DNA from: Gammaproteobacteria bacterium
GTDB lineage: Bacteria > Pseudomonadota > Gammaproteobacteria > Pseudomonadales > Cellvibrionaceae
Direction of reading: 5' to 3'
DNA length: 51,062 nt
NCBI GenBank assembly: GCA_025362015.1
Contig: JANYIO010000269.1
Coordinates: forward strand, 1 to 51,062
A model generated the notes under the pieces. That model was not told where the DNA came from and ran no database searches. It was given only the letters and a program-made list of their open reading frames with translations. Below are positions 1-51,062 of this stretch, in pieces. Position 1 is the first letter of the stretch; each line of letters begins with the position of its first letter. The translations under genes and the position numbers were made by a program.

Positions 1-1234
1 CAGGAAAGACGCTAGTAGGTTTGAAAATAGCTACAGCACATAACAACCCACAAGACGAGGAGTATGCAGTATTTCTTTCGGGTATGGGCCACTAGTTGAT
101 GTGCTTCGCGAAGCGTTAGCACGGGATAGCGCTAGGCAAAATGACACAATAGCAATAGGTACAGCACGACGTGAAACCGCTAGTTTTATACAAAATATTC
201 ACCACTTTAGAGATGAAGCATTAAAAGATAAACAACCAGCTCCCCCAGAGAAAGTAGTTATCTTTGATGAAGCACAGCGTGCTTGGAATCAAAGAAAAGC
301 TTCTGATTTTATGCAGAGAAAACGTAATCAATCTAATTTTAATCAATCAGAACCAGAATTTTTAATTAGTGTTATGGATCGTCATAAGGATTGGTGCGTA
401 ATTATTGCGCTAATTGGCGGAGGGCAAGAAATTAATGATGGAGAGGCAGGGCTAAATGGATGGTTTTCTGCATTGGCAGAAAAATTTCCTGATTGGGATA
501 TATATTATTCGGAAAAACTCAGGCAAAAAGAATATGCGGGCAATGATATTCAAATTGATCTTCTTAAAAAGAATCAAGCTAAAAGCGAGCCTTGTTTGCA
601 TCTCACTACTTCTATGCGTTCTTTCCGAGCTGAAAAATTATCGCATCTTATTCATTATCTAATTCATAACCAATGTGCTGAGGCAAAAATATTATCTGCC
701 CAAATTATAGATAATTTTCCAATTTTTGTTACTCGTGATTTAGTTAATGCAAAAAAATGGATAAAGAGCAAAGTAAAAGGCTTAGAAACTAGTGGTCTTA
801 TCGCCTCATCTGGTGCAAAACGTTTAAAGGCAGATGGTATTTTTGTTGATAACACAATACAAGTTGAAGATTGGTTTTTAAACGATCGCGATGATGTGCG
901 TTCTTCTCATTTTCTTGAAGATACAGCTACTGAGTTTGATATTCAGGGTTTGGAGTTGGATTGGTGCATTGTGGCTTGGGATGCGGATTATCGTTACTGT
1001 AGCCATAAATTTGAACATTGGAAATTTAAGGGAAGCAAATGGGAGCGAAGAAGGAAGGAAGATCAGCAGCGTTACTTAGAAAACTCTTATCGAGTTTTGC
1101 TTACTCGTGCTCGACAAGGAATGGTTATTTATATTCCTGTTGGTGAACCGACAGATGCCACACGACTTCCTGAATTTTACGATCAAACATACGAATATCT
1201 ACTTGAGTGTGGCCTGCAAAGTTTGCCAACTTAA
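1..1234 (+). pseudogene. DUF2075 (schlafen/helicase-like) ATPase, 5'-partial and frameshifted
   Basis: The window opens inside a Walker A motif (GKT at base 3 onward) read in frame 3, which runs to a stop at 93-95. The family's conserved segment continues at once in frame 2 (GPLVDVLREALARD). Restoring one A near base 84 would turn the local reading into SGNGPLV, the usual DUF2075 sequence, so I infer a one-base deletion. The rest is a good DUF2075 C-terminus: a Walker B-like DEAQRAW, a segment reading DTATEFDIQGLELDW, and a terminal YRVLLTRARQGM helicase motif VI-like stretch. DUF2075 proteins are P-loop NTPases, often fused to nuclease domains and found in defence islands. The N-terminus lies outside the window. 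The break may be real decay or a sequencing error. The region is more AT-rich than the core genes to its right. Confidence 0.8.
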
Positions 1235-1347
1235 AAATGTAACGGCTGAAAATTGGTTGTTGTATGACTCGATGAATGCGGAAATAGAAGGTTACATCCC
1301 CCATCGCTAATTCCAGCAACAATTACCTATAGTCATACAAGTAGTAT

Positions 1348-1548
1348 TTATTGCGGCATTGTTTTTTGATATTCCGTCGCAGTTGATTCATCATTTTGAT
1401 CAATTTTTATTTTCCGCATTTCTTTAATCCGTGTATCAGGATCATTTATCGAAATATCATCGGTTTCGTCGCCGCCTTCCATGCGTGTCTTTGGGCCGTT
1501 GCCGCGTTCATTGGGATGAACATAATCTTTTTCGCGGATGGATGTCAT
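1348..1548 (-). CDS. small hydrophilic hypothetical protein (66 aa)
   Basis: This reading frame encodes a very polar, acidic/basic peptide with no membrane segment and no cysteine. I do not recognise a family. Support for a real gene is a clear ribosome binding site (GAGGT, 7 nt before the ATG) and a composition typical of small soluble proteins. It sits antiparallel between the DUF2075 remnant and the toxin-antitoxin pair, in AT-rich accessory DNA. It could also be chance; an intact orthologue elsewhere would settle it. Confidence 0.45.
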   Translation of the reverse strand: MTSIREKDYVHPNERGNGPKTRMEGGDETDDISINDPDTRIKEMRKIKIDQNDESTATEYQKTMPQ

Positions 1549-1689
1549 GTTAAGTACCTCATGATTTACCTACTGTTTAGAGTTGCATCAATTGTATGTA
1601 CTTAAAGCGAGGCCGTAAGTTATCTAGCGAACCTAATGTAATTTTTTGAAGAAGCAAACATGTGGTTAGCCCTATATGAAATTATCTAA

Positions 1690-1717
1690 ACCATTTTGTT
1701 GACGTCAACAAAATGGT
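1690..1717. repeat. 28-bp perfect palindrome
   Basis: A perfect inverted repeat with no spacer, centred on GTTGACGTCAAC and flanked by symmetrical ACCATTTT/AAAATGGT arms. It lies 134 bp before the antitoxin start, well upstream of the toxin-antitoxin promoter. It could be a binding site for a dimeric regulator or a remnant of a mobile element end. There is no T-run to make it a terminator. Confidence 0.6.
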
Positions 1718-1799
1718 CGCATTGGCTGCGTTACCCACGTATTGGCGATTTTTGTGAGGTGGAAATACGTGGAGAATTTGTACTTGAACTTTCCTTGCA

Positions 1800-1828
1800 T
1801 TGACGGCATCTCATTTGAGATACATAAT
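1800..1828 (+). promoter_or_regulatory. toxin-antitoxin promoter with embedded operator
   Basis: A -35 TTGACG (1800-1805) and a -10 CATAAT (1823-1828) are separated by exactly 17 bp. The spacer holds the inverted repeat ATCTCA-TT-TGAGAT (1808-1821). This fits the usual autoregulation of RelB/DinJ operons, where the ribbon-helix-helix antitoxin, alone or with the toxin, binds a palindrome over the promoter. Binding is inferred. Confidence 0.6.
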
Positions 1829-1851
1829 AATAAAAACACAGGAGTCAAAAC

Positions 1852-2133
1852 ATGGCTACACACAGTTCTATGCTCCATATTCGCGTGGATGATGACACCA
1901 AAGAGCAAGCTACTGTTGCGCTGACCGCTATGGGTTTGTCTGTATCTGACGCTGTCCGTTTATTTCTACGGCGCGTGGTTATTGACCAGGCATTTCCATT
2001 GGAGCTCAAGGTTCCTAATGCCGAAACTCGCGCCGCAATGGCGGAGGCTGAAGCTATAGTACGTGCTCGCCGTGCCCGTTTTACCACAGCAACTGAGTTG
2101 TTTGATGACCTTGAAAAAAACGGCAGCAAGTAA
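1852..2133 (+). CDS. RelB/DinJ family antitoxin
   Basis: A 93-aa protein with an N-terminal ribbon-helix-helix region (MLHIRVDDDTKEQATVALTA, then a helix with GLSVSDAVRLFLRRV), typical of DinJ. The C-terminal half is helical and charged, as in antitoxins that wrap the toxin. Known role of the family: neutralises a YafQ-like RNase and represses its own operon. The start follows an AGGAG site about 8 nt upstream, and a promoter with an internal palindrome lies just before it. The toxin start codon lies inside its last codons (29-nt overlap), so translation is probably coupled. Confidence 0.88.
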   Translation: MATHSSMLHIRVDDDTKEQATVALTAMGLSVSDAVRLFLRRVVIDQAFPLELKVPNAETRAAMAEAEAIVRARRARFTTATELFDDLEKNGSK

Positions 2134-2437
2134 ACGCGCCGTTTTGTCGCGCGCTGCAGATTACACAAAATCTTTTCTGAAGGATTGGGAGTGGTTATCC
2201 CGGTCTGGCCGTTATGATAGGAATCGGCTTAAGGAAGCTATGCTGTTGTTAATCGCTAATGATGCACCGCTCGGTGCTGAATGGCTGGATCACCCTCTTA
2301 AATGTGAGTGGGAGGGTCATAGGGAGTGTCATATTGGTGGAGATTTTTTATTAGCCTATAAGATCGATGATAGTGGAAAAACGGGGTTAATCGTATTTGT
2401 TCGTGCCGGTACTCACGCGGAGTTGTTCAGCGAATAA
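2105..2437 (+). CDS. YafQ family mRNA interferase toxin
   Basis: A RelE-superfamily endoribonuclease. Residues matching the E. coli YafQ active site are all visible: His63 in DHPL, His76 and Asp80 in ECHIGGDF, His104 in GTHAELF, and Phe108. YafQ-type toxins cut mRNA at the ribosome. The chosen ATG (2105) overlaps the antitoxin end by 29 nt and gives 110 aa, slightly longer than the usual 90-100; an upstream start at 2063 would lie deep inside the antitoxin and is unlikely. All catalytic residues are present, so the pair looks functional. Confidence 0.87.
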   Translation: MTLKKTAASKRAVLSRAADYTKSFLKDWEWLSRSGRYDRNRLKEAMLLLIANDAPLGAEWLDHPLKCEWEGHRECHIGGDFLLAYKIDDSGKTGLIVFVRAGTHAELFSE

Positions 2438-2439
2438 GG

Positions 2440-2451
2440 CAACGGCCGTTG
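2440..2451. repeat. 12-bp palindrome after the toxin gene
   Basis: CAACGGCCGTTG immediately follows the toxin stop codon. It is a perfect short palindrome followed by an AT-rich stretch. It might act as a weak transcript end for the toxin operon, but it lacks a loop and a T-run. Confidence 0.3.
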
Positions 2452-2455
2452 TATA

Positions 2456-2474
2456 AAATAGCCCCTTGCGGCTA
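2456..2474 (-). terminator. possible intrinsic terminator of mutM
   Basis: Read on the minus strand, the mutM stop codon begins a hairpin (TAGCC / GGCTA, six-base loop) followed by TTTTAT. The stem is only 5 bp, so this is a weak candidate. Confidence 0.4.
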
Positions 2475-3284
2475 CTTCTGACAATCCACACAATAAACCG
2501 TAGTCCTGTCACCCATGCGCACTTCTTTCAGCGCTTTATCGCAATTTGTACAAGCTTCACCGCCACGCCCATAAACCAGTAATTGCTGTTTAAAGTAACC
2601 GGGTTTGCCATCGCCGCCGACAAAATCGCGCAGGGTTGTGCCTCCCTGGTCGATGGAGCGTTGCAGAATTACTTTGATATCGCTTACTAAATCTTCGCAA
2701 TTTTTGCGTGTGAGTGTGCCGGCTTTGCGGATGGGTTTGATGCGCGACATAAACAAAGATTCATTCGCATAAATGTTGCCAACACCGACGACTATGTGGC
2801 TGTCCATAATAAATTGTTTGACGGCCTGGCTGCGTTTGCGGCTGCGTTCAAATAAGTATTCAGCGGTGAAGGTATCGGTGAGTGGTTCGGGGCCGAGTTT
2901 ATTGAGCAGCGAGTGTTCCTCGGGGTTACCTTCTATCCACAACAAGCAACCGAAACGACGTGGGTCGTGGTAGCGCAGGGCGAGCTTGCCAAACACCCAA
3001 TCGAAATGATCGTGGCTATTTGGGGGAGCTGAAGCTTCGACAATGCGTAAGTTGCCGGACATGCCAAGGTGAATCATGGCGTGCCCTTTGGCGAATTCGA
3101 ACAGGAGATATTTGCCGCGACGAGTGATGTTGAGTAAGCGCTGTTCGGTGATGAGATTTGGTAACTCGGTTGGGATTGGCCAACGTAAATTGGGGCGACG
3201 AATAATAACTTGCTTAACAGTGTGTTTGACTATGTGCGGGCTTATGCCCCTCAGGGTAGTTTCAACTTCGGGTAATTCGGGCAT
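2472..3284 (-). CDS. mutM: formamidopyrimidine-DNA glycosylase (Fpg)
   Basis: A base-excision repair enzyme that removes oxidised purines such as 8-oxoguanine and nicks the abasic strand. The start is the ATG at 3284 because the family needs Pro directly after Met as the catalytic nucleophile (MPELPEVETTLRG); an ATG 12 bases earlier would bury it. Glu3 is present, as is the GKYLLFEF segment carrying the conserved lysine. The C-terminal zinc finger is complete (Cys245, Cys248, Cys265, Cys268). Length of 270 aa is normal. Downstream of the HDOD gene on the same strand. Confidence 0.97.
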   Translation of the reverse strand: MPELPEVETTLRGISPHIVKHTVKQVIIRRPNLRWPIPTELPNLITEQRLLNITRRGKYLLFEFAKGHAMIHLGMSGNLRIVEASAPPNSHDHFDWVFGKLALRYHDPRRFGCLLWIEGNPEEHSLLNKLGPEPLTDTFTAEYLFERSRKRSQAVKQFIMDSHIVVGVGNIYANESLFMSRIKPIRKAGTLTRKNCEDLVSDIKVILQRSIDQGGTTLRDFVGGDGKPGYFKQQLLVYGRGGEACTNCDKALKEVRMGDRTTVYCVDCQK

Positions 3285-3326
3285 GGCGACCTGCAACGGA
3301 ATTTTTAGGGTGTGTAAAAAGTGAAG

Positions 3327-4727
3327 TTAACTGGCATTTACTCTGAGAATTAAATTTAGTTGATTGGTGAGCAGTTGAAAATCTTCAAATTGGCGCGGGC
3401 TTAAAATTTCTCCGGCATTATCAGCATAGAGAATGGCAACCAAACGCTTATCCTTCTTGAGCGGTGCCAGCATGATATCACCATTGTGAGCTAGCGGCGC
3501 TAAAGCTCCGAGGGGTTTAACGGCTAGCGCCGGTTGGTACCACATGGGTACTTGAGTGCGTAAAAAATCGTGCAGCAATTCGCCTTTGTGCAATGTATCC
3601 AGCTCAATGCGCACTTTTTGCCGCCACAGGCTGGTGTCTTTACCGGCGACATAGCGGACATCAATACATTTGGACTTGTAATCCAGCATCGCAATGGTGA
3701 CACGCTCTATACCGGAACCTTCATGCAGTGCCGATACAGAAAACTGCATGACTTTAGATAGATCGCCACCATCAAGCATAAATTTAAGAATGTAATTGAG
3801 TAGTTGCTGAAATTCGTACCCTGTTTGAATCGCGACATCAACGGGTAAGGTGTCAATAACGTTGAGGCTTGGTAATGCCGGAAGCAGCATTTCAGCACCG
3901 TAACTTTTAGCGACTATGGCTGCTTCTTCGGCCATTTGCGCAACTTGCTTTTTGGCGGCATCAAGCGTGATGTCGCACAGCTGACTGACCTGGGAATAAA
4001 TACGTGCCATTTCCGGTGAGCTTGTACCCTTATGGATATATTTGCTCAAATCATTGCCAAGGTTAACGGCGCGAATCATATTGTTTGGTTGGAGGTTTTC
4101 TTCACTGGATTCGCGCACGAGTTCGCCGAGTGACCATTCTTTAATAAGACTTTTGTTAATTTGATCAATTTCAACACCTAAATATTCCAGCGAAATGGCC
4201 TGCTCTTTTTCCGGGTGAAGATCGCGAGCAGTAACAAACTGTTCAGCCGCTTCATGACCTGACGACAGCAAGGCTAATTCACCGATATTGCGCAGCAGTG
4301 CAGCAATAAAAACTTGCTCTTTGTTTTCTCCATTCAAGTAGGGAACCATTGCTTTAGCTTGTACAGCGGCATGAAATGACTTTGCCAGGCGCTGAATTAA
4401 CAGCTCTTTGGGTTTTCCCTTCAAAAAACTGTCGATCAATGTAGAAGCGAGCGTGATATTTTTAAGGTTGTTGAAGCCAAGTTGGGCAACGGCACGTGAC
4501 ACTGTACGAATGGGGTTGAAGGTGCGGTTAAAGTGTATGGAATTAGATATTTTGAGAACCTTTGAGGTCAAATCGGCATCGCGCAAAATGATTTTGGTCA
4601 GGTCATTAGTGCGGCAATCATCGTGGTCACTAAGTTCGCAAATATCCTTAACAACGGAGTTTAATGAGGGTAAATCTTTGTTAGCCAAGGTTCGCATCCA
4701 AGCGTCTAGACCGCGAATCTCACCCAT
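3327..4727 (-). CDS. HDOD-domain signalling protein with C-terminal GAF-like region
   Basis: A 466-aa soluble protein. Residues of about 10-210 match the HDOD domain (LPSLNSVVKDICEL, then DLTSKVLKISNS and GFNNLKNITLAS), a relative of HD phosphohydrolases that normally lacks metal-binding His-Asp. The C-terminal third (about 300-460) has a GAF-like pattern ending in FEDFQLLTNQLNLIL. HDOD proteins act in bacterial signalling, for example in motility, biofilm and stress responses, usually without known catalysis. It may be transcribed with mutM, 42 bp downstream. The exact role cannot be read from sequence. Confidence 0.8.
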   Translation of the reverse strand: MGEIRGLDAWMRTLANKDLPSLNSVVKDICELSDHDDCRTNDLTKIILRDADLTSKVLKISNSIHFNRTFNPIRTVSRAVAQLGFNNLKNITLASTLIDSFLKGKPKELLIQRLAKSFHAAVQAKAMVPYLNGENKEQVFIAALLRNIGELALLSSGHEAAEQFVTARDLHPEKEQAISLEYLGVEIDQINKSLIKEWSLGELVRESSEENLQPNNMIRAVNLGNDLSKYIHKGTSSPEMARIYSQVSQLCDITLDAAKKQVAQMAEEAAIVAKSYGAEMLLPALPSLNVIDTLPVDVAIQTGYEFQQLLNYILKFMLDGGDLSKVMQFSVSALHEGSGIERVTIAMLDYKSKCIDVRYVAGKDTSLWRQKVRIELDTLHKGELLHDFLRTQVPMWYQPALAVKPLGALAPLAHNGDIMLAPLKKDKRLVAILYADNAGEILSPRQFEDFQLLTNQLNLILRVNAS

Positions 4728-4823
4728 AAGCTACGCCTGATAAAGTGTGTGGTAAGTCACAGTTTAGATGAGATTTTTTTATTTGTGGGAGGTGAACCCG
4801 CAAAAAATAGACTTTGTGGGCAT

Positions 4824-4850
4824 AAAAAAACCCAGCATTGCTGGGTTTTT
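4824..4850 (-). terminator. intrinsic terminator of rpmB-rpmG
   Basis: The hairpin ACCCAGC-ATT-GCTGGGT is flanked by seven A's on the left and five T's on the right, so it can end transcription from either side. Its natural role is to end the minus-strand rpmB-rpmG transcript, whose last codon is 34 nt upstream. Confidence 0.85.
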
Positions 4851-4883
4851 CATAAGCGCATCAAGCAGAACATGAATATGGAC

Positions 4884-5039
4884 TTACTTGATTTTGCCTT
4901 CTTTATAAATTACATGCTGACGTACAACGGGATCAAATTTTTTGATTTCCATTTTTTCTGGCATGGTGCGCTTGTTTTTGTCGGTCGTGTAAAAGTGACC
5001 GGTACCAGCACTTGAGTTAAGACGAATTTTATCGCGCAT
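4884..5039 (-). CDS. rpmG: 50S ribosomal protein L33
   Basis: A 51-aa basic protein, [19 protein letters not shown] at the start and VIYKEGKIK at the end, in the large ribosomal subunit near the E site. It has no cysteines, so it is the zinc-independent (C-) form, as in E. coli. It follows rpmB on the same strand, which is the classical rpmBG operon, and ends in front of a strong terminator. Confidence 0.96.
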
Positions 5040-5055
5040 GACACTTGCTCCTATC

Positions 5056-5086
5056 TAGTAAGCTTTTAAATTAGTAAGCTTTTAAA
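5056..5086. repeat. tandem duplication across the rpmB stop codon
   Basis: TAGTAAGCTTTTAAA occurs twice (5056-5070 and 5072-5086) with one base between. The right copy contains the rpmB stop codon and the left copy lies in the rpmB-rpmG spacer. It looks like a short slippage duplication that lengthened the spacer without touching coding sequence. Confidence 0.7.
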
Positions 5087-5318
5087 CTTTTTCGCCGCGG
5101 CCGCGGATTTCAGCCAAAACTACATCGATACCACGTTTGTCTATTGTACGCATACCTTTAGGGGTTAGGCGCAAAGAAACAGAACGCTTTTCAGTTTCTA
5201 CCCAAAAACGATGGGTGTGTAGGTTTGGCAAAAAACGACGCTTGGTGTGGTTTTTTGCGTGAGAAACATTGCAACCAGTAATTGGACGCTTACCAGTAAC
5301 TTGACATACCTTAGACAT
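5082..5318 (-). CDS. rpmB: 50S ribosomal protein L28
   Basis: A 78-aa basic ribosomal protein ([21 protein letters not shown]..., then [14 protein letters not shown]), matching the gammaproteobacterial L28 in length and sequence. First gene of rpmB-rpmG. The gene-free stretch upstream (5319-5713) must hold its promoter, but I cannot assign -35/-10 boxes with confidence. Confidence 0.97.
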
Positions 5319-5490
5319 TCTATTGCCTCATTTTAAATTCAGCGCGCTAAGCCAGAAGATACGGCTGGTAACGCTGGGTTAAGCTGTAAAGCAGATTAAC
5401 AACCAGCTTGGAGCGGTGTTGTTAGCGGCCATATTTTCTAAAAACAGTTTTCTAAACGCGGTTTTTGTGGGGGTTATAGTTGCTAACCTT

Positions 5491-5526
5491 GCTGGAAAGC
5501 GCGCTAATATTGCTGAAAGCGCGCTA
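5491..5526. repeat. short direct repeat in the rpmB-radC spacer
   Basis: Two near-identical copies of GCTG(G)AAAGCGCGCTA at 5491-5506 and 5512-5526. They lie in the 395-bp gene-free spacer 5319-5713 upstream of rpmB and could be a regulator site or a slippage product. No other RNA gene or terminator is evident in the spacer. Confidence 0.45.
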
Positions 5527-5618
5527 GGCAGACACAAATTTGGGGTGCTTCAAACAACCCTGCCGCAGAGAGCCGCGTTTTATACCAAAACAGCCCCCCA
5601 ATAGCAACGACTAGCTGT

Positions 5619-5696
5619 TTTTTTGGCCAAAAAACTCTGATTAACGCTGAAAATTTGTCCTTTGTGCAAAAAATTTCTCGTTGCGCGCAAAAATTT
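5619..5696. other. phased A-tracts (probable bent DNA)
   Basis: Four A-runs occur at 5629-5634, 5650-5653, 5668-5673 and 5689-5693, with centres about 20 bp apart, close to two helical turns. The first is half of the palindrome TTTTTTGGCCAAAAAA (5619-5634). The other three each read A(4-6)TTT. Such phasing is known to bend DNA. The tract lies upstream of rpmB and directly after the radC stop. Confidence 0.5.
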
Positions 5697-5713
5697 CCGG
5701 TTAGTTGTACAAA

Positions 5714-6388
5714 TTATATTAATCCGCGCTCCGCGAAAGAAATAACTTCTTTATCTCCAACGATCATGTGGTCGATAACACGTACACCCACCAGATCCAA
5801 CGCTTCTTGCAAACGCCGAGTGAGGTGTTGGTCGGCCTGGCTAGGCTCAGCTACGCCAGAGGGATGGTTGTGGGCAAGAATTGCCGCTGCCGCATTGCGA
5901 GCTAAGGCTTTTTTGACCACTTCACGTGGATAAACGCTGGCGCCATCGATAGTACCAAAAAAGATTTCATCATAAGCGATGAGGCGATTCTGGCTGTCCA
6001 AAAACAACACGGCAAAGACTTCTTGCGGCTGGTGTCGCAATTGGGCACTAAGGTAGGTGCGCACTAGATCTGGGCTGGTCAGTAAGTCGCCTTCTTTCAT
6101 GCTGGCAGAAAGATGGCGTCGCGCCATTTCGAGCACTGCTTGTAGTTGAGCATATTTGGCCGAACCTAAGCCCAGGCCGCGACAAAAATCTGTTTGGCTG
6201 GCTTCTAGCAGCGGCCTTAAACCACCATATTGCTGCAAAAGCTCGCGCGCAAGATCTACCGCAGATTTTCCCGCGCAACCCGTGCGCAGGAAAATGGCGA
6301 GTAATTCGGCATCAGATAAGGCCTTAGGGCCAAGGTTTAAAAGTTTTTCGCGCGGGCGTTCGGCGGCGGGCCAATCGGCTATAGACAT
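5714..6388 (-). CDS. radC: RadC/YsxC-type JAB-domain protein
   Basis: A 224-aa protein of the RadC family. The N-terminal half has helix-hairpin-helix character ([31 protein letters not shown]). The C-terminal half is a JAMM/MPN domain with the metal motif HNHPSG followed by a downstream Asp in PSQADQHLT. Its role in DNA repair is uncertain; the original radiation-sensitivity assignment in E. coli was an error. A strong AAGGAG site precedes the ATG. It is divergent from coaBC, the same neighbour as in many gammaproteobacteria. Confidence 0.93.
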
Positions 6389-6646
6389 AGAGTTCTCCTT
6401 CTCTGCAAGTTAAAATCCCTTAAAGCATCGGCGGTAAATAATACGCCAATGTACGAAACAATTTTGAGGCAATGCCCGAAACTGTATGCACAGAATGGTG
6501 TTTGTATGCCGAGTCGTCAAGTTTTTTTGCATTTGTGGCACATTGGGCCTGTATTTGTAATACTTCCGGCGTTAGCAAGTGGTTACATTGCGCTACAATC
6601 TATTTCTATCTCAATAAACTTTACTCAAATTAAACAGGCGCAGTGA

Positions 6647-7852
6647 ATGAATTCACTCACAAACAAGCAAATATTACTCGGTGTAACCGGTGGCATTGCA
6701 GCCTATAAAAGTGCTGACCTCGTGCGTCGTTTGCAAGACGCAGGGGCTAGCGTACGGGTGGTGATGACAACCGCCGCGCAAGAATTTATAACTCCGCTAA
6801 CAATGCAGGCGCTTTCAGGTAACCCGGTGCATACCGCCTTGCTTGATCCTGCTGCAGAGGCGGGTATGGGCCATATTCAGTTGGCACGCTGGGCTGATGT
6901 GGTGTTGATAGCGCCGGCCAGTGCAAATTTTATCGCCCGCTTAGCCCAAGGCCAGGGCGATGATTTGCTGACAACAATTTGCTTGGCTACTGCTGCCCCT
7001 ATTGCCGTAGCGCCGGCGATGAACCAGGGCATGTGGCTGAATGCCAGTACTCAAGCCAATCTGCGAATTCTGCTTGAACGCAAAGTACAGATCTTTGGCC
7101 CCGCCGATGGTGGGCAAGCTTGCGGCGATGTTGGCCCAGGTCGTATGTTGGAGCCGCTGCAATTGATTGATGCAGTTGCGGGCATGTTTCAAAGCGGTTT
7201 ACTCGCCGGTAAAAAAGTGGTGATCACCGCTGGTCCAACACGGGAAGCTCTTGATCCAGTGCGTTATATTAGCAATCATAGCTCCGGTAAAATGGGTTAT
7301 GCCTTGGCGCAAGCTGCGATGGAAGCCGGGGCAAAAACAATACTCATTTCGGGCCCGACACAATTGGCGGCACCTGAACGTATCGAATGCATTTCGGTGA
7401 CTACGGCAGAAGAAATGCTACAGGCGAGTTTGGCGCATGTACCTGGGTGCGATATATTTATTGCCGCTGCTGCGGTTGCTGATTATCGTGCTGCACAGAT
7501 TGCACCGCAAAAAATAAAAAAAACTCTGGACGATTCGTTAACATTAATGTTGATAAAAAATCCAGATATAGTGGCAACGATTGCAGCGTTAAAAAACAAG
7601 CCTTATACCGTTGGATTTGCGGCGGAAAGTGAAAACTTGCTCGATTATGCACAGCAAAAATTACAGCGGAAAAATTTGGATTTAATGATTGCCAATAACA
7701 TTGGCAGTGAAGGCATAGGTTTTAACAGTGACGATAATGCAGTAACAATTATTGACGCCCAGCAATCTCAGGAATTGACCAAGCGAAGTAAACAGCAGCT
7801 GGCCCGTGATTTGATTGTAATTATGGCGAAAAATTTAATGGATAATCAATAG
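6647..7852 (+). CDS. coaBC: bifunctional phosphopantothenoylcysteine decarboxylase / phosphopantothenate-cysteine ligase
   Basis: Carries out two steps of coenzyme A synthesis: joins cysteine to 4'-phosphopantothenate (CoaB) and decarboxylates the product (CoaC). The N-terminal flavoprotein half shows GVTGGIAAYKSADLVRRL and PAMNQGMW, with a CGDVGPGRM stretch carrying the conserved Cys. The CoaB half begins near ITAGPTREALDPVRYISN and contains NKPYTVGFAAES. Length of 401 aa is typical. The next gene is only 32 bp away and is algC; the dut gene usually found between the two in Pseudomonas is absent. Confidence 0.96.
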   Translation: MNSLTNKQILLGVTGGIAAYKSADLVRRLQDAGASVRVVMTTAAQEFITPLTMQALSGNPVHTALLDPAAEAGMGHIQLARWADVVLIAPASANFIARLAQGQGDDLLTTICLATAAPIAVAPAMNQGMWLNASTQANLRILLERKVQIFGPADGGQACGDVGPGRMLEPLQLIDAVAGMFQSGLLAGKKVVITAGPTREALDPVRYISNHSSGKMGYALAQAAMEAGAKTILISGPTQLAAPERIECISVTTAEEMLQASLAHVPGCDIFIAAAAVADYRAAQIAPQKIKKTLDDSLTLMLIKNPDIVATIAALKNKPYTVGFAAESENLLDYAQQKLQRKNLDLMIANNIGSEGIGFNSDDNAVTIIDAQQSQELTKRSKQQLARDLIVIMAKNLMDNQ

Positions 7853-7884
7853 TTTAATTTACTAGAAACCACCAAGGGGCCAGT

Positions 7885-10407
7885 GTGGACGATCTCGATA
7901 ATAAAATTCCGAACATTATAAAAAAACCAATTGCACAAGCCGCAGCAACTTCGGTAGCTTCCCGTGCAGCATTAAAGTCACAAGAACAAGCCAAGACAAA
8001 AGCTGCAGCGCAGCAGCGCATGCTTTTTATTTTTCTTGGTGCCGCATTTGTGGTTAATTTAATCGCGGGTTATTTTCTTTTTGGAATCATGGTACAAGAC
8101 GTAACGAGTGCTAATACGCAGCGAGCTATTGACGGTGAAATGGATGCGCGAATAAAAAGTGCGAGTATATTTTTGAATAACAATCAACAGAAAATAAATG
8201 AGCTTGCACATCACTCGGCTTTTATTCAGGCACTCAGCGAAAAAAATAAAGATGCTTTCCTGGTGCTGAGTAATTCATTTGTAACGCAGTTTGAGGATGC
8301 TCTTGGGCTGACAATTTTTGTTGTCGGCGAAGCCCAAATTGATCGCGATAATGTTATACCTATACGTTTTTCTGAACTGGATCTAATTCGCCGCGCGGAA
8401 CATCGGCTAAATTATACTGCAGAGGCGGCATTGATTAATGACAGCTGGCAAATTCACTTTGTTAGCCCGGTTGCAGTTGACAAAGAGCAACCTGTGCTCG
8501 GCACCTTAATGGTTACGCTAAATGCCAAAGGTCTTAGTAAAGACTTTACTTCTACTGACAGCAATTTAGGTGAAAGTATTTTGCAACAAAAGTTTGTCAA
8601 TTCTGCAGCACAGAATATTATTAAATTTGGAATTAGCAGTAGCAATATTAGTCATGAAAAAGCAATACCAAATAGCAATTGGCAAATTAAATTTACGCCA
8701 TCAGACGATTTGTTAGAAAGAGCTGCTGAGCCACCTACATACTGGGCAATAGCTATTGGCTGCAGTACAGCCTTGAGTTTATTGTTAGCGCTGGTACTGA
8801 GTCGCTACTTAGTTAGGCATGCAAAAATTGCCGAACAACAACTGGCACCCACAGTGGCAGATGTTAGTAAAACAGCGACAGGGCCTACTACCGATACGGC
8901 ATTACGCAATACGCTCTTCCAAAAGCAGGATATTTTAGACATTGCTGTTATCGATGAAGATGAAAATATATTAGGGTTACACGATATCAGCAAGAAAAAA
9001 CAAGCTACTGCAACGTCGTTTGTGGACGATGCTAGCATTCCCATAACTATTTTTCGTTCATATGATATTCGCGGCATAGTGGGTACAGATTTAAATATAA
9101 ATTTAGCGGAAAAAATTGGCCAAGCCGTTGGCAGTGAAGCGCTTGATCAAGGTGAACATCAATTAATTGTGGCGCGCGATGCGCGAAATCATAGTCAGGA
9201 ATTAACGAATGCACTGATTAAAGGAATTTTGCGTAGTGGCTGCAACGTTATCAATGTGGGCATTGTGCCCACACCGGTGATGTATTTTGCCACCTATCAT
9301 TTTGATGATGTTCGCAGTGGTGTTATGGTGACAGCCAGTCATAATCCTGCAGAATATAATGGCTTTAAAGTAGTCATTAACAATAATGCGTTGGCAGATG
9401 AAGCAGTCATGGAGCTACGTACGCGTATTATAACCAAGCGCGTGCATCAAGGTGTAGGAGAAGAAAGTTTTCGCGAAATTCTTCCGCATTATATTGAACG
9501 AATTTTTTCCGATGTGGCATTGGCTGGTAATGTGTCGCTGGTTATTGATGCTGGAAATGCGGTAACAGGTATAGTCGCCCCGCAATTATTTGAAGAGTTA
9601 GGTTGTGTAGTTACGCCTCTCTATTGCGAGTTGGATGGTAACTTTCCTAATCATGACCCAGATCCAACGCAAGAAAAAAACTTGCAGGATTTAATTGCAA
9701 AAGTTCAAGCTGTAAACGCTGATCTGGGCGTAGCATTTGATGGAGATGGTGATCGCTTGGTTGTCGTTACCGCTAAAGGTGAAATCATTTGGCCCGATCG
9801 TTTACTAATGTTATTTGCCAAAGATATCCTGGCGCGTAATCCTGGTGCAGATGTATTGTTTGATGTGAAATGCTCACGTCAACTTAATCAAGTTATCAGT
9901 GGTTATGGTGGTCGCCCGATTATGTGGAAAACCGGGCATTCACCGATGAAAGCCAAAATGGTAGAGACGGGAGCGCTTATCGGGGGAGAATATTCCGGGC
10001 ATATTTTTATCAAAGATCGCTGGTATGGTTTTGATGATGGGATGTATGCGATGGCGCGCTTACTGGAAATTATTACGTTGCGCGATCAAAAAATTGACGA
10101 TATTTTTGCCAGTTTTCCACAATTATTTACCACGCCAGAAATAAAAGTTGCAGTGCCTGATAAACTAAAGTTTGAGTTAATAAAGAAAGTTGCCGAACAA
10201 GGTGATTTTAAAAATGGAAATATCACCCTCATTGATGGTGTTCGTGTTGATTATAGTAAAGGCTGGGGCTTGGTGCGTGCCTCTAATACATCGCCTGCAC
10301 TTACTTTACGTTTTGAAGCGGAAAACGAAGAAGCATTGGAAGTTATCAAACAAATATTCAAGCGTGAATTGTTAAAAATAGATAGCAACCTCGTACTTAA
10401 TTTTTAA
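7885..10407 (+). CDS. algC: phosphomannomutase/phosphoglucomutase with N-terminal membrane-anchored domain
   Basis: Interconverts hexose 1- and 6-phosphates for polysaccharide and LPS precursors. The catalytic part starts near residue 388 (ITIFRSYDIRGIVG); the phosphoserine is Ser485 in TASHNPAEYNGFK, the metal loop DGDGDR is at 619-624, and the sugar motif GEYSGH follows. Ahead of it are two transmembrane segments (about 46-70 and 285-310) enclosing a probable periplasmic sensor-like domain of about 215 residues. The GTG start at 7885 has an AAGGGG site. Long AlgC forms with this extension exist in Pseudomonas, but the purpose of the extra domain is not settled. Confidence 0.93.
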   Translation: MDDLDNKIPNIIKKPIAQAAATSVASRAALKSQEQAKTKAAAQQRMLFIFLGAAFVVNLIAGYFLFGIMVQDVTSANTQRAIDGEMDARIKSASIFLNNNQQKINELAHHSAFIQALSEKNKDAFLVLSNSFVTQFEDALGLTIFVVGEAQIDRDNVIPIRFSELDLIRRAEHRLNYTAEAALINDSWQIHFVSPVAVDKEQPVLGTLMVTLNAKGLSKDFTSTDSNLGESILQQKFVNSAAQNIIKFGISSSNISHEKAIPNSNWQIKFTPSDDLLERAAEPPTYWAIAIGCSTALSLLLALVLSRYLVRHAKIAEQQLAPTVADVSKTATGPTTDTALRNTLFQKQDILDIAVIDEDENILGLHDISKKKQATATSFVDDASIPITIFRSYDIRGIVGTDLNINLAEKIGQAVGSEALDQGEHQLIVARDARNHSQELTNALIKGILRSGCNVINVGIVPTPVMYFATYHFDDVRSGVMVTASHNPAEYNGFKVVINNNALADEAVMELRTRIITKRVHQGVGEESFREILPHYIERIFSDVALAGNVSLVIDAGNAVTGIVAPQLFEELGCVVTPLYCELDGNFPNHDPDPTQEKNLQDLIAKVQAVNADLGVAFDGDGDRLVVVTAKGEIIWPDRLLMLFAKDILARNPGADVLFDVKCSRQLNQVISGYGGRPIMWKTGHSPMKAKMVETGALIGGEYSGHIFIKDRWYGFDDGMYAMARLLEIITLRDQKIDDIFASFPQLFTTPEIKVAVPDKLKFELIKKVAEQGDFKNGNITLIDGVRVDYSKGWGLVRASNTSPALTLRFEAENEEALEVIKQIFKRELLKIDSNLVLNF

Positions 10408-10430
10408 ATTAATGCGTATAAAATTTATAG

Positions 10431-11366
<936 letters not shown>

Positions 11367-11436
11367 ATTAGTTGTTAGCACCCTTAATCGCAATTATGTA
11401 TTTTTTACAAAACACCACGGACTGAGGTATTTCGCT

Positions 11437-12054
11437 ATGATTAAAACAGGCATTAAAACTTCACGTCGTCAGCAAATTCTGGCGGCGCTAGCAAAAATGC
11501 TGGAAGAAAGCCCTGGTGAGCGGATTACCACAGCTGCGTTAGCAAAAACCGTAGGGTTTTCTGAGGCGGCTTTATATCGCCACTTTCCCAGTAAAACGAA
11601 AATGTTTGAAGGGCTAATTGAGTTTATTGAAGAAACTATTTTTTCGCGGATTACGATTATTTTAGCGGAAGAAAAAACAACGCTAAAACGTTGCGAACAA
11701 ATCGTACATTTGTTGCTTACCTTTGCCGAGCGTAATCCAGGGATGTCGCGATTGCTGGTGGGCGATGCATTGACGGGAGAAACTGAGCGTTTACGCCAAC
11801 GTATAGCGCAATTTTTCGATCGTGTAGAGGCCCAATTAAAGCAGGTGTTGCGTGAGGCAGCACTGCGTGATGGTTTGCATTTCGTTATTTCTGATGCCGC
11901 TATGGCGCATTTACTGATGGCTTATATTGATGGTTGCATTACGCAATTTGTTCGTAGCGAATTTCAACGCTTTCCTACACTTTACTGGCTGGTGCAGTGG
12001 CAGGTTATGGCGCCGAGTTTCTTGCAACAACCGTTAGCCGTTAGCGAAATCTAA
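11437..12054 (+). CDS. slmA: nucleoid occlusion factor SlmA (TetR family)
   Basis: A 205-aa DNA-binding protein that blocks FtsZ ring assembly over the chromosome. The N-terminal TetR helix-turn-helix is clear ([35 protein letters not shown]). The C-terminal half matches SlmA ([31 protein letters not shown]). Located after argB, as in several gammaproteobacteria. It probably binds palindromic SBS sites scattered over the chromosome; I did not identify one here. Confidence 0.95.
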
Positions 12055-12075
12055 ATTGCCGGCTTGGCATTAAAC

Positions 12076-12708
12076 TTATGGTGTTTTAGGTTTGCTAATT
12101 TCAATAAAGCGTTTTTTATCTTGCTCGTATTTATCGGCAGCCGTTTTAAATTCAAGTTCACGTTGTTGAATTTGCGACGTCACTTCTTTTTCTTCAGCAT
12201 GCAGCGTTGTAATGTTCTTTAATAACTCATCTGATATTTTTTGATTATTGCGTTCCAGTGTTGCTGCATGGGTTTCCTGATTTTTGAGTTGCGATTTAAC
12301 ACCAAATAAATTTGCTTGTAAGATATTAATATTGTCGCGCAATTCCTGCAGATTGCGAGTCTTGGCTGCATCAATATCACCAACACCGCTGTAACTGCGG
12401 CGCAACTGAATATCAATAAGTGACTGCTCTTTAGCTGCTTTTCTTTCTTTGGCGATACGTTCTGCATCGGCATCGCTGGGTGACGGCGGGATTACTTTAA
12501 TTACAGCACCATTGACGGTAACAATTTCATAACCTCCGCGAACGTATTGTGGCGGAATGGTTTGTGCGACAACTTTTGTTCCCTGTTCATTGGTGTAACG
12601 ATAAAAATTTTTATTAATTATTTTTGAGTCGTCTGCATACACCATTCCGGCATTTAAAAAATTGCTAATAAGCAATGCTTGTAAAAAAATTATTAGTCGA
12701 TTTTTCAT
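12076..12708 (-). CDS. DUF4124-like periplasmic protein with coiled coil
   Basis: A 210-aa protein with a signal peptide (MKNRLIIFLQALLISNFLNA, cleavage near VYA-DD). After it comes a DUF4124-like segment (FYRYTNEQGTKVVAQTIPPQYV), a family of short secreted domains that start with a Tyr-rich strand, and then about 100 residues of highly charged coiled coil. The function is unknown. It is convergent with slmA, with 21 bp between the stops. Confidence 0.75.
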   Translation of the reverse strand: MKNRLIIFLQALLISNFLNAGMVYADDSKIINKNFYRYTNEQGTKVVAQTIPPQYVRGGYEIVTVNGAVIKVIPPSPSDADAERIAKERKAAKEQSLIDIQLRRSYSGVGDIDAAKTRNLQELRDNINILQANLFGVKSQLKNQETHAATLERNNQKISDELLKNITTLHAEEKEVTSQIQQRELEFKTAADKYEQDKKRFIEISKPKTP

Positions 12709-12786
12709 AAGTTACAAATTCATTCTCGATAAATTACATCAATCATTAGTCGGTGTTCAATGTCGCCCCGCCGGTTAGTATTAAAA

Positions 12787-13431
12787 CTACTCTACACCGT
12801 AGGTATTACGATACGCTTTAATATTGTCCACCATCTCCTGTTGGTCGGCCTGGCTTTCAAGATAGTGAATAATATGGTTGAGGTTAATAATGCTTACCAC
12901 CGGAATACTAAAGGCCTGTTCGACCTCTTGAATGGCGGAAAGCTTACCCTGGCCTTTTTCCTGACGGTTTAAACCAATTAATACTGCCGCGGGTTGCGCC
13001 CCTGCTGCTTTTATAATAGACATCACTTCACGCACCGCAGTTCCGGCGGTAATAACATCATCCACAATCAGCACTCGCCCTCGTAAGGGGGCGCCGACCA
13101 AAGTACCGCCCTCACCATGGTCTTTGGCTTCTTTACGATTGTAACAGTAAGGTAAATCTCGCTGGAACTGATCCGCCAGCGCTATAGCGGCTGTTGCCGC
13201 TAATGGGATGCCTTTATAGGCGGGGCCGAAGATTATATCAAACTCAATATTGGCAGCGTTGATGGCTGCCGCATAATAGCGACCTAGTTCAGCTAAGGCG
13301 CTACCGGTTTGAAAACGACCAGCATTAAAAAAATAAGGGCTGGTACGGCCAGATTTAAGCGTAAATTCACCAAAACACAGTGCTTGGTGTTTAATCGCCA
13401 GCTGAATAAAGTCATGCTGGTATTTTTGCAT
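12787..13431 (-). CDS. pyrE: orotate phosphoribosyltransferase
   Basis: Joins orotate to PRPP to make OMP in pyrimidine synthesis. The PRPP-binding signature [13 protein letters not shown] is intact, and the N-terminal [19 protein letters not shown] is diagnostic. Length of 214 aa is normal. It is divergent from crc, the arrangement known from Pseudomonas. Confidence 0.97.
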
Positions 13432-13565
13432 GCAAAACTCCTATTTATGAACTAACTTTGAAGAAGCTAAGAATAAAATTTTATGGGTATGTGTGTTGAA
13501 CTCAACAATCTTTTAGTTATCTAGTGGATTTTCTTTTTCCAGTCTCCCCAAGAAACACAAAATTT

Positions 13566-13600
13566 GTAACTTTTTGAGACATAGGTAACACTTTTTGATA
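13566..13600. promoter_or_regulatory. direct repeats upstream of crc, possible promoter region
   Basis: GTAACTTTTTGA (from 13566) and GTAACACTTTTTGA (from 13585) are near-identical and about 19 bp apart. A possible promoter, TTGAGA (13574-13579) and GATAAA (13597-13602) with a 17-bp spacer, falls across them. The match is modest. Confidence 0.3.
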
Positions 13601-13641
13601 AACCTTGGGTATCATACACAGTCCGTAATCAAGGAGCTAAC

Positions 13642-14418
13642 ATGAGAGTTATCAGTCTGAGCGTCGATGGCATTTTGCAAGCGGCAAAACGCGGTTTGTA
13701 TGAGTGGCTAGCGAATCAAGATGCAGACTTAATTTGTCTACAGGATCTTCGTGCATTAGAGCGCGAAATTGATAAACCGGAGTTCCAGCTTGACGGTTAT
13801 TTTGCCTATTTCTTTGATTCAGGAACAAAACATTACAACGGCGTAGCGATTTATACCCGGGTTCAACCCAAAGCACTTATCTATGGATTAGGCTTCGCCT
13901 CAGGTGTGGACATGGAGGGCCGCTATCTACAAGTTGACTATGAACAGCTTAGCGTGGGTTCATTGCTTGCTCCCAGCGCTATTTCCGAATTGGAATCACA
14001 AGAGGTCAAAATTAAATTTTTTGACGACTTCCAGGCACATCTAGATAAAATCACTCGAAAGCGCCGCGAATATATTTTTTGCGGTAATTGGGCCATGGCG
14101 CACACTGCGCGTGATGTTACCAACAGTGTTGAGAATCAACACAACTCCGGGTTTTTATCGCACGAGCGCCAATGGTTGAGCCAGCTGTTTAATCAGCTTG
14201 GTTATGTGGATGCTTTCCGTCGCGATAACCGCGATAGCGATGAATACAGTTGGTGGCCAAGCGGGACGAAAGGTGAAGGTGAAGGTTGGCGTACGGATTT
14301 CCAGGTTGTTTCTAATAGCCTTGGTGCGAGAGTTGAGTATGCAGCTATTTACAAAACGCAGCAATTTTCCAGTCATTTACCGGTTATCATTGATTACGAT
14401 ATTGAACTGCCGCAATAA
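13642..14418 (+). CDS. crc: catabolite repression control protein Crc
   Basis: A member of the exonuclease III/EEP fold that in Pseudomonas acts with Hfq to repress translation of catabolic genes instead of cutting DNA. The start (MRVISLSVDGILQAAKRGLYEWL), the DLICLQDLRALE segment, KRRREYIFCGNW and the end (SSHLPVIIDYD) follow Pseudomonas Crc closely, and the length (258 aa against about 259) and pyrE neighbour agree. A strong AAGGAG site precedes the ATG. A generic ExoIII paralogue is the alternative, but the fit to Crc is better. Confidence 0.88.
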   Translation: MRVISLSVDGILQAAKRGLYEWLANQDADLICLQDLRALEREIDKPEFQLDGYFAYFFDSGTKHYNGVAIYTRVQPKALIYGLGFASGVDMEGRYLQVDYEQLSVGSLLAPSAISELESQEVKIKFFDDFQAHLDKITRKRREYIFCGNWAMAHTARDVTNSVENQHNSGFLSHERQWLSQLFNQLGYVDAFRRDNRDSDEYSWWPSGTKGEGEGWRTDFQVVSNSLGARVEYAAIYKTQQFSSHLPVIIDYDIELPQ

Positions 14419-14436
14419 CATTTTTGTTGGTTGAAT

Positions 14437-14486
14437 AAAAACTTGCCATAGAGTTTTTCTCCTATTGAAAAGCGGGCGAGTTTTTT
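14437..14486 (+). terminator. probable terminator between crc and ruvX
   Basis: AAAACTTGCC (14437-14446) pairs with GGCGAGTTTT (14475-14484) over 10 bp including one U-G, followed by a T-run to 14486. The 28-nt loop contains a smaller hairpin. It lies between the convergent ends of crc and ruvX and could serve both. Confidence 0.5.
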
Positions 14487-14572
14487 GTTTCTGAGTATTC
14501 GAAAAAATAATTGTCTAGCTGCTGCTTGGCAATTGTCACTGGCTACAGTACTGAATGTAACGCTAAAAATAT

Positions 14573-15004
14573 TTATAGTTTCTTCGCTATAAAATGGTTT
14601 TCCAGCCAACTTTCTAATATTAGGCGTGCGGCAATAGAGTCTACTGGATTATTTTTATAATCGCGCGAGCCGCCACGCCGCATCACTTCTCCTTTTGCTT
14701 CAAAGCTGGAAAGACGTTCATCGACCATTTCAATCTTAACCGCAAACCTGCCGTGTAAACGGTTGGCAAATTTGCGTGCACGTACACTGAGTTCACTTTC
14801 GCTATCATCCATGTTTAAGGGCAGGCCGATCAGAGTTAAATCCGGCTGCCATTCTTTAATTATTTTTTCGACTTGCACCCAGTCGGGGATGCCATCTTTT
14901 GCTTTGAGAGAGGGTAGCGAATTGGCGGTGCCACTAATCGTTTGGCCGCAAGCGACACCAATATTTTTGGTGCCGTAGTCAAAGGCAAGAAGAGTTTTTA
15001 TCAT
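14573..15004 (-). CDS. ruvX: RuvX/YqgF family putative Holliday junction resolvase
   Basis: An RNase H-like fold protein of 143 aa; family members are linked to Holliday junction resolution and to 16S rRNA 5'-end processing. Conserved acidic motifs are [22 protein letters not shown] and [10 protein letters not shown]. It follows algH on the same strand, the standard gammaproteobacterial pair. Confidence 0.94.
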
Positions 15005-15069
15005 AGTGGGAAGAACTTGAGTTGGCTTTTTTTAAATTGCGACAAGTAAGTAATAAGACAAGTAAATAG

Positions 15070-15666
15070 TTAGGCGTGGCCTGCAGTGCTGGATATCAGG
15101 CTAACGTTTATTCCCAGCGCAAGTGCAGCCACAGTCCAGCGTTGCTCAAAAGGAGTGTTAAAAATAATATTTTTATCAGCTGGAACGGTGAGCCATGAAT
15201 TAGCTGCTATTTCTGCTTCGAGTTGACCTTCGCCCCAGCCAGCATAGCCGAGAGCAATTAGGCAGGGCGACGGACCTTGACCTTCAGCCAGTGCGGCGAT
15301 GATATCGCGTGAAGCTGTGAGGCTAATGGCATCAGACACTTTAATGGTTGAATGCCATTGGGTATCGCTTGAATGTAAAACAAAACCGCGCTCGGATTGC
15401 ACTGGGCCACCAGCGACTATAGTTTTGTGGCCTTGGTGAGCTGCATCGGTTAAGTTCATTTGGCTAAAAATTTCATGCAAAATCATGGGCATTGGGTTGT
15501 TGATCACAATCCCCATCGCGCCGCGTTCGTTATGTTCACAAATATAAGTAACACTTTGGGCAAAAGAAGTTTCGTGCATGTTCGGCATAGCAATCAAGAA
15601 GTGATCGCACAAGCTGCCGGGAACAAGGTCGGTTGTATCTATGTGGTGAATCGGTTTCTCAGTCAT
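15070..15666 (-). CDS. algH: UPF0301 / AlgH (YqgE) family protein
   Basis: A 198-aa DUF179 protein. Diagnostic stretches are LCDHFLIAMPNM, ERGAMGIVINNPM, AGGPVQSERGFVLH and LGYAGWGEGQLEAE. In Pseudomonas, AlgH was first linked to alginate regulation, but its biochemical role is unresolved. It lies between tonB and ruvX, in the order seen at the P. aeruginosa gshB-pilG locus. Confidence 0.93.
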   Translation of the reverse strand: MTEKPIHHIDTTDLVPGSLCDHFLIAMPNMHETSFAQSVTYICEHNERGAMGIVINNPMPMILHEIFSQMNLTDAAHQGHKTIVAGGPVQSERGFVLHSSDTQWHSTIKVSDAISLTASRDIIAALAEGQGPSPCLIALGYAGWGEGQLEAEIAANSWLTVPADKNIIFNTPFEQRWTVAALALGINVSLISSTAGHA

Positions 15667-15725
15667 GTCCTGAGTATTGGGTCATTTCGCTGGGAACACA
15701 AGTACGAGGTGTAATTAGATGAATA

Positions 15726-16628
15726 TTATTCTGCGCTAGTACTTATACCGGTCATTTCAAATTTCCATGTGCGAATGATTTGTAGGCGATCAGCCTGGCG
15801 GCGAATCTCCTGTGGAAATTTTGAGAAGGGTGCTGCCAAGCGCACAATTTGACGCGCTGAGTCGTCGAGGATACGTTTGCCGGATGATTGCAAAATTTCT
15901 ATCGAGTAGATAGTGCCATCGGGATTGATGATGACAGACAGGCGCAAGTTGCCAGTGATATGTTTGTTCAGCGCTTCCTGAGGATAATTTCTGTTACCAA
16001 AGCGCTCAATTTTTTCTCCCCATTCATTTAAATATTGAGCATCGAAAGATTCTTTAGTGGAAACCGACGTCAGTGTGCGAATACGCGGGCGCTTGGCGTA
16101 CTCCTGTCGTTGCTTATCCAGTTTGGCTTGAAGGCTTGCAATTTCAGCGCTAATAACAGTTTGGTCTTCCAGTAAGCCTTCGCGTTTTTCTTGTGCTTCA
16201 TGCAAATCAGGATTTTTTTTCAACTCAGTTTTTAAATTGCTTTCACCTTGTGTGGAAATAAGCTGCTGATCTTTTTTCTCGGTGGGTGATGCCGCTGCGA
16301 CTTGCGGCAAAGGGTTCACATCGCGTATTTGGGAATCTGCAAAATCAGCTTGACGTTCGGTGGTTAGTTGGCGTGCTTCAGCTTCGGTGCCGCTTGCCTC
16401 CTGGTTGTGCTGAGCGAGGAAGTCGGCATTTTCGGGGGCTTTTTGCGTTTGGTGCGTGGCTAATGTTATCTCCATAGTTTGTGAGCCGGTATGTTGTTTC
16501 GGCAGCTTGAAGCCTAAACCAAAAATAAGGAGAGCATGCAAGGCAATTGCCACAAATATCGTAAAGCTAAGGCGATCACTCGCATCGACGGGGGCGGATT
16601 GCGTAACCATTTCTACAGTTGCATTCAT
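15726..16628 (-). CDS. TonB-family energy transducer
   Basis: A 300-aa inner-membrane protein: short cytoplasmic N-terminus, one transmembrane segment (IFVAIALHALLIFGLG, about residues 25-40), a long coiled-coil/charged periplasmic region, and a C-terminal TonB domain (VIINPDGTIYSIEILQSSG...IIRTWKFEM). The usual Pro-Lys linker is replaced by a Gln/Glu-rich coil. The neighbours (gshB, pilG) match tonB3 of P. aeruginosa, which is required for twitching motility. Its start codon shares one base with the gshB stop (TAATG), so translation is probably coupled. Confidence 0.87.
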   Translation of the reverse strand: MNATVEMVTQSAPVDASDRLSFTIFVAIALHALLIFGLGFKLPKQHTGSQTMEITLATHQTQKAPENADFLAQHNQEASGTEAEARQLTTERQADFADSQIRDVNPLPQVAAASPTEKKDQQLISTQGESNLKTELKKNPDLHEAQEKREGLLEDQTVISAEIASLQAKLDKQRQEYAKRPRIRTLTSVSTKESFDAQYLNEWGEKIERFGNRNYPQEALNKHITGNLRLSVIINPDGTIYSIEILQSSGKRILDDSARQIVRLAAPFSKFPQEIRRQADRLQIIRTWKFEMTGISTSAE

Positions 16629-17605
16629 TAAGTATTATCCGCTCGTTTTTGAATGCGACGCTCTATCGCATCCATTAAGCGCACGGCTATACGGGTGTCG
16701 TAGGCTTTATCAATTTCGCGCGCGCAGGTGGGGCTAGTGACGTTAATTTCCGTTAAATAGTTACCAATCACATCTAAGCCCACAAATAACAATCCTCGCT
16801 CTTTGAGGGAAGGCGCTACTTGCGACACTATCCAATAATCCTGATCTGACAGCGGTTGTGCCACACCAGTGCCGCCAGCGGCCAGGTTGCCGCGAGTTTC
16901 ACCTTTAGCGGGAATGCGTGCCAGGCAGTAAGGAACGGGTTCGCCATCAATCACCAGAATGCGTTTATCGCCGTTGACGATTTCGGGAATAAATCGTTGT
17001 GCCATGATGGTTTTGGTGCCGTAGGCAGTAAGTGTTTCCAATATTACGCCCACATTGGGGTCATCCTGGCGGCAGCGAAAAATACTGCTGCCGCCCATGC
17101 CATCTAAAGGTTTAAAAATAACATCGCCATGTTGATGGTGAAACGCACGTAACTGCGCCATGTTACGACCAACGAGTACCGGCGGACAACACTGTGGAAA
17201 TTGAGTGGCGAATACTTTTTCATTACAGTCGCGCAAACTGCGCGGATCATTTACCACTAATGTCCCCTGATTTTGCGCAGCTTCAAGGACGTAAGTGCTA
17301 TAGATAAATTCATTGTCGAATGGGGGATCTTTGCGCATTAAAATGACATTTAAATCAGCTAGCGGGCGATCTTCATGTAAGCCGAGGCTGTACCAGTCAT
17401 TCGGATTACTGGTAACGCGAAGGTTGCGCATATTGGCGCGTGCTTCGCCTTGTAACAAATACAGATCGCTTTGTTCCATATAGTGCAGTGACCAGCCCCG
17501 TTCTTGCGCCGCCAAAAGGAGCGCCAGGGTAGTGTCCTTGTGGTATTTAATGTCCGCAATGGGATCCATTACTACACCAACAGATAATGTTATAGATCGC
17601 GCCAT
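16628..17605 (-). CDS. gshB: glutathione synthetase
   Basis: Joins glycine to gamma-glutamylcysteine using ATP. An ATP-grasp enzyme of 325 aa: N-terminal GVVMDPIADIKYHKDTTLAL, substrate loop MRKDPPFDNEFIYSTY, ATP-binding KPLDGMGGSSIFR and a C-terminal LTEINVTSPTCAREID. First gene of gshB-tonB-algH-ruvX on the minus strand and divergent from the pilG operon. Confidence 0.97.
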   Translation of the reverse strand: MARSITLSVGVVMDPIADIKYHKDTTLALLLAAQERGWSLHYMEQSDLYLLQGEARANMRNLRVTSNPNDWYSLGLHEDRPLADLNVILMRKDPPFDNEFIYSTYVLEAAQNQGTLVVNDPRSLRDCNEKVFATQFPQCCPPVLVGRNMAQLRAFHHQHGDVIFKPLDGMGGSSIFRCRQDDPNVGVILETLTAYGTKTIMAQRFIPEIVNGDKRILVIDGEPVPYCLARIPAKGETRGNLAAGGTGVAQPLSDQDYWIVSQVAPSLKERGLLFVGLDVIGNYLTEINVTSPTCAREIDKAYDTRIAVRLMDAIERRIQKRADNT

Positions 17606-17938
17606 AAAGTGTTCTCGAGTAACTGGGTTGCAGTTGTCAATATTGCAGTCTAAAGTTAAGTCCTGATGACCCTTAATGCAAGGGCATGATACACAGAACC
17701 AGTATTAGTTTAGCGCTTTAAAAACATAGAAAGATGAACAGATTCCTTATATATTCAACTAGTTATGGCTAAAGCTTAAAAACTATGTTAAAAGTTATCA
17801 TTGCGTATGTTAATACTTATATAAATGAACAACACACGGCTTATTTCACTACTACACTTAGCATTAATTAACGCAAATAACCGTATCTGGCAAAAATCGC
17901 AATAACCATCGCAATAACAAAGGCAAAGGTCAGAGTGT
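17606..17938. promoter_or_regulatory. gshB-pilG intergenic region
   Basis: A 333-bp gene-free AT-rich spacer between two divergent operons, which must hold both promoters. The clearest structure is an exact 11-bp tandem repeat, ATCGCAATAAC, at 17896-17906 and 17908-17918, ending 20 bp before the pilG start. I see no RNA gene here and cannot place the promoter boxes reliably. Confidence 0.4.
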
Positions 17939-18334
17939 ATGGACGTAAGTTTAGAAAGTTTAAAGGTCATGGTGATTGACGATAGTAAAACAATTCGTCG
18001 CACCGCTGAAACCCTTTTGAAGAAAGCTGGATGTACGGTTATTACCGCTACCGATGGTTTTGATGCGTTGGCAAAAATTGCCGATAGTCGTCCCGATATT
18101 ATTTTTGTCGATATTATGATGCCGCGCCTTGATGGCTATCAAACTTGCGCGCTCATCAAAAACAACAGCGAATTTAAGTCGACGCCCGTAATTATGCTTT
18201 CCAGCAAAGATGGGTTGTTCGATAAAGCTAAGGGGCGCATCGTTGGCTCCGACCAATATCTTACAAAACCTTTTAGTAAAAGCGAATTACTTGATGCTAT
18301 TGAAACGCATGTTAAGCATCTGAAGGTGTCCTAA
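17939..18334 (+). CDS. pilG: twitching motility response regulator PilG
   Basis: A single REC domain of 131 aa with the acidic pair in VIDDSKTIRR, the phospho-acceptor Asp in DIIFVDIMMPRLDG and the conserved Lys in QYLTKPFS. In P. aeruginosa, PilG is phosphorylated by ChpA and promotes pilus extension and cAMP signalling. First gene of the pil-chp operon; an AAAGGTC site precedes the ATG. Confidence 0.95.
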   Translation: MDVSLESLKVMVIDDSKTIRRTAETLLKKAGCTVITATDGFDALAKIADSRPDIIFVDIMMPRLDGYQTCALIKNNSEFKSTPVIMLSSKDGLFDKAKGRIVGSDQYLTKPFSKSELLDAIETHVKHLKVS

Positions 18335-18372
18335 CAAGATTTTGATTTTATTACAAGATTTGAACTTTATTA
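18335..18372. repeat. imperfect tandem repeat between pilG and pilH
   Basis: ACAAGATTTTGATTTTATT is followed at once by ACAAGATTTGAACTTTATT, an imperfect tandem pair of about 19 nt. It is AT-rich and its role is unknown. Confidence 0.35.
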
Positions 18373-18418
18373 AAAGAACGGTCAATTCAGATTGTTAAAA
18401 TTTTAACTTGGAGCAGCT

Positions 18419-18781
18419 ATGGCCCGCGTACTTATTATTGATGACTCTCCAACAGAAACTTACAAGCTCACCACTATGCTTGAAAAAAATGGTCATGTAG
18501 TTCTGACTGCTCCAAATGGTGAGGCAGGTATTGCTATGGCACAAAAGGAGCGTCCTGATCTCGTGTTGATGGATATCGTTATGCCTGGTTTAAATGGCTT
18601 CCAAGCGACTCGTCAGTTGTCCAAGTTGCCTGAAACAGCGCATATTCCTGTGATCATTGTGACCACTAAAGATCAGCAAACTGATCGTGTGTGGGGTATG
18701 CGTCAAGGCGCTAAAGCCTATTTATCAAAACCCATTACGCCTGATGTACTTATGTCGGCGATGGCTGAGGTAATGCGTTAA
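18419..18781 (+). CDS. pilH: twitching motility response regulator PilH
   Basis: A 120-aa single-domain REC protein: IIDDSPTETYKL, phospho-acceptor in DLVLMDIVMPGLNGF and Lys in YLSKPIT. PilH competes with PilG for phosphate from ChpA and favours pilus retraction or acts as a phosphate sink. A GGAGC site precedes the ATG. It is 84 bp after pilG. Confidence 0.95.
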   Translation: MARVLIIDDSPTETYKLTTMLEKNGHVVLTAPNGEAGIAMAQKERPDLVLMDIVMPGLNGFQATRQLSKLPETAHIPVIIVTTKDQQTDRVWGMRQGAKAYLSKPITPDVLMSAMAEVMR

Positions 18782-18895
18782 TTGTGTACGTGTTAGACGC
18801 TTGCCTCAGGGCGAGATGAACAATAACTCTATTTAGTTACACCGTCGTTAGCCTTGAGATTTGCTTTAAGGTGCTCGGCCGAAATGGAAGATGTT

Positions 18896-19438
18896 ATGTC
18901 AGAACCCCAGGCTGCTTTTGCAGCATTGCTCAACTTAGCGCAGTGTAGTCGTGAAGTCGCACGCGGTCTGCCTTCGCAAACTGATATTCGCCCGTTATGG
19001 AGTGGTATTGGTTTTATGTTGATGGGTAATTATTTTGTCGCCCCCATAGGCGAAGTGTCTGAAATGCTTGAGGTTCCTAGCTACACTCACCTGCCAAGTG
19101 TACAGCCCTGGGTAAAAGGCGTCGCTAATGTGCGTGGCCGTCTCCTACCGCTTTTTGATTTAGCCATTTTTTTTGGTGACCATTTAACGGGTGGGCGCAG
19201 ACAAAGGCGTGTTCTGATTTTGGAAACCGAAACACTTTATGCTGGGCTAATGGTTGATCAAGTATTTGGAATGCAGCATTTTCCCATGGATGAATATAGT
19301 GAGCACGCGGGAGTTATCGCAGAAAATATTACGCCTTTTGTGACGGGTAGTTATCCAACACAAGGGCAGCAATGGTCTCTGTTTCGTCCAGCGTTATTGG
19401 CGGAGGATCCGCGTTTTATTAACGCGGCTAAGAGTTAG
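18896..19438 (+). CDS. pilI: CheW-like adaptor PilI
   Basis: A CheW-domain coupling protein linking PilJ to ChpA. I chose the ATG at 18896 (MSEPQAAFAALLNLAQ) because it aligns with Pseudomonas PilI and has a GGAAG site about 6 nt upstream; in-frame starts lie 12 nt (ATG) and 42 nt (TTG) earlier. The CheW core is clear: GIGFMLMGNYFVAPIGEVSEM, VKGVANVRGRLLPLFDL and AGLMVDQVFGMQHFP. Confidence 0.93.
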   Translation: MSEPQAAFAALLNLAQCSREVARGLPSQTDIRPLWSGIGFMLMGNYFVAPIGEVSEMLEVPSYTHLPSVQPWVKGVANVRGRLLPLFDLAIFFGDHLTGGRRQRRVLILETETLYAGLMVDQVFGMQHFPMDEYSEHAGVIAENITPFVTGSYPTQGQQWSLFRPALLAEDPRFINAAKS

Positions 19439-19497
19439 CCAATAAAGCTAAAGTTAAAGAGCGCAAGATTAGCAAGATTAAGAGTCATAAAAAATTT

Positions 19498-19511
19498 GTG
19501 GGTTCGCCCAC
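19498..19511 (+). other. small hairpin with UUCG loop before pilJ
   Basis: GTGGG-TTCG-CCCAC forms a perfect 5-bp stem with a four-base loop in the pilI-pilJ spacer, 43 nt before pilJ. There is no T-run, so it is not a terminator; it may affect mRNA processing. Confidence 0.4.
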
Positions 19512-19553
19512 CTTGGAAAGAAATAAAACCTAGAGTCGGTTAGGAGTAATTAG

Positions 19554-21707
19554 ATGAAAACAGAATCCAAAGGTCTCGTTGCAACAATAAAAGCTAATCT
19601 GGGCATCGCCGCTGCTAGCCTTGTGGCGGTAATTTCGTTTGTGTGCATGGCCGGAGCTTTCTTTGTTGTGCAAAAGGATGCCAACAATGATCAGCGACAC
19701 TTACAGCAAGTTGCTGAATTGCGTGCACAAGCCTACCGACTCACTTCGCTGGCTCGCGATGCGACATCAGGCACGGAAAAAGCTTTTAACGATTTGGCGG
19801 CAGTGCTAAAAAAGATGGATTCCGTTTGGGGTGAATTAAACTCTGATGCTATTCATGCGAACGCCTCGTTACAAGAAAAGTTCAGCAGCTATAGCAGTAT
19901 CTGGGGTAAGGTGAAAAGCAACGCTCAAGAAATTGTTAACAACAAAGATTTGATTGTAACCCTAAATAATGTGGGAAAAGACCTTAACGGCAATCTACCT
20001 AGTTTGCAGAGCGAACATACGAATGTGGTGGAAATTCTACTGGATTCCAAAGCTCCAGCCGATCAGGTAAATGAAGCGCAAATGCAATCCTGGCGTGCTG
20101 AACGTATTGGTCGTAACGTGGATAAAATGTTGCGCGGTGATGCTGATGCAGGTGCAGCAGCGGATCAGTTTAATACCGATGCCAATGTGTATGGTCATAT
20201 TTTACAGGGCATGAAAGACGGTGATCCCGCCATGCGTGTCAGCCGCGTAACTGATTCAAGCGCACGCGTTAGCTTGGAAAGAATTACTAAACTTTTCGCC
20301 GGGGTAAATAAATCGGTAAAAGAGATGTTTGAAGGTGCAGAAACTTTATCCCGCGCACGGCAGGCCAGTGATGCACTGTTAACTGATTCTCCGCAATTGT
20401 TAAATGCATTAACCAGTACTCAAGATGAAATTGCCGGTCAGGAAGCAACTCGTCCAATCAACAAATACAATATTATCGTTGACCTTGCTGCATTGGCATT
20501 GATGTCAGGCTTGTTCATTGGTTTCAGTATCTACATCAGCACACGTAAACGTTTGGACGATACTGCGGAAACCAACGAGCGTAACCAAACGGCGATTTTG
20601 CGACTCCTCGACGAACTAGCTGACCTCGCGGACGGTGACCTGACAACAACAGCAACCGTAACCGAAGACTTCACTGGTGCGATTGCTGACTCTATTAACT
20701 TCACCATCGACCAGCTCCGTATTCTGGTAGCACGAATTAACGAAACAGCGGTAAACGTATCGGCAGCTGCGCAAGAAACACAGCAAACTGCACTTCATCT
20801 CGCCGAAGCTTCTGAACACCAGGCGCAAGAAATTGCCGGTGCATCTGCGGCGGTAAACGAAATGGCCGTGACGATTGACCAGGTATCTGCAAACGCCGCC
20901 GAATCGGCAGCAGTAGCGGAAAGAGCGGTATCTATCGCCGGCAACGGCGCGAAAGTGGTACAGAATACTATTAACGGGATGGATACCATCCGTGAACAGA
21001 TTCAAGATACTTCTAAACGTATTAAGCGTCTCGGTGAATCGTCACAAGAGATCGGTGATATTGTAAGTTTGATTAACGACATTGCGGACCAAACAAACAT
21101 CCTCGCACTTAACGCGGCAATTCAAGCATCGATGGCCGGTGATGCAGGCCGCGGGTTCGCGGTGGTAGCGGATGAAGTACAGCGCCTTGCGGAACGTTCA
21201 GCAGCAGCAACGAAACAGATTGAAGCGCTCGTAAAAACGATTCAGAACGATACCAACGAAGCGGTAATTTCGATGGAACAAACGACCTCTGAAGTTGTTC
21301 GCGGTGCGCGCCTCGCACAAGATGCGGGTGTGGCACTGGAAGAAATTGAAAACGTATCAAGCAGCTTGGCGGAATTGATTCAAAACATTTCGAATGCTGC
21401 ACGTCAACAAGCTTCATCAGCTGGCCACATCTCCAATACGATGAATGTTATTCAAGAAATTACGACACAAACATCTGCTGGTACTTCGGCAACAGCACAG
21501 TCAATTGGTAACCTTGCCGAGATGGCGCTCGATTTGCGTGAATCAGTAGCAGGTTTCAAACTGCCGGAGGAGCATGTATTGGCCGACGTTCATGCATCGG
21601 CAAAGAAATCAGCCGCTAAAAATACTCTTCGTTCCAATATACTCGACCTCAATGAAAGCATGCTTGACGATGATAATATTTATTCATCGCATCAAGCGAA
21701 AGCGTAG
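19554..21707 (+). CDS. pilJ: methyl-accepting chemoreceptor PilJ
   Basis: Inner-membrane receptor of the type IV pilus chemosensory system; in Pseudomonas it detects surface contact and retracted pilin. Transmembrane helices lie at about 17-39 and 307-330 with a large helical periplasmic domain between them. The cytoplasmic signalling tip (about 505-550) contains [23 protein letters not shown]; the usual second Glu region is AIQAS, as in other PilJ-type proteins. An AGGAG site precedes the ATG. Length of 717 aa is slightly above Pseudomonas PilJ. Confidence 0.95.
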
Positions 21708-21760
21708 TCAAGGACCAACGGTTGCGCACGGTAGGGCACAGCCGTTAATTAGGTATTGTT

Positions 21761-22609
21761 ATGGGTTGGTCATTACGCACATTGCCGACACTCTCCCTCG
21801 AACAATTCGCACAGTGGTGCAAATTGTTAGAGGAACGTACTGGCATGCAATTAGTACCGCAACATAAAGCGCTGTTGGAATCGCAAATTTCCACGCGTAT
21901 GCGCGAGCTGGGTTTTGACGACTACGATCGCTACTATCAGCAAGTAACTGATGGTGTGGCCGGCAAGTTGGAATGGACCATCATTATCGATCGTATAGCC
22001 GTAAAAGAAACTGGCTTTTTTCGCCATCGCGCCTCTATTGAATATGTGCGTGGTTTTTTGCAGAAAAAAATTAATAATCAAGCACTCACACAAAGCTTTG
22101 ACGCATGGAGTATCGGTTGTGCAACGGGTGAAGAAGCTTATTCGCTGGCCATGGTTATCAATGATTGTTTTGAGCTGGCAGCGCTTAATCCCTATTACGG
22201 AATTACCGCATTTGATTTAAGCGTTTCAGCGTTGGCAACAGCGCGGAAAGGTCGTTATGCCAAGCGTAAAGTTGAAGCTGTGAAGGCGGATGAATTTAAA
22301 CGCTATACCAAACAATTAACCGATGGCAGTTATGAAATTGCGAGCCGCTTGCGCGAGCGAGTGTGTTTTACCCAAGCTAATATTATCAATCATAATAATT
22401 TACCCAACGTAAAAGTAGATGTTATTTTTTGTCAAAATCTATTGGTTTATTTTCGTCGTTGGTTACGCCGCGACATTCTCAATGCACTGGTAGATCACTT
22501 AAAGCCAGGCGGGATATTAATAACCGGGTTGGGCGAAGTTGTTGAATGGGATCACCCCAAAATGCAGCGTGTTGTGGTGGAAGATGTGCAAGTTTATGTA
22601 CGCGAATAA
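21761..22609 (+). CDS. pilK: chemoreceptor methyltransferase PilK (CheR family)
   Basis: Methylates glutamates of PilJ using S-adenosylmethionine. The CheR N-terminal helical region is followed by the SAM motif WSIGCATGEEAYSLAM and the FCQNLLVYF motif. Length of 282 aa is typical. It ends 17 bp before chpA. Confidence 0.94.
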   Translation: MGWSLRTLPTLSLEQFAQWCKLLEERTGMQLVPQHKALLESQISTRMRELGFDDYDRYYQQVTDGVAGKLEWTIIIDRIAVKETGFFRHRASIEYVRGFLQKKINNQALTQSFDAWSIGCATGEEAYSLAMVINDCFELAALNPYYGITAFDLSVSALATARKGRYAKRKVEAVKADEFKRYTKQLTDGSYEIASRLRERVCFTQANIINHNNLPNVKVDVIFCQNLLVYFRRWLRRDILNALVDHLKPGGILITGLGEVVEWDHPKMQRVVVEDVQVYVRE

Positions 22610-22626
22610 CAAGAGGAAGGCCCCAC

Positions 22627-25600
22627 ATGGCAGATAATCGCAATTTTGCCGCGCTGGATTGGCTAATCCATGAGATTAGTGAAACCTTAAAAGAAGCGCG
22701 TCAAGCACTCGAAGCTTATGTCGAAAATCCAAAGGACACAGTGCGCATTCGTTTTTGCTTAACGCACATACATCAAGTGCACGGCAGTTTGCAGATGGTG
22801 GAATTTTTTGGCGCAGCTATGCTCGCTGAAGAAATGGAGCGGCTCACCCAGGCAATGATTCAAGGCTCAGTTGCCAACACCGGCGAAGCGCAAGAAGTTT
22901 TAATGCGCGCAATTTTACAATTTCCAGTGTATTTAGATCAAGTCAAAAACACCCGCAAAGATAATCCGCTGATTGTATTGCCGCTGCTAAATGATTTGCG
23001 CGCAGTACGCGGTGAAAGCTTGCTCACTGATACCAAATTATTTGTACCTAATTTAGCGCCTGCAAAAAAAGTAACTGGAGCGCGATCAGCAGCAGCGCAG
23101 GACAATGTACAATTTCAGGCAATGGCGCTCAAGTTGCGGCAAATGTATCAATACGCCGCGGCCGGGTTTATCCGCTCAGTTAACAGCGATGAAAATCTCG
23201 CTTATCTGCAAAAAGTATTTTCGCGTTTGCAAAAATTAACGCAAGGCACGGCGCGTTTTGCGTTATGGGATATCTGCCTGGCTTTAGCGGAAGCTTTGGA
23301 AACTGATGCACTTGAAATTAGTGCTGCAATAAAAAATATTTTACGCCAGCTGGATAAAGAAATAAAAATTCTAGCGGTGCATGGGACAACGGCACTTAAC
23401 TCTTATACCAACGATGAGCTGATCAAAAACTTACTCTACTATGTTGCTCGTGCGGGCAAACATACGACGACTTTTAATTCCTTTTCTCATTTACAACGCA
23501 TTTATGAATCCTATCATTTAGCGGATGCACTGATTGAAGGTAAAGAATCTGGTGATGATTCTAGTAATATGTTGTCCGCTCCCGACCCTGAAGCTTTGCG
23601 TTCTGTGGTTGAAGCGCTCAAAATTGAATTGAACGTTATAAAAGAAGCTCTCAACGTGACTCTGTCCGGTGAGAGTTCACAGGCGGCAATGGAAGAGGCG
23701 CTGCCCGTCGTCAAACGTATTGCAGATACTATGGCAGTGTTAGGTTTGGGCGACTTGCGCAAACAAGTGTTAGAGCAAGGCGCTGCACTTGAATTAATGG
23801 CGCACTCCACCAGTCAGCTTTCGCACGAACAATTACTTTCGATGGCAGGCAAAGTTATCGAAATAGAAGATGCGCTTGATGGTCTGACACAAGAAAAAAA
23901 TTCCAATAATTTAATTTCGGGTTACGAAGGTGATATCACCTTAACTCGTGCCAAGGAATCTGTGTTGCGCGAATCGCGCAATGGTTTGGAGCATGCCAAA
24001 GACGCCATTATTGAATACATTGCCTCACAATGGGATCGCGTACATCTACAGCATGTACCTGAAACCTTGCGTGAAATTCGCGGTGGCTTGGAGATTATGC
24101 CGTTGCCACGCGCTGCGCGAATTTTGGGAGCTTGCGCACGCTACATTGAAGAGAAATTATTAGCGCAAGAATTTACACCGCAGTGGACAACGCTCGATAC
24201 TCTTGCCGATGCTATAACCAGCGTTGAATATTATCTGGAGCGTTTGAGCTCCGGTGCTACCAATGTAGAAAACGATTTATTACTCTCTGTTGCAGAAGAG
24301 AGCGTTGCTGCGCTTGGCTATGGCGTTGCTAAAACAAACCGCCCTGAAAACATTAATATCGAATCTAATGCAATCGATATTAAATCTGTTCTCAATGCAC
24401 AAAAAAAAGAGGACATGCAAACTACAGCAGAAGCTGCAGAAGAAGACGAGGCAAGTTTAACCGCAGCCTATCAGTCGGCTTTGCTCACTGAGTCAATGCT
24501 CGTTGAACCATTAAATCCTGCGCTTGATCACACATTAGATTTTTCCGCAAATATTGCAGATGCAGACATCGATGATGTTGATTCGTTGGCATTAGATATA
24601 CCCGCAGTGAAAGTCGTTGATGCTGTGTTGGAAAATAAAGCAGAACCAATAATTCCTGAAGTTATTCACACAGAAACTGCAATACAAAATATTAAGCCCC
24701 TTAATAGAGGGATTGACGATGAAGAAAATGATATAGATGAAGAAATAATTGAAATTTTTGTTGAAGAGGCGGGTGAAGTTTTTGAAGCAATTCAGGAATA
24801 TTTTCCGCTATGGGCAAAAAATTTCAATGACCATCAGTCACTCAATGAATTTCGCCGCGCTTTCCATACGCTAAAGGGTAGCGGCAGAATGGTGGGGGCT
24901 CATGATATTGGCGAGTTGTCCTGGTCGATTGAAAATATGCTCAATCGAATTATTGATAAAACCATTGAGCCTGGCCACTCAAATATCGTTATTATCGAAA
25001 AAGTATGTGAAATTTTACCCAGTATGATTGAGGCCTTTAGAGGTCAGCAACCTAACCCGCATCCAGCTTTGAGTGCTGATTACCGTTTAATGGCGGAATC
25101 ACTTGCGAAAGGTATCGTGCCTGAAGGCTTGACGCCCGACGAACCTTTTGGTCAAAAAGCAAAACCAATTGCCAGTGCTACTAATCTTGCCGCATCAATG
25201 AATGAAAATTTATTATTCAGTGCTGATTTAGATAGTGAAGATGACGATGAAATAGATATTGAAATTGATGAAGAAGAAATTATTGCCGAAGTGCTACCTG
25301 ATCCAATTGTAAGTCAGGATATTGAAGTTGATTTACCCTTAGCGTTTGTTGCTGAAGAGGAATCTGATGAAGACTTGGCAATTGAAGCCTATGCCACTGA
25401 AACTATGGCCCATGAACCAGAAAAAGTTATTGCTCTGACCAATAAACAAAGCTCCATCAGTGAGTTAATACTGGATGACAGTGGCGACGATTCTGATCTG
25501 CAGCTGCGGGATATTTTTGCTGCCGAAGCTTTAACACACTTGCAAGTTATAGAAGAATTTATTGCACACATGGAGATGGAAGCACCTTGTTACGAATTGC

Positions 25601-28600
25601 CTAGCGATAGTGTTCAACGCGCACTTCACACGCTCAAGGGTAGTGCGCACATGGCCGAAATTACGCCTATTGCGGAGTTGGTCAGCCCATTAGAAAAGTT
25701 TGTGAAAGAGTTGCGTAGTTATCATCTCGTTATTAATGAGGATATTTTACAATTATTGCGTGATGGCGTGAGTTACGCTCACGCGGGCTTAGCACAAATC
25801 GATAATAATGAAGATGTTAGTATTTCAAAGCTGCATCAATTTATCTCACGTGTAACGGAATTACGTGAAATGCATATTGCACCATTAGTACAACAACAAG
25901 AAATGGATGCAGGTGGCAAGCGTCCAGTTGATCCAGAGCTCCTCTCTATTTTCATGGCTGAGGAAATGAATTTATTGCTTGATGCGGACAAAATTATTGC
26001 TCAGTGGCAAGCTAATCCCGGCATCGTTTCTATCTTGACTCCTATTGTAAATGAGCTGCGTAATTTAACGCGCGGTGCACATCATGCTTATTTGCCACCA
26101 ATGGCAAACCTGGGAGAAAAAATTGAGCAGGTTTACGTGCGCATCATTGCGCAACAGCTACCTTGTTCCGCTACTTTATGCCAAACGCTCAACCGTGCCC
26201 ACATCGCCTTAGTTGATATGGTGGATGCTATTGCTGCAGGGCAAAATTTAGTGTCAGCTCCAGTTGATGTTGATACAGCATTAAATAAATTGTTGACCCA
26301 AATTGCAGAAGACATTCATTTTGATGTTGATGATGAAAGTATTGTAAATACAGATGATGAAGAAATAACTCTCATCGCATTACCTGTTGCAGAAGAAATA
26401 ATAAGTTATGCAGAGACTGTAGATGACGATGAAGTTGTCGATCTTGCTGAAGAATTAGATGAAGAAGAAATAACCTTTGCAGAATTGCCTGCAGAAGAAA
26501 TAGCCGTTCATGATACGGATGCTTTTGAAGTTGATGCAGAAAATGAATTAGATGACGATGATATAGACGAAGAAATAACACTGGCGGAACTAACCTCTGC
26601 AGAAAAATCTGTAGCTTATGCAGCGGCTGCCGATGACGATATGACCGTTGACTTCGACGTCGATGATGATCTTGACGCTGAAGAAATTATTATTGAGCCT
26701 ATCAGAGAAGTGGCGCAGGCAAGTCGTCCAGTCACAGTGGCGAGTGTGCCTAAAGCGGCGCCAGTTGCAAAAGTTGCCGATGATTTCGATCCCGAAATTG
26801 TCGAAATTTTTATCGAAGAAGCGCTTGAATTACTTGAGGATATGGAGCGCGCACTGCACGAATGGCAAGAGGACTGGACTAATACTGATTGTGCTGAAGA
26901 ATTAAAACGTTGTTTGCATACATTTAAAGGCGGTGCACGTTTAGCCGGGTTAACCCAGTTAGGTAATTTGTCGCATGATTTTGAAACAGTCGTTATTGAT
27001 CTGAAGAATAATTCAGCCTTAGATCAAGCGTTCTTCAAACAGATCAATGATTATCAGGATCGTCTGCATAGCGGTGTAACTGAGGCACAAAAACAATTAA
27101 CAATTGGTTACACCGCGGCCGATGATGCGGCTCAAGAACAGTATCAACAGGCCAACGACATATTATTGGCTGAAGCCGCGTCAGTCGCTGCTGAAAAATA
27201 TGAATATGCTTCAGATACAAAAACTGATCTGATGATATTGCATGAAATAGAAGCGGCAAACGAGGATATTCCTCGCCCAGAAATTGACTTTAATAGTATT
27301 AGCCAAAAACCGAATGTGTTGACCTTTGCACCTAAACCTAAAACTGCCGCAGCACCGCTCCCCAAAATACCTGGCAGTGAATTTGGTGGCATGCGTCAAG
27401 GTACTGGCCCTGCACAAGTACAACATTTGGCAACACGGCGTGCGGGTCCGCAGGAAGTCGTTAAAGTTTCTGCTGAATTGCTCGAAGAATTAGTAAACCT
27501 GGCCGGTGAGACTTCCATTTCACGTGGCCGTATGGAACAGCAAGTCATCGATTTGGGTGGTGCTATTGGTGAAATGGATTCCACTATTCAACGGTTACAA
27601 GAACAGTTGCGTCGTTTGGATATTGAAACGGAAGCGCAGGTTGTATTCCGCCAGGAAAAAATGGCGCAGCATGAAGATTTTGATCCTCTTGAAATGGATC
27701 GCTATTCACAATTGCAACAACTTTCGCGCTCGTTGATAGAGTCTGCATCAGACTTAATGGATTTGAAGTTTACGCTTGCGGATAAAACCCGCGATACAGA
27801 AACGCTTTTGTTGCAACAGTCACGCATTAACACCGATCTACAAGAAGGTTTAATGCGTTCGCGAATGGTGCCATTTTCGCGCTTAGTACCGCGTTTGCGC
27901 CGCATCGTGCGTCAAGCTGCGACCGAGCTTGGTAAAGAAGTTGATTTTGAACTGGATAATGTTGAAGGTGAATTAGATCGTACCGTGTTAGAGCGTATGG
28001 TTGCGCCTCTCGAGCACATGTTGCGCAATGCTGTTGACCACGGTATAGAATCACTTGAAGGCCGCGCGGCAGCCGGTAAGCCGGCCATGGGGCGCATTAT
28101 CTTAAGGCTTAGCCGTGAAGGCGGAGATGTAATGTTGCGGCTTTCTGATGATGGTCGTGGTATTAACTTACAGCGTGTTCGTGAAAAAGCTATCGAACGT
28201 GGCTTGATGACGGAAGATGCTTATTTAAGTGATCAGGATTTAATGCAATTTATTTTGCATGCCGGTTTCAGTACGGCTGATAAAGTAACGCAAATATCCG
28301 GCCGTGGTGTCGGAATGGACGTAGTGCATTCCGAGATTAAACAGCTTGGTGGCGCTATGTTTATTGATTCGCGCTGGGGTGAAGGTACTGAATTTATTAT
28401 TCGCCTGCCGTTTACCGTATCAGTAAACCGTGCGCTTATGGTGCAGATTGGCGATGATCTTTACGCTATTCCTCTCAATACCATTGAGGGTATTGTGCGT
28501 GTTAGCCCATTCGAGTTAGAACATTATTATCTGGACTTGGATTCGCGCTTTGACTATGCCGGTGAAAATTATTTAGTGCGATATTTGGGCACTATGTTAG

Positions 28601-29286
28601 ACAGTGATGCGCGGCCGAAGCTGGACAGCCAATCATTACCACTTCCAGTAGTGTTGGTTCGCAGTGCAGAAAATACCGTGGCCTTGCAAGTAGATCGTTT
28701 GTTGGGTAGCCGTGAAATTGTTGTAAAAACCCTGGGTGTACAATTCGGCTCGGTGTGCGGTGTATCTGGCGCCACTGTAATGGGCGACGGTAACGTCGTT
28801 GTAATTCTCGATTTGCACGCGTTGATTCGTGAACAACTTGCACTTGGCTTGAATCACTCGGTACTGCTTGAACCGCTTCGTGCGCAACCTCAGGTCGAAG
28901 AAGACCTCATCGAAAAACTGGTTATGGTGGTGGATGATTCTGTGACAGTGCGTAAAGTAACGGGTCGCTTCCTTGAGCGCGAAGGTTATCGCGTCATTTC
29001 GGCGAAAGACGGTGTTGAGGCGCTTCAGTTGTTGCAAGATCACATTCCCGATGTCATGTTGCTCGACATCGAAATGCCGCGCATGGATGGTTTTGAAGTT
29101 GCGAAAAATATGCGCACCAGTTCACGCCTGAAAGATATTCCTATTATTATGATTACCTCGCGCACCGGTGATAAGCATCGCGAGCGGGCTTTCGATTTGG
29201 GCGTTAACAAATATATGGGCAAACCTTATCAAGAAGATTTGCTGCTTTCTAATATCCAAGAGTTGACGAAAAGCCCGGTGAAGTAA
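22627..29286 (+). CDS. chpA: hybrid sensor kinase ChpA (CheA-like, multiple Hpt domains)
   Basis: Central kinase of the Pil-Chp system, 2219 aa. I use the ATG at 22627 (AGGAAGG site); a longer frame would overlap pilK. Hpt-type modules with the phospho-His occur at His49 (HQVHGS), His747 (HTLKGSG), His1001 (HTLKGSA) and His1431 (HTFKGG). Four similar helical modules lack that His, as in RLQKLTQGTARF, LREIRGGLEI and LRNLTRGAHHAYL. Then come the CheA dimer helix (ELVNLAGETSISRG), the ATPase (HMLRNAVDHGIE near 1797; SGRGVGMDVV), a CheW domain and a C-terminal REC with Asp2147. Acidic 35-residue repeats lie at about 1240-1355. Phosphate should pass to PilG and PilH. Confidence 0.96.
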   Translation: MADNRNFAALDWLIHEISETLKEARQALEAYVENPKDTVRIRFCLTHIHQVHGSLQMVEFFGAAMLAEEMERLTQAMIQGSVANTGEAQEVLMRAILQFPVYLDQVKNTRKDNPLIVLPLLNDLRAVRGESLLTDTKLFVPNLAPAKKVTGARSAAAQDNVQFQAMALKLRQMYQYAAAGFIRSVNSDENLAYLQKVFSRLQKLTQGTARFALWDICLALAEALETDALEISAAIKNILRQLDKEIKILAVHGTTALNSYTNDELIKNLLYYVARAGKHTTTFNSFSHLQRIYESYHLADALIEGKESGDDSSNMLSAPDPEALRSVVEALKIELNVIKEALNVTLSGESSQAAMEEALPVVKRIADTMAVLGLGDLRKQVLEQGAALELMAHSTSQLSHEQLLSMAGKVIEIEDALDGLTQEKNSNNLISGYEGDITLTRAKESVLRESRNGLEHAKDAIIEYIASQWDRVHLQHVPETLREIRGGLEIMPLPRAARILGACARYIEEKLLAQEFTPQWTTLDTLADAITSVEYYLERLSSGATNVENDLLLSVAEESVAALGYGVAKTNRPENINIESNAIDIKSVLNAQKKEDMQTTAEAAEEDEASLTAAYQSALLTESMLVEPLNPALDHTLDFSANIADADIDDVDSLALDIPAVKVVDAVLENKAEPIIPEVIHTETAIQNIKPLNRGIDDEENDIDEEIIEIFVEEAGEVFEAIQEYFPLWAKNFNDHQSLNEFRRAFHTLKGSGRMVGAHDIGELSWSIENMLNRIIDKTIEPGHSNIVIIEKVCEILPSMIEAFRGQQPNPHPALSADYRLMAESLAKGIVPEGLTPDEPFGQKAKPIASATNLAASMNENLLFSADLDSEDDDEIDIEIDEEEIIAEVLPDPIVSQDIEVDLPLAFVAEEESDEDLAIEAYATETMAHEPEKVIALTNKQSSISELILDDSGDDSDLQLRDIFAAEALTHLQVIEEFIAHMEMEAPCYELPSDSVQRALHTLKGSAHMAEITPIAELVSPLEKFVKELRSYHLVINEDILQLLRDGVSYAHAGLAQIDNNEDVSISKLHQFISRVTELREMHIAPLVQQQEMDAGGKRPVDPELLSIFMAEEMNLLLDADKIIAQWQANPGIVSILTPIVNELRNLTRGAHHAYLPPMANLGEKIEQVYVRIIAQQLPCSATLCQTLNRAHIALVDMVDAIAAGQNLVSAPVDVDTALNKLLTQIAEDIHFDVDDESIVNTDDEEITLIALPVAEEIISYAETVDDDEVVDLAEELDEEEITFAELPAEEIAVHDTDAFEVDAENELDDDDIDEEITLAELTSAEKSVAYAAAADDDMTVDFDVDDDLDAEEIIIEPIREVAQASRPVTVASVPKAAPVAKVADDFDPEIVEIFIEEALELLEDMERALHEWQEDWTNTDCAEELKRCLHTFKGGARLAGLTQLGNLSHDFETVVIDLKNNSALDQAFFKQINDYQDRLHSGVTEAQKQLTIGYTAADDAAQEQYQQANDILLAEAASVAAEKYEYASDTKTDLMILHEIEAANEDIPRPEIDFNSISQKPNVLTFAPKPKTAAAPLPKIPGSEFGGMRQGTGPAQVQHLATRRAGPQEVVKVSAELLEELVNLAGETSISRGRMEQQVIDLGGAIGEMDSTIQRLQEQLRRLDIETEAQVVFRQEKMAQHEDFDPLEMDRYSQLQQLSRSLIESASDLMDLKFTLADKTRDTETLLLQQSRINTDLQEGLMRSRMVPFSRLVPRLRRIVRQAATELGKEVDFELDNVEGELDRTVLERMVAPLEHMLRNAVDHGIESLEGRAAAGKPAMGRIILRLSREGGDVMLRLSDDGRGINLQRVREKAIERGLMTEDAYLSDQDLMQFILHAGFSTADKVTQISGRGVGMDVVHSEIKQLGGAMFIDSRWGEGTEFIIRLPFTVSVNRALMVQIGDDLYAIPLNTIEGIVRVSPFELEHYYLDLDSRFDYAGENYLVRYLGTMLDSDARPKLDSQSLPLPVVLVRSAENTVALQVDRLLGSREIVVKTLGVQFGSVCGVSGATVMGDGNVVVILDLHALIREQLALGLNHSVLLEPLRAQPQVEEDLIEKLVMVVDDSVTVRKVTGRFLEREGYRVISAKDGVEALQLLQDHIPDVMLLDIEMPRMDGFEVAKNMRTSSRLKDIPIIMITSRTGDKHRERAFDLGVNKYMGKPYQEDLLLSNIQELTKSPVK
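26355..26700 (+). repeat. acidic tandem repeats inside chpA
   Basis: The string GAAATAAC begins at 26362, 26467 and 26572, exactly 105 bp (35 codons) apart, each in the peptide context EEIT(L/F)xxLxxAE(E/K). A degenerate fourth copy (EEIIIEP) follows near 26683. The units lie in the Asp/Glu-rich linker between the degenerate seventh and the last Hpt module. Confidence 0.7.
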
Positions 29287-30258
29287 GTGTCTGGCTTACG
29301 TATCGGTATATTGGTAGATACTGCACTTAAGCACCACTATCTTGCCTATGTGGTCGTGCAGGCTGGTCATGAGATAGGTTATACCGGTGTGCTTGACGAT
29401 GAGTCAGATCTTCCTGCTTTGGTGCCAATGGATGCTTGGGTAGTTGATTTAGCCGACCATGTTGAACTGGCTGATGTCGTTGACATGGTAAGGTCTGAGA
29501 GTAAGCAAGTTGCTGTAATGGCATTGCTGGAAAAACTTCTCGAGCAAACAGATATCCCTGTCATAGTGAATGAAGATATTGAATTTACAAAAGACAGCGC
29601 AGAGCACAACAGTTGGGTGCGGCGAATGTTACAGCGGCTAGAACGTTTGAGTGGTGATGTTAATTTACAACAAGCAACCAGCGCTAATGAAATCTGGGTG
29701 CTAGCAGCCTCCACGGGTGGTCCAGCAGCAGTCAAAGAATTTATTCAATATTTGCCTGCAGCATTGAATGTTGCTTTCATATATGTGCAGCATATTGACC
29801 GTGGGCAAGCTGAAGCTTTAGCAAACATAATGAGTAAAGCTGGACATTACCATTGCAGGGTTGCTAAACAGGGTACGGTGTTAACCAATAATACGGTGAC
29901 GCTAATTACTAGTGGGCCCAGTGTTAATATTCATGACAATGGCACTTTAGTGTTCAGTAAACATCCCTGGGGTGGCCATTACGCGCCTTCCATTGACCAG
30001 GTAGCGGCTAATGTGGCGCGGGCTTATTGTAAGCGATGTGGCATGATTGTGTTCACCGGCTTGGGTGATGATGGCGCTGCCAGTGGTAAGCTGATCAAAC
30101 AGCGCGGTGGTTTGGTTTGGGCGCAAACACCGGAAAGTTGTACTAGTACTTCCATGCCTGAAGCCGCCATTGCAAGCGGAGTGGTAAGCAGGTTGGGTAC
30201 ACCACAAGAATTAGCAATAGCGTTAACGGAGTTAAAGCTCCCAGTGAAAACAACTTAA
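29287..30258 (+). CDS. chpB: chemoreceptor methylesterase ChpB (CheB family)
   Basis: Removes methyl groups from PilJ, opposing PilK. The catalytic triad of the CheB domain is visible: Ser142 in STGGP, His169 in QHID and Asp262 in GLGDDGA. The N-terminal 130 residues resemble a receiver fold in length but show no clear phospho-acceptor pattern. The GTG start directly abuts the chpA stop (TAAGTG), indicating translational coupling. Confidence 0.92.
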   Translation: MSGLRIGILVDTALKHHYLAYVVVQAGHEIGYTGVLDDESDLPALVPMDAWVVDLADHVELADVVDMVRSESKQVAVMALLEKLLEQTDIPVIVNEDIEFTKDSAEHNSWVRRMLQRLERLSGDVNLQQATSANEIWVLAASTGGPAAVKEFIQYLPAALNVAFIYVQHIDRGQAEALANIMSKAGHYHCRVAKQGTVLTNNTVTLITSGPSVNIHDNGTLVFSKHPWGGHYAPSIDQVAANVARAYCKRCGMIVFTGLGDDGAASGKLIKQRGGLVWAQTPESCTSTSMPEAAIASGVVSRLGTPQELAIALTELKLPVKTT

Positions 30259-30313
30259 AAAACATAAGTGTAAACACGCACTGGCAATATATAAATAAAG
30301 TAGGAGCCGCTCA

Positions 30314-30802
30314 ATGAGAGCACCAAAGCGCATTGAACTAAAAAAAATTCAAGAAGTAGCGAGTTTACTTATCCCCTTACAAGGGCAAAGTATTTTATTA
30401 CCCAACGTTACTGTTGCGGAGATAGTGCCAGTATCACAAGTTCAGCTCGTAGAGAATGCGCCATTGTGGTATATCGGTAATTGCGAGTGGCGCGAGCTTG
30501 TTGTACCTGTCCTTTCATTGGAGGCCCTTAACGGCGAAAGCAAACCAAGTTTGGGTGCACGAGCCCGTTTTGCGGTGCTGAATACCACGGGAATACATGC
30601 TGATTTTCCTTTTATGGCCATAGTGACACAGGGTTTGCCGCGTCTTGCCCGCGTGAGTGAAGATGAAATTAGCGAGCTTGAAGATGCAGAAAATCGTGCT
30701 TATGATTTAATGCACGTATCCTGGGCTGGCGAACACACCGTTATCCCCAACATACCCGCTATTGAACAAACTTTTTTGGAATACTTACACAGCAATGATT
30801 AA
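30314..30802 (+). CDS. chpC: CheW-like protein ChpC
   Basis: A 162-aa CheW-domain protein (LLIPLQGQSILLPNVTVAEIVP..., then WRELVVPVLSLEAL and ARFAVLNTTG). In Pseudomonas, ChpC is a second adaptor that links further receptors to ChpA. The start follows a TAGGAGC site. It is 55 bp after chpB, the order of the P. aeruginosa cluster; chpD/chpE are not present here. Confidence 0.88.
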   Translation: MRAPKRIELKKIQEVASLLIPLQGQSILLPNVTVAEIVPVSQVQLVENAPLWYIGNCEWRELVVPVLSLEALNGESKPSLGARARFAVLNTTGIHADFPFMAIVTQGLPRLARVSEDEISELEDAENRAYDLMHVSWAGEHTVIPNIPAIEQTFLEYLHSND

Positions 30803-31382
30803 TTTAGCCGCTTTTAATAAACAAATAATGAATACATTTTTTTGCATCCTCGTCAGTACAATTTTTTTGCAAGGTTGTGGTGGTCAACGTGATGAACCTT
30901 TCAGTCCTGCTACTATAGGAAGTAGCAGTAGTCATGGCGCTGTGGTGGCAACCGAGGAATTGAAATCTAGTGATGATTTGCCCGTAACAAGCGTGGACGA
31001 GCATGGGACATTAGCAAAGATAAGTGACGTAGATACTTTCACAACTGTTTGGAGAAATTACACTTTTTCGGCGCAGCCCACAGTCGACTGGGTAGCGGGG
31101 CAGGTCGTATTGATAGATCTTGGCAAGAAGAAAGCCTGTGACAGGAAATTAACATTTAATAAAGTTTCTGCTTTTGAAGAGAGTACCAACAGTGTGGTGG
31201 TGGTGGTTGACTACACGGACAAAGATAAACAAAGTAGCTCTACTTCATCTACGTCCAGCAGGACCTCTAGTTCGAGTTCGAACTCAAGTTCGGTTTGTAA
31301 CGATGAAACGCTAACTCAACCTTATTATTTTTATTATGTTAAAACCCGTGACCAAATAATCTTTGACGAAAATGTGCTTTAG
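30795..31382 (+). CDS. lipoprotein with poly-serine stretch, function unknown
   Basis: A probable lipoprotein: a hydrophobic signal (FFCILVSTIFLQGC) ends in a lipobox with Cys near residue 28. The start is uncertain; 30795 gives a Lys before the hydrophobic part and overlaps the chpC stop, while 30828 would remove it. The mature part contains a run of about 25 mostly Ser/Thr residues flanked by two cysteines (KKACD, SVCNDET). Such Ser-rich linkers are common in Cellvibrio-type secreted proteins. I do not recognise a domain. Its tight spacing after chpC suggests co-transcription. Confidence 0.7.
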   Translation: MINLAAFNKQIMNTFFCILVSTIFLQGCGGQRDEPFSPATIGSSSSHGAVVATEELKSSDDLPVTSVDEHGTLAKISDVDTFTTVWRNYTFSAQPTVDWVAGQVVLIDLGKKKACDRKLTFNKVSAFEESTNSVVVVVDYTDKDKQSSSTSSTSSRTSSSSSNSSSVCNDETLTQPYYFYYVKTRDQIIFDENVL

Positions 31383-31388
31383 ATCTTG

Positions 31389-31430
31389 TTCAATATCTGC
31401 TTCTACGAAATCGTAAGAGCAGGTATTGAA
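31389..31430. repeat. long near-perfect inverted repeat (20-bp stem, 2-nt loop)
   Basis: Bases 31389-31408 pair with 31411-31430 over 20 positions with two G-U pairs and one mismatch, when read as RNA. It lies between the convergent ends of the lipoprotein gene and rsmE. It lacks a T-run on either side, so it is not a classical intrinsic terminator. Confidence 0.65.
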
Positions 31431-31465
31431 ATCAATTCCGCATATCGAATTAATGTGCTGAATTT

Positions 31466-32191
31466 CTATAAATCTCCCCACAAATATTGCACTAAACTGA
31501 TTGCGGCGACAGGTGCAGTTTCAGTGCGCAACACGCGTGGCCCAAGTGTTAAGGGCGAAAATTGTTGTGTAAGTGCTTGTGCTATTTCATCGTCATTTAA
31601 TCCACCTTCAGGGCCAATCAGCAAGGCGACACTGGAGAATTTTTTTTCTTTAGGTAGCCCTTGATTGTCGCGGTGGTGAAGTACAAATTTTGCTTCCGCA
31701 GTGCAGCGTGTTATCCAATCCTCTAAAAAAATCGGTTCACTTAATTCAGGTAAAAGATTACGTTGGCATTGTTCGCAAGCGCTAACAACGGTTTGTTGCC
31801 AATGGTTTATTTTTTTATCAGCGCGTTCTCCGCCCAATTTTACTTCGGTGCGCTCGGTGATTAATGGCGTAATTTTGGTGACGCCCAACTCGGTGGCTTT
31901 TTGCAATACCCAATCCATACGTTCGCCGCGTGAAACACCAATCGCTAACTCCAACGATAACGATGACTCGCGATTGTCGGAATTAAAATTAGAAATTTGT
32001 ACGCAGACAGATTTTTTTGTCACTGTTTCAATTGTTGCCGAATATTCTCCACCCAAGCCATTAAATAAAATTAACTCCCTGCCGGCTTGCATGCGTAATA
32101 CTTTGGTGAGGTAATGCGATTGGGCTTCTGCCAATTCAATGGTGGAATTTACAGCTAGTATTTGTTGGGTGAAAATTCGTGGATTGCGCAT
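31466..32191 (-). CDS. rsmE: 16S rRNA m3U1498 methyltransferase
   Basis: A SPOUT-class methyltransferase of 241 aa. The knot signature LLIGPEGGLNDDEIAQA and the C-terminal LGPRVLRTETAPVAAIS are diagnostic. It methylates N3 of U1498 near the ribosomal decoding site. It follows ispA on the minus strand by 47 bp. Confidence 0.95.
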   Translation of the reverse strand: MRNPRIFTQQILAVNSTIELAEAQSHYLTKVLRMQAGRELILFNGLGGEYSATIETVTKKSVCVQISNFNSDNRESSLSLELAIGVSRGERMDWVLQKATELGVTKITPLITERTEVKLGGERADKKINHWQQTVVSACEQCQRNLLPELSEPIFLEDWITRCTAEAKFVLHHRDNQGLPKEKKFSSVALLIGPEGGLNDDEIAQALTQQFSPLTLGPRVLRTETAPVAAISLVQYLWGDL

Positions 32192-32238
32192 AGCGAAATA
32201 ATTTTTTGCTCAAAATGAAATGGTAATAGTCAGTAAAA

Positions 32239-33180
32239 TTAATTTTTTCGCTCAATAATGTACGCAGAAAGTTCACGTAAATAATGGGCATTACTGCCAA
32301 AACTTTCGAGTGCAGCAAGCGCTTGTTGATGCAGTTCTTGCGCTTTGGCACGCGCAGCATCCAAGCCTAAAAGCGCAACATAGGTCGGTTTGTTACGCGC
32401 TATATCTGCACCTTGTTGTTTGCCCAGGGTTTGCGTGTCTGCTGTTACATCGAGTATATCGTCTTGCACTTGAAATGCGAGGCCAATGGCCGCGGCATAA
32501 GTATCAAGTGCTGCTAATTGTGCAGCGTTTGCACCGAGTGCTGTCGCGCCCATGCCGACACTTGCACGAATTAGTGCGCCGGTTTTGTGGCGATGCATGG
32601 TTTCCAGTTGCGTGAGATTTATATTTTGGCCAACCGCAGCTAAATCCAATGCCTGTCCCAGTACCATCCCATGCGCACCTGAGGCGTGGGCAAGTTGGCG
32701 AATCAATGCGACTTGTATCAGCGGGTCACCATCGTGGATGTTGCTAAGCAGTTCAAAGGCAAATGTTTGCAAAGCATCGCCGGCGAGAATGGCCGTCGCT
32801 TCATCAAAAGCGATATGACAAGTAGGTTTTCCGCGACGAAGATCATCATCGTCCATCGCCGGTAAATCATCATGTACCAAGCTGTAAGAGTGTAAGCTTT
32901 CCAGTGCGGAGGCAACGCGGTCAAGCAGTGACTTATGAGTAGTAAATGCGGTGGAGCTAATGGCTAAGGCACTCGCATACACTAGCGTCGGGCGAACCCG
33001 TTTGCCGCCGTTGAACAGGCTGTAACGCATAGCCGCCCGCAATTGTGTTGGATCTTGCAGTGCACCAGACTTTGGATAGCTTTGCGGCAAAAATGTGTCA
33101 AGCGCAGCATCTACATCTTTGCGGCACTGTTGGTTGAAGACAGAAAATGTATAGGTGGCGTCGGTGGGCATGGGCTTCAT
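32239..33180 (-). CDS. ispA: (2E,6E)-farnesyl diphosphate synthase
   Basis: Condenses isopentenyl diphosphate units to farnesyl diphosphate, the precursor of quinones and undecaprenyl carriers. Both Asp-rich motifs are present: [14 protein letters not shown] and [16 protein letters not shown]. The start overlaps the xseB stop (ATGA), the usual arrangement. The dxs gene that normally follows ispA is missing here; rsmE comes instead. Confidence 0.95.
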
Positions 33181-33419
33181 TGATCGTTGTTTGCGTCAAA
33201 TTCGCTTAAGCGAATTTGACCCTGTTGCTCTTGTAATAAAGTGACTTGCTGTTCTGCTTCAGCTAATCGTGTTTGGCATTCGCGTGTTAGCTGGATACCA
33301 GTAGCAAATGCCTGGAGCGATTCTTCCAGTGTTAGATCGCCTTGTTCCATCTTATTTACAAGGGTTTCAAGTGCATTGAGTGATTGCTCAAAATCAGCAG
33401 CTTTCTTTTTGACGGCCAT
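33177..33419 (-). CDS. xseB: exodeoxyribonuclease VII small subunit
   Basis: An 80-aa helical protein ([29 protein letters not shown]), the family signature, that binds XseA to form a single-strand exonuclease. It overlaps ispA by an ATGA junction. Its promoter must lie in the spacer it shares with the small RNA gene on the other strand. Confidence 0.95.
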
Positions 33420-33510
33420 ATTGTTCTCGGCAAATAATTAGGTGGGCGAATTATAAACCTGCTGCGAAGCCTTGGCGAACATAATGATTCGGTTGTTAGT
33501 ATGACAAGCT

Positions 33511-33528
33511 TGTGCGATATGTCTTACA
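33511..33528 (+). promoter_or_regulatory. GacA-type upstream activating site
   Basis: TGTGCG-ATATGT-CTTACA matches the known GacA box TGTAAG-N6-CTTACA at 10 of 12 fixed positions, with a perfect right half and the exact spacing. Its centre is about 65 bp before the predicted start of the small RNA, close to the distance at Pseudomonas rsmY/rsmZ. Binding by a GacA orthologue is inferred. Confidence 0.6.
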
Positions 33529-33572
33529 AAAAATACGGAAATCCGCCACTAGCGAATGGCAGATAAAACAAC

Positions 33573-33578
33573 AATAAT
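33573..33578 (+). promoter_or_regulatory. possible -10 box of the small RNA gene
   Basis: AATAAT matches TATAAT at 5 of 6 positions and lies 44 bp after the GacA-like site. It would place the RNA start near 33585. No good -35 box is seen, as expected for an activator-dependent promoter. Confidence 0.4.
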
Positions 33579-33584
33579 GGCCCC

Positions 33585-33721
33585 GCTAAGGATAAGAACA
33601 CTCGGAGAGTGTGGCTTGGAATGGAAAGGACGCTCCACGTATTTTGCTCGCTGTTTTTTTCAAACAGTTGGCACATCCTGTAAAACAGGCCTACAGCACC
33701 CCTCTGCTGTGGGCCTTTTTT
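33585..33721 (+). ncRNA. putative Rsm/Csr-type regulatory small RNA
   Basis: A predicted transcript of about 137 nt. Five GGA motifs start at 33590, 33604, 33618, 33623 and 33628. The second forms the loop of a perfect hairpin (ACACTC-GGA-GAGTGT, 33598-33612), the presentation favoured by CsrA/RsmA. Two more hairpins follow (CTGTTT/AAACAG from 33651; CCTGT/ACAGG from 33677) and then a strong terminator. The family known from Pseudomonas (RsmY, RsmZ) sequesters RsmA under GacS/GacA control. No convincing protein is encoded. The 5' end is inferred; an unrelated small RNA remains possible. Confidence 0.6.
33688..33721 (+). terminator. intrinsic terminator of the small RNA
   Basis: GGCCTACAGCA pairs with TGCTGTGGGCC over 11 bp (one U-G), with loop CCCCTC, followed by six T's. 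It points along the plus strand, toward aroE, and its T-run overlaps the aroE stop codon. It cannot belong to any plus-strand protein gene nearby, which supports a stand-alone RNA. Confidence 0.85.
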
Positions 33722-34571
33722 ATTTGCTGGATTCCGTAAGTTGGCGGCGTATAGCGGTAATCACCGGAATAACTTCCGGGCGGATATGTCGCCATAAATA
33801 AAAGGCTTCGGCTGCTTGACCTATCAGCATACCTAAACCGTCGGCAATATGCGGGGCATTATTTTCTTTTGCCCAGCGCATAAATACAGTAGGTTCCGCG
33901 CCGTACATCATGTCGTAACAGCATGCATTATTCGCTAAAATATTTTCCGGTAGTGGCGGTAAATCTCCACTCAAGCTTGCTGAGGTACCATTAATGACTA
34001 GGTCAAATTGTTGGTCGTTTGATAACTCATTATTTATTAATTGCTGATAGGTGCGCGCCTGTATGTTGCCTAAATCGTGAAATTGTTTTTCTAATTCTTC
34101 GGCTTTAACAAATGTGCGATTTACAATAATTACTCGTTGCGGTTGTTCTGCTAGTAATGGCTGCAAAATTCCGCGCACAGCACCACCTGCACCCAATACT
34201 AAAATTCGTTTATCGCGTAACTCCCAGCCGAGATTGTGCATGTCATGCACCATGCCTATTCCATCGGTGTTATCGCCGAGTATGGTGCCGTCATTTTGTA
34301 GTGACAGTGTATTCACCGCGCCAGCGCGTTGCGCACGCGCGGTAAGTTCCTGTGCAAATTTAAATGCGTTTATTTTAAAGGGAACAGTAATATTTAAACC
34401 TTTCCCTCCTTGTGCAAAAAATTCTTGTGCATTTTTTTCAAATGCATTTTCATTGACTAACTGTTTTGAATACTGCATATCCTGCCCCGTTTGTTCGGCA
34501 AACTGGCGATGAATATGCGGAGATTTACTGTGATTAATCGGATTGCCAAACACGGCATATTGATCTGTCAT
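33720..34571 (-). CDS. aroE: shikimate dehydrogenase (NADP+)
   Basis: Reduces 3-dehydroshikimate in aromatic amino acid synthesis. I place the start at 34571 (MTDQYAVFGNPINHSKSPHIH), since the longer frame adds residues with no family match. Substrate motif NPINHSKSP, NADP loop GAGGAVRGI and the C-terminal GMLIGQAAEAFYLW are present. Length of 283 aa is normal. Downstream of hemF, as in Pseudomonas. Confidence 0.95.
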   Translation of the reverse strand: MTDQYAVFGNPINHSKSPHIHRQFAEQTGQDMQYSKQLVNENAFEKNAQEFFAQGGKGLNITVPFKINAFKFAQELTARAQRAGAVNTLSLQNDGTILGDNTDGIGMVHDMHNLGWELRDKRILVLGAGGAVRGILQPLLAEQPQRVIIVNRTFVKAEELEKQFHDLGNIQARTYQQLINNELSNDQQFDLVINGTSASLSGDLPPLPENILANNACCYDMMYGAEPTVFMRWAKENNAPHIADGLGMLIGQAAEAFYLWRHIRPEVIPVITAIRRQLTESSK

Positions 34572-34621
34572 TTTACTTCCATTGCAAGACTGAAAATTAT
34601 TTCTACAAGTCGTTGGAAAAA

Positions 34622-35632
<1,011 letters not shown>

Positions 35633-35677
35633 CTATGGGCTAGCCACTAAGGAAAGACGTTGGTTAGCGCGGAGCCG

Positions 35678-36247
35678 TTATCCCGGGCGACGAATTTCGC
35701 CAGTGATTAAATCGCGAATTTCTGAAGGTTTTTGATAATTACCTATCTTTCCCGACGTTATGGCATTGAGTGAATCACCAAAATGGCGGCGTACCTGAAA
35801 GGCATCGCGAGCAGGCGCCAAGCCTACGGGATTGCAGGAGGTTGAGACTATGGGGGCGCCAAATGCCAAGCTTAAACCCGCAGCAACAGGGTGGTCAGTC
35901 ACGCGTAGCGCAACTGTGTCATATTGCCCGCTGATCCATTTGGGCATCAAACCATTTACAGGTACTAGCCAGGTTACTGGCCCCGGCCAGGTATTCTTCA
36001 AGCGTTGGCGTTGCAAATCATTGAGATGGGCGATAAAAGGGTCGAATTGGCGAATATCGGCGGCTAGCAAGATTAATCCTTTGTCGATTGAGCGACGTTT
36101 TAGCTCAAGTAACCGCATAACGGCATGTTCACTGAAGGGATTGCAACCTAAACCCCATACGGCTTCAGTGGGATAAGCAACTACACCATCTTGCCAGAGC
36201 TGTTTTGCGGCATATTGAACACGGGGATTAAGTGACCATAAATTCAT
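35678..36247 (-). CDS. tsaC: threonylcarbamoyl-AMP synthase
   Basis: Makes the activated threonylcarbamoyl group for t6A at position 37 of ANN-decoding tRNAs. YrdC-fold features are VAYPTEAVWGLGCNPF, KRRSIDKGLILLA, PGPVTWLVP and PIVSTSCNPVGLAPA. I use the ATG at 36247 rather than a TTG two codons earlier. Length of 189 aa is typical. It follows dprA. Confidence 0.94.
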   Translation of the reverse strand: MNLWSLNPRVQYAAKQLWQDGVVAYPTEAVWGLGCNPFSEHAVMRLLELKRRSIDKGLILLAADIRQFDPFIAHLNDLQRQRLKNTWPGPVTWLVPVNGLMPKWISGQYDTVALRVTDHPVAAGLSLAFGAPIVSTSCNPVGLAPARDAFQVRRHFGDSLNAITSGKIGNYQKPSEIRDLITGEIRRPG

Positions 36248-36350
36248 AAACAAAGGTATCTCGGCTGGATGACCTTACAATCTACCGGAAGGTAATCGCA
36301 TGGTCAAAAGAGATAAGTAAACTCTTTGATTAAATTTTTGCCAGGGTTGT

Positions 36351-37571
36351 TTATATTCTTTGATAGGAGCCACCTAGCTGTTGTATAAATCCCTTAATTT
36401 CTAACCCAACCAACTGGGCCATGAGCGAGCCAACTACGCTGCCTGTACGCTCTACTAATTCGTCGATACTCACCGGATCAAAGCCTATCGCTGCCATTAG
36501 CTGCTGTTCAATGGGTGATAACCCATCAAGACTTCGTTCAATTTTTTGCGGTGTGATAATGGCATTATTTGGCTGACGGTTTGGTTGATCCTTTTGCTGG
36601 GGCTGAGAGCTTTTTTTAAGAGGAAATTGTTTTTTATTTTCCTGAAAATCGAATAGTTCCTGACGTTGATAGCTGAGTATTCCATTCAACTGTTCAACTA
36701 TGTCGTTAGCCGTTTCTACCAATGTAGCGCCTTGGCGGATGAGCTGATGGCAGCCGCGCGCCAGGGGATTATGAATAGAGCCAGGGATGGCAAATACTTC
36801 GCGGTTTTGTTCCAGCGCTATTTTGGCAGTAATCAATGAGCCGCTTTTGATCGCCGCCTCAACGACTAACACGCCGTAACTTAATCCACTAATAATACGG
36901 TTACGCTGTGGGAAATTTGCAGCTTGAGCGCCAGTCCCTAAGGGGAATTCGCTGACTAAGGTCCCGCCGCTATCCAAAATACGCTGCGCTAAATCGCGGT
37001 GGCGCGCGGGGTAGACCATATTGATCCCGGTCCCCATTATAGCAATAGTTTTGCCGCGCGCCGTCAGTGCGCCCTCATGTGCGGCAGCGTCCACCCCCAT
37101 GGCTAAGCCACTGGTAATTGCAAAGCCATTCGCTGCCAAATATTCAGCAAATCGCTGAGCATTTTCCAAGCCGCCACTGCTTGGATTGCGGCTGCCCACT
37201 ATGGCAATTTGCGGCAAACTGAGGCAGTTCACATCACCGCGTACAAACAATAATGGCGGCGGCTTAGGGATTTGTCGCAGCAGTGAAGGATAGTGTTGGT
37301 CTTCAGGCGCCATTACGGTGGTATTGGATTGGGAGTTTAACCAGTCCAGGTCGGCAATGACTTTTTGTCCAATCAGGGACGCTTGTGGATCGCGATGAAA
37401 ATCAGCCACAGTAGCCAATGCTGCGGGTTTTAAGAAGGGCTCAAGTTGTTCGATAGGTTGCATCAGAACGGCTTGGGCTGTGCCAAAATGCGCTAGCAAA
37501 CGCGAGTAGGTAGCGGCGCCAACATCAGGCAGGCGGTGTAGGGCTAGAGTGAGGAAAAGAGGGTCTTGCAT
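36351..37571 (-). CDS. dprA: DNA-processing protein DprA
   Basis: Binds incoming single-stranded DNA and loads RecA during natural transformation. An N-terminal helical region (about 1-75) leads to the Rossmann-like core: IAIVGSRNPSSGG, ITSGLAMGVDAAAHEGAL, GTGINMVYPARH and FPQRNRIISGLSYGVLVVEA. A Gln-rich linker leads to a C-terminal winged helix (about 345-406). Length of 406 aa is usual for the three-domain form. It may be co-transcribed with the LysM gene upstream. Confidence 0.95.
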   Translation of the reverse strand: MQDPLFLTLALHRLPDVGAATYSRLLAHFGTAQAVLMQPIEQLEPFLKPAALATVADFHRDPQASLIGQKVIADLDWLNSQSNTTVMAPEDQHYPSLLRQIPKPPPLLFVRGDVNCLSLPQIAIVGSRNPSSGGLENAQRFAEYLAANGFAITSGLAMGVDAAAHEGALTARGKTIAIMGTGINMVYPARHRDLAQRILDSGGTLVSEFPLGTGAQAANFPQRNRIISGLSYGVLVVEAAIKSGSLITAKIALEQNREVFAIPGSIHNPLARGCHQLIRQGATLVETANDIVEQLNGILSYQRQELFDFQENKKQFPLKKSSQPQQKDQPNRQPNNAIITPQKIERSLDGLSPIEQQLMAAIGFDPVSIDELVERTGSVVGSLMAQLVGLEIKGFIQQLGGSYQRI

Positions 37572-37643
37572 AATGGTTGCGTCCTTGTTTGATGGAGTGG
37601 CGCTTCGTGCGCCACTCTTGATTATTAGCGTTTAACGTTGAAT

Positions 37644-38714
37644 TTAAGGGGTAAGGGTTAAATCGCCCACGGCAAGTTGACGATCAGCTTCCAATACCAA
37701 ACCCAAGCTCATTTTTTTAAAAGTACGGAACACCATCAATAAACCGGCGCGTTCATCAGGAAGAGCTACTTTACCGCCTGATACACGATCTATTACCAGT
37801 TCACCCTTTTTATAAATGGCCAAAACATTACCGACCTTAATGCCTTCACGTTCGCCCCGGTTAACCATCACGACATTAAATTTACCGACCTGAGTTACGC
37901 CGCCTTCAACCGCAATAATGGTTCCTTGAATATCACCTTCAGGAGAGCTGGGATAAAAAGTTGATGTCATAGGGCGGTCTTCGCTGAGTAGCAAGCGATC
38001 ACCAACACGAATTTCTTCAGTGGCACGAATTACACCCACTGTAGCAATATTACCTTTAAACGATTGCACATTAACCGAGCCTACACTTAGGGCATGTACG
38101 CCTAGGACTTCTTTCGTTTTAGGGTCAAAAAAGACTTGGCCCTGACGATAAACGCCGTAATTCGTCAGGTTTTCAGAAAATTTACCGCGGGCGTAAGCGG
38201 TATCTCCTGAGCCAACCACAATACGTTTTTGTGGGCCGGCAAGCATGTATGGGGCTTTGTTCAATTCTGCCAGCTCAACTACCTGGCTGTGCGACAAGAA
38301 ACTATTAATGCGATCCAAAGGTATAGTCGTGATGGCATCTGAATTTTGTTGCACGCGTATTCTAGGGGTAAGTTTGCTATCGGCATCTATCCTTCCCCCA
38401 CTTTCACCGGGCACTAGCTTAAGCGTCCGCTCAGAGGTAATTCGCGGTTGGCCATCCGTATAAATCAGTTTGATGAGATCGCCAGGGAAAATCAGGTGCG
38501 GATTCTCAATTTGCGGATTAGCTTGCCATATTTCTGGCCACTTCCACGGCGAATTTAAAAAGGTACTGGAGATATCCCAGAGAGTGTCACCTTTTTTAAC
38601 GGTGTAGTCGTCTGGATGACCAGTTTTGAGTAGCGAATCCTCTGCTAATGCAGAGATGCTCAAAAAAGCCGTCGCGAAAACTCCAATAATAAATCCAACA
38701 ATAATTTTTTTCAT
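37644..38714 (-). CDS. LysM peptidoglycan-binding periplasmic protein
   Basis: A 356-aa exported protein with a signal peptide (IIVGFIIGVFATAFLSISALA) and one LysM domain at about 35-85 (YTVKKGDTLWDISSTFLNSP, then WPEIWQANPQIENPHLIFPGD). The rest is beta-rich with no catalytic motif I recognise. An orthologue lies at the same place, between def and dprA, in Pseudomonas (PA0020 locus), where its function is not well defined. Confidence 0.88.
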   Translation of the reverse strand: MKKIIVGFIIGVFATAFLSISALAEDSLLKTGHPDDYTVKKGDTLWDISSTFLNSPWKWPEIWQANPQIENPHLIFPGDLIKLIYTDGQPRITSERTLKLVPGESGGRIDADSKLTPRIRVQQNSDAITTIPLDRINSFLSHSQVVELAELNKAPYMLAGPQKRIVVGSGDTAYARGKFSENLTNYGVYRQGQVFFDPKTKEVLGVHALSVGSVNVQSFKGNIATVGVIRATEEIRVGDRLLLSEDRPMTSTFYPSSPEGDIQGTIIAVEGGVTQVGKFNVVMVNRGEREGIKVGNVLAIYKKGELVIDRVSGGKVALPDERAGLLMVFRTFKKMSLGLVLEADRQLAVGDLTLTP

Positions 38715-38757
38715 AGAAACCGATCCTGTTTTATTCGGCCACGAGCCAGATAGGCGT

Positions 38758-38763
38758 TATAAT
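38758..38763 (+). promoter_or_regulatory. possible -10 box for def
   Basis: A perfect TATAAT lies 103 bp before the def start in the def/LysM divergent spacer. No good -35 is visible at 17 bp, so the call is tentative. Confidence 0.3.
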
Positions 38764-38866
38764 AGCTTATTACCCACTATGCTGCTCCCCGATACAGAGT
38801 AATTCCTGTACGATCATCATGTTAGCAGCGGTTATTATCATTTTACTAGAAGTTTGTCACAAGACT

Positions 38867-39376
38867 ATGGCGATATTAGAAATCTTGGAGTTCCCCGATC
38901 CACGTTTGCGCACCGTTGCCAAGGCGGTTTCAGTAGTGGATGACAGAGTACGAGAGCTTCTCGACGACATGTTTGAGACTATGTATGCTGCCCCCGGTAT
39001 CGGTTTGGCGGCACCACAAGTCAATGTACATCAACGTATTGTAGTCATTGATGTGAGTGAAGACAAAACGGAGCCTCTGGTTTTTATCAACCCCAAAGTA
39101 AGTGTGCTGGATGACCAGCTGCACGAATACGACGAAGGCTGTCTTTCTGTGCCCGGTTTTTACGAAACAGTTGTCCGCCCTGAACATATTAGCGTAACTG
39201 CGCTCGATCGCCAGGGTAAGTCATTTACTATGCAGCCTACTGGTTTGCTTGCTGTGTGCATCCAGCATGAGTTGGATCATCTCAATGGCAAATTATTTGT
39301 CGATCTTATATCTCCCTTAAAGCGTTCACGTATTCGCAAAAAATTGGAGAAAAAACATAAAGAAGAGGCGCAGTAG
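38867..39376 (+). CDS. def: peptide deformylase
   Basis: Removes the formyl group from new N-terminal methionines. The start is the ATG at 38867 ([18 protein letters not shown]); upstream in-frame codons have no family match. All three motifs are intact: [14 protein letters not shown] and the metal-binding HELDH. Length of 169 aa is typical. First gene of def-fmt-rsmB. Confidence 0.97.
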
Positions 39377-39385
39377 CGCCTTTTT
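39366..39385 (+). terminator. intrinsic terminator overlapping the def stop
   Basis: AGGCGC-AGTA-GCGCCT followed by a T-run; the def stop codon lies across the loop and the start of the right arm. It may end part of the def transcripts before fmt. Confidence 0.65.
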
Positions 39386-39447
39386 CGTTATTCACTGTCT
39401 ATTTTAGCCCCTTTTAGCTCTGCCATATTAAGGCACAAGATTATTCA

Positions 39448-40446
39448 ATGACTCAAACCCAACGCCAAAAACAGCCAACATCAGGCTTACGCATTATCTT
39501 TGCAGGTACACCAGAATTCGCCGCTGAACATCTTAAAACCCTGTTGGGTAGCTATCATCAGGTCATTGCTGTTTACACGCAGCCTGATCGCCCGGCTGGG
39601 CGTGGCAAAAAGCTCAGCGCCAGCCCTGTAAAAGAAATGGCCTTAGCGCACAATATTCCTGTGTATCAGCCGCTCAACTTCAAAATGGAAGCAGCGCAGG
39701 TAGAGTTGGCTGCACTCAATGCTGACCTTATGGTCGTGGTGGCTTACGGCTTGATTTTGCCGAAAATTGTATTGGATACTCCCCGTCTCGGTTGTATCAA
39801 CGTTCACGCCTCTCTTCTGCCACGTTGGCGTGGAGCTGCACCCATTCAGCGGGCGATTGAAGCGGGGGACAGTGAAACCGGCATTACTATTATGCAAATG
39901 GACGTGGGGCTGGATACTGGAGGCATGTTAATTAGAGCAATTTGCCCGATTTCGCCGACCGATACTGGTGGAAGCCTGCATGATCGGCTCTTAATAATTG
40001 GTACGTCAGCGTTACTTGAAGCGCTAACGCAGATCCAGGCTCGCACTACCCAACCGGAAAAACAAAACGATAGTGAGAGTAACTACGCTCCGAAGCTCAG
40101 CAAAGAAGAGGCAGCACTCAACTGGAATTTATCAGCCACCGAGTTAGAACGCAAAGTACGCGCATTTAATCCTTTTCCTGTTGCTTATACTAAGCTTCAG
40201 GGGGCGAGAGATGATGCGCGTATTCGCGTTTGGGCAGTTAAAGCTGTTGAAAAATCTGCGCTTGCAGCGCGTGGTAGCATCACCCAAATTACGCCTGAAG
40301 GCTTCTGGGTTGCATGTGCTAAGGGGCAATTAATACTTGAGGTTCTCCAACTTCCGGGAAAAAAAGCCCTACATGTCGGCGAACTTTTGCGCGGTCACCC
40401 CGACTTATACAGAGTGGGTGATTTGCTGGATTTACCACCATGTTAA
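39448..40446 (+). CDS. fmt: methionyl-tRNA formyltransferase
   Basis: Formylates initiator Met-tRNA using 10-formyl-THF. Conserved motifs are IIFAGTPEFAAEHL, VYTQPDRPAGRGK, INVHASLLPRWRGAAPIQRAI and MDVGLDTGGM. Length of 332 aa is slightly long. Its last 7 nt overlap rsmB. Confidence 0.97.
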   Translation: MTQTQRQKQPTSGLRIIFAGTPEFAAEHLKTLLGSYHQVIAVYTQPDRPAGRGKKLSASPVKEMALAHNIPVYQPLNFKMEAAQVELAALNADLMVVVAYGLILPKIVLDTPRLGCINVHASLLPRWRGAAPIQRAIEAGDSETGITIMQMDVGLDTGGMLIRAICPISPTDTGGSLHDRLLIIGTSALLEALTQIQARTTQPEKQNDSESNYAPKLSKEEAALNWNLSATELERKVRAFNPFPVAYTKLQGARDDARIRVWAVKAVEKSALAARGSITQITPEGFWVACAKGQLILEVLQLPGKKALHVGELLRGHPDLYRVGDLLDLPPC

Positions 40447-41732
40447 GCGTTCGCGCGGCAGCCGCGCAGATCATCGGTCAAATTCTACGTGGACAAGGCT
40501 CGCTTTCAAGCCTTCTGCCTGTCATTCAACCTCAAGTTGCTGAAAAAGATCGTCCATTACTGCAAGAGCTTTGCTTTGGTACTTGTCGTTATCAGCCGCA
40601 GCTCAGCGCCTATGTGGAGTGCCTGGTTGATAAACCCTTGCGTGTGAAGGATAGCGATATTCAAGCGCTACTGTTACTTGGACTTTATCAATTACTACAT
40701 ACACGTATTCCCGACCATGCCGCTCTGGGCGAAACGGTAGAGGTTGCGAATACGCTCAAAAAACCTTGGGCAACCAAACTTATAAATGGTGTTTTACGCA
40801 GCTTCCAGCGCGATAAAATAAAATTGGATAAGTTGCTCAGCCAAAATTTAGCCTTTCAAAATAATCATCCTGCATGGCTTGAAGGCATTTTGCGTAAACA
40901 ATGGCCCGCACAACTGGATGAAATTATTGCTGCCAATAACAGCCATCCTCCTTTTACATTGCGCTTGAACACGCACCACCTCAGCCGCGATAAATATTTG
41001 GCGATCTTAAGTGAGCTCGATATCAACGCCAAGGCTACCCAGTTCAGCCCTTACGGCATCACTCTAGAGCAAGCTTGCGACCCGCGTAAACTTCCCTTAT
41101 TTGCTGAAGGTAGTCTCAGCGTACAAGATGAAGCAGCGCAATTGAGTACCGATTTGCTGCAATTGGCGCCTAAAATGCGGATCTTGGATGCTTGTTGTGC
41201 GCCAGGGGGGAAAACTGGCCACATGCTTGAGGTAGAGCCAAGCCTGGAAGTTACTGCTCTGGATAGTGAAGAACGGCGTTTAGGGCGCGTACGTGAAAAT
41301 CTCTCGCGCTTGGGTGTGAACGCAAGCATTCTTTGTGGGGATGGCACAAAACAGGATTGGTGGGATGGTGAGTTATTTGACCGAATCCTACTGGATGCGC
41401 CCTGCTCTGCGACCGGTATTGTCCGCCGTCACCCGGATATCAAAATATTGCGTAGTCCTGAGGAATTCGACAAGCTCGCCGAACTCCAAACCAGGTTACT
41501 TAAAAATCTTTGGCAATTGCTCAAGCCTGGCGGCGTTCTGGTGTATGCCACATGCTCTGTGTTACCCAAAGAAAACACCCAGATCATTGAGGCTTTTGTA
41601 AAACGCCACCCTGACGCGGTTTGTGATGAATTGGCGGTAGAGTGGGGAATCGCACAGCCTTATGGCAGACAATTACTGCCTAATGCAAGCGGGCACGATG
41701 GATTCTATTACGCGCGCTTGCGGAAGGCTTAA
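40440..41732 (+). CDS. rsmB: 16S rRNA m5C967 methyltransferase
   Basis: Methylates C5 of C967 in 16S rRNA. An N-terminal NusB-like domain (about 1-130) is followed by the SAM-binding site [15 protein letters not shown], motif [19 protein letters not shown] (with the first catalytic Cys) and [11 protein letters not shown] (the second catalytic Cys). It overlaps fmt and is convergent with ridA, with which it shares four bases at the stops. Confidence 0.96.
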
Positions 41733-42112
41733 ATGACCATCACCCCATCTGCCTCAATTAGTGACGCGCGCGGCAACTGATTAATACCAATCGCGGCCCG
41801 TGCTGGGTAAGGTGCGCTGAAATACTGACTCATGACTTCATTCACAATCGGGAAATTGGCCAAATCCGTCAAATAAATATTTAATTTTACAATGTGTTGT
41901 AAATCGCCATCTGCAGCCACGCAAACCGCGCGCAGGTTTTTAAATACCTGGTGCGCTTGAGTAGCAAAATCACCGTCAACGAGTTGCATTGTTTTAGGGT
42001 CAAGCGGAATTTGGCCCGACAAATACACAGTGTTGTTTACTTTCACTGCTTGTGAATAGGTGCCTATGGCGGCGGGGGCATTGTCACTGTGAATAATGGC
42101 TTTATTGGTCAT
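41729..42112 (-). CDS. ridA: RidA family enamine/imine deaminase
   Basis: Hydrolyses reactive 2-aminoacrylate and related enamines formed by PLP enzymes. The start is the ATG at 42112 ([23 protein letters not shown]). Signature [13 protein letters not shown] and the catalytic Arg in YPARAAIGI are present. Length of 127 aa is normal. In related genomes it directly follows spoT; here a 1.5-kb gene on the opposite strand lies between them. Confidence 0.94.
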
Positions 42113-42284
42113 GTGAATCCTTCGAAGAGATGAGGGTAAAGATTTAGAGCTGCTGCTTGAAAAAGCAATTAGCGATATTATAACCAGCGTTTCCACAATC
42201 AGCATTCATTTCAGGTTCATTTATGTAGATTAGAGTTCAGCTACCGATTATTTTTTTGCGATTATCGCGTTTTATAGGATTGCC

Positions 42285-43805
42285 ATGAATTACCTTAAAA
42301 TTTTTACTGCTCCTGCATTATTTTCAATTTGTATTTCTTTTTTTGCACAAGCCCCGGTATTTGCCCAAGAACGCCAAGCCAATTTCAGCAGCGATTTTGA
42401 AGGCGATGCACAAAAATGGTCGCTGGTTTACGGCGCAGAATTAAGTTCCGGGCAAGCACACTCGGGTACCAATGCCATTAAAATTGAAGGCGAAGCTTCG
42501 ATTCGCACCAAAACTTCTATCGCTGAATCAGGTACTCTGGAATTGTGGGTGCGTGCTTCTGCACCAGTCACTAGCTACAAAATAAAAGTGTTGGTTAACA
42601 GCGCACTTAGCAATGATGCTGGTTGGACGCAAGTCGGCATGATTGAAGCGACAAATGGCGATACCGAATATCACGCGAAACGTGTTTCAATTGATGACCC
42701 TGCCAAAAAATATGTGCGCCTGGATATTGAAGCTATCAACGGCGTCATTACGTTAGATGATATTTCACTCGACAGAATTTTATTAAGCACCGCGTTACAA
42801 AAAAATCAGCAAGTAGTTTTAGATGAATTGCTCACTAAGTTACGCGAAGACAACACCTATCAAATGCAGATCGATGCGGTGCGCACGTTGGGCAATAATT
42901 ACACTTCACAACTTGAAGTGCAGCGCCAATATATTGAATATGCCAATGGTATTTATTCAACGACTTCGCTGGTATTGGCAACTTCCGAACGCAGCAAAAT
43001 GGCTAACCCTTTGGCCTATAGTACCTTCAAAAAAGTCATTGATGATATGAAAAAAGTATCATCACCAATTCAAAAAACACGGCTTGAATCTTTGGTTCGC
43101 CCTTTCGGTGATATCGCAACAGCTTCGCTTAATGTAGTCACTGCCGGTGCGTTCACTGCATTCGCGGAACCCTTTAAATCGATTATCGCCAATACTTTTG
43201 AAAAATCGTCGTACGAGAGTGCTGATATCAGCAAAGATGCGAAAAAATTTGCTGAGAAAAATGGCTTGGCAACTTATGAAACCGCAGAAAAATTTTTAGG
43301 CGAAGTTGAAAAAGAATTAAATACGGTTAATTTGTTGGATCGAGATTTATTGGCGATTCAAAATGATGTCGATAAATACCGTAAAGATTTAAGTAAACAT
43401 TTAAAAGATTATTTAATTTACGGCGGGCAGGATCGGATACAAGAAAATTATAATCGCGTAATGAGCAAAGACGATCAAATTCGTGCAGCAGCATTAAAAG
43501 ATATTGGCGATGGCTTTACTAAACACGCTGAAGCTCTACAAACACGTTCAAGTTCTAATGCGCAACTTGTACAATTTATGCTGAAAGCTACGGATAATAT
43601 TGATCAGTTACAGGAATACAAAGAGCGCTTCAATCAAATTACTTCGGCGATGATTACCTATTACGATAAATTTGATCATTCAATTGCTCCCGATCAAAAC
43701 CCCTTTACTAATGCGGAAGATCGTAAATCATGGGAAATGCACGCGCTAAAAACTCGCGAGTATATTCAGAAATCGAAAGAAGCTTTTAAGAAAGCGTATT
43801 TATAA
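42285..43805 (+). CDS. secreted protein: CBM-like beta-sandwich plus long helical region
   Basis: A 506-aa protein with a signal peptide (ending PVFAQ-ER). Residues of about 28-165 look like a carbohydrate-binding jelly-roll (FSSDFEGDAQKWSL, HSGTNAIKIEG, GTLELWVRAS, YVRLDIEAINGVITLDDISL), a pattern seen in CBM4/9-type modules. Residues of about 170-506 are charged and mostly helical, with no catalytic motif I recognise. No hydrolase domain is attached, so it is not a simple polysaccharidase. It sits between ridA and spoT on the opposite strand and ends at a strong terminator. Confidence 0.75.
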   Translation: MNYLKIFTAPALFSICISFFAQAPVFAQERQANFSSDFEGDAQKWSLVYGAELSSGQAHSGTNAIKIEGEASIRTKTSIAESGTLELWVRASAPVTSYKIKVLVNSALSNDAGWTQVGMIEATNGDTEYHAKRVSIDDPAKKYVRLDIEAINGVITLDDISLDRILLSTALQKNQQVVLDELLTKLREDNTYQMQIDAVRTLGNNYTSQLEVQRQYIEYANGIYSTTSLVLATSERSKMANPLAYSTFKKVIDDMKKVSSPIQKTRLESLVRPFGDIATASLNVVTAGAFTAFAEPFKSIIANTFEKSSYESADISKDAKKFAEKNGLATYETAEKFLGEVEKELNTVNLLDRDLLAIQNDVDKYRKDLSKHLKDYLIYGGQDRIQENYNRVMSKDDQIRAAALKDIGDGFTKHAEALQTRSSSNAQLVQFMLKATDNIDQLQEYKERFNQITSAMITYYDKFDHSIAPDQNPFTNAEDRKSWEMHALKTREYIQKSKEAFKKAYL

Positions 43806-43827
43806 TTTTTCTGTAAGCTCGATTAAA

Positions 43828-43859
43828 ATAAAAAAGGCCTGCACTGCAGGCCTTTTTTA
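43828..43859. terminator. bidirectional terminator between the secreted protein and spoT
   Basis: GGCCTGC-ACT-GCAGGCC is flanked by A's on the left and six T's on the right. It can end both the plus-strand gene and the minus-strand spoT, whose stop codon is at its edge. Confidence 0.88.
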
Positions 43860-45983
43860 TTAATTTTTATTGCGCTGAATTTTTATCACAAAACTCAGCA
43901 AGCGAATACGCCGCAGAATATTGGCAAGATGCACGCGATGATGCACTCCAATACATAAATGAATAACACTGTTGTGAGCATCGCGCTCATGCACATTGAT
44001 ATGTTCGATGCTGCCGCCTTGCTCGGTGATGCGGGTGGCGAGGGTGGCGATAATGCCGCGTTCGCTTTTCACTTCTACCCGCACATCCACTAAAAATTCA
44101 CCGCTGACATTGGCTGCCCAATTAACCTGGCTAATTTTATCGGGGCTATTGCGTGCTTCGATAATATTGCGGCAAGTTTCTTGATGGATGACAAGGCCTT
44201 TGCCGGAACTTATATGGCCGATAATAGGGTCGCCAGGAATGGGTCGGCAACAGCGCGCAAAACTAATCATCATGCCGTCAGCGGCATCAATTGTTATGGG
44301 TGAATTGCCGTTGTTATTGCTTGCGCGTAATTTATTATCGGAATCTGGTTTAATTAATTTGGCAATAGATGCGGCAACGCGATTGCCTAAACCAATATCT
44401 TCCTGCAAGGCTTCCATGGATTCAACTTTGGTTTCGAATAATAATTTTTTCTGTTGTTCGTCGGTAAGTTGCTCGTAATCCATTTGCACATCGCTAAACG
44501 CTTTTGCTAATAAGCGGCGACCGAGCGCAACCGATTGATGGTGGCGCTGCCCTTTTAGAAAATGACGAATTGCACTGCGCGCTTTACCTGATACCGCAAA
44601 ATTAAGCCAGTTGGGATTGGGTTGTGCACCCTGTGCGGTCATGATGGTAATTTTTTGGCCGCTCAATAATGGTTGTGACAATGGCGCCAGGCGGCCATTA
44701 ATGCGGCAGGCAACGCACGCATTGCCGATGTCCGTATGTACGGCGTAAGCAAAATCTACGGCGGTGGCGCCGGTGGGTAATTCCACAATTTTACCTTTGG
44801 GCGTGAACACATAAACTTCATCGGGGAAGAGATCGATTTTTACGTTTTCGATAAATTCGAGAGAGTCGCCTGCATTGCTTTGCATTTCCAGCAATCCTTG
44901 TACCCACAAACGCGCACGGCTGTGACTGGCGCTGATGGTGCTGTCGTCACTACTGGATTTATACAGAAAGTGAGCGGCAATACCGCTGTTGGCCATTTCA
45001 TCCATTTCTTTGGTGCGAATTTGCACTTCAATCGGCACGCCGTGCATTCCGACTAAAACGGTGTGTAGCGATTGATAGCCATTTGCTTTGGGGATGGCGA
45101 TATAGTCTTCAAATTCGCCGGCTACTGGTTTGTAGAGGTTGTGTACTACGCCTAAAGCGCGATAACAAGTGTCAACACTGTCCACGATAATGCGGAACGC
45201 GTACACATCCATAATTTCTTTAAAAAATTTCTTTTTGGTACGCATCTTTTCGTAAATGCTGAATAAATGTTTTTCGCGGCCAATGACAATCGATGTGAGG
45301 TTTTCACTCGCCAGACGTTTTTCGAGAGAGGCTTGAATTTGTTCTACTAATTCTTTGCGATTTCCGCGCGCGCTTTTAAGTGCGGCTTGCAAACGTGTGG
45401 CACGCAGCGGATACAATGCATAAAAGCCACGATCCTCCAATTCCAAACGCAAGTCATTCATGCCTAAACGGTGGGCAATGGGTGCGTATATTTCTAACGT
45501 TTCTTTAGCGATGCGGCGTTTTTTATCGGAAGGCATAGCACCGAGTGTGCGCATATTATGTAAACGGTCGGCGAGTTTGACCAAAATCACGCGCAAATCT
45601 TTGGCCATCGCCAACGCCATTTTTTGAAAGTTTTCTGCTTGTTTTTCGGCGTGAGATTCAAACTCAATTTGCGTTAGTTTACTGACACCATCTACTAGGT
45701 CAGCAACGGCATCTCCAAACTGTTTGGCAATGGCTTTTTTGCTGATGCCAGTATCTTCAATCACATCGTGCAACATCGCCGCCATCAAGCTTTGGTGGTC
45801 CATGTGCATGGTGGCAAGAATATCAGCGACTGCGAGTGGGTGAGTTATGTAGGCTTCGCCACTACGGCGTTTTTGGTTGTCGTGTGCTTGCTCGGCATAA
45901 TAGTAAGCACGCCGCACCAAATTAATTTGGGGAGCTTCCAGATAAGACGAAAGCCGATGGCTTAAGGCTTCAATGGTTTGCAA
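43860..45983 (-). CDS. spoT: bifunctional (p)ppGpp synthase/hydrolase SpoT
   Basis: Controls the stringent-response alarmone. An N-terminal HD hydrolase keeps its metal ligands (HPLAVADIL, MLHDVIEDT). The synthetase region (about 230-345) has DVYAFRIIVDSV and EDYIAIPKANGYQSLHT. Then come TGS (about 385-445, VYVFTPKGKIVELPTGATAVDFAYAVH), a helical/zinc-finger region (ISFARCCRPIPGDPI) and a C-terminal ACT domain. Length of 707 aa is usual. A perfect terminator separates it from rpoZ, so it probably has its own promoter. Confidence 0.96.
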   Translation of the reverse strand: MQTIEALSHRLSSYLEAPQINLVRRAYYYAEQAHDNQKRRSGEAYITHPLAVADILATMHMDHQSLMAAMLHDVIEDTGISKKAIAKQFGDAVADLVDGVSKLTQIEFESHAEKQAENFQKMALAMAKDLRVILVKLADRLHNMRTLGAMPSDKKRRIAKETLEIYAPIAHRLGMNDLRLELEDRGFYALYPLRATRLQAALKSARGNRKELVEQIQASLEKRLASENLTSIVIGREKHLFSIYEKMRTKKKFFKEIMDVYAFRIIVDSVDTCYRALGVVHNLYKPVAGEFEDYIAIPKANGYQSLHTVLVGMHGVPIEVQIRTKEMDEMANSGIAAHFLYKSSSDDSTISASHSRARLWVQGLLEMQSNAGDSLEFIENVKIDLFPDEVYVFTPKGKIVELPTGATAVDFAYAVHTDIGNACVACRINGRLAPLSQPLLSGQKITIMTAQGAQPNPNWLNFAVSGKARSAIRHFLKGQRHHQSVALGRRLLAKAFSDVQMDYEQLTDEQQKKLLFETKVESMEALQEDIGLGNRVAASIAKLIKPDSDNKLRASNNNGNSPITIDAADGMMISFARCCRPIPGDPIIGHISSGKGLVIHQETCRNIIEARNSPDKISQVNWAANVSGEFLVDVRVEVKSERGIIATLATRITEQGGSIEHINVHERDAHNSVIHLCIGVHHRVHLANILRRIRLLSFVIKIQRNKN

Positions 45984-46104
45984 TGCTGTACTCCGAGAAT
46001 GAAAACAATAAATCGCTGAAAGGTTATCTTATTAGGGATACTAAAGCGCAGAGCTCGCTTGTGGCAAGTGATTAGCACCTTAAATAATACAATAGGAGGG
46101 ATAG

Positions 46105-46137
46105 AAAAAAATAAGGCCATCAAATGATGGCCTTATT
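46105..46137 (-). terminator. intrinsic terminator of rpoZ
   Basis: A 13-bp perfect stem (46110-46122 with 46125-46137, loop AA). On the minus strand it is followed by a run of seven T's. It lies 31 bp after the rpoZ stop codon and before spoT. Confidence 0.9.
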
Positions 46138-46167
46138 AAATATTATCGCGCTGAAATTTAGCTAAAA

Positions 46168-46419
46168 TTAAATTTCGTTGTCGTACACGCGCTCTGGTTT
46201 TGGCTGGGGCAAAGTATCTTTTTCTAGCAAAATACTCGCATCGATGAAGCCTTCTTCAATTTCACGCAAAGCGATAACGGTAGGCTTATCATTTTCCGGG
46301 TTAACGTGAGGTTCTTTACCGCCAATTGCCAGTTGACGAGCGCGCTTGCTGCTTACCATCACCAACTCAAAACGGTTATCCACTTTAGACAAACAATCTT
46401 CAACTGTAATACGTGCCAT
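46168..46419 (-). CDS. rpoZ: RNA polymerase omega subunit
   Basis: An 83-aa subunit that stabilises beta' and is part of a ppGpp-binding site. [30 protein letters not shown] is the family signature. Between gmk and spoT, the normal order. Confidence 0.97.
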
Positions 46420-46568
46420 AACTTGTTCTCGATATAAAAATACGATTCAAAAAAAATGCAATGCAAAAATACGGTACAAAAAAGAGTGCGCATTATGCGC
46501 TAGATCAGGTAAGGCTGCCAGCCATACACCGCAGTGTTTATAAAAAGAGCAGTCAGAAAATGGCCAAA

Positions 46569-47240
<672 letters not shown>

Positions 47241-47292
47241 TTATGGCATAGTAGCTTTTATTTGCCAGTCAACTAGCGCCGTAATAACCCTC

Positions 47293-47502
47293 ATGAAACG
47301 AACACTCAGCTTCCAACAAGCCGCGCAACGCCTTAATGTTCGCCCGCAAACTCTTTATGGCTTCGTTGCCAAAAAACGCCTGCATTATGTCGGCGTAGAA
47401 TTATTCGATGCCCAAGAAGTAGAAAAGCTCGCGCTGCTGATGGATAAATTGCGCACTAATGGCATTGCGACTTTGGTGGAAATATCGGGGCAGGAAAAGT
47501 AG
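47293..47502 (+). CDS. small helix-turn-helix protein
   Basis: A 69-aa protein starting at MKRTLSFQQAAQRLNV (ATG 47293). The first 45 residues look like an excisionase/MerR-like winged helix (QQAAQRLNVRPQTLYGFVAKKRL, then a strand ending FDAQEVEKL). Probably DNA-binding. It is divergent from gmk and convergent with the RhuM-Fic gene. A longer upstream frame would overlap gmk. Confidence 0.6.
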   Translation: MKRTLSFQQAAQRLNVRPQTLYGFVAKKRLHYVGVELFDAQEVEKLALLMDKLRTNGIATLVEISGQEK

Positions 47503-47565
47503 GAATTATTAATAGCACCTGATTTTCGAATTAATTTTTTTTGCGAGGCCTCCGGATTTTTCTCG

Positions 47566-48543
47566 TTATGCCTTGAGCAATACAAAATGTTCAATTAAGC
47601 GAATCATCAATTCTTTTTTATCCGGCAAACTTTCTGCAACTAAGAGCGCCAGCGCAACCAAAGTATTGTCGTTAATCAGTTGTTCTACTGGCTTGGCCAA
47701 CAAGTGTTGGTTGATTTGCAAATACCACAAAAACAAAAACGATCCTGTGCGCTTGTTACCATCAGCTAACGGGTGATTTTTGATTACAAAGTACAGCAAA
47801 TGCGCCGCGCGGCTCGCCACATTCGGGTAAAAAAATTCATCGCCAAAACCCTGTTCAATAGTTGCTATGGCAGATTCCAAACCATTGCCACGTAACTGGC
47901 CAAACAATTCCGTTGCTTCGCTTTTTGCGATAAGTTCACGCTTTAGCTCACCCATAGCCTTAAGCGCATCACTAAAGTTCAGTGCAAACATTCCTTCCTG
48001 TGATTGTGCGATGTTTGCAAGGCTTTGTTCATCGTAACCCTGCAACAAACTCCATGAGCGCGCATAATCACTAATTACTTGCAGTACCGCTTCACCTGCT
48101 GGCTCCACGAGTTGTTGGTTTGCTAAAGTTTTTGAAAGTAAGGCAATAGCCTGTTCAAACTCAATGCCACGTTCGGCCAAACGTTTTTGATTGAGTGTAT
48201 AACCTTCCACCAAATGTTGTTTAAGTATGCGAGTTGCCCATTGACGGAACTGTACACCGCGTTGTGATTTAACGCGGTAACCAACAGAGATAATGACATC
48301 CAGTGAATAGTAAGCTACTGGTTTGTGGGAACCAGCAATATGCATTTTTTGCATATTGCTTTCATGCATCAATTCACCTTCTGCAAATAGATTACGTACA
48401 TGACGTGAAATAACAGATTGATCGCGCTCAAACAGCTCGCAAAGTTGCGCCTGCGAAAGCCAAGCTGTCTCGCGTTCAAGCGATACTTCCAACGAGATAA
48501 CACCATCAGCAGAAGTGAAAAGTTGTATGTGGTTTTCGCTCAT
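47566..48543 (-). CDS. RhuM-Fic/Doc fusion protein
   Basis: A 325-aa protein. The N-terminal part (about 1-130) is a RhuM-type domain (AWLSQAQLCELFERDQSVISRHVRNLF, then YSLDVIISVGYRVKSQRGVQFRQWATRIL). The C-terminal part is Fic/Doc-like with the motif HPLADGNKRTG at 257-267, the Doc form of HxFx(D/E)GNxR. Such enzymes transfer AMP, UMP or phosphate to proteins; Doc-type motifs often phosphorylate targets such as EF-Tu. The N-terminal helix-turn-helix-like part may bind DNA. No antitoxin of the Phd type is visible beside it. The combination is known in databases, but its function is not established. Confidence 0.8.
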   Translation of the reverse strand: MSENHIQLFTSADGVISLEVSLERETAWLSQAQLCELFERDQSVISRHVRNLFAEGELMHESNMQKMHIAGSHKPVAYYSLDVIISVGYRVKSQRGVQFRQWATRILKQHLVEGYTLNQKRLAERGIEFEQAIALLSKTLANQQLVEPAGEAVLQVISDYARSWSLLQGYDEQSLANIAQSQEGMFALNFSDALKAMGELKRELIAKSEATELFGQLRGNGLESAIATIEQGFGDEFFYPNVASRAAHLLYFVIKNHPLADGNKRTGSFLFLWYLQINQHLLAKPVEQLINDNTLVALALLVAESLPDKKELMIRLIEHFVLLKA

Positions 48544-48634
48544 TATGCAGTTTCCCTTAGCGAATCTTTATAAGTAGAAATAATTTTTCCCAGACAAGGC
48601 CGCAAAATCATTGGGTAAATGGAATTTCAGTAAC

Positions 48635-49114
48635 CTAGTAGGTAATGTTTAAATGCAAGGCTCTCATTTTTTTTACGGAAAAATCAAAATTCTCTAATGC
48701 TTCTTTGATAATTGCCTCAGCTTCAGCAGAAAACTCACTATTTAACGTTGTAACAGGAGAGCGAGCCGACCAATTTTCAATTTTTGTTCTGCGAGCTTCA
48801 TGAGTTAAAGGTGATACAGCTTTTCTTTTCAGAAACGACTCCCAAGACTCTTCTCTCTTTTCATCTCCATTACAGTGTGCACATGCAAGTACAATATTAT
48901 GGATATTATTAGCACCGGCCTTAGCTGAAGAAATTAAATGATCCAGATGGCCCATTCTGGATTTGGGATCTATGTCTGTATTGCAATATGCGCATCTTGA
49001 TTCAAAATATTTCCACAATTCAGCTTTTTCAGCTTTCGTTGGGTGCCGATCATAAATTGCTACAAGACTTCTGTACATTTTATTTTTCGCAATTGATACT
49101 GTATCTTTTGCCAT
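48635..49114 (-). CDS. HNH endonuclease
   Basis: A 159-aa protein with a zinc-ribbon HNH domain: Cys41-x2-Cys44, Asp58-His59 (HLDHLIS), Asn70/Asn73 (NNIHNIV), Cys78-x2-Cys81 and Asn82. It resembles McrA-type or phage-type HNH nucleases. A GGTG site precedes the ATG at 49114. The gene is more AT-rich than its neighbours and lies in the accessory insertion between gmk and yicC. Its target and partner are unknown. Confidence 0.75.
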   Translation of the reverse strand: MAKDTVSIAKNKMYRSLVAIYDRHPTKAEKAELWKYFESRCAYCNTDIDPKSRMGHLDHLISSAKAGANNIHNIVLACAHCNGDEKREESWESFLKRKAVSPLTHEARRTKIENWSARSPVTTLNSEFSAEAEAIIKEALENFDFSVKKMRALHLNITY

Positions 49115-49141
49115 TTTTTCACCGATAAAATTTCAACGAAC

Positions 49142-50011
49142 CTACTCAATATTCTGCACCTGCTCCCGCATTTGCTCAATCAACACCTTTAATTCCACTG
49201 CTGCCTGAGTCGTATCACTCACAATACTTTTAGACGATAAAGTATTTGCTTCGCGATTTAATTCCTGCATTAAAAAATCTAATCGGCGGCCGAGGGATTC
49301 GTCTTGTTTCAGGCTGCGTTTTACTTCGATGACGTGAGTGTCGAGGCGATCCAGTTCTTCATCGACATCTGCTTTTTGTGCGAGTAAAACAATTTCTTGT
49401 TCGAGGCGATCTGGATCTAAATCGACTTGCAGCGCGGCGAGTTTTGCGTGCAATTTTTCGCGTTGGGTTTGTAAAATTTCTGGCAGGCGCGCACGCACGG
49501 CGACAACTTGTGCGGAGACAGCATCGAGCCGGTGTAAAATTAATTGTTCCAGCTCATTACCTTCGCGGGTGCGGTGTTCAATTAAGCCTTCAAGTGCAGA
49601 ATTAAATAATTCCAATACAATGGCTTGCATGGCTTCGCGATCGAGCTCTTGTTTTTGGATAACACCTGGCCATTTGAGAATGTCCAACGCATTGACGGGC
49701 GAGGCTGCATCGCCTAATAAACTATTAATTTGTTGTGCGGCTTTGGTGAGTTGCGCAACGCGGTTGAGGTTAATGCCTAACTCCGCCTCGGCTTCTTGCT
49801 CCCATTGAATCATTAAGCTGGCTTCCACTTTGCCGCGTTGCAATGCTTTGCGCATAGCGTCGCGCAAGTGCGGCTCTATTTCGCGAAAGTCTTCTGGCAG
49901 GCGAAAGCTGGGTTCTAAATAGCGATGGTTAACGCTGCGAATTTCCCAAACGGCGGTGCCCCAGGGGAGTTTGGCTTCACGGCGGGAAAATCCGGTCATG
50001 CTGCGTGGCAT
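49142..50011 (-). CDS. YicC family endoribonuclease
   Basis: A 289-aa protein with N-terminal MTGFSRREA and C-terminal GRRLDFLMQELNREANTLSSKS, both diagnostic of the YicC/YloC family; E. coli YicC takes part in RNA turnover. It is divergent from rph, the standard pairing. The middle part is helical. Confidence 0.93.
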   Translation of the reverse strand: MPRSMTGFSRREAKLPWGTAVWEIRSVNHRYLEPSFRLPEDFREIEPHLRDAMRKALQRGKVEASLMIQWEQEAEAELGINLNRVAQLTKAAQQINSLLGDAASPVNALDILKWPGVIQKQELDREAMQAIVLELFNSALEGLIEHRTREGNELEQLILHRLDAVSAQVVAVRARLPEILQTQREKLHAKLAALQVDLDPDRLEQEIVLLAQKADVDEELDRLDTHVIEVKRSLKQDESLGRRLDFLMQELNREANTLSSKSIVSDTTQAAVELKVLIEQMREQVQNIE

Positions 50012-50158
50012 AGTGTTGTTCCCCTATTAAAAAGTCTTAAATCAATGGTTACTTGTAGCAAAGAGCTGGTAAAGTTCCCGCCCAAATTACCTTCATCAAC
50101 ATAGAAGAGATGGTATCACACCTCCACTCGTGTTCATTTTCAGCAGTAGGATACTAAT

Positions 50159-50881
50159 ATGCAACGCCCAAGCAATAGAACCCCAAACCAATTACGCGAC
50201 ATTCGTATTACCCGCCACTACACCAAACATGCCGAAGGGTCGGTATTGGTGGAGTTTGGCGATACCAAAGTTATTTGTACGGCCAGTGTGGTTTTAGGTG
50301 TGCCGAGTTTTTTACGCGGCCAGGGCCAAGGTTGGGTAACTGCTGAATACGGTATGTTGCCGCGCTCTACCGGTTCGCGGATGGATCGCGAAGCCGCGCG
50401 CGGTAAACAAACGGGTCGCACAGTAGAGATTCAGCGCTTAATTGGCCGCTCATTGCGCGCTGCAATTGATATGACGGCGTTGGGTGAAAACACTATCAAT
50501 ATCGATTGTGATGTAATTCAGGCAGACGGCGGTACACGCACAGCTTCTATCACCGGTGCGTGGGTTGCTTTGGCCGATGCCATTGCACACCTTAAGGCGC
50601 ATGGCAAAGTCGTGGGCGAGCCTCTTAAGCGCGCTATTGCATCAGTGTCCGTTGGGATTTACCAAGGCGTGCCGGTGTTGGATTTGGATTACCCCGAAGA
50701 CTCCGCGGCAGATACGGATATGAATGTGGTGATGGCCAATGACGGTGGCATTATTGAAATTCAAGGCACTGCTGAAGCTGAACCTTTTAGCGAAGCAGAG
50801 TTTGCGGCTATGCTGAGTTTGGCAAAAAAAGGCATTGCAGAATTGCATGCGTTGCAGCAAAAAGCATTGAGTGAAAATTAA
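50159..50881 (+). CDS. rph: ribonuclease PH
   Basis: A phosphorolytic 3'-5' exoribonuclease that trims tRNA 3' ends. [38 protein letters not shown] and [19 protein letters not shown] are typical. Length of 240 aa is normal. It is divergent from yicC. Confidence 0.97.
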
Positions 50882-50930
50882 TTTTTTTTGTGAATGGTTA
50901 AGAAGCGCGAGTTGTCACCTGAAATATTTT

Positions 50931-50957
50931 CGTCATCCTCGCGCAGCGGGGATCCAG
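50931..50957. repeat. REP-like intergenic hairpin
   Basis: CGTCATCCTCGCGCAGCGGG followed by GATCCAG; ATCCTCGC (50935-50942) pairs with GCGGGGAT (50946-50953) with one U-G, loop GCA. It resembles the dispersed CGTCATTCCCGCG-type hairpins scattered in many proteobacterial genomes. Only one copy is in this window. Confidence 0.45.
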
Positions 50958-50988
50958 TGTTTAAATAGTCAGTCCTGAAAAACTCATT

Positions 50989-51062
50989 TTACGCCAACAA
51001 TAACGGCGCTGGCTTTGCCGGTGCTGTTATAAAATTATTAAATGCGCGCCTTAACTGCTCTA
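50989..51062 (-). CDS. possible C-terminal end of an unidentified gene (partial)
   Basis: On the minus strand the window edge enters an open frame of 23 codons ending EQLRRAFNN...LLLA and a TAA at 50991-50989. The peptide is plausible, but too short to identify; it could be chance. Confidence 0.25.
   Translation of the reverse strand, partial: EQLRRAFNNFITAPAKPAPLLLA

Follow-up and report, generated by a model that had tools for sequence, protein, structure and literature searches.

The intergenic region at positions 33511-33721 of the window, the whole 51,062-nt stretch of Cellvibrionaceae DNA analysed here, most probably encodes a GacA-activated RNA that sequesters CsrA, a reading to which we assign a probability of about 0.9 from comparison of the sequences. 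In Gac/Csr regulation, GacA activates the small RNA, and its GGA motifs capture CsrA. The present RNA appears to belong to an undescribed lineage that is spread through much of the Cellvibrionaceae, within a class that is itself well known. Such an RNA is to be expected where both GacA and CsrA exist; the surprise was a conserved heptamer that looks like the complement of a CsrA site. The features of the locus are as follows.

33177-33419, minus strand: xseB, the divergent neighbour, identified as a reading frame.
33511-33721, plus strand: putative sRNA gene region, with box, -10 element, GGA motifs, hairpin and terminator all present.
33511-33528, plus strand: GacA box TGTGCGATATGTCTTACA, the upstream activating palindrome, 18 bp, found by pattern match.
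33545-33552, plus strand: promoter linker GCCACTAG, between the box and the -10 element, conserved in the family loci.
33572-33578, plus strand: -10 element CAATAAT, with AATAAT at 33573-33578.
33585-33721, plus strand: proposed sRNA of ~137 nt, its 5' end placed from the -10 element.
33590, 33604, 33618, 33623 and 33628 (span 33590-33630), plus strand: five GGA motifs, proposed CsrA sites, read from the sequence.
33598-33612, plus strand: hairpin ACACTC-GGA-GAGTGT, supported by folding; the relative L028 has GCACTC/GAGTGC.
33675-33681, plus strand: ATCCTGT, a heptamer just before the terminator, conserved by genus counts.
33687-33721, plus strand: intrinsic terminator with T-run; stem at 33687-33716 with 12 pairs and a loop of 6, T's to 33721.
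33720-34571, minus strand: aroE, the convergent neighbour; among the loci read, it adjoins the sRNA in the window species only.

All of the features listed in an earlier note on this DNA were found in place in the window. The box matches the pattern TGTAAGNNATNNCTTACA at 12 of its 14 fixed positions, which equals the earlier count of 10 of 12 when only the two half sites are considered, and the -10-like box indeed follows at the claimed distance of 44 bp, with AATAAT at 33573-33578. The box alone is not significant, as one site with up to three mismatches was found in the window against 2.5 expected, and one with up to two mismatches against 0.37 expected (30 shuffles). The five GGA motifs claimed within 41 nt, with spacings of 14, 14, 5 and 5, were likewise confirmed at their positions. 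At least five GGAs in a 142-nt stretch occurred in 1.1% of 5000 shuffles, and five within 45 nt in none of 5000 shuffles of the transcript. The sole other cluster of five GGAs within 45 nt in the window lies at 1020-1064, inside a 377-aa reading frame. The box and the GGA count are each weak singly; the case is decided by conservation.

We compared the corresponding loci of relatives. xseB was found in 56 of 57 genomes, the window's own included, and 30 loci were fetched, 20 of them from the genus. A GacA-like box with up to three mismatches in 14 stands upstream of xseB in 19 of these 20, the exception being L040 of genome G015. The 19 genus loci, together with one of another genus, align from the box to the terminator; the box and the linker are nearly invariant, and the transcript diverges, with its GGA motifs and terminator kept. 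Each of these 19, as well as the locus of another genus, also passed a filter that required AATAATG at the same distance from the box as in the window. A pattern composed of box, linker and ATAAT gave exactly one match in 20 of 21 genus genomes, including one at another place in G015, and the sole genus genome missed, G007, is 79% complete. Within the family, this promoter pattern matched 71 of 144 genomes (73 gave no match), against none of 144 for the reversed control. In a sample of 390 genomes of the order, it matched 16, against one for the reversed control. Twelve of the 16 belong to the family, and the four non-family matches are followed downstream by GGA-bearing RNAs of different make. 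Genomes without the promoter pattern show -10 variants such as TAAAATG.

Positions that the pattern leaves free were conserved as well. In the 57 family loci, which were selected by the promoter pattern, the two bases preceding ACT in the linker are C in 56 and 54 cases, and box positions 7 and 12 are A and T, respectively, in 56 cases each. The GGA motifs are several per transcript, conserved and above chance: the short transcripts hold 5.4 on average, against 3.2 after shuffling and 1.6 on the opposite strand, and the count exceeds the shuffled mean in all 56 of them, a set that includes three non-family rows and the atypical L092 and omits five longer or unterminated transcripts. The window member is itself atypical for the family, in that its central site is CUUGGA and not GCAAGGA. 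The comparison of spacers for GGA loops and the upstream box, suggested earlier as a check, thus had a positive outcome throughout the genus and in a large part of the family. BLAST with the spacer alone recovered only the query itself and two of 56 relatives, because the transcript diverges fast; the other relatives were found by way of the xseB neighbourhood and the promoter pattern.

Other GacA-like boxes in the window genome (G000) were also inspected. A looser pattern gave eight such sites, against three for the reversed pattern, and the 170 nt following them hold zero to three GGA motifs, except for the six at L157, which lie inside a reading frame. At L157 (contig C64, ~615-950), another strong GacA-like box, followed by the linker TTGCCGA, stands in front of a small frame of 97 aa from the first ATG. 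This frame has no Pfam match and carries GGA motifs around its start; judged from its sequence, it is possibly a GacA-controlled protein gene. At L163 (contig C323, 2399-2416), a perfectly palindromic GacA-like box lies in a spacer beside a frame that was named DegV-like by eye.

To cover the transcript independently of its promoter, a covariance model, R1, was built from 23 transcripts with the promoter excluded. At E values up to 0.01, R1 matched 105 of the 144 family genomes, with a single match in 98 of them. Every one of the 23 training genomes is among the matches, together with 82 of the 121 others, so that R1 missed 39 of the 144. At the genus level, it reached 18 and missed 14 of 32, and one of the 18, represented by G164, was judged false. 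In the order sample of 390 genomes, the model found 17 of 18 family members (14 of 15 outside training) and none of the 372 non-family genomes. In the window, it matched 33586-33720 with an E value of 1.1e-13, the sequence being one of the 23 training rows. Twenty R1 loci were then fetched, of which 19 came from genomes outside the promoter-pattern set. A GacA-like box was detected upstream in 17 of these 19 loci by script, 16 of them with at most three mismatches in 14; of the remaining two, L179 has a box recognised by eye and L181 has none. Elsewhere in those loci, besides opposite-strand reads of the same boxes, the search gave three sites only, with four mismatches each. Since these loci had been picked without the promoter, the transcript and the GacA box evidently go together. 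The R1 match at L181, in G164, was taken as false.

Several variants of this arrangement were observed. Tandem R1 matches, with starts 246-505 bp apart, occur in the family genomes G092, G100, G101 and G102, and in G171, which belongs to another family, two near-identical short RNAs (L112/L125) each have their own promoter. The same promoter type also precedes long CsrB-like forms, one of 301 nt with 15 GGA motifs (L043/L109, in G030) and one of 587 nt with 35 (L085, in G070). L108, in G161, has the same promoter type with no clear end, and R1 gave a weak match (22.4 bits) at a distance of 1.3 kb beyond it.

For the RNA strand of 33580-33724, the predicted folding energy is -52.4 kcal/mol, whereas 200 shuffles gave -38.4 +/- 3.8 kcal/mol (z -3.7). 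The GGA described earlier as lying in the loop of a perfect ACACTC/GAGTGT hairpin was confirmed at 33598-33612. As for the claimed terminator with an 11-bp stem and six T's, both the terminator and its T-run stood, and the stem is counted here as 12 pairs. This stem is changed on both sides in the alignments A1, A2 and A3. At a place like that of the window's GGA hairpin, 11 sequences of the main clade of the genus form a five-pair stem with an AGGAN loop, with all cells paired. Two of the five pairs are changed on both sides, a count reached by 41 of 500 shuffles, and six cells show a two-sided change, a count reached by none of 500, in a test where sequences of close kin can beat shuffles without any structure. 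In a second group, comprising 11 sequences of two genera, covariation was seen in the stem GCCC/GGGC, which presents a GGA loop, and in the terminator. At the sequence level, GGA motifs in hairpin loops and an intrinsic terminator, as expected of a discrete RNA, are thus present.

The most widespread element of the transcript is the heptamer ATCCTGT. It is the commonest transcript heptamer, being present in 16 of 18 genera with one sequence taken per genus, a count that is partly circular because most genera were found by a model trained on rows of which nearly all have the heptamer; the genera without it are g5, which has ATCCGAC, and the false match g53. The next heptamers, in nine of 18 genera, overlap the same element, and the best GGA heptamers reach seven of 18. 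Among the 57 promoter-chosen family loci, which are free of this circularity and represent few genera, ATCCTG occurs in 51; the six without it are the long L043 and L085, L108 with no end, L053 with ATCCGAC, and L062 and L092. It is also absent from the first 700 bases of L043/L109, L085 and L108. In most members, the heptamer lies 46-48 nt from the 3' end. At the corresponding pre-terminator place, the non-family loci L112, L123 and L124 have a GGA instead (such as ACAGGATGT).

AUCCUGU complements ACAGGAU and differs little from the reverse complement of RUACARGGAUGU, the SELEX site of CsrA as given in the part of the source consulted (PMC7652899). In 49 of 52 transcripts, the likeliest folding partner of the heptamer was a GGA-bearing segment within the same molecule, with probabilities of 0.21 to 1, although some self-pairing of this kind would arise wherever a GGA-rich RNA contains a UCC, and the partner varies. 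In the three exceptions, the heptamer is unpaired (L029) or paired elsewhere (L088 and L089). In the window, it is predicted to pair with the first GGA, at 33590-33592, with a probability of 0.99. RNAalifold on 23 sequences picks a GCAAGGA/UCCUGU pairing with a bulged A, between two segments that are nearly invariant and thus show almost no covariation. In L053/L110, AUCCGAC pairs with CGGAU, a single case. These folding predictions suggest, tentatively, that the AUCCUGU arm may mask a GGA site of its own RNA. In a wider form of the proposal, which we regard as a possibility somewhat short of even odds, the RNA would be a sponge with a built-in antidote, in which a near-invariant anti-CsrA-site arm, carried by most of the Cellvibrionaceae members found, rivals CsrA. 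The arm would do so by covering the CsrA sites of its own RNA or, alternatively, by base-pairing to those in mRNAs. Among masking, a decay signal and an mRNA seed, masking is weakly favoured.

Two other roles of the heptamer, both compatible with sequestration, were considered. The heptamer may be a signal for RNA processing or stability, such as a point of entry for RNase E over which CsrA stands guard. Its position beside the terminator, near-constant in most of the RNAs, is comparable to the place where E. coli CsrB is cleaved, shortly before its terminator, and the portion of PMC5027483 consulted describes CsrB decay as beginning in an unstructured, CsrA-guarded segment immediately 5' of the terminator. 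However, the sequence seems to be under tighter constraint than cleavage in an unstructured segment would require, and neither E. coli CsrB (369 nt, 22 GGA) nor CsrC (246 nt, 14 GGA) has the heptamer, or indeed any TCCT at all, so that we consider this role rather unlikely. A dual-function RNA, whose AUCCUGU pairs with mRNAs carrying ACAGGAU at CsrA sites or Shine-Dalgarno regions, is in our estimate more doubtful still. It would account for the wider spread of AUCCUGU (16 of 18 genera) than of any GGA heptamer (at most seven of 18) and for its complementarity to ACAGGAU, near the SELEX-site reverse complement in the same excerpted source (PMC7652899); moreover, many of the RNAs' own sites are AAGGA or AGGGA, so that an exact internal partner for the heptamer is often missing. 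Folding nevertheless predicts internal pairing, and GCAGGA occurs in just one (L056) of three csrA leaders read. The csrA leaders were accordingly dropped as candidate targets, as the three read, from nine csrA hits, gave no consistent match to the heptamer.

The surroundings of the RNA bear on its identity as a separate gene. xseB lies within 0.16-3.0 kb of the RNA, with the RNA pointing away from it, in 26 of the 27 genomes in which both were mapped. MotA- and MotB-like frames stand between xseB and the RNA at L164, L167, L170 and L173, all of other genera, and a PilZ-type frame follows them at L167 and L170; Pfam was run on the MotA and MotB frames of L164 and on the PilZ frame of L167. By tblastn of the fetched flanks of a few kb, aroE was found at one of 66 loci (some of which share a genome), the window's own, and its presence is therefore local to the window species. 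Its nearest relatives include those of Cellvibrio. Of the location between xseB and aroE given in the earlier note, the xseB side thus holds in the relatives, and the aroE side is incidental.

This arrangement weighs against a role for the locus as leader or attenuator to a gene lying downstream, or simply as the terminator of aroE. The terminator does stand directly behind the aroE stop codon, which its T-run overlaps at 33720-33722 on the minus strand; however, aroE is convergent and was not found beside the RNA at the other loci, whereas the promoter, the GGA series and the terminator persist, and the covariation and the GGA excess would be left unexplained, making such a reading very improbable. 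Least probable of all is a short protein gene such as the open 81-aa frame at 33556-33801, which crosses the terminator into aroE and whose relatives show indels, one- and two-base ones included, in the alignments.

The CsrA-sequestering RNA would have its partners at hand, since homologues of GacS, GacA and CsrA are present in the same genome, the first two at scores below the curated cut-offs. A GacA-like regulator with Response_reg and LuxR-type domains (269.6 bits) lies directly beside uvrC, and a GacS/BarA-like kinase scores 722.7 bits; the cut-offs of these E. coli-type models are 280 and 890 bits, respectively, and the lower scores may fit distant orthologues. CsrA gave nine hits over the Pfam cut-off, one of them cut by a contig end. 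Nine CsrA-family hits (on contigs C153, C221, C99, C289, C158, C150, C1, C124 and C87) seem many for a 4.5-Mb genome. For comparison, the consulted portion of the Teredinibacter genome paper names GacS, GacA and CsrA, and no such RNA (PMC2699552).

In the proposed circuit, GacS would phosphorylate GacA, and GacA would bind the box at 33511-33528 and, together with the linker and the -10 element, start an RNA of ~137 nt, as its sequence and conservation suggest. On the same grounds, the RNA would end at the terminator. Its GGA sites, one of them in a hairpin loop, would then bind CsrA dimers, and CsrA would be drawn off its mRNAs, relieving CsrA control. When free of CsrA, the AUCCUGU arm may pair with the RNA's own GGA site, as predicted by folding, and would thereby tune CsrA loading or RNA decay.

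We also compared the RNA with the known members of the class. Its assignment to the Rsm/Csr type in the earlier note held for the design, with conservation and partner genes in its favour, and did not hold for the sequence family. The suggested search with the RsmY, RsmZ, RsmX and CsrB models turned out negative, as neither the window nor 20 relative loci yielded a match to any Rfam family at gathering score, and the seven matches obtained around the site with E values of up to 10 included no Rsm/Csr family. The Rfam matches to trpB, ctRNA_p42d and Thr_leader were rejected, being far under their gathering scores and resting largely on the terminator hairpin. The RNA carries the Csr/Rsm marks at the level of sequence and matches no Rfam family of that class, and would thus represent a separate sequence lineage of a known design.

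RsmY of Pseudomonas (RF00195) likewise has a GacA box, a linker, several GGA motifs and a terminator at like spacing. Three of the four Pseudomonas-like RsmY promoters read have GCGTCT where the Cellvibrionaceae have their linker. However, the RsmY RNAs of these four genomes are without ATCCTG. The RsmY model exceeded its cut-off in four of the 15 genomes in which it was run, each of them a member of one other family and taken as Pseudomonas-like, and gave no match in the family genomes G000, G004, G011 and G022. CsrB and CsrC are GGA-rich RNAs that sequester CsrA, and the Cellvibrionaceae also have long GGA-rich forms (301 nt in G030 and 587 nt in G070), which likewise have no Rfam match. RsmZ, RsmX, RsmV and RsmW of Pseudomonas are of like design, as judged from the descriptions in the parts of PMC7911923 and PMC4950607 consulted, and differ in that those with models gave no Rfam match here. 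Among the matches listed in a literature search, none dealt with a Csr/Rsm RNA from Cellvibrio or from other members of this family, and an earlier computer prediction for a relative is possible.

The Cellvibrionaceae include polysaccharide degraders and a shipworm symbiont. In this family, the RNA described here is likely the missing arm of the Gac/Csr circuit, and the R1 covariance model allows it to be found in other genomes. Its AUCCUGU element further poses a testable question, namely whether some Csr RNAs use base pairing to regulate the CsrA sites they carry, or to regulate mRNAs. If so, the RNA would work through base pairing in addition to protein capture; in the case of self-masking, it would be a self-timed sponge, opening with rising CsrA.
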